DNA of 32,007 bases, taken from assembly GCA_903916555.1 (NCBI GenBank), contig CAIWXG010000206.1, positions 1 through 32,007 on the forward strand. The letters are read 5' to 3'. Every line of letters starts with the position of its first letter. Position 1 is the first letter of the stretch. Source of the stretch: an uncultured Bacteroidota bacterium (GTDB lineage Bacteria; Bacteroidota; Bacteroidia; Chitinophagales; Chitinophagaceae). The translations under genes were made by a program, and so were the position numbers. Below, in pieces: positions 1-32,007 of this stretch. Below the pieces are notes generated by a model, which saw only the letters and a program-made list of their open reading frames with translations, had not been told where the DNA came from and did not search any database.

Positions 1-231
1 GCACAAATGGGTAGTAAGTTACTTAAAGAAATATGTGTTATTAATCAAGTAGGACAAAACCTACTGAAAACGGCAATGGACAGATTAAATTTGTCGGCCC
101 GTGCTTACGACCGTATTTTAAAAGTATCTCGTACTATAGCCGATTTATCGGCAAGCGAAGAAATAAGACCGGAACATTTAGCAGAGGCAATACAGTATAG
201 AAGTTTGGATAGAGAGGGGTGGGCGGGGTGA
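1..231 (+). CDS. yifB: YifB/ComM-type Mg-chelatase-like AAA+ ATPase, C-terminal fragment
   Basis: The gene enters from the left edge, so only the last 76 codons are visible. They carry the hallmark end of the YifB/ComM family, including the stretches [19 protein letters not shown] and [14 protein letters not shown], which form the Mg-chelatase-type C-terminal helical domain. The AAA+ Walker motifs would lie upstream of the window. Family knowledge: ComM is a hexameric helicase that promotes branch migration during natural transformation; the role of YifB in Bacteroidota is less clear. The ATG at base 7 is internal, not a start. The reading frame ends in TGA at 229-231 after an intact [11 protein letters not shown] tail. 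A decayed second copy of this tail lies 2,048 bp downstream, which suggests that DNA was inserted at the end of the gene. Confidence 0.9.
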
Positions 232-241
232 GGAAATTTGT
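163..241 (+). repeat. Intact yifB tail, left copy of a 79-bp diverged direct repeat
   Basis: Bases 163-241 (the last 22 sense codons of yifB, the stop, and 10 bases beyond) align without gaps to 2211-2289, at a constant offset of 2,048. Counting by hand over 173-241 gives 51 identical bases out of 69. Codon alignment is preserved, including the final TGA. The two copies bracket the Schlafen/GHKL gene, as repeats do at the ends of an island inserted at the 3' end of a gene. Confidence 0.75.
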
Positions 242-294
242 AGATTGGAGAGTGTGTAATGAGCCAATAGTAAAAATAGTAATTTTATAATTTT

Positions 295-2172
295 ATGAAA
301 AATATTGATCAAATATTAAATGAATTAGAAGATTCAATAGTTAATAATCAATATAAACATATTGAAAGTGAAAATATTGAATTAAAGGATAATAGTCATA
401 CTGGTGGGTTATGGGATACATTTATGGAAACTGTATGTGCTTTTTTAAATACCAATAATGGTATTATCATTATTGGTATTCGTGAAGATGAAAAAAATAA
501 AAAGTATGAACTTACCGGGTTTAATTTTAAAAATGAAACACATTTAAAAGATATACTAAAAGATATTACTGATGCAAATAATAATAAAATTGAAGTAAGC
601 AGTTATTTAAAATTAGAACAAAAAGAATTACTTAATAAAGATCTAATGGTTTTGTATGTAGATTCTTTGCCTGCAGACGAAAGGTATGTTTATTATAAAA
701 GGAATGACTATGAAAGGATAATGAGTGGAGATTGTAAAATACATCCGTTAAAAATAGAAACACAAAATGAATATAAAGAAGAAATAAGAGATGCAAGAGA
801 ATTAAGACCGGTAGCAAATGCAGTTTTAGATGACATTGATATAGATAAGCTTAATAACTATATCCAACTTTTAAACTCAGAAGTAAAAATGCAGAACTTG
901 CTACCTTCAATTAATGATGCAATTCCTTTTTTATCAAAGAATGGCATGTTATTAGAAAAAACGCCTACCATATTAGGAATGTTAGTTTGTGGCAAAACAC
1001 CAGTAGATTTTTTACATTGGCGTAGTCAGGTTGATGCCTATGTAGATATGCATAAAGAAATGCCAATTGATAAGAAAGTGATAAATGATAATATTCTGCC
1101 TTTATTGGAAAAAAGCCAAGCTTTTGTTTTCATGAATATTAAAACCGGGATATCATTGGAAAAGGGTGGTACCAAAACTTTTGAATACCCGGAAACATTA
1201 ATTCGCGAATGTATCAACAATGCTCTTGCACATCGTGATTATTCTATTAACCAGTTTGTAAATATTAATATAGTACTTGGAAAACATTTAGAAATAAAAA
1301 ATCCTGGTAAGTTTAAAAGTCAATTACTAATAATTAATGATAAAACAGATATTCCTATAAGACGGATTGTTCCACTTGCTAAGGCAAATAACCCCAAACT
1401 TGCAAAAGTTCTAAGTGTATATAATAAATGGGAAGGAAAAGGAAGAGGTATGAAAAATTTAGTAAGCGACGCTTTAGATGGTTTTATCGATCTGCCTTAC
1501 TATGTGTTTCACTCTAAAGATGAATTATCTCTATATATACCAAAAGGAAAATTAGTTAATGATAGAATGAAATTATTATTTAAATCTTATTCAAGATATA
1601 TTAAAGAGAAGCTAAATGGAGATGATTTATCTGACGAACTACAAAGTGTATCTGCTTATTTCTATAAGTCTGAGATGCAAAATCGAAATAATAGATTTAC
1701 ACTTTTATTAACTCAAGACAATAATCATTTACAGGCTATTAATTTTCTTGAGGCACATGGAATTATAACAAAGCACATTTGTAGCGATCATATAAATATC
1801 GTATATATATTAGATAGAATATTTTTTAGGGATGACTTTTTTGCTGAACTTAGAATGATTTTTGGCACTACTTTTGAAGATCTTCACACAGATTTTAAAC
1901 AGGTTTTAAATGCAATATACCTTTTTAAGAAATACTCTTTAGATAATGCCATAAGTGCTAATTTAATTGGAAATTATTTGTTTAGCAAACAACATAATGA
2001 AGTTTTTATTCTTGGAGTTTACGAATCTTTTAAAAGAAAAATTAGGTATCAATTTAATAAATTAGAATCAGCAGGTTTAATTAAGTCGGTTAAGGGTAAA
2101 AGTAAAACCTGTGCTGATAAGAATACAGATTACGAATTGAACATTACTTACAATTCAACACTTTTTGATTAA
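295..2172 (+). CDS. Schlafen-AlbA_2 domain protein with GHKL-type ATPase region (COG2865-like)
   Basis: The 625-residue protein has two recognisable parts. Residues about 24-150 resemble the Schlafen AlbA_2 putative nucleic-acid-binding domain (ENIELKD, then a hydrophobic NNGIIIIGIRED strand). Residues about 300-390 resemble the HATPase_c_4 region: an N-box-like ECINNALAHRD at 305-315 and a glycine-rich GKGRGM near 381. The C-terminal third is low-complexity, lysine/asparagine-rich and helical; its end (about 560-615) could be a winged helix. Family knowledge: such proteins are annotated as predicted transcriptional regulators or 'RecG-like' ATP-binding proteins, and Schlafen-type domains recur in antiphage and tRNA-cleaving proteins. 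By eye the gene is clearly more AT-rich than its neighbours. It stands alone between duplicated yifB tails, so I infer lateral acquisition. Its function is unknown. The ATG at 295 is the first in frame after upstream stops; no ribosome binding site is visible. Confidence 0.7.
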   Translation: MKNIDQILNELEDSIVNNQYKHIESENIELKDNSHTGGLWDTFMETVCAFLNTNNGIIIIGIREDEKNKKYELTGFNFKNETHLKDILKDITDANNNKIEVSSYLKLEQKELLNKDLMVLYVDSLPADERYVYYKRNDYERIMSGDCKIHPLKIETQNEYKEEIRDARELRPVANAVLDDIDIDKLNNYIQLLNSEVKMQNLLPSINDAIPFLSKNGMLLEKTPTILGMLVCGKTPVDFLHWRSQVDAYVDMHKEMPIDKKVINDNILPLLEKSQAFVFMNIKTGISLEKGGTKTFEYPETLIRECINNALAHRDYSINQFVNINIVLGKHLEIKNPGKFKSQLLIINDKTDIPIRRIVPLAKANNPKLAKVLSVYNKWEGKGRGMKNLVSDALDGFIDLPYYVFHSKDELSLYIPKGKLVNDRMKLLFKSYSRYIKEKLNGDDLSDELQSVSAYFYKSEMQNRNNRFTLLLTQDNNHLQAINFLEAHGIITKHICSDHINIVYILDRIFFRDDFFAELRMIFGTTFEDLHTDFKQVLNAIYLFKKYSLDNAISANLIGNYLFSKQHNEVFILGVYESFKRKIRYQFNKLESAGLIKSVKGKSKTCADKNTDYELNITYNSTLFD

Positions 2173-2210
2173 TTTTATAAAGATTTATATATCCCTTAAA
2201 TTTTGCCGTT

Positions 2211-2289
2211 ATAAGTTAAAAACATCTGGCAGAAGCAATATAGTACAGGAGCTTGGAAAGTGAGTGATGGAGAGAGTGAGAAGATTTTT
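2211..2289 (+). pseudogene. Decayed yifB 3'-end remnant, right copy of the direct repeat
   Basis: Read in the yifB frame this stretch gives I-S-stop-K-H-L-A-E-A-I-stop-Y-R-S-L-E-S-E-stop-W-R-E-stop, against [22 protein letters not shown]-stop in the intact gene. In the conserved core the differences are mostly synonymous third-base changes (CTG for TTA, GAA for GAG, TAC for TAT, AGG for AGA, AGC for AGT). Other changes have turned CAG into TAG and GGG into TGA. That pattern means the copy was once coding, diverged under selection and then decayed. It may be the displaced native tail or a tail brought in with the neighbouring gene. Confidence 0.75.
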
Positions 2290-2298
2290 GTAAATTTT

Positions 2299-2433
2299 AT
2301 GAAAGCTTATTATTTACTAACGACAATAAATTTCCCGGTAGAAATAACAATTTTCGTGCTTTGTAAGTTAAAAATGAAAAGTATAATAGAAGTAATTGAC
2401 GAACAGAGTATAAGACTAAAATTAAAGAATTAA
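2299..2433 (+). CDS. Possible 44-residue leader ORF overlapping the AI-2E permease start
   Basis: An ATG at 2299 opens a 44-codon frame (begins MKAYYLLTTINFPVEITIFV, ends SIRLKLKN) whose TAA stop shares one base with the ATG of the next gene (TAATG). One-base stop/start overlaps often mark translational coupling. The peptide is hydrophobic at first and basic at the end and matches no family I recognise. The 12 bases around its start, AATTTTATGAAA, are identical to those around the start of the Schlafen/GHKL gene (289-300). It may be only chance in AT-rich DNA: there is no ribosome binding site, and the frame lies immediately beyond the yifB remnant. Confidence 0.25.
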   Translation: MKAYYLLTTINFPVEITIFVLCKLKMKSIIEVIDEQSIRLKLKN

Positions 2434-3482
2434 TGTCGAACTTAACTAAAATAACACGTAGCTTGATATTCTTATTTCTATTGTGTGGTGGACTTTATTT
2501 TGCAAAGGATTTTTTGGTGCCCGTAGCATTTGGAGGCATTTTTGCAATGTTGCTAACGCCTATGTGCTCATGGTTAGAAAATAAAAGTATTGGTAAAGCC
2601 CTATCGGCAATACTATGCGTATTTCTATTTCTGGTAATAGTTGGCACAGTTCTCTTTTTGCTATCATGGCAGGTAACTGGTTTAGCAGACGATGCAGTAA
2701 ATGTTGTAGCATTAATCAATAAATTTTCCGTTTTGGTCCAGCAATATATTGCCCACACCTTTGGCCTTCCTTTAGAAATGCAGCAGCAAATTATTAAAGA
2801 GCAAAGTTCGATATTAATAACCAATAGCATGTATAGAATAGCCATTGTCTCCGGCTCAATCGCATCGTTAATTGGTTTAAGTGTTTTGGTACTGGTTTAT
2901 ATTTTTCTCTTCATCTATTACCGGAATCATCTTGGAAATTTTGTGTTAAAATTAGTTTCTGAAGAAAATAAAGAGCGTACCGGGAAAATTATAGCTTCCA
3001 GTGGGCATTTGGGTCAGCAATACATCTCGGGGTTAGGCATAGTTATAGTCTTATTATGGATAATGTATGGAATAGGGTTTTCTATTATTGGAGTGAAGCA
3101 CGCATTGTTTTTTGCAGTGTTATGCGGTTTACTGGAAATAGTACCCTATCTAGGAAATATTATTGTTTCATTGTTAACTGCAATTGTAGCTTTTTCACAA
3201 GGAGGCGCCACGATGGCTTTGTGGGTGCTTGCCATTTACGGGCTGATTCAGTTTGTGCAGAACTATATTCTTGATCCGCTGATAGTGGGTGCGAAAGTGA
3301 GTATCAATCCTTTATGTACAATTGTCGTAATAGTAGTCGGGGAAATGATTTGGGGTATTCCCGGCATGATATTGGCTATTCCTTTGCTTGGAATTGTTAA
3401 AATTATATTTGACAATACACCCGGACTAGAAGCGTTTGGCTACCTTATAGGAGAGATAAAGACTCCGAAGTTGAAAGAATGA
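2433..3482 (+). CDS. AI-2E family transporter (PerM/YdiK-type permease)
   Basis: The 349-residue protein has the layout of the AI-2E exporter (PF01594) family. An N-terminal pair of hydrophobic helices (about 8-48) is followed by a third (about 60-83), a soluble amphipathic segment (about 85-140), and then a block of closely spaced helices (about 145-335). The late conserved segments are also present: GLLEIVPYLGNIIV, then IQFVQNYILDPLIVG with its family-typical Q-x-x-x-x-x-x-D-P motif, and the glycine/proline-rich IWGIPGMILAIPL. Length is normal for the family. Members export autoinducer-2, protons/sodium or unknown small molecules, and this one cannot be assigned a substrate. The start is set by the ATG overlapping a short upstream frame; no better start exists because TAA stops lie just before it. 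A hairpin follows directly at the stop codon. Confidence 0.9.
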   Translation: MSNLTKITRSLIFLFLLCGGLYFAKDFLVPVAFGGIFAMLLTPMCSWLENKSIGKALSAILCVFLFLVIVGTVLFLLSWQVTGLADDAVNVVALINKFSVLVQQYIAHTFGLPLEMQQQIIKEQSSILITNSMYRIAIVSGSIASLIGLSVLVLVYIFLFIYYRNHLGNFVLKLVSEENKERTGKIIASSGHLGQQYISGLGIVIVLLWIMYGIGFSIIGVKHALFFAVLCGLLEIVPYLGNIIVSLLTAIVAFSQGGATMALWVLAIYGLIQFVQNYILDPLIVGAKVSINPLCTIVVIVVGEMIWGIPGMILAIPLLGIVKIIFDNTPGLEAFGYLIGEIKTPKLKE

Positions 3483-3524
3483 TGTTGCCTTTTTTTGAGT
3501 TTGTTTACAAATGAAAGGCAACAT
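3482..3524 (+). terminator. Hairpin at the end of the AI-2E permease gene
   Basis: The perfect 11-bp inverted repeat ATGTTGCCTTT (3482-3492) / AAAGGCAACAT (3514-3524) starts on the last base of the stop codon. The loop is 21 bases, long for an intrinsic terminator, and the following sequence is only moderately T-rich. A terminator role is likely from position but not certain. Confidence 0.5.
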
Positions 3525-3960
3525 ACGTTTCCATTTTTGTGACAGTGGTCATACAATATTTTTTTGAGCTTGTTTCGCTCATTTGCCTCCTTCATACCAA
3601 ATAACACTCAAGAATTCAATGGAAATATTCTATGCCTGTTGGCGTAAAATCTGTGTTGCAAACGCTGATTAGTAGCCATAAAATAAAGATTTTACATTTC
3701 GCAAAACAGGTACTAAATAATTATGTTTTGATAATTTATCATTTGTCTCAAATGATAATAACACACAACATACAAAAAAGGCAGCACCAATCATAAAGCA
3801 AACTAATATTTTTAAGCGAATATTAGAGTTAGGAGCTGTTAAACTTTTATTTAGAGTTTGACAGACCTTATATTATTAATAGAGGGGCTTGATAACCCTA
3901 TTGCCGCATTGAAATAAAAATAATTTCAATAATTCAATTTAAATAGTGCAGTTGTACAAA
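3525..3960. other. Gene-free intergenic stretch with several inverted repeats
   Basis: I found no frame longer than about 20 codons here. Three inverted repeats stand out: TTATCATTTG (3736-3745) / CAAATGATAA (3749-3758), a perfect 10-bp stem with a 3-base loop; ATTGAAAT (3908-3915) / ATTTCAAT (3923-3930); and a longer imperfect pair built on GTAAAATC (3644-3651) and GATTTTAC (3688-3695), whose outer flanks CCTGTT and AACAGG also pair. No transposase or RNA gene was recognised. Confidence 0.5.
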
Positions 3961-3992
3961 CAAAAATGGCTGCCAAGAGACAGCCATTTTTG
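3961..3992 (-). terminator. Intrinsic terminator of the susC-susD operon
   Basis: The 12-bp perfect inverted repeat CAAAAATGGCTG (3961-3972) / CAGCCATTTTTG (3981-3992) has an 8-base loop and lies 17 bases beyond the susD stop. Read on the minus strand the stem ends in TTTTTGTTTG, a good U-tract, so it terminates leftward transcription of the operon. Confidence 0.85.
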
Positions 3993-4009
3993 TAAAGACA
4001 ATGCTAAAC

Positions 4010-5362
4010 TTACTTATCCCAAAATAATTTTGGAGTATATAAAGTGGATGTAGGTGTATTCGCTTTATTATAAGAAAGCTCTGTTTGCGGGTAAAGGAAC
4101 CTTCGAGGTATATTAGTGCCTGAAACAGGTGCTAATACAGGGTAACCTGTTCTACGCCATAAACTCCATACTTCAGGATTAAGATATAAAGCAATGTATT
4201 CGTCATTCGCAATTTGAGATAAGGCTGTAGTAGATACTAAAGTAGCATTGTGTACTAAATACGTATCTATATCGGCTGTGGCTACACCTAATTTAGTCAT
4301 GTTAGCCGTAATGGCATTTTTAAAAGCTGTTCGTGCGGCTATTAACGAACCTGTACCACCTACTACGATTTTGGCTTCTGCTGTCATGTATTGCAACTCA
4401 TCATAAGTTATAAACTCAACCGGACTATTAATGCCCCCATAATAAGTATTTAAAGCATCGCCGTATACAGCACTCGAAGTATCTACAAATACCATTGTAC
4501 GTGGGTCGTTATTTGCAAACATATTTTGTACCATATTACCATACACAAAACTTATATCGCCTCTATTTGAATTAAATTGATACCAAGGGCTACCATTTGG
4601 TTCAGTTGTGCCAAAAACACAAACTGCATTATCTGCATTACTAGTAAATGAATTGGCAATTTCGCTCAATGCATTTGTTGCCATTGCAGTATTGCCTTTG
4701 CTTTGATGCATATATAATCTAGCTTTAATAGCATGTGCAAATTTTACCCATTTTGTAGCATCACCGCCATAAATAACATCTTCGGCACCGGGTGTAACTT
4801 TACCTTGAACCGGATTATTTAAATAGGCGATACCCCTGTCGCACAAGTTATTTATGGTATCATAAAGACCTTTGTCAACATCGTAAGACGGTGTAAGATT
4901 ATAAAAACCTTTCAAGGCATTGGAATAAGGAATTGTACCCCAACAATCTACCATAATTTGTAAAGAGTAAGCCATTAAAACTCTCGACACACCGGAGTAT
5001 TCATTATATCCCATTCTGTCTGATTGTACCATTAAACTATCATCATTTTCCATAACGGCAGTATAAATGTTACCCCAAAGTCCATCAACATCTTGTGCGG
5101 TAAGCACATATTGATAATAAGCAGCACTTTGGCGGGTAGCCCCTAATGTTTGTTGCATAAACATAGAAGTAAACCGAGACATATCTCCACCTTGTGCATA
5201 AGCTAACGAACCCTCTACCGATGACAACAACATAGAAGGGAAAACTGTATTAGGTGCATTGGGATTGGTGTTAGCTTCGGTGAAAGTAGATTTTTTGCAC
5301 GAAGATTGAAGTAGCAAAATCGCACACACTATAATTGTAAATGACTTATTTATATATTTCAT
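4010..5362 (-). CDS. SusD/RagB-family outer-membrane nutrient-binding lipoprotein
   Basis: This 450-residue protein begins with a lipoprotein signal peptide and lipobox (LLLQSSC, cysteine at residue 22), which would anchor it to the outer-membrane surface. The mature part matches the SusD-like families (TPR-rich fold): an early NPNAP region, helical segments such as RFTSMFMQQTLGATRQSAAY and VSRVLMAYSLQIMVDCWGTI, and a typical C-terminal segment (EYIALYLNPEVWSLWRRTGYP, then RFLYPQTELSYNKAN). In SusCD systems the SusD lipoprotein forms the lid over the SusC barrel and captures the substrate. It sits 36 bp downstream of susC on the same strand, the usual order. There is no adjacent glycosidase, peptidase or sigma/anti-sigma pair, so the imported substrate cannot be inferred. 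Confidence 0.93.
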   Translation of the reverse strand: MKYINKSFTIIVCAILLLQSSCKKSTFTEANTNPNAPNTVFPSMLLSSVEGSLAYAQGGDMSRFTSMFMQQTLGATRQSAAYYQYVLTAQDVDGLWGNIYTAVMENDDSLMVQSDRMGYNEYSGVSRVLMAYSLQIMVDCWGTIPYSNALKGFYNLTPSYDVDKGLYDTINNLCDRGIAYLNNPVQGKVTPGAEDVIYGGDATKWVKFAHAIKARLYMHQSKGNTAMATNALSEIANSFTSNADNAVCVFGTTEPNGSPWYQFNSNRGDISFVYGNMVQNMFANNDPRTMVFVDTSSAVYGDALNTYYGGINSPVEFITYDELQYMTAEAKIVVGGTGSLIAARTAFKNAITANMTKLGVATADIDTYLVHNATLVSTTALSQIANDEYIALYLNPEVWSLWRRTGYPVLAPVSGTNIPRRFLYPQTELSYNKANTPTSTLYTPKLFWDK

Positions 5363-5398
5363 AATTAATGTTTTATTTTTTAAATATGTTTAAAATAA

Positions 5399-8300
5399 TT
5401 ATAATCCTAAATTTAATCTTAAACCATAAGATTTTATACCCGGGTTATTAAAATAATCCATTCCTTGACCATTTGCCGGTCCGGAAAGACTTGTTTCCGG
5501 GTCAACACCTTTATATTTTGTCCATAAAATTATATTATTCATATAAACTGTAACTGCCATAGAATGTATATGCGCCTTTTTAATTAACGAAGTAGGTAAT
5601 ACATACGTTAAACTTATTTGGCGCAAACGCAACCAAGAACCGTCTTCAACACTTGGTCTTCCAGGGCCTATAAAACTACTACCTAAATTTTGCCAGTAAT
5701 ATTGTCCGGTTTTTGCATAATATGTATTTTTTGCACCTGCACCGGCAGTATCAATTGCACCATGTACAACATTACCACTAATATCAACATGGCCCATATA
5801 ACCCGAGAATACGGTAGAATCATTCCGATTAAGTGTTTCGGCTGATTTACCGAAATAAGATAATGCACCTCTGGTACCGTTCCATATTTGGCCACCGCTA
5901 CGCATATCTATCTGCACACCCAAAGAAAATCCTTTAAAAGAAAAACTGTTAACCATAGAGCCTATCCAATTAGGATTTATATTGCCAAGTGCTACATTTT
6001 TAGTACCTACAATTGGCATACCATAGCCGGGGTCTCCTTTTACATCATTAATTATTAGGTTGCCTTTACTGTCTCTAACATAATCATTACCCATAATTAC
6101 CCCAAATGCTTGCCCTGGTACTGCATAAATTCCTCCATTTTGGAAACCGGAGATAAATAATTGGTCTAAACCATTGCTCAACGATACTACTTCGTTTACA
6201 TTTTTAGTCCAGTTAAAATTTAAGTCCCAACGGAAACCTGATTTGGTTTTGATTGGTGTTGTATTTAAAGAAAGCTCTAAGCCTTTATTTGATATAGTTG
6301 CTGCATTCATTAACTCTGCCCCGAAACCTGCACTATAAGGCACAGGTACTTGGAAGATGCCATCTGTTGTTTTTGAATAATAATAAGTAGCACTTAAATT
6401 AAGGCGACTATGAAAAAATGCAAGGTCGGTACCTATTTCAAAAGAATTGGTATGTTCCGGTTTCAAATTCGGATTACCGATTACTGTAACGGCATTAGAA
6501 ATTTCATAACCCGAACTGCCTACAAATGGCCAAGTTATACCTGGAGTAAAACCATCTTGAATACCAGCACTATGATAATATGTAACTAAACCTAAGGGTG
6601 GTGCATCTTTACCTACAGATGCATCAGAAAGCCTTAATTTACCATAAGACAAAATAGGACTTCCTGTTAAACCAAGAGGCTCTGTAAATACATACGACAA
6701 ACCGGCAGATGGATAAAAGAAATTATTCTTATTAGCAGGTAATGTTGATGATGTCTCATCTCTGCCGGAAAGTGTTAAAAATAAATAGTTTTTATAATCT
6801 AATTCACCTTGCCCGTAGTAAGCCATTCTTCTTAATTTGCCCTCACTTTCGCTTGCAAAATAATTGGATGCATTAGACATATCAAGGAAATTTGGCAGTG
6901 TTAATGTTGTACCTTGTGCCAATGTACTTTTTGAAGTTAAGTCAAAATAGTTTTGGCCTAAAGTTAATGCAGCATTAAAATCTTTATTTATTGTTTTGTG
7001 CATGTTTATAATAATGTCGGAGTTAAACTGACTATTGCTGTAATTAGTCATATAGATTGCACCTGCCGGGAACGCTCTAGAATAAATATCGTAGGCGTTT
7101 TTATCACTTTGGGTATAAACATCGCCTCCTAAGCGGTAGGTTAAATCAATCCAGTCTAACAATTTATAATTTACTTGTGTGTAACCATAAAAACGGTCTA
7201 AGTTAGATACAAATTTATTACGATTTACAGACCAATAGGGATTGTCGTAACCGGCACCGCCTCTATAGTTTCTTTGAGTATTGTTGGCTGTATCTAAATA
7301 AGAAAGTGAATTACTTGCCGGGTTACTAACACCGTTTGCATTGTCGTAAGTTGGCGGTGTACGCATTAAGCCTAACATTAAAGCAGATATATTTGATCCT
7401 TGTTGAGCTTTATCATTTTCTGATTTAACATAATTAGCACCGGCAGAAATAGATAATTTATCTGTAAGTATTATTTGTCCGTTTAGCCCAATTGTGTTTT
7501 TATTATATCTAGTATTGGGTATAGTACCAAATTGCCTTAAATCGCCAAACGACATACGGAATGAAGCTTTATCATCGCCGCCCGATAATGCTATGTTATT
7601 ATTATTACTTGTCCCGGTTTGGAAAAAATCGTAAGGGTTATAAGGGGTCACTTTTGTTAATGCTGATAAAGAAGATTTACCAACAATATTACCATGTTTA
7701 TCTATATCATTACTTTTACCGTCCCAAAACAAGGTATCAATAGCAGCACCCCAAGAAGTGCTTTTGCCCGTTGAAGGACCCATATATAAATTACCGGAGC
7801 CTTGCGAATATTTATTTTGAAGTTCAGGAAGTTTATTTACTTCATCTACAGAATAAGAAGAATTTACAGAAACATGTACTCCTTTACCTTGTCCGGGGCT
7901 ATTACCTTTTTTAGTTGTAATTATTAAAGCCCCCGCAGCAGCTTTAATACCATATAACGCAGTTGCTGCCGGCCCTTTAAGCACATTTATGCTTTCTATA
8001 TCGTTAGGGTTAATATCTAAACCTCTGTTGGTAGCTTGTGCACCACCGGTAAGATTACCATTAGCACCCGAGGCTTGAAACCCGGCATTCGTAGGGTCGT
8101 AAGCATTAATAGAATTATCAATAGGAATACCGTCAACAATAATTAAAGGTGCATTGTCTCCTGTTAAAGATGTAACACCTCTTAATTGCATATAAGTACC
8201 TGCACCCGGGTCGCCGGCACTATTTATGATTGTTAAACCGGAAACCTTTCCTTCCAATTCACTAAGAGGGTTACCTGTACCAGAATTGTTTAATTGTTCA

Positions 8301-8680
8301 CCATCAACAGTTTGTGTTGCAAATGCCAAAGCCTTTTTTTCCCTTTTTATTCCTAATGCAGTTACTACTGTTTCATTTAACTCTTTAGCTTGTGTTTTCA
8401 TGTTTATAATAATGCCGTCAGCGGTAATTTCTGCATCTTGGCTTGCATAACCCAAAGCCTTTATTAAAAGCATTTTATCTCCATTGGGTACATCTATTTC
8501 AAAATTACCGTCAACATCTGTTACAGTTCCTAATACAGTACCTTTAATGGCAATACTTGCTCCCGGCAGCCCTTGTCCGGTCTCGTCGAGTACTTTACCT
8601 TTAATGTGCCGTGTTTGGGCAAAGGCAAATTGCATACCTACCAACAACAATACAAATAACATTAATCCCTTTTTCTTCAT
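5399..8680 (-). CDS. SusC/RagA-family TonB-dependent outer-membrane transporter
   Basis: I place the start at the ATG ending at 8680 (1,093 residues), because it opens a clean signal peptide (MKKKGLMLFVLLLVGMQFAF, cut after AFA). The frame stays open 31 codons further, but those residues (NLHPKPPYHST...) are not signal-like. Domains in order: carboxypeptidase-regulatory-like repeat (about 26-105), a TonB-box-like ETVVTALG near 106, a plug domain (about 115-235, with MQLRGVTSLTGDNAPLIIVD and the SusC/RagA signature ALYGIKAAAGALIITTKKG), then a large beta-barrel with many alternating aromatic strands to the C-terminal GLRLNLGL. There is no STN domain, so direct signalling to an anti-sigma factor is unlikely. 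It is the first gene of a susC-susD operon and imports oligomers captured by SusD using TonB energy. The substrate is unknown. Confidence 0.95.
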   Translation of the reverse strand: MKKKGLMLFVLLLVGMQFAFAQTRHIKGKVLDETGQGLPGASIAIKGTVLGTVTDVDGNFEIDVPNGDKMLLIKALGYASQDAEITADGIIINMKTQAKELNETVVTALGIKREKKALAFATQTVDGEQLNNSGTGNPLSELEGKVSGLTIINSAGDPGAGTYMQLRGVTSLTGDNAPLIIVDGIPIDNSINAYDPTNAGFQASGANGNLTGGAQATNRGLDINPNDIESINVLKGPAATALYGIKAAAGALIITTKKGNSPGQGKGVHVSVNSSYSVDEVNKLPELQNKYSQGSGNLYMGPSTGKSTSWGAAIDTLFWDGKSNDIDKHGNIVGKSSLSALTKVTPYNPYDFFQTGTSNNNNIALSGGDDKASFRMSFGDLRQFGTIPNTRYNKNTIGLNGQIILTDKLSISAGANYVKSENDKAQQGSNISALMLGLMRTPPTYDNANGVSNPASNSLSYLDTANNTQRNYRGGAGYDNPYWSVNRNKFVSNLDRFYGYTQVNYKLLDWIDLTYRLGGDVYTQSDKNAYDIYSRAFPAGAIYMTNYSNSQFNSDIIINMHKTINKDFNAALTLGQNYFDLTSKSTLAQGTTLTLPNFLDMSNASNYFASESEGKLRRMAYYGQGELDYKNYLFLTLSGRDETSSTLPANKNNFFYPSAGLSYVFTEPLGLTGSPILSYGKLRLSDASVGKDAPPLGLVTYYHSAGIQDGFTPGITWPFVGSSGYEISNAVTVIGNPNLKPEHTNSFEIGTDLAFFHSRLNLSATYYYSKTTDGIFQVPVPYSAGFGAELMNAATISNKGLELSLNTTPIKTKSGFRWDLNFNWTKNVNEVVSLSNGLDQLFISGFQNGGIYAVPGQAFGVIMGNDYVRDSKGNLIINDVKGDPGYGMPIVGTKNVALGNINPNWIGSMVNSFSFKGFSLGVQIDMRSGGQIWNGTRGALSYFGKSAETLNRNDSTVFSGYMGHVDISGNVVHGAIDTAGAGAKNTYYAKTGQYYWQNLGSSFIGPGRPSVEDGSWLRLRQISLTYVLPTSLIKKAHIHSMAVTVYMNNIILWTKYKGVDPETSLSGPANGQGMDYFNNPGIKSYGLRLNLGL

Positions 8681-8851
8681 TTTAGCTTTTTTAATTGTTA
8701 AAAATAAAATATAAAATAAACTTAAAGTTGAGTGATAAGGAGGTTTTGGATGTAAATTTACAGATACTTTCACAATTTTGCAATTTTATTTAATCTAAAT
8801 TTAACTTTGGCGATATTATCGGAGAAAATTTAGGTGTTTTTTTTGTTAAAT

Positions 8852-8871
8852 TTTTGTTATATATAACAAAA
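8852..8871. promoter_or_regulatory. Perfect 20-bp palindrome upstream of susC, overlapping a candidate -7 element
   Basis: TTTTGTTATATATAACAAAA equals its own reverse complement. It is flanked by a further pair, GTTAA (8845-8849) and TTAAC (8872-8876). A minus-strand TAATTTTG at 8874-8867, fitting the Bacteroidetes -7 consensus TAnnTTTG, overlaps its right edge, though no TTTG -33 box is visible at the right distance. An operator for the susCD promoter is the simplest reading; an AT-rich hairpin in the leader is the alternative. Confidence 0.45.
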
Positions 8872-8906
8872 TTAACTTATATTTACTGACTATCAGATAA
8901 TACATA

Positions 8907-8959
8907 GATTGTTTTGCTTCCGGATGCCATAATGGAATATCCGGAAGAACGGGGCAATC
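8907..8959 (-). terminator. Hairpin beyond the RDD gene, possible terminator
   Basis: The 9-bp stem CTTCCGGAT (8917-8925) / ATCCGGAAG (8939-8947) sits inside an outer pair GATTG (8907-8911) / CAATC (8955-8959), just after the RDD gene stop. No U-tract follows on the minus strand, so termination is only inferred from position. The right arm ATCCGGAAGAACG resembles ATCAGGAAGAACG of the hairpin on the other side of the RDD gene (9910-9922). Confidence 0.4.
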
Positions 8960-8964
8960 TAAAA

Positions 8965-9816
8965 TTATAATCTTTCTGTTGTAACATCGAAATCATTTTT
9001 CATTTTATTGCTTTTATAGTAATATTGAATACGACCTTTTATGTTTTTAGAAAATTTACTTTTTAAAACATTTTTTGTTTTTGAATTAATACTATCAAAC
9101 CGTATAGCATCTAAATCTCCATAATTTTTAAATCTAATTAATACATCAATATAATTATCATTACCTATTTTCATAGAATCGTAAAAAACAACATCAGGGG
9201 TAAAGTTTTCTCCTAATGAATTCTTTAATAATTCATTTGCTTCTTCACTTTTTTGTTTATTATAAGAAGTTTCAATGTATTGAATTCTTTTAGTATCTTC
9301 ATTCTTTAAAAATGTGTCAAATGGTTTTAATATGAACCAAAATAATGTTGTAAAAACAATAAATATTAAAATTGTATGAAAAATAGCGATTTTGGAATAA
9401 CTTCTTTTATTGGCATATTCTACAACGGTTGTACCTGCAACAAAGTCACCTAATCGCCTAGAAGGATTAAAAAAAACAAATATCACTTCTATAGGATAAA
9501 TAATAAAGAATAGATTTCTAATATAACATTGTAAAGGTGTTGCAACATTGCCATGTCTATTAATCAACTGAAATCCAAAGATTCTTTTCCCTATGCTACG
9601 CCCGTTAAAAGAGTCTTTTAATAAATAAACATTAAAAGCTATTGCTATTAATAGCATAATATTTTTTAGATAAATAAAATGAATTTCTTTGTGTGAAATT
9701 TCATATTTAAAAGTAAATATAAATATTATACCAACAGGAACAATTGCAATAGTTGACATTATCATTTGGTCAAAATACATTGCCCCAATTCTTTTCCATT
9801 TGTTTATTTTTTCCAT
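8965..9816 (-). CDS. RDD-family membrane protein with an unassigned C-terminal domain
   Basis: The N-terminal part is an RDD domain: KRIGAMYFDQ carries the conserved Arg9 and Asp16, GRSIGKRIFGFQLIN is the central motif, and RRLGDFVAGTTVVEY carries the conserved Asp124. Membrane helices fall at about 18-36, 46-66, 99-117 and 140-162. Residues 165-283 form a charged soluble tail with several beta strands (PDVVFYDSM, IDVLIRFKNYG, GRIQYYYKS) that I do not recognise. RDD proteins are often of unknown function; some act in ion transport. The gene stands alone: hairpin-bearing intergenic regions lie on both sides. Total length of 283 is longer than minimal RDD proteins because of the tail. Confidence 0.85.
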   Translation of the reverse strand: MEKINKWKRIGAMYFDQMIMSTIAIVPVGIIFIFTFKYEISHKEIHFIYLKNIMLLIAIAFNVYLLKDSFNGRSIGKRIFGFQLINRHGNVATPLQCYIRNLFFIIYPIEVIFVFFNPSRRLGDFVAGTTVVEYANKRSYSKIAIFHTILIFIVFTTLFWFILKPFDTFLKNEDTKRIQYIETSYNKQKSEEANELLKNSLGENFTPDVVFYDSMKIGNDNYIDVLIRFKNYGDLDAIRFDSINSKTKNVLKSKFSKNIKGRIQYYYKSNKMKNDFDVTTERL

Positions 9817-9886
9817 AGTTATTATTTTTATTTAATAATTTATATCAATATTAAATAGAAACCCCAAAAGCAAAGCTTGATTCTCA

Positions 9887-10005
9887 TTCTTCCTGATTTT
9901 CCGCAGGGAATCAGGAAGAACGTATAAAACTCCTTCTCAGAAGGTATTTAGCTTGATAGTGCCAAAGGTAAGTGATATATAAATTAACTGGTATTAATGC
10001 CTTCT
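9887..10005 (-). repeat. Cluster of hairpins between the Nudix and RDD genes
   Basis: A perfect 12-bp inverted repeat TTCTTCCTGATT (9887-9898) / AATCAGGAAGAA (9909-9920) has a 10-base loop. Next to it AGAAGGTATT (9939-9948) pairs with AATGCCTTCT (9996-10005) with one G-T wobble, and a small hairpin CCTTC/GAAGG shares the left arm of that pair. They lie between the end of the Nudix gene and the start of the RDD gene and could terminate the former or act as a dispersed palindromic element. No clear U-tract is seen. Confidence 0.4.
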
Positions 10006-10031
10006 AAAAGTCCAATCTTTATTCTTACTTC

Positions 10032-10685
10032 CTATATATTAGAGGTATTTACGCCCTCCAACAGCACCTCCAGTTCAGATAGAATCATTGCTGTTGCACC
10101 CCATATCAATACGTCTGCGGATAGTTGATAGGCATTTACATTCTTTATTTTAATTTTTGATGCCGGAGATATTACATCAGTTATTGTTTTTTTATTTTTA
10201 TGGAATAACAAACTAAGCGGTATTTCTAATACATGTGCTACTTCATTAGCACTGGGTTTAAACTCCGGCTTTGTATTACTAAAACCTATATAAGGAAATA
10301 CGTTATAATTACTTACAGGTATATATATTGGAGTTAAAGCTCCTAATAGTTGTACATGTGTTTTATTTATGCCTATTTCTTCTTCTGCTTCTCTAAGGGC
10401 TGTAGCCATTAAAGTATCATCATAAGGCTCTTTTCTGCCGCCCGGAAAACTTACTTGACCACTGTGTGCAGTTTTGTCTTCGTTCCGCCTCATTAATACC
10501 AGGTGTAACTCATTATCTATAGGGTATAACAAACAAAGTACTGCACTTAGTCTTGCATTTTGGGGTACGGTAGCCGGCATGGGTACTACTCTGCCTAACA
10601 TTCTTTCCTGAGCGGCGCGACCGGGCAAAGGCTCGTTTAAACGGGTGGATAAAAAATGAATAATAGTACTGTAATTATCTTTCAA
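10032..10685 (-). CDS. Nudix hydrolase, CoA pyrophosphatase type (NudL-like)
   Basis: The 217-residue protein has the CoA-pyrophosphatase (UPF0035) signature HSGQVSFPGGRKE at about 74-86, running straight into the Nudix box core TALREAEEEIGI (95-106), where the glutamates bind the catalytic metal. As in other NudL-type enzymes the first acidic position of the Nudix box is an aspartate in PYDD and its spacing is one residue off the generic consensus. Enzymes of this group cleave CoA or acyl-CoA to 3',5'-ADP and phosphopantetheine, turning over oxidised CoA. The substrate is inferred from the motif only. The gene has its own upstream region with a palindrome and a -7-like element, so it is probably transcribed separately from pirin. 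The start gives the usual N-terminal helix leading to the conserved PGRAAQERM region. Confidence 0.9.
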   Translation of the reverse strand: MKDNYSTIIHFLSTRLNEPLPGRAAQERMLGRVVPMPATVPQNARLSAVLCLLYPIDNELHLVLMRRNEDKTAHSGQVSFPGGRKEPYDDTLMATALREAEEEIGINKTHVQLLGALTPIYIPVSNYNVFPYIGFSNTKPEFKPSANEVAHVLEIPLSLLFHKNKKTITDVISPASKIKIKNVNAYQLSADVLIWGATAMILSELEVLLEGVNTSNI

Positions 10686-10708
10686 TTAAATATATGTATT
10701 TATAATAA

Positions 10709-10730
10709 GGCATACCAATATTGTTATGCC
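10709..10730. promoter_or_regulatory. 22-bp near-perfect palindrome upstream of the Nudix gene
   Basis: Arms GGCATA (10709-10714) and TATGCC (10725-10730) enclose the self-complementary core CAATATTG (10716-10723). Only the pair at 10715/10724 breaks the symmetry. It lies 23 bp before the start codon and just downstream (in the direction of transcription) of a minus-strand -7-like TAATTTTG at 10743-10736. That is where a repressor site would sit. A short mRNA hairpin is the alternative. Confidence 0.45.
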
Positions 10731-10735
10731 ACAAA

Positions 10736-10743
10736 CAAAATTA
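10736..10743 (-). promoter_or_regulatory. Candidate -7 promoter element of the Nudix gene
   Basis: Minus-strand TAATTTTG matches the Bacteroidetes -7 consensus TAnnTTTG, about 50 bp before the start codon. No convincing TTTG -33 box is present, so confidence is limited. Confidence 0.35.
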
Positions 10744-10790
10744 GGTGGCAAACATGTTTTAAACGTTTCTTAAATAATAATTATTTATTA

Positions 10791-11507
10791 CTAATGCATT
10801 GGCACTTCTAATATTAAAACTTCGCTGTTCTCCTTTGCTTTAATTTCTACAGCATCTATTTCATAAACACCTATTGCATCTCTTCTGTTTAGTTCTTTAT
10901 CCATAATACTTACATTACCTTCTACAAGTAAAAGATATAAACCGTTGTTTGTATTGTGGGGTGTAACCGTAATCGTTTTGCCTTCTTCAAGGGCGGTTCT
11001 GTATATCCATGCTTGTTGGTGTATTTTAAGTCCGGCATCCGTATTGGTAATAGGTGATGCAATGGTTTGCATCTTATTAATACGGTCTTCTTTTTTAAAG
11101 TAGGCTTGATGGTATTGTGGTGTTACATTTTGTTTTTCAGGAAAAATCCATATTTGAAACAAGCGAACTTTTTCGTTTTTGTTATGGTTGTATTCGCTAT
11201 GTGTTATGCCTGTACCTGCACTCATAGCCTGCACCTCATCTACATGTATCGATTCTGTGTTACCCATACTGTCTTTATGTTCTAATGCCCCTTCTAGCAC
11301 AACAGTAACAATTTCCATATTGTCGTGTGGGTGTTTTCCGAAACCGTTACCACCCGCAACTGTGTCATCATTAAGTACCCTAAGCATACCGAAATTTACT
11401 TTTGTAGGGTCGTACCAGCTTGCAAAGCTAAATGAATGCCATGCATCTAACCACCCATGATTAGCATGTCCCCTTTTATCGGCTTCATGAAATATAATTT
11501 TAGCCAT
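10791..11507 (-). CDS. Pirin family protein (YhhW-type bicupin)
   Basis: The 238-residue protein is a two-cupin pirin. Metal ligands are in place: KHPHDNMEIVT supplies His59 and His61, and GITHSEYN supplies His103 and Glu105. The N-terminal motif HGWLDAWHSFSFASWYDP is typical of the YhhW/quercetinase-like branch, as is the length (E. coli YhhW has about 230 residues). Such proteins bind iron or another divalent metal in the cytoplasm. Some show quercetin 2,3-dioxygenase activity, but the natural substrate is generally unknown, and I do not assign one here. It diverges from the BatA-like gene across a 156-bp region and precedes the Nudix gene with a 105-bp gap. Confidence 0.93.
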   Translation of the reverse strand: MAKIIFHEADKRGHANHGWLDAWHSFSFASWYDPTKVNFGMLRVLNDDTVAGGNGFGKHPHDNMEIVTVVLEGALEHKDSMGNTESIHVDEVQAMSAGTGITHSEYNHNKNEKVRLFQIWIFPEKQNVTPQYHQAYFKKEDRINKMQTIASPITNTDAGLKIHQQAWIYRTALEEGKTITVTPHNTNNGLYLLLVEGNVSIMDKELNRRDAIGVYEIDAVEIKAKENSEVLILEVPMH

Positions 11508-11527
11508 ATAATTTAAATTTTAAAGCA

Positions 11528-11535
11528 CAAAATTA
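11528..11535 (-). promoter_or_regulatory. Candidate -7 promoter element of pirin
   Basis: Minus-strand TAATTTTG fits TAnnTTTG and lies 20 bp before the pirin start, so the predicted leader would be about a dozen bases. The same octamer occurs before susC, the Nudix gene and the GT5-like gene. Confidence 0.4.
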
Positions 11536-11651
11536 CTATAATGATGATTTAGAAAATAGATATGCGTATTTAATAAATAAATTAAGACGTAGAAAATAGC
11601 TCTGATAATAATCTTTAACTATTTTGCAAACTACTGATAGCTATATTCACC

Positions 11652-11659
11652 TATATTTG
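11652..11659 (+). promoter_or_regulatory. Candidate -7 element immediately before the BatA-like gene
   Basis: TATATTTG matches TAnnTTTG exactly. It ends 4 bp before the GTG start, so a transcript from it would be leaderless or nearly so. The nearest TTTG upstream (11623-11626) is 25 bp away, farther than the usual spacing of about 20, so this may not be the working promoter. Confidence 0.35.
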
Positions 11660-11663
11660 TTGT

Positions 11664-13709
11664 GTGAGTTTTTTATACCCCCTTTTTCTTATTTCAGGTA
11701 TAACATTGGCAATACCGGTGTTAATACATTTATTTAATTTACGTAAGTATAAAACCGTATTATTTCCACATACGCGTTTTTTAAGAAACATACAACTAAA
11801 CAGCCGCAAACAAAGCCAGGTGCGTTATAAATTGTTATTGCTTTGTCGTTTGCTTTTTTTGGCAAGTTTGGTATTTGCATTTGCACAACCGGTATTTAAT
11901 AAAACAACAAAAACAAACACAGGCGAAAAGCAGCAAATAATATACATAGACAATTCGTATAGTATGGGTGCTAAAATAGGCACTCGCCGCATTATAGATA
12001 TAGCTAAAGAAGCTGCCATAAAACAGATTCACAAATCGAAACCGGGAACTAAATTTATTTTAATAACCAATGATAAACTACAAAGCTACCACCCCTTACC
12101 CGCAAACATAGTACTGAATGCTATTAATAATATAGAGGTATCGGCTTCTATTAAAACGGTAAACGATATTGTAAATACGGTACAGAACCTTATACAAAAT
12201 GAAAACATACCGGAATCAGTAATTTATTATTATTCTGATTTTCAAAAAAACTCGTTCCCTGTATTGCCTAACAAAACACTATTACAAAATACTACTTTTA
12301 TTGGCATACCCATACAGGCAGACAGCCAAGATGATGTTTACGAAATTGCCAATACTTATATAGACACTGCTTACCTTACTACTCCTGTATTACAAACCGG
12401 TAAGAATAATTATTTAATTGTACATACCACAAGAACAGGCAAACCAAATACCGAAAGTACCGTATTACAGTTAAAGCTTAACGGGCAAGTAAAAAATGCT
12501 GTTTCTCTTAATTTAGATAAGGGTGAGAGTATAGATACATTACAGTTTCAGGTAACTAATGCCGACTGGCAACAAATAGAATTAAAAATAAACGATAGAG
12601 AACTTCATTTTGATGATACGTTTAGAATTGCTGCACGCAGCTCGCCAAATTTATCTATATTGGTAGTTAATGAAGGGCAGATGAATCCTTATATATTAGC
12701 ATCTTTTAAGGCTTATAACGGTTTCAGGCTCAACCAAACTGATATAAACAGCAACGTATCTAACTGGAAAGATTATAATTTAGTAATATTAAATGGCGTT
12801 ACATCTATTAGCACCGTGTTGGCTAAAACAATTAATACCGCCTTGCAAAACGGACAAAGTATTGTGTTTTTTCCGGGTAAAACAAGTAATATCAATTCTT
12901 TAAATGAGGGCTTAAAACAAATTGGCGACATAAACATTACAGGTATAGACACAGCGGTACAAGCGGCAAGTACGATACAAAAAGGAAGTAATTTAGTAAA
13001 AAATCTATTTGATAACCTATCTGAAAATGTACAGTTGCCTGTTGCTAATTGGCATTATATAATAAGTGCTGGTTTAAGTGCCAATCAGCAATCTATATTA
13101 AGTTACCGAAATGGCGACCCCATGTTAGCCTGTTATACACCTACAAAAGGCAAGTTTTATTTATTGACGAGTGCAGCCGATTTACAGTCGGGCAATTTTC
13201 CAGGCAGTTATTTTTTCACACCTTTTTTATACGAGATGGCAATGCAAGCCGGCAGTAGTAGTGTAAACGCCGTAATGGCAGGTACGCAGCAATCTGTATA
13301 TTTATCGCTAGCCAATGCAACAGAAAGGAGTACAGTTCATTTGTTTTCTGCCGGTTTAGATGCCATACCTCCACAACATGCCAATGGCACAGGTATAGAT
13401 GTATTTATAAATGAGGTAACCCAACAACCGGGATTCTATAAACTAGCTTCGCATAACAGCGATACTGTATTAGTGGCATTAAACCAGAATAAAAGTGAAT
13501 CGCAACTAATTTTTAAAGATATTGAAAAATTAAAAAAAGAATGGCAAGCAGAAAACATAAAATGGATTAGTATTAATGATACCAACAATACTAATGATAT
13601 TGACAATATAGAGCCATTTCCGATATGGAAAGTATGCTTGTTTTTTGCAATTCTAATGCTTATTGCGGAAACATTTTTATTAGCTAAGCCTGATAAGAAG
13701 ATTGTTTAG
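11664..13709 (+). CDS. BatA-domain, VWA-like membrane protein
   Basis: The 681-residue protein opens with the aerotolerance/BatA N-terminal domain: helix 1 (about 5-24), the diagnostic HLFNLRKYKTVLFPHTRFL, then helix 2 (about 56-76). A von Willebrand A-like domain follows, with the DxSxS metal site YIDNSYSMG (Asp96, Ser98, Ser100). A long periplasmic-type middle region (about 230-640) precedes a C-terminal membrane helix (about 652-672). The GTG at 11664 is the right start, since it places MSFLYPLFL exactly where relatives begin. Family knowledge: Bat proteins were linked to oxygen tolerance in Bacteroides, but the large standalone versions common in Bacteroidota are uncharacterised. No MoxR ATPase or other Bat gene is adjacent, so this copy is an orphan. 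Confidence 0.88.
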   Translation: MSFLYPLFLISGITLAIPVLIHLFNLRKYKTVLFPHTRFLRNIQLNSRKQSQVRYKLLLLCRLLFLASLVFAFAQPVFNKTTKTNTGEKQQIIYIDNSYSMGAKIGTRRIIDIAKEAAIKQIHKSKPGTKFILITNDKLQSYHPLPANIVLNAINNIEVSASIKTVNDIVNTVQNLIQNENIPESVIYYYSDFQKNSFPVLPNKTLLQNTTFIGIPIQADSQDDVYEIANTYIDTAYLTTPVLQTGKNNYLIVHTTRTGKPNTESTVLQLKLNGQVKNAVSLNLDKGESIDTLQFQVTNADWQQIELKINDRELHFDDTFRIAARSSPNLSILVVNEGQMNPYILASFKAYNGFRLNQTDINSNVSNWKDYNLVILNGVTSISTVLAKTINTALQNGQSIVFFPGKTSNINSLNEGLKQIGDINITGIDTAVQAASTIQKGSNLVKNLFDNLSENVQLPVANWHYIISAGLSANQQSILSYRNGDPMLACYTPTKGKFYLLTSAADLQSGNFPGSYFFTPFLYEMAMQAGSSSVNAVMAGTQQSVYLSLANATERSTVHLFSAGLDAIPPQHANGTGIDVFINEVTQQPGFYKLASHNSDTVLVALNQNKSESQLIFKDIEKLKKEWQAENIKWISINDTNNTNDIDNIEPFPIWKVCLFFAILMLIAETFLLAKPDKKIV

Positions 13710-14121
13710 GTGGTTGGGGGGAAGTTGTGAAATAATATCTATTTTTTATAAATTCAAAAAAATCCCAATGGGGCTGCTATTATTATATAAAAAAAATAGA
13801 TTAATACTTAAAAACCCGACAGGGGTGGTATTATATTGATATCACCCTGTCGGAGTTTTAGAAGAAAATAAATAATATTCCCATAATTATTTCATCCCTA
13901 TCTGGGTTTTAAATGTAGTTTACAAGGATTCCGTATTTTAGTTTGGATTGAATAACCCTTTATAACAATTATAAATTACTTTAGCTAAATTATTATTTGT
14001 ATATTTTATTTTAGTTGTCCAGCTATTGCAAAAATCTATGAAATTAATTATCTACGAAAAATAAAAAAAATAACACATATATAAAAAACACACTTATAAA
14101 ATAATACACCTAATAAACACT
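13710..14121. other. Gene-free intergenic region with CCC/GGG palindrome remnants
   Basis: No plausible gene is present. Short C-run/G-run palindromes recur: CCCAATGGGG (13764-13773), CCGACAGGG (13816-13824) pairing with CCCTGTCGG (13845-13853), and CCCTATCTGGG followed by TTTTAAATG (13896-13915). The 13816-13853 pair also places GGTG and CACC inside the stem, with one bulged G, and may serve as a terminator for the BatA-like gene. The series looks like decayed copies of a dispersed intergenic repeat; I cannot name the family. Confidence 0.4.
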
Positions 14122-14159
14122 AAAAAAGCTCCCAATGCCATAAACAAGGGAGCTTTTTT
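14122..14159. terminator. Bidirectional intrinsic terminator of the glmS operon
   Basis: A perfect 12-bp stem AAAAAAGCTCCC (14122-14133) / GGGAGCTTTTTT (14148-14159) with a 14-base loop provides a U-tract in both directions. It sits 16 bp beyond the glmS stop on the minus strand and also faces the upstream plus-strand gene. Confidence 0.9.
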
Positions 14160-14175
14160 ATATATAAAATTAACA

Positions 14176-16014
14176 TTACTCTACAGTAACTGATTTTGCC
14201 AGATTTCTTGGTTGGTCTACATTGCATCCACGCATAATGGCAATATGGTATGCAAGTAATTGTAATGGTACAATAGTTATAAGTGGCGATAGTATTTCTT
14301 CTGTTTCAGGTACTTCAATAATATGGTCTGCTAAGGCTCTTATTTGTGTATCGCCTTTAAGCACAACTGCTATAATTTTTCCTTTACGGGCTTTTACTTC
14401 TTGCACATTAGATAATATTTTTTCGTATGCACTTTTGTTGGTAGCTAAGAAAACCACGGGCATATTTTCATCTATCAATGCAATAGGACCGTGTTTCATT
14501 TCTGCTGCCGGGTATCCTTCTGCATGTATATACGATATTTCTTTTAGCTTAAGCGCTCCTTCTAATGCTACCGGGAAATTATAGCCCCTACCTAAGTATA
14601 AGAAGTTGGTTGCATCTTTATAGATAGTAGCTATTTCTTTAATAGTATCGTTTAATAATAATGTTTCTTCAATTTTCTTAGGTATCTGTTCTAATTCATA
14701 TAGTATTTCACGCAATTTTGGGGTAGAAATGGTACCCTTACTATGTGCTAACTGCAAAGCAATAAGTGTAAGAAGCGTAATTTGCGTAGAAAAAGCTTTT
14801 GTTGATGCTACTCCAATTTCAGGCCCTGCGTGTGTATAGCTGCCACTGTGCGATGCTCTTGGTATAGAAGCACCAATTACATTACAAATACCATATATAA
14901 ATGCTTGTCTGCTTTTTGCAATTTCAATAGCTGCTAACGTATCTGCAGTTTCACCCGATTGTGAAATGGCTATAACCACATCCATTTCATGTAAAATAGG
15001 GTTACGGTAACGGAATTCCGATGCATATTCTACTTCTACCGGTACGCGTGCCAAATCTTCTATTAAGTATTCGCCTATTAAGCCGGAGTGCCACGATGTG
15101 CCGCAAGCAGTAATAATAAAACGCTGTGCTTTGTCTATTCTATTTAGGTAATCAGTTATACCGCTTAATTTTATCCAGCCCTGTTGTGCACTCATTCTGC
15201 CACGCAATGCATCTTCAATTGCTTTAGGTTGTTCGTATATTTCTTTAAGCATGAAATGATCGAAACCGCCTTTTTCAATTTTTTCAAGAGAAAATTCCAG
15301 TTTCTTAATCTCATGGCTTTTTTCAATGTTGCCTAACGTTCTGATAGCATAATTACCATCATTATTTATTACAGCATATTCTTGGTCGTCTAAATAAACT
15401 ACATTTTTAGTATATTCAATAATCGGTGATGCATCTGATGCAATAAAAAACTCGTTATCACCAATACCTATTACCAAAGGGCTACCCTTGCGGGCAGCAA
15501 TTAACTGATTAGGATTATTTTTATTTAATATAACGATTGCATAAGCCCCTACAACCTCATTTAAGGCTATACGCACTGCATTATCTAAACTCGTATTTTC
15601 TGCTTTTTGTACTTCTTCAATAAGGTTTACCAATACTTCGGTATCAGTATCGGAATGAAAAACATAGCCACGTGTCTCTAATTCAGCTTTTATAGATGCG
15701 TAGTTTTCTATAATACCATTATGAATAATTGCTAAATTACCAGATTGAGAAATATGCGGATGTGCATTTCTGTCGTTAGGTTCACCATGTGTTGCCCACC
15801 TTGTATGTCCAATACCAATACAAGAATGTATATTGTTTTTGTCAACAATTTTCTCAAGGTCCATTACTTTGCCTGCCTTCTTAAAAAGGGTCATTCCACC
15901 ATTAAGTAGAGCAATTCCGGCACTGTCGTAGCCTCTGTATTCAAGTCTTTTCAATCCCTTTATTAAGATGTCATAAGCTTGTTTTTTGCCAATATAACCT
16001 ACTATACCACACAT
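14176..16014 (-). CDS. glmS: Glutamine--fructose-6-phosphate aminotransferase (isomerizing)
   Basis: The 612-residue enzyme makes glucosamine-6-phosphate from fructose-6-phosphate and glutamine, the first step towards UDP-GlcNAc. The N-terminal glutaminase domain (1-about 225) begins MCGIVGY, so Cys2 becomes the nucleophile after Met removal. It also has LEYRGYDSAG, HTRWATHGEP and the HNGIIENY motif. Two SIS sugar-isomerase domains follow, with CGTSWHSG, SQSGETADT and STKAFSTQ in the first half and the invariant C-terminal DQPRNLAKSVTVE. Length matches E. coli GlmS (609). It is the last gene of a minus-strand operon, 18 bp after the DUF4270 gene. No glmS ribozyme is expected in this phylum, and no room exists for one upstream. 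Confidence 0.97.
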   Translation of the reverse strand: MCGIVGYIGKKQAYDILIKGLKRLEYRGYDSAGIALLNGGMTLFKKAGKVMDLEKIVDKNNIHSCIGIGHTRWATHGEPNDRNAHPHISQSGNLAIIHNGIIENYASIKAELETRGYVFHSDTDTEVLVNLIEEVQKAENTSLDNAVRIALNEVVGAYAIVILNKNNPNQLIAARKGSPLVIGIGDNEFFIASDASPIIEYTKNVVYLDDQEYAVINNDGNYAIRTLGNIEKSHEIKKLEFSLEKIEKGGFDHFMLKEIYEQPKAIEDALRGRMSAQQGWIKLSGITDYLNRIDKAQRFIITACGTSWHSGLIGEYLIEDLARVPVEVEYASEFRYRNPILHEMDVVIAISQSGETADTLAAIEIAKSRQAFIYGICNVIGASIPRASHSGSYTHAGPEIGVASTKAFSTQITLLTLIALQLAHSKGTISTPKLREILYELEQIPKKIEETLLLNDTIKEIATIYKDATNFLYLGRGYNFPVALEGALKLKEISYIHAEGYPAAEMKHGPIALIDENMPVVFLATNKSAYEKILSNVQEVKARKGKIIAVVLKGDTQIRALADHIIEVPETEEILSPLITIVPLQLLAYHIAIMRGCNVDQPRNLAKSVTVE

Positions 16015-16032
16015 AAAAAAATATATTTTAGT

Positions 16033-17433
16033 TTAATAATTTATTTTGGAATATACTACATTTAGTTTAGTTCTCAAATTTGTTACCGGATAATTTCCTC
16101 CTCCACATACTAAGTGTGCAGCACCGTAAAAATCCTGAGTTCCATTAATATGTAAATGTATTGTATCACTTTTTTGTGCAATAGCCTGCATTAATTCCCT
16201 TGGTATATCTACTGAATAATAAGCACCATGTGGATACCCGTCTAACATTGTAAGTGGTGTAATGCTTGTAAGCGGGTATCTGTCTGCAACGGTATAAGCC
16301 TGCCCCTGTATATAGCTTTGTGGATAGGTGGCACTACTGATACCGATAGTATATATTTTTTCGGGACCATAAAAAACAGTATTATTATAAGCCGGTAATA
16401 ATGGAAATACTAATTCAGCCTTATTAATGATGCCTTTGGGTAATGAGTTTATTCCATAAATTTTAATATCTATACCTGCACCGGGTTGGTTCTGCAAAGC
16501 AATAATACTATCATTAACCTGTGTTGATTGATATAAATTATTTACAGGGAAGCGACTGAAAGAATTATTTACGTTATTTAGATGCGCACAATAGGTTGTA
16601 TTGTAATAAAATTGAGCATAAGAGGTATCACCCGGGTAGGAATGATAATAAACAAGAACACCGGCTTGAGCATAGGGTGTAGAACCATCTAATTCGAAAT
16701 AAGGCATAGCAGAGGTTGATTGTCTTGAATCTGCAACTTTAACACACAAGCCATTAAAATAATTAATAAATGTTTGCGGCAATGGGTTGCCACTTGCAGC
16801 AGTGTAATTTAGGGCTGTATTTAGCTTAGATAAAAACTTGGCACTATCTAATTTTATTCTTAAACCCGATTGATGCTGATAATATACCGGGAAAAGAGAA
16901 TCTTTTAGATGATAAAGATTTACAGTAACTGGTTTACTTAACGGATTAGCAAAATCAATAGGTTTCGTATTGTATGAATTGTAATTTGTAGAATAGCCTA
17001 TTGAATCGTTTAAATAAAATACTTGGTAGCTTTGTGTTATAGTTTGATTGGCTGTATCGCCCCATGTATAACCGCTATATGGCATTACCATTACAACAGA
17101 ATCTATGGTATCGTTAACTGCAAAGGTAAAACCCGAAGCGGCCGGAATAACCTGAAAATAGGTAGCACCAATTATATTACCAAAAAAAGGGTCTGTAACA
17201 GAACCGATTGCTTGATAAATAGGAATACCGCCAATATTAGTACTTGTAGATATTGTATCATCGAAAAAGGTATGGGTAATACATCCTAATGAAGTACTGT
17301 AAATACCAACGGTGTCGTTAGCAGGCGAAACTTTAGTGCTTATATGTATGTTTTCTTTACAAGCAGAAAAGATAATAATATTTATTAATAGAATTATACG
17401 TAAAAAAGTATAATTATTTTTTTTAAGATTCAA
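16033..17433 (-). CDS. DUF4270 family lipoprotein
   Basis: The 466-residue protein has a lipoprotein-type N-terminus: basic MNLKKNN, a hydrophobic stretch, and FSAC as lipobox (cysteine at residue 25). The mature part is beta-rich, with repeated aromatic Y/F-x-x-Y patterns and no catalytic motif I recognise. It matches DUF4270 in its early region (STSLGCITHTFFDDTISTS, then IGSVTDPFFGNIIGATYFQ). The family is confined mainly to Bacteroidota and has no known function. It lies 35 bp after the GT5-like gene and 18 bp before glmS, so the three are probably co-transcribed. From recollection of related genomes, DUF4270 genes often neighbour panC and the short 'glycogen synthase' gene, so the linkage is likely conserved. 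An envelope role is inferred from the lipobox. Confidence 0.85.
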   Translation of the reverse strand: MNLKKNNYTFLRIILLINIIIFSACKENIHISTKVSPANDTVGIYSTSLGCITHTFFDDTISTSTNIGGIPIYQAIGSVTDPFFGNIIGATYFQVIPAASGFTFAVNDTIDSVVMVMPYSGYTWGDTANQTITQSYQVFYLNDSIGYSTNYNSYNTKPIDFANPLSKPVTVNLYHLKDSLFPVYYQHQSGLRIKLDSAKFLSKLNTALNYTAASGNPLPQTFINYFNGLCVKVADSRQSTSAMPYFELDGSTPYAQAGVLVYYHSYPGDTSYAQFYYNTTYCAHLNNVNNSFSRFPVNNLYQSTQVNDSIIALQNQPGAGIDIKIYGINSLPKGIINKAELVFPLLPAYNNTVFYGPEKIYTIGISSATYPQSYIQGQAYTVADRYPLTSITPLTMLDGYPHGAYYSVDIPRELMQAIAQKSDTIHLHINGTQDFYGAAHLVCGGGNYPVTNLRTKLNVVYSKINY

Positions 17434-17468
17434 AGTATAAAATTTACGCTAAGTTGATAAAAGAAAAA

Positions 17469-18296
17469 CTAAAGCTCTGTTAAGCTTTTATATAAGTCTA
17501 ATAATGGTGTAATATCCTCTTTCCAACCTTGTTCGTAACTAAGAACTTTTTTATATCTGTTGGGCTTAATTTCATTTGTAATTTCCTCCTCCAGATTTTC
17601 GGAACCCAAAACAACAACATCGGCATATTTTGCACCACCAAGATTTAAGGCTACATTGGTTCCATCGCGATATACATCAAAGTCTTTTTCTTTAATATCA
17701 GTACTAATGGTTGCTTTTTTCTCGAAATTGGCATTCAATGTTTCCGTAAATTGGCTGGCTTGTGCAGTATATATTACTTTTGAATATCCGAAAACAGGCT
17801 CTTTTTTATAAGTAGTTTTTAAATATAAGGGGATAAGGGAGGTCATCCAACCATGGCAATGTATAACGTGTGGCGGCCAACCAAATTTTTTAACAGTTTC
17901 TAAAGCACTTTTACAGAAAAAAATCATTCGCTCACCATTATCGTCATGAAAATTATCTTGGTCATCACGAAAAACGGATTTCCTTTTAAAATAATCTTCA
18001 TTATCCATAAAGTAAACCTGCAAGCGGGCATTAGGCAAAGAGGCAACTTTAATAATTAATGGATAATCATCTTTATCTATAATTACGTTAATGCCCGATA
18101 GTCGTACAACTTCATGCAGCCTGTGGCGACGCTCGTTAATAACTCCAAAACGCGGCATAATAACCCGCACTTCAATACCCGAATCAAAAGTTTTAATAGC
18201 CAACTTATTTAGCACCTGCGCAAAATCGGTAAATTCTGTGTAAGGCGAAAGCTCGTTAGCGATTATTAAAACTCGTTTCTTTGTGTCTATAGACAT
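17469..18296 (-). CDS. GT5-like N-terminal half-domain protein (short 'glycogen/starch synthase')
   Basis: The 275 residues correspond to the N-terminal Rossmann domain of glycogen/starch synthases. RVLIIANELSPYTEF resembles the GlgA start, and VIMPRFG, VYFMDNEDYFKR and PHVIHCHGWMTSLIPLYLK match later GlgA landmarks. Two things are missing. The entire C-terminal nucleotide-sugar-binding half is absent, since true synthases have about 475 residues. The ADP-glucose-contacting K-x-G-G loop expected after the first strand is replaced by TEFTDFAQ. No glgB or glgC is nearby. I therefore think it is a conserved, probably non-glycogenic protein that databases name after its fold. It is the first gene of the operon with the DUF4270 gene and glmS and is divergent from panC. 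Confidence 0.85.
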   Translation of the reverse strand: MSIDTKKRVLIIANELSPYTEFTDFAQVLNKLAIKTFDSGIEVRVIMPRFGVINERRHRLHEVVRLSGINVIIDKDDYPLIIKVASLPNARLQVYFMDNEDYFKRKSVFRDDQDNFHDDNGERMIFFCKSALETVKKFGWPPHVIHCHGWMTSLIPLYLKTTYKKEPVFGYSKVIYTAQASQFTETLNANFEKKATISTDIKEKDFDVYRDGTNVALNLGGAKYADVVVLGSENLEEEITNEIKPNRYKKVLSYEQGWKEDITPLLDLYKSLTEL

Positions 18297-18338
18297 GCAA
18301 AAGAATTTATTATAAGTACAAATTACCTAAATAGTTTG

Positions 18339-18346
18339 CAAAATTA
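18339..18346 (-). promoter_or_regulatory. Candidate -7 element of the GT5-like/DUF4270/glmS operon
   Basis: Minus-strand TAATTTTG lies 43 bp before the operon start in the 104-bp region shared with panC. An ATTG (three of four matches to TTTG) occurs 16 bp upstream of it. The octamer repeats that seen before pirin, the Nudix gene and susC. Confidence 0.35.
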
Positions 18347-18400
18347 CGAAAATATTGAATTACAATGTTATTTTGCAGCCCCTATTCAAAAAATAGTTGC

Positions 18401-19246
18401 ATGATTATCTTTAAAAAGGTTGATGATATAAAAAATTATATCTCTGAAGTACATAAAAGTAGTACTAACATTGGCTTTGTGCCTACAATGGGTGCATTAC
18501 ACATCGGTCATATTTCTTTAATAAATAAAGCAAAAAAAGAAAATGATATTGTTGTATGCAGTATATTTTTAAATCCTACCCAGTTTAATGATAAAAATGA
18601 TTTTGAAAAATATCCTATTTCTACACCGGCAGATATTGATTTGTTAATTAAAGCCAATTGCGATATACTCTTCTTACCGTCTGTAGAAGAAATTTATCCT
18701 GATGGTGAAGCCGGTATAAAATCGTATGATTTCGGGTATTTAGATACGATATTAGAAGGAGCAGGCAGACCCGGACATTTTAAAGGTGTGGGGCAAGTTG
18801 TAGGTCGTTTATTAGATATTGTGCAGCCGGACAGCCTTTATTTAGGGCAAAAGGATTACCAACAATGCATGGTAATAAAACAATTACTTGTACTTTTAAA
18901 AATAAATAATATTAAGGTACATATTTGCACTACTTACCGCGAAGATGATGGGCTAGCTATGAGCTCTCGTAATAGAAGACTTACTGAAAGCCAACGTTCG
19001 GTGGCAGGTGTAATTTATCAATGTCTGGTATCTATTAAAACAAAACAAAATACCGATAGTTTTGCAACTGTAAAAATGCAATGCGAAGAGTTACTTACAG
19101 AAAAAGGACTACTGCCGGAATATATTCAGTTGGCGGATGCTGAAACTTTAAGAATCTTAAATGATTTTGAACCTGCTACAAATATGATTGTTTTTATAGC
19201 TGCTAAGATTGGTGCAATAAGACTTATTGATAATATGCTACTTTAA
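18401..19246 (+). CDS. panC: Pantothenate synthetase
   Basis: PanC joins pantoate and beta-alanine with ATP to give pantothenate for CoA. I choose the ATG at 18401 (281 residues; E. coli PanC has 283). A frame-compatible ATG at 18365 would add 12 residues (MLFCSPYSKNSC) that relatives lack. Motifs with the chosen numbering: PTMGALHIGH (28-37), the HIGH-type ATP site; NPTQFN for pantoate binding; GRPGHFKGV; LYLGQKDYQQ; and AMSSRNRRL, the KMSKS-like loop. All are intact. It is divergent from the GT5-like operon, and the next gene (a C40 peptidase) converges on it. No panB or panD is in the window. Confidence 0.96.
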   Translation: MIIFKKVDDIKNYISEVHKSSTNIGFVPTMGALHIGHISLINKAKKENDIVVCSIFLNPTQFNDKNDFEKYPISTPADIDLLIKANCDILFLPSVEEIYPDGEAGIKSYDFGYLDTILEGAGRPGHFKGVGQVVGRLLDIVQPDSLYLGQKDYQQCMVIKQLLVLLKINNIKVHICTTYREDDGLAMSSRNRRLTESQRSVAGVIYQCLVSIKTKQNTDSFATVKMQCEELLTEKGLLPEYIQLADAETLRILNDFEPATNMIVFIAAKIGAIRLIDNMLL

Positions 19247-19287
19247 AGAATGCTATTTTAATCAATACAATATTAAATAATATATTA

Positions 19288-20091
19288 TTAATTAAATATT
19301 CTTTTCACGAATCTTAATTTGTGGGTTCTCTTTTTTTGTTTTGTGCTTATTATGCCTCCTTGGTCTATTTTATCTATTGTTACCTTGCCTGCGGTATCGC
19401 TTGCATGTATAATTGTTTGGTTATCAATAAGTATGCCTACATGTACAATTTTACCGTCTTTGTCATCAAAAAAAGCTAAATCACCACAAATACTACTTTG
19501 CAGAAAATCTACTAAAACACCAATATTAGCTTGCTGGCTTGCATCTCGTGGTAGTGAAAAATTACATAGTTTATAAGCCATTTGTGTCAAGCCGGAACAA
19601 TCTATACCTGTCACACTTCTACCTCCCCATAAATAGGGTGCGTTCATGTAATTAGTAGCAGCATTAATAACATCATCAACTTTAAAAATTGTTTTTGATA
19701 TATCTATTTTTTTGCCATTAAATTTGATTAGTTTAAATTCAGTGTTTAATTTTTTTAAATAGGTAAGTTCACAGCCTAAAGGCAAATAAAGTTTGTAATT
19801 ATTTAACAATAGAGCATTGAAATTAGAATATGAAATATATTTAATTGTTTTTTTGTATTCTTTATAAGTAATCATGGTTAATTGTGCAACTTTACACCAC
19901 CCTTCATAGCCATCGTTTGCACATTTTATTTTTGCCCATTCACTGTTGTTTACCTGTTGTATTTCAGCTCTTTCGCCATATAATAATTGGCTAATTTGTT
20001 CAGATTTATGCGTTGGTTCGCTTCTGATAGGCATTAAGGTAACGTTGCAAAAAGAATAGGCTAAAATCATCATGGAATTAATAAACGCCAT
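19288..20091 (-). CDS. NlpC/P60 (C40) cell-wall peptidase with SH3-type domain
   Basis: The 267-residue protein has an N-terminal bacterial SH3-like domain (about 12-75, PIRSEPTHKSEQISQLLYGE and GYEGWCKV), a linker, and a C-terminal NlpC/P60 domain (about 140-260). The catalytic set is present: Cys165 in GIDCSG, His217 in IVHVGI and His229 in IIHAS. Such enzymes cut D-Glu-diaminopimelate bonds in peptidoglycan stem peptides, as in YkfC. No signal peptide is evident, so it may recycle imported murein peptides or leave by another route. The start is uncertain: ATGs at codons 7 and 8 (20073, 20070) would fit relatives, which begin only a few residues before the SH3 strand, as well as the first ATG does. 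It is convergent with panC and divergent from rny. Confidence 0.9.
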   Translation of the reverse strand: MAFINSMMILAYSFCNVTLMPIRSEPTHKSEQISQLLYGERAEIQQVNNSEWAKIKCANDGYEGWCKVAQLTMITYKEYKKTIKYISYSNFNALLLNNYKLYLPLGCELTYLKKLNTEFKLIKFNGKKIDISKTIFKVDDVINAATNYMNAPYLWGGRSVTGIDCSGLTQMAYKLCNFSLPRDASQQANIGVLVDFLQSSICGDLAFFDDKDGKIVHVGILIDNQTIIHASDTAGKVTIDKIDQGGIISTKQKKRTHKLRFVKRIFN

Positions 20092-20287
20092 AAAGATAAT
20101 TTATCTATCAGTATCTAAATGATAAGTTTTTAACATTATGGTAATATATGTATAATGTGAAGTAAATTTTTCCAAAAATCTTTTCTTAACTTAGCACGCT
20201 TAAATAGTAAGCAGATATATATTGTTTTTTTATATTGCTTATTTTTATTAATAATGAACATTTTTCACTTAAAAGCTACAAAACAAA

Positions 20288-21856
20288 ATGAAGATAATAT
20301 TAGTTATCATTGCGATAGCGGGAGTACCTATTGGCATATTTCTGGGTAAATTAATTTTTGCAAAAAATACAAAAAAAGAAATAGAAGATGCAGATGCATT
20401 AGCGAAAAAAACAATAGAAGATGCCAATTTAATGGCAGAAACATTAAAGGAAAAGAAAATACTTGAAGCAAAAGAACAATTTTTACAACTTAAAAGCTCG
20501 CATGAAAAAGAGGTAACAATTAGAAACCAAAAATTAGTTGAAGCTGAAAACAAAATAAAACAACAGCAACAATCTATTAGCGATAAAACTGCGGCCTTAC
20601 AAAAACAAATTCAAGATAATGAAACATTAAAAGAAAACCTGGAAAGACAAACAGAATCTTTTAATGTAAAGAAAATAGAATTAGACCGTCATCACGAAGA
20701 GCATATAAAAAGATTAGAAAAAGTGTCCGGTTTGTCTGCCGAACAAGCCAAACTTGAATTGATGGAATTGGTAAAAGAAGAGGCTCGTACCCGTGCTATG
20801 GCTTATGTAAAAGACATAATGGAAGAGGCTAAAGTAAATGCCAATAAAGAAGCTAAAAAGATTATTATTCAATCTATTCAAAGAGTTGCAGCAGAGCAGA
20901 CTATTGAAAATGCAATAACTGTATTTAATCTTGAAAGCGACGAAATAAAAGGACAAATAATAGGTAGAGAAGGTAGAAATATTCGAGCTATTGAAGCCGC
21001 TACCGGTGTAGATTTAATAATTGACGACACCCCTGAAGCAATAGTTCTTAGCTGCTTCGACCCGCTACGCAGAGAAATAGCACGACTATCTTTGCAACGT
21101 TTAGTACAAGACGGCAGAATACACCCTGCACGTATTGAAGAGGTTGTAGAAAAAACCAAGAAACAACTGGAAGAACAAATAATGGAAATTGGTGAGCGTA
21201 CTATTATTGAACTGGGTGTGCATGGCTTACATAAAGACTTGGTACGATTAGTAGGTAAAATGCGTTTCCGTTCTTCTTACGGACAGAACCTATTAATGCA
21301 CTCTAAAGAAACTGCCAATTTATGCGGTATAATGGCGGCAGAACTTGGTTTAGGTCAAAAAGTAGTGAAACTTGCAAAAAGAGCCGGCTTACTACATGAT
21401 ATTGGTAAAGTACCTGATGAGGAAACAGAATTAAGCCATGCATTGCTTGGTGCCAAAATTGCAGAAAGATGTGGTGAACATCCTTCTATTGTTAATGCAA
21501 TTGGTGCCCACCACGATGAAATGGAAATGCTTTATATAATATCGCCAATTGTGCAGGCTTGCGATGCCATTAGTGGTGCAAGGCCCGGTGCTAGAAGAGA
21601 AATGATGCAAAGCTATCTGCAACGTATTAAAGATTTGGAAAACCTTGCATTAGCCTACACAGGTGTAGAAAAAGCGTATGCAATACAAGCAGGCAGGGAG
21701 TTAAGGGTTATTGTTGAAGCAGAAAAGATAACAGATGCCGACAGCCAACGCTTATCTTTCGAGATAGCAGATAAAATACAAAAAGAAATGCAATACCCGG
21801 GTCAAATAAAAATTACAGTTATAAGAGAGTTGAGAGCTGTGAGTATAGCTAGGTAA
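20288..21856 (+). CDS. rny: Ribonuclease Y
   Basis: The 522-residue protein is a textbook RNase Y: an N-terminal membrane helix (about 2-24), a long coiled coil (about 28-200, rich in E/K/Q/A), a KH RNA-binding domain ([19 protein letters not shown], about 220-245), and an HD phosphohydrolase domain with the metal-binding dyad His370-Asp371 in GLLHDIGK. The C-terminal domain ends [12 protein letters not shown]. It starts mRNA decay as a membrane-bound endonuclease. Length agrees with B. subtilis Rny (520). The ATG at 20288 gives the membrane helix at once. The gene is transcribed alone and is followed within 25 bp by a very strong terminator. Confidence 0.97.
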
Positions 21857-21876
21857 TATAAATATAATATGAATAA

Positions 21877-21923
21877 ATCTGCCCGTAACATCCTTATTAG
21901 TAATAAGGATGTTGCGGGCAGAT
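21877..21923 (+). terminator. Strong intrinsic terminator of rny
   Basis: ATCTGCCCG (21877-21885), a T, and AACATCCTTATTA (21887-21899) pair with TAATAAGGATGTT (21901-21913), a G, and CGGGCAGAT (21915-21923). The single T/G position is a U-G wobble in the plus-strand RNA, so the stem is effectively unbroken for over 20 bp. A run of six T (21926-21931) follows the stem. Confidence 0.92.
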
Positions 21924-22087
21924 TGTTTTTTGAAAGGAAAATAATATATATTTACAATATACATACGCGATGCTTTGCCCAATGAAGTACTTTAATATTC
22001 ATACCTATTAGACATTAAAATTGGTATGAAAAATTTATATTAGGTAGCCCTGCTTGCCTGCCCGTACAGGTGGGGGCTTACTTTTAA

Positions 22088-22261
22088 ATGAATATAACAT
22101 TTAAACGCACAAATAAGCCACCTGCTTCAAAGCCTATAGTAAAATTAGGTCAGTATATTGGTTTGAAAAGCAATATTATTTGGTTAATCCAATTCTATTT
22201 TAAATTTTTTAGGGTAGTTGCTTTTATGAGAGGGGGAGAGATATTACTATTAGCTAAATAG
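22088..22261 (+). CDS. Possible 57-residue protein, unrecognised
   Basis: The frame starts at an ATG and reads MNITFKRTNKPPASKPIVKL, then a hydrophobic/aromatic middle (NIIWLIQFYFKFFRVVAF) and ends GGEILLLAK. The basic proline-containing head with a single hydrophobic stretch could be a small membrane protein. No ribosome binding site or homology is evident. Its tail overlaps an opposing frame, so this may be spurious. Confidence 0.2.
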   Translation: MNITFKRTNKPPASKPIVKLGQYIGLKSNIIWLIQFYFKFFRVVAFMRGGEILLLAK

Positions 22262-22443
22262 CCGATAACTAATTTAATCACCATTCTTACTAATGTTCTG
22301 AAATGCCATTTAGGAGTACTAGTAAAACCAATTTGAGAACATTTACAGAGACCTGAACTAAAATGAATAGCATCTTTATCTCCTGTTCGCCCTATGTAAC
22401 GCAGAGAAATCGAAAATAAGAAGTATTGATAATATTGCAACAA
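22195..22443 (-). CDS. Possible 82-residue protein or gene remnant, unrecognised
   Basis: The frame can start only at a TTG (22443) and stays open some 14 codons further upstream with no ATG. Its codon choice looks gene-like (GDKDAIHFSSGLCKCSQIG, PKWHFRTLVRMVIKLVIGYL), but no family is recognised. The lack of a normal start suggests the end of a decayed gene rather than an intact one. Confidence 0.2.
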   Translation of the reverse strand: MLQYYQYFLFSISLRYIGRTGDKDAIHFSSGLCKCSQIGFTSTPKWHFRTLVRMVIKLVIGYLANSNISPPLIKATTLKNLK

Positions 22444-22646
22444 AACAATTCCCTTTATACCAGATTCTAAACCAAGCCACTATTTCCAAATTAATTTCTC
22501 CACTTTTATTAGCAACTTATCTTCATTATAGAAATAAACAAATAATATGTAGTCTGTTTAATAAGAAGCTATTTATATTTATAAAGAATCGTATATATAA
22601 TAACTGTTTTACCTTCAATAACTGCAATAATTCCATAATGTTTTAC

Positions 22647-22696
22647 AGGGCAGCTAATGAGTGTGTAATGAGTGATGAATTAGTTGCCCTTTTTTA
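22647..22696 (+). terminator. Plus-strand intrinsic terminator without an assigned gene
   Basis: AGGGCAGCTAAT (22647-22658) pairs with ATTAGTTGCCCT (22679-22690) and is followed by TTTTTT. The one imperfect pair (22653/22684) is a G-U wobble in plus-strand RNA but a C-A mismatch in minus-strand RNA, and the T-run lies only on the plus-strand side. It therefore points rightward, although the only plus-strand gene upstream (rny) already has its own terminator 730 bp earlier. Confidence 0.7.
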
Positions 22697-24070
22697 TATT
22701 AATTTTCTGCCTCTTTTTGCAAATGCTATGTATCCGCCCATATAAATATTTAAGCCATGGGCACTCATACCTGCTAAACCAAGGCAATCGTCGCTACCTA
22801 CATATAGGTTTTTTATTCTTAACCCTATACCAACTTTTACATCATTGGCAAGCATACTGTAAGTTATAGGTAAGCCAATACAAAAATTGGGTCTATCAAC
22901 TCTGGGGGTAATAGTTAACTGGCTGAAATAAGAATTGCCGAAATTTTGCACATTTGCCATATTAGCAAGGAAGGTAGTATTTATTAAAAAACTTTTAATA
23001 ATTCTAAAATCACCACTTAATATTAAAGCTGTAGGTAAATATACAGATGTAGCACCCGATGACGTATCTACAGTAAATCCTCTTGTTAATGCGTAGTTTT
23101 TAAAGCTGGTATAATTATTTGCATTCGCACTAAGCCCCGAACCCGTTACTGTACCACTACCTGATACACTTACTTTAGAATTGGTACCTGCCGGGTACGT
23201 TATAGCACCAATATCTGTAACAGAAGCAGATAATTTATACTTATACTTATTATTAGAACCTAAGTGGTCCCATCTGTAATCATAGTTTTCGCCCCTATAC
23301 ATATATACAATGCCAAAATCGGCACCAAAGCCGGAACCCATATTAGCACCAAATAAATTGCCAAACAGATTAGTACCTGTAGAACCTACTGCATTAGATG
23401 CTGCAACAACATTACTTGCGAATTCAACATCAGTATTTGTGGCAGTAAATGAATCGGAACCATTATAAAAAGTAGCATTAATATTATTACCTTTCAGACT
23501 TAAATAAACAGCCCCGCCCAAATATTTTAAAGTTACTCCTGCTTTTAATTCACTTTTTATGTTATCGTACAATACGGTAGCATAAGATACGCCAACTTCC
23601 TCCCAAATATGTGCTGTCATATTGAAATTTTGTGCTGCAACAAAAGGATTTCCAGATAAAGCGTAACTGGTATTAGACGATGCATCGTAAAGATTAGGAT
23701 TAAAATTTTTAAACTCTACCATAGCACGAAGGCGAGCAGAAAATGCGATACTATGCTTATCGCCTATGCTCACCATAAAACTTAAGGGCATGTGTAGGTC
23801 GTATGCTGCAATTGTATTTAATGAGCTTGCACCTGAATAATTAAAAGACCCGCCACCACTTAAATTAAAAGTACCCATGTTATTATCAAAGCCCAAATTG
23901 GCACTACCTAAGTCCATAGCAAATTTGTAAGGGCAATCTGCAATATTGGCAGGGTTCAAAAATAAACCGTTCAAACCGCACCAGTTACTTGTAGAAACCC
24001 CAAAATCATGTTGTGCAACTAAATTGCTTTGTATAAATAATAGTATAACTAAAACGAAAATTTTTTTCAT
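22694..24070 (-). CDS. DUF5723 family outer-membrane protein
   Basis: The 458-residue protein has a Sec signal peptide (MKKIFVLVILLFIQSNLVAQ, cut near residue 19) and a body of repeated amphipathic beta strands with many Gly, Asn and aromatic residues. The opening of the mature part, STSNWCGLNGLFLNPANIAD, is the conserved start of DUF5723, and the C-terminus ends in strand-like GLNIYMGGYIAFAKRGRKL. The family is Bacteroidota-specific and is thought to form an outer-membrane beta-barrel; its function is unknown. It is transcribed alone, 159 bp beyond the end of pdxJ. The overlapping hairpin at its 3' end is oriented against it. Confidence 0.8.
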   Translation of the reverse strand: MKKIFVLVILLFIQSNLVAQHDFGVSTSNWCGLNGLFLNPANIADCPYKFAMDLGSANLGFDNNMGTFNLSGGGSFNYSGASSLNTIAAYDLHMPLSFMVSIGDKHSIAFSARLRAMVEFKNFNPNLYDASSNTSYALSGNPFVAAQNFNMTAHIWEEVGVSYATVLYDNIKSELKAGVTLKYLGGAVYLSLKGNNINATFYNGSDSFTATNTDVEFASNVVAASNAVGSTGTNLFGNLFGANMGSGFGADFGIVYMYRGENYDYRWDHLGSNNKYKYKLSASVTDIGAITYPAGTNSKVSVSGSGTVTGSGLSANANNYTSFKNYALTRGFTVDTSSGATSVYLPTALILSGDFRIIKSFLINTTFLANMANVQNFGNSYFSQLTITPRVDRPNFCIGLPITYSMLANDVKVGIGLRIKNLYVGSDDCLGLAGMSAHGLNIYMGGYIAFAKRGRKLI

Positions 24071-24229
24071 AAATAGCCCAATTGGTATATTACTTGCAAT
24101 GATAATAATTTTTTGCGGTATTACTTTAAATGAAATACAGCATTTTTGAAATCGGTACTATTTTTTGATATTTATAAAATAAAAAATTAGAAATTATTTA
24201 TTTATAGTTAATAAATTTACACATGTGTA

Positions 24230-24961
24230 TTATTTATAATAAGCATTCAATTCTCTTTTATATAATTGCACAGCGTTTTCAAGCCCAAAGTATAATGCAT
24301 CGCAAATAAGAGCATGACCAATAGAGACTTCTAACAAATAAGGTATAGATTGATGAAAGTACCTTAGATTTTCTAAATCAAGGTCATGTCCCGCATTTAT
24401 TCCCAAGCCCTTTGCCTCTGCTATTCTTGCTGTTTTAACGTAGTCTGCTATTGCCTTTTCTCTGTTTTTAGGGTACGTTCTAGCATAATATTCCGTATAT
24501 AATTCTATTCGGTCTGTGCCGGTATCGGCAGCAGCGGCAGCCATTTCTTCTACAGGGTCTATAAAAATAGAAACTCTGATACCTGCATTTTTAAATAGTT
24601 CAATAGTCTTTTTTAAATAGTCTTTTTCTTTTATCGTATTCCATCCGTGGTTAGATGTTAGCTGCCCTACAGCATCAGGAACAAGTGTTACCTGTGCAGG
24701 CATTATTTCTAATACCAAAGCTACAAATTTATCCTCGTTGGGGTTACCTTCAATATTAAATTCAGTAGTAATGTTTTTGCTTATTTCACGCACATCGTTA
24801 TAAGTAATATGTCTCTCGTCCGGTCTTGGGTGTACAGTAATACCATCTGCACCAAATTTCTGGCAATCTATTGCAGCTTTTATAACATTAGGATTATTAC
24901 CACCTCTGCTGTTTCTTAATGTTGCTATCTTATTAATATTTACAGAAAGTTTTGTACCCAT
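24230..24961 (-). CDS. pdxJ: Pyridoxine 5'-phosphate synthase
   Basis: The 243-residue TIM-barrel enzyme condenses 3-amino-2-oxopropyl phosphate with deoxyxylulose-5-phosphate to give pyridoxine 5'-phosphate, in the DXP-dependent vitamin B6 pathway. The diagnostic motifs are intact: [17 protein letters not shown] (5-21), [13 protein letters not shown] (40-52), IEGNP, QVTLVPD, and GINAGHDL with the late histidine. The length equals E. coli PdxJ (243). The start ATG is well placed. A -7-like element lies 15 bp before it, so the gene probably has its own promoter and a short leader. Confidence 0.97.
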
Positions 24962-24975
24962 ATATAAATTTGCCT

Positions 24976-24983
24976 CAAAAGTA
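24976..24983 (-). promoter_or_regulatory. Candidate -7 promoter element of pdxJ
   Basis: Minus-strand TACTTTTG matches TAnnTTTG and would give a leader of roughly ten bases. No TTTG -33 box is seen at the usual distance. Confidence 0.4.
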
Positions 24984-25278
24984 GTACAAAATATTTAATA
25001 TCTATTACTTAAAAAGGTTTTCTGTTTTATAAATGCAATCCCATTTTGTTTTATTTTTATATTTGTTTTATTTTAATTACATGGTACTTTTTATGAAGAA
25101 AGTAAGCACTTATTGTATTTTGTACAATTTATAAGTAATAAATATTCTTCACGCGTAAATAATTCTAATTCTACAAAATATTTTTTGTAGAATAATGGTA
25201 AAATAAATAAATAAATATCTTTTCTTCATTGTTGTTTTTTAAAATATAAAAGTATTTAATTTTTTAAACTAATTTATC
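24984..25278. other. AT-rich divergent intergenic region with one perfect hairpin
   Basis: No gene is visible between pdxJ and the T9SS cargo gene. The notable element is the perfect 11-bp inverted repeat ATTCTACAAAA (25168-25178) / TTTTGTAGAAT (25183-25193) with a 4-base loop. It lacks a following T-run on either strand and sits about 110 bp upstream of the cargo gene's start, so an operator or structural role is more likely than termination. Confidence 0.45.
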
Positions 25279-25286
25279 TATATTTG
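25279..25286 (+). promoter_or_regulatory. Candidate promoter of the T9SS cargo gene
   Basis: TATATTTG matches TAnnTTTG exactly. A TTTA (three of four matches to TTTG) lies at 25255-25258 with a 20-bp spacer. Transcription would start near 25293, giving a leader of about 12 bases before the ATG at 25305. Confidence 0.5.
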
Positions 25287-25304
25287 AGTTCAAAAATATA
25301 TTTT

Positions 25305-27005
25305 ATGCATAAGAAATTATTTGTCCTCCTATTTTTAAGTTTTGCAGTTACTTTAAGCTCTTTTGCACAAACAGGTTGGCAATGGGGTGTTGGAAGCACC
25401 CACCCTAATACACCTTATTATGGTTTTGATGAACAAGCTGCAGTATTAGACCGTACTGGAAATATATTTGTGGCAGGTTATGGGTGGGGAGATTCTTCAA
25501 TTTTCGGGACATTGGCATTATATAATAATATGGGTTACGAGCCATTAGTAATTGTAAAAATAGACTCTTCAGGTCTTTATCAATGGGTTACTGCTGTAAG
25601 ACATTCTAATTGTAATACCGGTGGTATGATAACTGATAGAGTAGGCAATTTATACGTATTAGTCAGTTCAGACAGTAGCGTGGCAACCATAGATACTTTT
25701 AATCTTTTAAATCCTTTAGCACCTTCGCAACCGGCAGTTTTTTTAATGAAACTGTCCCCGGCAGGTCATGCTTTATGGGTAAGAACTATAGGCGAGGTTT
25801 ATTTTAATACGTCTAATTGCGTTGCAATAGATGGTGCTGATAATGTATATGTAACTTCTGATTATCCTGTTGGCAGCCTCACTTTAGGGAGTGTGGTATT
25901 GTCAAACTGGGGTATAGGTGATAATGTTTTTGTAGCAAAATATGATACAGCGGGTAATGTAATTTGGGCTAAAGGTTTTGGCGGTAGTTCTATAGAGTTT
26001 AGTGCTGCTATTACTGCTTCAGCCAAAGGCGATGTTTATTTCACGGGGGCTTCTTATTCCGACTCAATGAGTATAGGCTCTACTAAATTATATGACACCA
26101 TGAATGGTGGACACCCAATAACATTTTTAGCAAAATTAGATAGTAGCGGAAATCCTTTGTGGGCAATTTCTAATAAAAACAGATTAAACATCTACAATAT
26201 GAAAACAGACCTAAACAGTAATATTTATATTGCCGGAAGTTGCGATACAAATGTTATTTATGGTACTGATACACTACCTTATGTTGGAAATGGTGATGCT
26301 TTTATTGCAAAATTTAATCCGGATGGCGTTTTTAAATGGGCAAAATCAGTAGGTGATTCGGGTGCGGATGCTGTTTACGGTATGGATATTGATGCTTGCG
26401 GAAAAATATGGTTATGCGGCCAATTTGGTCATAACACAACAGAATATATTATGAATTTTGGTGGGCATGTTCTAACTGCACCCATAATTGAGGAACCTAC
26501 CTTTATTGTAAATTATGATACCAGCGGCAATTATGATACCAGTTTTTATATACCGGGCGGCGGTGATGATTTTAATAATATTTTAGTAGATAATAAAAGT
26601 AGTTTTTATGTTGCCGGCGACTATTCTACAGTTAGTGTAGGTTTGAAATTTGGACCCGATACATTAATACAAAATGTTGGGAGCGAAGCCTTATTTGCTG
26701 CTAAATATAAATATGGTAGTGTTATATGTACTCGTACAGAGGTAGAGGTATTTGCAAATACAAACGAAGATATTCTACTTTTCCCTAATCCTACAAATAG
26801 TTATTTTACCATTAAAGATAATTACTTAATGACCGGTAATAATAAAATAGAACTTTACGATATTACCGGCAAATTAGTTGGTAATTACGTATATAACATT
26901 AACGTTGAATTTAATATTAAAAACCTTTCATTCGGTTTATATATTTGTAAAATTACTGCTGACGACGGCAACAGCTTCATCAAAAAGCTTTTAATAGGCA
27001 AGTAA
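25305..27005 (+). CDS. Secreted repeat protein with T9SS type A C-terminal sorting domain
   Basis: I start at the ATG of 25305 (566 residues), because it opens a clean signal peptide, MHKKLFVLLFLSFAVTLSSF, cut after FAQ. The frame can be extended seven codons only to a TTG. The body holds at least five beta-propeller-like (SBBP-type) repeats with the pattern 'F-[VIL]-x-K-[YFL]-D-x-x-G-x-x-x-W': VIVKIDSSGLYQW, FLMKLSPAGHALW, FVAKYDTAGNVIW, FLAKLDSSGNPLW and FIAKFNPDGVFKW. The last 75 residues are a T9SS sorting domain: LFPNPTNSYFTI, KIELYDITGKLVG, LSFGLYICKIT and a basic end IKKLLIGK. It is therefore exported by Sec, passed through the type IX system and probably attached to the cell surface. 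The ligand is unknown. It is monocistronic. Confidence 0.9.
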   Translation: MHKKLFVLLFLSFAVTLSSFAQTGWQWGVGSTHPNTPYYGFDEQAAVLDRTGNIFVAGYGWGDSSIFGTLALYNNMGYEPLVIVKIDSSGLYQWVTAVRHSNCNTGGMITDRVGNLYVLVSSDSSVATIDTFNLLNPLAPSQPAVFLMKLSPAGHALWVRTIGEVYFNTSNCVAIDGADNVYVTSDYPVGSLTLGSVVLSNWGIGDNVFVAKYDTAGNVIWAKGFGGSSIEFSAAITASAKGDVYFTGASYSDSMSIGSTKLYDTMNGGHPITFLAKLDSSGNPLWAISNKNRLNIYNMKTDLNSNIYIAGSCDTNVIYGTDTLPYVGNGDAFIAKFNPDGVFKWAKSVGDSGADAVYGMDIDACGKIWLCGQFGHNTTEYIMNFGGHVLTAPIIEEPTFIVNYDTSGNYDTSFYIPGGGDDFNNILVDNKSSFYVAGDYSTVSVGLKFGPDTLIQNVGSEALFAAKYKYGSVICTRTEVEVFANTNEDILLFPNPTNSYFTIKDNYLMTGNNKIELYDITGKLVGNYVYNINVEFNIKNLSFGLYICKITADDGNSFIKKLLIGK

Positions 27006-27010
27006 ATTAT

Positions 27011-27051
27011 TTTCTTCATGAAGCCCACTGAAAAAGGGCTTCATGAAGAAA
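27011..27051 (+). terminator. Perfect hairpin after the T9SS cargo gene
   Basis: TTCTTCATGAAGCCC (27012-27026) pairs perfectly with GGGCTTCATGAAGAA (27036-27050), extendable by one pair, with a 9-base loop, 6 bp after the stop codon. No T-run follows on either strand, so it may stabilise the mRNA end rather than terminate alone. Each arm also contains its own TTCATGAA palindrome. Confidence 0.55.
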
Positions 27052-27100
27052 TGGCACTCAATACTGAGCAATAAAAAAGTACAAAAAATGCACAAAAAAT

Positions 27101-27240
27101 GCCGTCATTTCGCAATGAAATGAAGTCCCGATTTTTCTTCGGGGCGAAATGAAATGTAAAAATATACTTGAGGTTAAGCACTTGTTTTTCAAGTCATCTT
27201 TCACATTAGGCAGATTCTACATTTCATTTCGTTCGGAAGA
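27101..27240. repeat. Nested inverted-repeat element built on CATTTCG/CGAAATG
   Basis: CGAAATGAAATGTA (27145-27158) pairs perfectly with TACATTTCATTTCG (27218-27231). Inside, CTTGA and TCAAG form a smaller stem. To the left, CATTTC (27106-27111) pairs with GAAATG (27117-27122) and CCCGA (27127-27131) with TCGGG (27139-27143). The CATTTCG core recalls dispersed GTCATTTCG-containing repeats that I remember from many Bacteroidota genomes, so this is probably one such non-coding repeat. It occupies most of the 320-bp convergent gap; nothing else was recognised there. Confidence 0.5.
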
Positions 27241-27325
27241 ATAAGCATGAATAGCATTAAAAAAGCCAATAAAAATACCTATATAATAAATGGGTAGATA
27301 AAAACTAAAAACCCATAAAAAACCC

Positions 27326-28882
27326 TTATCCTGTAGCTTTTAGCATAGTTTTTTTCTTGGTTTGTGCGCCAAAGCCTTGTCGCTGCATATTACCCCATAC
27401 GTGCTTGCGATTAAATATAAAGTTCACATATCCTTTAATAGAAAAGAAAAGAATCAATGGGTGATAAACAAATGGTTCTAAAAATGCCATTAAGCATAAA
27501 CCCATTACCTCTCCCCATGTTTTGTAATATCTAAACGTTACTTGGTCCCATAACAAAGCTAATGTAGTAATCATTACAGAATAAGTATATACAAATATTA
27601 TCAATATAATGGCGTAAGGCCAGTTAATTTGTCCTGTTAATATTAAATATATGTAAAAAAGAATACCTGTAAATTCAATAATAGGTGCCAATAGCTCATA
27701 TAAAAAGTTATAAGCAAAAACCACAGTTCCTAATCTTCCATATTTAGGATTAAAAATTATTTTGTGGTGTATGCTCATTATCTGTGCAAGCCCTCTCGCC
27801 CATCTCGACCTCTGCCTACCGAATACTTTTAATGTAGTAGGGCCTTCCGTCCAGCAAAGAGTCATTGGTACATATCTTATGGAGTATTTCTTTTTGTTGT
27901 CTTTCATAAAGGCACACATTCTGGTTATCAAATCCATGTCTTCACCAAAAGATTTGGGGTCGTAACCACCTGCCATTACTGCAATTTCTTTATCAAACAT
28001 CCCTAATCCACCGGATACATTTGGTACTGAATTGATTAAATCCCAGCCCATTTTACCTAATACGAATGCCCGTATATATTCCATTTCCTGAAAACGTGGT
28101 AAGAAACGTGCAGGCGGACGAACACGTATTAACAGCCCTCCGTCAACCTCGCAAGAGTTAACCATTCTTAATGTAGCACCGGAAGCAATAACACGTGTAT
28201 GGTCTTCTTGAATATGCACAAAACCACATTCAGGACAAGGTTCACCTATTTCCTTTATTTTAGTGGTTTCCTGGTCCATAAATGGCTTTATGAGTTTTAT
28301 CAGAGTGTCTTTATCCAAGATACAATCTACATCGGTACATAAGAAATAATTGTAAGAAGATACATTTATACCCGCATTCGATGCATCCGCTTTACTTTTA
28401 CCGTTTACTTTATCTACCACCATTAATTTTTCAAATGCATGGTTAGTAGATCTAAAAATTCGTCTTATGGGTTGGGAATTTAATTTTTCGCGGTAGGCAT
28501 AATCAACCTGTATGAGTTGGTATTCTTCTATTAATTTCTCAAGTGTATCATCTGTACTTCCATCGTTAATAATAATAACCTCAAAACGAGGATAGTTTAA
28601 TGTAAGCAGCGAACGTACATTTTGAATTATGGTAACCCCTTCATTAAATGCAGGTGCAATTACAGAAATACCCAGTGCTAATGGTGATTCTACAATAATA
28701 TCATAGTTTACAGAAGCGTTCTTCTTCATGTAATTTCTGATAGATATAAGGGACATCATAGCCAGTAAAGCGTAGCAAAAGAGCAAGGTAGTACCATAAA
28801 CAAAGACTGCCGATTGGTAAAAAGTACCAATGGTGTTCCAGAATCCGTTTTCTTCACTAAAAAACTTAACAATACTGTGCAT
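27326..28882 (-). CDS. Processive family 2 glycosyltransferase, membrane-bound (copy A)
   Basis: The 518-residue protein has an N-terminal membrane segment (about 22-48), a cytoplasmic GT-A domain (about 70-370) and a C-terminal cluster of helices (about 385-490), as in PgaC/IcaA, hyaluronan and cellulose synthases. The processive-enzyme set is complete: Asp107 in INDGST, DVD at 184-186 for the metal/UDP-sugar, GED at 313-315 with the catalytic-base aspartate, and QRSRW at 357-361 (Q-x-x-R-W). A stretch near 205-228 contains CPECGFVH, a possible Cys-Cys-His metal site, which is missing from the paralogue next door. The polymer made is unknown. It is the last gene of a four-gene operon, 13 bp after copy B. 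PilZ, a c-di-GMP-binding domain, is not seen. Confidence 0.92.
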   Translation of the reverse strand: MHSIVKFFSEENGFWNTIGTFYQSAVFVYGTTLLFCYALLAMMSLISIRNYMKKNASVNYDIIVESPLALGISVIAPAFNEGVTIIQNVRSLLTLNYPRFEVIIINDGSTDDTLEKLIEEYQLIQVDYAYREKLNSQPIRRIFRSTNHAFEKLMVVDKVNGKSKADASNAGINVSSYNYFLCTDVDCILDKDTLIKLIKPFMDQETTKIKEIGEPCPECGFVHIQEDHTRVIASGATLRMVNSCEVDGGLLIRVRPPARFLPRFQEMEYIRAFVLGKMGWDLINSVPNVSGGLGMFDKEIAVMAGGYDPKSFGEDMDLITRMCAFMKDNKKKYSIRYVPMTLCWTEGPTTLKVFGRQRSRWARGLAQIMSIHHKIIFNPKYGRLGTVVFAYNFLYELLAPIIEFTGILFYIYLILTGQINWPYAIILIIFVYTYSVMITTLALLWDQVTFRYYKTWGEVMGLCLMAFLEPFVYHPLILFFSIKGYVNFIFNRKHVWGNMQRQGFGAQTKKKTMLKATG

Positions 28883-28895
28883 AATACAAATTAAT

Positions 28896-30353
28896 TTATG
28901 CGGTTGCCGGCTTTGTCTCCGATTTTTTAAAGCCTTTTCTTTGCATATTACCCCACGAGTGTTTTCTATTTGTAAGAAAAAATATATATCCTCTTAATGC
29001 AAATATAACAATTAATGGGTGATATAAAATCATTTCTATAAATACCATTGATGCGACTCTAACTACATCCATCCAATCTTTATAATATTTAGATGTTAAA
29101 TGGTCCCACAATACAGCTATTGTAGAAATCATTATTGAATAGGTATAAACAAATATTAAAAGTATAATAGCATAAGGCCAGTTAACCTGACCAAAAATAA
29201 TAAGTAGTATATAATATATTATTCCTAAAAATTCAATTACAGGAGCCATAAACTCAAAAATAAAATTATAGGGAAACATAACCATTCCTACAATACCATA
29301 TCTGGGGTTAAAGAACATTTTTCTGTGTGCCAATACCAGTTGTATTAAACCTCTACCCCATCTGGTTCTTTGCCGCATAAATATTTTTAGGGATGTTGGG
29401 CCTTCTGTCCAACATAAGGTAGCAGGAATATATCTTATGGCACTTGGTATTTTATTGTCGTAGCAATACCTATTCATGCGCATCATTAACTCCATATCTT
29501 CCCCAAATGAGGCGGCATCATAGCCGCCGGCTTTAATAACTATTTCTTTATCAAACATACCCAAACCACCCGATACGTTGGGTACGGCATTTATTAAACT
29601 CCAGCCCATTTTACCCAATACAAATGCCCTGATGTATTCCATTTCCTGAAAGCGAGCCAAAAAAGGTCTTGGTGCTCTTATTTTTGTAATTACACCCTTA
29701 TCAATATCGCACGAATTGGCTATTCTTAATGTAGCACCTGTGGCTATTACTCTTTTTTTATCTTCTTCAAGTACAGGTCTTATTAATTTAGATAATGTTT
29801 GTTCATGTAATATACAGTCAACATCGGTACATAAAAAGTAAGGAAATGAAGATGCATTTATTCCTGCATTCGTAGCGTCAGCTTTTGCTTTACCATTTTC
29901 TTTATCAACAATTACTAATTTTGCATAAGCATCATCTGTAGATTTATAGATACCTCTTACTTCTTTAGTTTGTATTTTAATATTATATGCAAAATCAACT
30001 TTTATCAATGAGAATTCTTCGCATACTTTACTTAGAGTATCATCTGTACTACCATCATTAATAATAATAACTTCATATTTGGGATAGTCGAATGTAAGTA
30101 ATGACCTTACATTATCAATAATAGTAAGCCCTTCATTAAATGCCGGTGCAATAACAGAAATACCCGGTGCTAATGGTGAACCTACCACAACTTTATAATC
30201 TGTATAACTTTCTTTTTTCTGATATACTTGTATATTTAAAAAAGACATTATAGCCAACATTGCATAAAGTAAAAGCAACATGATACCATACACGAAAACC
30301 GTGCCCTCAAAAAAGACAGTAAGATAATACCAGAAAGGATTAGCACCAAACAT
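28896..30353 (-). CDS. Processive family 2 glycosyltransferase, membrane-bound (copy B)
   Basis: This 485-residue paralogue is collinear with copy A: N-terminal helix (about 14-40), GT-A domain with Asp100 (INDGST), DVD at 177-179, GED at 284-286 and QRTRW at 328-332, then C-terminal membrane helices (about 355-460). All catalytic motifs are intact, so both copies should be active. The two share long blocks such as FQEMEYIRAFVLGKMGW and NVSGGLGMFDKE, indicating tandem duplication followed by divergence. Copy B lacks the cysteine-bearing insert of copy A. Only 2 bp separate it from the HEAT gene upstream, which argues for coupled translation. They might form a heterodimer or add alternating sugars. 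UDP-GlcNAc is a reasonable but unproven donor guess. Confidence 0.92.
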   Translation of the reverse strand: MFGANPFWYYLTVFFEGTVFVYGIMLLLLYAMLAIMSFLNIQVYQKKESYTDYKVVVGSPLAPGISVIAPAFNEGLTIIDNVRSLLTFDYPKYEVIIINDGSTDDTLSKVCEEFSLIKVDFAYNIKIQTKEVRGIYKSTDDAYAKLVIVDKENGKAKADATNAGINASSFPYFLCTDVDCILHEQTLSKLIRPVLEEDKKRVIATGATLRIANSCDIDKGVITKIRAPRPFLARFQEMEYIRAFVLGKMGWSLINAVPNVSGGLGMFDKEIVIKAGGYDAASFGEDMELMMRMNRYCYDNKIPSAIRYIPATLCWTEGPTSLKIFMRQRTRWGRGLIQLVLAHRKMFFNPRYGIVGMVMFPYNFIFEFMAPVIEFLGIIYYILLIIFGQVNWPYAIILLIFVYTYSIMISTIAVLWDHLTSKYYKDWMDVVRVASMVFIEMILYHPLIVIFALRGYIFFLTNRKHSWGNMQRKGFKKSETKPATA

Positions 30354-30355
30354 TA

Positions 30356-31504
30356 CTATTTAATTAAAGGATTGAGACAATGTTTTATTATTAATTTATT
30401 TTCGTCATACGATGTTTCTAATAATTCTTCTACTATTGCTTTCGATTCTTCTGTTCCATGGCTTATTATAGCTCTTGCAGCATTCATTCTTATATCAAAA
30501 TTAGCAGAATAAGATAATTCTTGTTTTAGAAATTCCAAATTTCTGCCGGAAGCAATCTGTCCGATAGCTTTTAAAATTTCTATTTGGCATATTAACGGCT
30601 GGTGTTCGTATATTTTAATTAATTTGGGCTCAGTAGCTTCTGCCGACAGTTTTCCTAAACATGCAATAGCATCTGCTCTAAAATAGTGGTCTTTATTATT
30701 TAATAATTCCATTACAGCGGGTATGGCACTTTGCTGGTCGTAATAGGCAATTAATTTCAGACAAAATGAAACAACACTTTTATTTGTAGAATAACTTACC
30801 CAACGCGAAAAGTTTGGAATTTGTATATCTTTAGTAGTAGTAATAATTTTAAACATATCTAACTGGTCCCAAGGCAAAAGGGGTTCTGTAGCAATATCAA
30901 AAAACTTAAACGGTTCGTTTTTACTAAGCTGAATATAAGCATTCCGTGCTGCTGCACGTAATGATGAATTACTACTATTTGTGAGGGGCAGAATGGTTAC
31001 GTCTGATATTTGAATATCCATTTGTGTCAATTCCATTACAGCTCTTATTTTCTTTTCCCACCTTAGAGTTTTCATTTTATCAAAAGAATCTTTGGTAAGA
31101 TTCATATCAATATATAACTTTCTAAGTAAATCCCCAACCTCACCTCTGAAATTTTTTCTATACGAAATAAGAATATCAATCATCGCTTGCCTTACCCATT
31201 GTTGCTTATATATTTTATCAGTAATAGCATTCTGATTAAATTCTATTTCATCAACAGGTTCAATTCCTAATTTTTCGTTTAGTAAAACTTCTTCGGTTAT
31301 CAGGTCTTCAATTTTGGGTGTAATACTGGCTAAGCGTTTGTCGTGTATATAAGCACGCCAACGCCTTATTAAGATAACCGTATAGGCAATAAGGGTGGCA
31401 AAAACAGCAATAAAAATGAAGGCAAGGGCAATCTTAATGAAAAGTGGTTGATAGCCAAATCGTTCGTACGCTTGTAATAATAGGTCATAGAATACCTTCC
31501 ACAT
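30356..31504 (-). CDS. Membrane-anchored HEAT-repeat protein
   Basis: The 382-residue protein has one N-terminal membrane helix (about 22-46), followed by RRWRAY, which suggests a cytoplasmic remainder. Residues about 95-380 are helical repeats of the HEAT type. The clearest lie in the second half: AIPAVMELLNNKDHYFRADA, IACLGKLSAEATEPKLIKIY, and the final block of DIRMNAARAIISHGTEESKA. HEAT solenoids are binding scaffolds with no catalysis. Position between a receiver-domain protein (23 bp upstream) and two glycan synthases (2 bp downstream) suggests that it links regulator and synthase at the membrane. That is inference; no partner can be read from the sequence. Confidence 0.85.
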   Translation of the reverse strand: MWKVFYDLLLQAYERFGYQPLFIKIALAFIFIAVFATLIAYTVILIRRWRAYIHDKRLASITPKIEDLITEEVLLNEKLGIEPVDEIEFNQNAITDKIYKQQWVRQAMIDILISYRKNFRGEVGDLLRKLYIDMNLTKDSFDKMKTLRWEKKIRAVMELTQMDIQISDVTILPLTNSSNSSLRAAARNAYIQLSKNEPFKFFDIATEPLLPWDQLDMFKIITTTKDIQIPNFSRWVSYSTNKSVVSFCLKLIAYYDQQSAIPAVMELLNNKDHYFRADAIACLGKLSAEATEPKLIKIYEHQPLICQIEILKAIGQIASGRNLEFLKQELSYSANFDIRMNAARAIISHGTEESKAIVEELLETSYDENKLIIKHCLNPLIK

Positions 31505-31527
31505 GTATTGTAGCTATTTTATTTTTT

Positions 31528-31914
31528 TTATAAGCTATGCTTTATGGTTTTGTTTGCCATTAATTTACGAATACGAATCAGTAATTCGCCTGCCATTATA
31601 GGTTTTTTAAGATAATCGTCAGCTCCAAGTCTAAAAGCCTCCGTTATTGTTTCTTCATTGCCTACCGATGATACAATAATAATACTTACATGTTTGCGTG
31701 CAGGGTCGTTTTTTAACTTACTTATTACCTCCAAACCATTTGCATACGGCATCATTAAGTCCGAAAGAACTAAGTCATAATCTGCATGTTCTAATTTTTC
31801 AAACGCTTCTTTTCCGTTTTTTGCTAAGATAACATTATAACCATCCTTACTTAAGATGTTTTTAATTGCTTTTAGCATTATTTCATCATCTTCTACTACT
31901 AATATGTTAGCCAT
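31528..31914 (-). CDS. Single-domain response regulator (CheY-like receiver)
   Basis: The 128 residues are one complete receiver domain with no output domain. The acidic pocket is Glu8-Asp9-Asp10 (VVEDDE), the phospho-acceptor Asp52 in LSDLMMP, a Ser near 82-83, and the conserved Lys104 in YLKKP. It must act by binding another protein. As the first visible gene of the operon with the HEAT protein and both GT2 enzymes, it probably switches their activity in response to a histidine kinase. No kinase is in the window; one could lie beyond the right edge, only 93 bp away. Ending after NKTIKHSL matches the normal length of stand-alone receivers, so it is not truncated. Confidence 0.95.
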   Translation of the reverse strand: MANILVVEDDEIMLKAIKNILSKDGYNVILAKNGKEAFEKLEHADYDLVLSDLMMPYANGLEVISKLKNDPARKHVSIIIVSSVGNEETITEAFRLGADDYLKKPIMAGELLIRIRKLMANKTIKHSL

Positions 31915-32007
31915 GCATATAAATTAACTTCTCATTTTAACAATAATTTTAATGTTTTCAAATTAATTTTTGATAAAATAAAAAATATATTTAATATATT
32001 TATTCAA

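Follow-up and report, generated by a model that had tools for sequence, protein, structure and literature searches.

Gene content of the locus

The window, that is, the whole stretch of DNA analysed here, is the complete contig C206 of 32,007 bp. Four ORFs are encoded tail-to-head on its minus strand, with intergenic gaps of 23, 2 and 13 bp. The first gene (31528-31914, minus strand) encodes a stand-alone receiver (single-domain response regulator) of 128 aa, which matched the Pfam domain Response_reg (PF00072; E = 2e-30) and whose phospho-acceptor, D52, is encoded at about nt 31759-31761. The second gene (30356-31504, minus strand) encodes a membrane-anchored HEAT-repeat protein of 382 aa with a Pfam match to HEAT_2 (PF13646; E = 4.5e-14). 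The last two genes, GTa (28896-30353, minus strand; 485 aa) and GTb (27326-28882, minus strand; 518 aa), encode paralogous PgaC-like GT2 synthases according to Pfam and NCBIfam, and both contain the Pfam Glycos_transf_2 domain; GTa is predicted to be processive. The first-pass annotation had joined these genes into one operon under a receiver-only regulator, and our analysis agreed with it on the ORFs, the coordinates and the three gaps. Neither a DNA-binding output domain nor a PilZ domain was found. As had also been noted, the window ends 93 bp above the receiver gene. This point is the end of the contig, and the upstream neighbour of the receiver is therefore unreadable in this genome.

Conservation of the arrangement in Bacteroidota

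We surveyed 395 Bacteroidota genomes, a MAG-rich sample in which contig breaks hide some neighbours; ORFs in the neighbourhood scans were called by longest ORF. Strong HEAT matches (threshold of about E < 1e-17) were found in 52 of the 395 genomes, 51 of them beyond the window's own, and amounted to 59 HEAT genes. A GT gene was located directly downstream, on the same strand, of 58 of the 59 HEAT genes, so that conservation of the gene order, a check named beforehand, was borne out. The spacing was within 1 kb in 53 cases and 1.1-1.7 kb in the other five, in which the HEAT ORF extends past its matched part. A further ten HEAT matches, too weak for the strong set, were likewise located directly upstream of a GT gene. 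When a HEAT match or a HEAT-sized ORF was accepted, 94 of 99 GT genes were preceded by one, a count that is partly size-based and in which a few regions overlap.

The exporter gene showed a similar distribution. YaiO was encoded within 12 kb of 49 of the 59 strong HEAT genes, and it followed the last GT gene in 29 of 30 loci, the exception being a near relative of the window species. Independent surveys of the 395 genomes detected the GT in 93 genomes, YaiO in 93 and both in 91 (Fisher value: 1e-84, uncorrected for relatedness), and all the 52 strong-HEAT genomes fell inside these 91. Upstream of the synthase, a stand-alone receiver was encoded within four genes of 62 of the 99 GT genes. In a set of 60 GT neighbourhoods, 41 had such a receiver within four genes upstream and 25 had a histidine kinase or hybrid within five. 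About one third of the neighbourhoods showed no stand-alone receiver in the four upstream genes, and some of these have one elsewhere in the locus. In 24 of 26 informative loci the receiver directly precedes the HEAT gene. The four-gene arrangement is far beyond chance and recurs phylum-wide.

The receiver and the HEAT protein

The window receiver has D52, S82 and K104. The acceptor Asp was kept in 84 of 89 distinct operon receivers; the remaining five are without it, which counts against control through phosphorylation. In 18 of 20 genomes tested, the operon receiver was the best match to the family profile. It scored 194 bits in the window genome versus 99 bits for the next receiver, and the margin of the top match was about 70-100 bits within the window's genus. 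There were two exceptions: the copy in the operon of G054 has diverged, and G178, with two operons, has a higher-scoring receiver at another position of the same contig. Judged by these profile scores, the operon receiver is a distinct subfamily and part of the system. That it might belong to an unrelated upstream system, a possibility named in advance by the first-pass annotation, is ruled out by the conservation of order and by the receiver subfamily. In two genomes of one genus, G362 and G183 (loci L168 and L170), the receiver beside the HEAT gene has lost the acidic pair, the acceptor Asp, the Ser/Thr and the conserved Lys, and a GGDEF-EAL gene stands where a kinase otherwise sits. This degeneration alongside GGDEF-EAL is suggestive and was seen in one lineage only.

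The HEAT protein has one N-terminal transmembrane helix at about residues 21-39 according to hydropathy. A long helix (residues 21-74) followed by a HEAT solenoid was predicted by AlphaFold2 (mean pLDDT 90.5), and the solenoid structurally matched alphaRep and the PP2A-A scaffold. A basic stretch, RRWRAYIHDKR, follows the transmembrane segment; by the positive-inside rule, the solenoid is thus predicted to be cytosolic. In one relative, the HEAT protein carries two LysM domains ahead of the transmembrane segment, which fits a periplasmic N-terminus. Conservation along the sequences of 116 HEAT proteins revealed no single sharp interaction patch.

A HEAT fold is a binding scaffold, and the protein might serve constitutively as an assembly scaffold, in the manner of a ligand-free PgaD or Alg44. 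The synthase and exporter would then be real, and the receiver would act elsewhere, for example on transcription partners, in motility or as a phosphate sink. The neighbourhoods without an adjacent receiver and the degenerate receivers are consistent with this explanation. However, a distinct receiver subfamily is kept beside the HEAT gene across classes, exactly two genes upstream of the GT in 52 of 99 GT neighbourhoods, and degenerate receivers remain beside it as well, which suggests a physical partner. We consider a purely constitutive scaffold rather unlikely and favour a receiver that acts through the HEAT protein.

The synthases GTa and GTb

The motifs D, DxD, ED and QxxRW are invariant in GTa, GTb and the whole GT family, in line with the earlier claim that both enzymes keep their catalytic residues. 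Among the E. coli synthases tested against the GT profile, PgaC scored best (89 bits), followed by YaiP (36 bits) and BcsA (25 bits). GTa and GTb scored 112-116 bits against the PgaC equivalog model (cut-off 422.3) and 31-35 bits against the CelA/BcsA equivalog model (cut-off 699). Membership in the PNAG (Pga) systems is ruled out by scores far under the curated PgaC cut-off, and membership in the cellulose (Bcs) systems by scores below the curated CelA/BcsA cut-off and by the absence of PilZ. A PDB sequence search with the GT gave short catalytic-domain matches only, and a fold search was more useful: the predicted model of GTb (mean pLDDT 77) best matched hyaluronan synthases, then chitin and cellulose synthases. 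From the motifs and fold matches, GTa and GTb are predicted to be inner-membrane GT2 synthases, and we infer that synthesis is processive.

Membrane GT2s that make single additions have the same Pfam domain and fold, and ceramide glucosyltransferase was among the PDB sequence matches. GTa and GTb could accordingly add single sugars to proteins or lipids, and the YaiO barrel would then serve a glycoconjugate of the envelope instead of a secreted polymer. Against this, QxxRW is retained, the top structural matches are processive synthases, and the synthases are partnered by a TPR/barrel exporter and a glycosidase-like protein, a combination also seen in cellulose and PNAG systems. Single transfer is thus improbable, and GTa and GTb are treated below as candidate polymerases.

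A tree and a comparison of lengths identified GTa and GTb as separate paralogues in the window's lineage, with GTb on a separate branch. A single GT is present in Sphingobacterium and in most other systems, and the congener G003 has retained GTb alone at the locus. The second GT is a lineage-specific duplicate. Of the earlier proposal of two active polymerases, the assignment to processive-type synthases held, whereas the need for two did not, since most systems have one GT. GTb contains a 22-residue insert (28202-28267, minus strand), absent from GTa and from single-GT systems, which carries a CPECG(F/Y)xH knuckle with residues C216, C219 and H223. All GTb proteins of the set contain CxxCG, and the knuckle is possibly a zinc site or a dimer contact. 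A GlmS-like gene with a GATase and two SIS domains (window 14176-16014) is located about 11 kb from the synthase genes; it is probably a housekeeping gene, though one that would feed UDP-GlcNAc.

Exporter, DUF4838 protein and histidine kinase

In the loci of most relatives, two further genes directly follow the receiver, HEAT and GT genes: the first encodes a TPR protein whose C-terminal part is a YaiO barrel, the second a DUF4838 protein. An outer-membrane barrel with a TPR scaffold is encoded with the synthase, within the operon in relatives and on another contig, C489, in the window genome. On C489, the YaiO and DUF4838 genes are adjacent; the DUF4838 ORF is complete, and 586 aa of YaiO are present, with truncation by the contig end alone. 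In G002, a near relative, the pair is encoded on a separate 37.8-kb contig with its own upstream region and other flanking genes. Given these locations in both genomes, the small lineage of the window species has split the operon. The first-pass annotation had reported neither an export porin nor a kinase. Both omissions trace to the split operon and the contig end: absence of a porin is ruled out by the barrel encoded on C489, and many relatives have a histidine kinase gene upstream of the receiver, in several of them a TPR histidine kinase just upstream. Within the window's genus, no kinase gene adjoining the receiver was found, which weighs against gating by phosphorylation. That the window copy is a decaying remnant, as the separation of the exporter pair from the synthase genes in this genome and in G002 might suggest, is very improbable, with four intact ORFs that have all their motifs, a DNA identity of 92.5% with G002 across 4.6 kb, lengths that match as well, and a YaiO-DUF4838 pair on C489 that is truncated by nothing but the contig end.

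The DUF4838 protein showed a weak GH67/GH84-type similarity in its N-domain and has a discoidin-like C-domain. On the strength of this weak N-domain similarity, the lipoprotein is probably a glycoside hydrolase. Directly downstream of GTb in the window, a convergent gene (25284-27005) encodes a type IX secretion-tailed beta-propeller-repeat protein and occupies the position where relatives carry YaiO. In other lineages, PF00884 (sulfatase/alkaline-phosphatase-type) proteins are encoded beside the GT or fused to it (L124:4644-8426, L103:3588-5969 and L062:10061-12127) and possibly decorate the polymer. A family of about 390 aa that has no Pfam match also recurs beside GT and YaiO genes (L062:12916-14076 and relatives). 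With locally built profiles, the PF00884 partner did not match BcsG, and this set of YaiO proteins did not match E. coli YaiO, though PF19413 has matches in E. coli.

c-di-GMP components

Control through c-di-GMP receptors is frequent, but not universal, among synthase-dependent systems, and it is the usual explanation of how these polysaccharides are regulated. The receptors reviewed for such synthases are the PilZ domains of BcsA and Alg44, PelD, and PgaCD. An early census, which had four sequenced Bacteroidetes genomes to draw on, noted that they have no diguanylate cyclases (PMC1183210). Few as these genomes were, the question of how synthases are switched in Bacteroidota has thereby lacked an answer.

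At the thresholds used, no GGDEF match was found in the window genome or in 47 of the 52 strong-HEAT genomes, and no PilZ match in any of the 30 genomes tested. The window system is thus without a recognisable c-di-GMP receptor domain, and the departure from the usual c-di-GMP control that had been proposed for it was upheld. In a few lineages, the HEAT protein and GT are retained next to a GGDEF protein and lack an adjoining receiver, an arrangement that counts against a switch operated by the receiver. In the f33 genomes (L160-L166), a CHASE3/GAF/PAS-GGDEF protein is encoded downstream of or near the GT, directly after it in several, which suggests that the same synthase is coupled to c-di-GMP in these genomes.

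A model of synthase control

No description of a receiver-HEAT-GT module was found in the papers searched. We think it fairly probable that these genes represent an undescribed synthase-dependent polysaccharide system in which a phospho-receiver and a HEAT protein take the role of c-di-GMP and its receptors. From the gene content, gene order, phylum-wide co-occurrence, motifs and predicted folds, we infer the following course of events. The four genes would constitute the inner-membrane and regulatory half of a polysaccharide secretion system. GTa and GTb would polymerise a sugar, putatively from a nucleotide donor, and pass the polymer through the inner membrane. The periplasmic TPR scaffold fused to the YaiO-type outer-membrane barrel would export it, and the DUF4838 lipoprotein, probably a glycoside hydrolase, would trim it. 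The histidine kinase, encoded adjacently in many relatives, may phosphorylate the receiver, which would then bind the membrane HEAT protein on its cytosolic side. The HEAT protein would hold the synthase and turn it on or off. Receiver and HEAT protein would together do the job that c-di-GMP performs elsewhere with PilZ, PgaD, Alg44 or PelD.

A wider reading, to which we give slightly less than even credence, is that polysaccharide synthases of a phylum-wide, undescribed class are switched allosterically by a phospho-receiver acting via a membrane HEAT adaptor, in place of c-di-GMP. Lineages with diguanylate cyclases would have been rewired to GGDEF or GGDEF-EAL proteins, leaving a pseudo-receiver or none. 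The module offers a concrete candidate for the switch in Bacteroidota. GT and exporter are encoded in roughly one quarter of the sampled genomes, and the carriers include cultured Sphingobacterium and Taibaiella.

Comparison with known systems

The system resembles PgaABCD of E. coli in having a PgaC-like GT2, for which PgaC was the best match among the E. coli synthases tested, a TPR protein with an outer-membrane barrel, a probable carbohydrate-processing enzyme and a small membrane partner of the synthase. It differs in that the GTs score below the PgaC cut-off, the barrel is from another family, a HEAT protein and a receiver are present, and c-di-GMP domains were not found. Neither PgaB nor PgaD was seen when the operon partners were assigned by means of Pfam and local profiles. 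Like Bcs, the system has a processive GT2 (predicted here), a TPR and barrel exporter and a periplasmic hydrolase (probable here), and the PF00884 partner of some relatives, even fused to the GT, recalls BcsG. In contrast to Bcs, it has no PilZ, its GT is only weakly similar to BcsA, and the profile of the PF00884 partner is without a match to BcsG.

EpsW of Myxococcus xanthus, a single-domain regulator, activates an enzyme of glycan initiation when phosphorylated, and does so post-translationally by direct contact (PMC12802240). As with EpsW and EpsZ, a receiver-only regulator is here encoded at a polysaccharide locus. However, the target of EpsW is a large monotopic phosphoglycosyl transferase of a Wzx/Wzy pathway and is contacted directly, whereas the partner here would be a GT2 synthase with a HEAT protein in between. 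If true, the present model would mean that the EpsW principle, which concerns Wzx/Wzy initiation, applies to processive synthases as well.

The E. coli yaiO-yaiX-yaiP-yaiS locus, for which our literature search found no functional study, is more distant in its synthase and regulation. YaiP scored 36 bits against the GT profile, the locus has no receiver or HEAT gene, and its YaiO, of 257 aa, is without the long TPR part. The two loci nevertheless share a barrel of the same family (PF19413) encoded beside a GT2.
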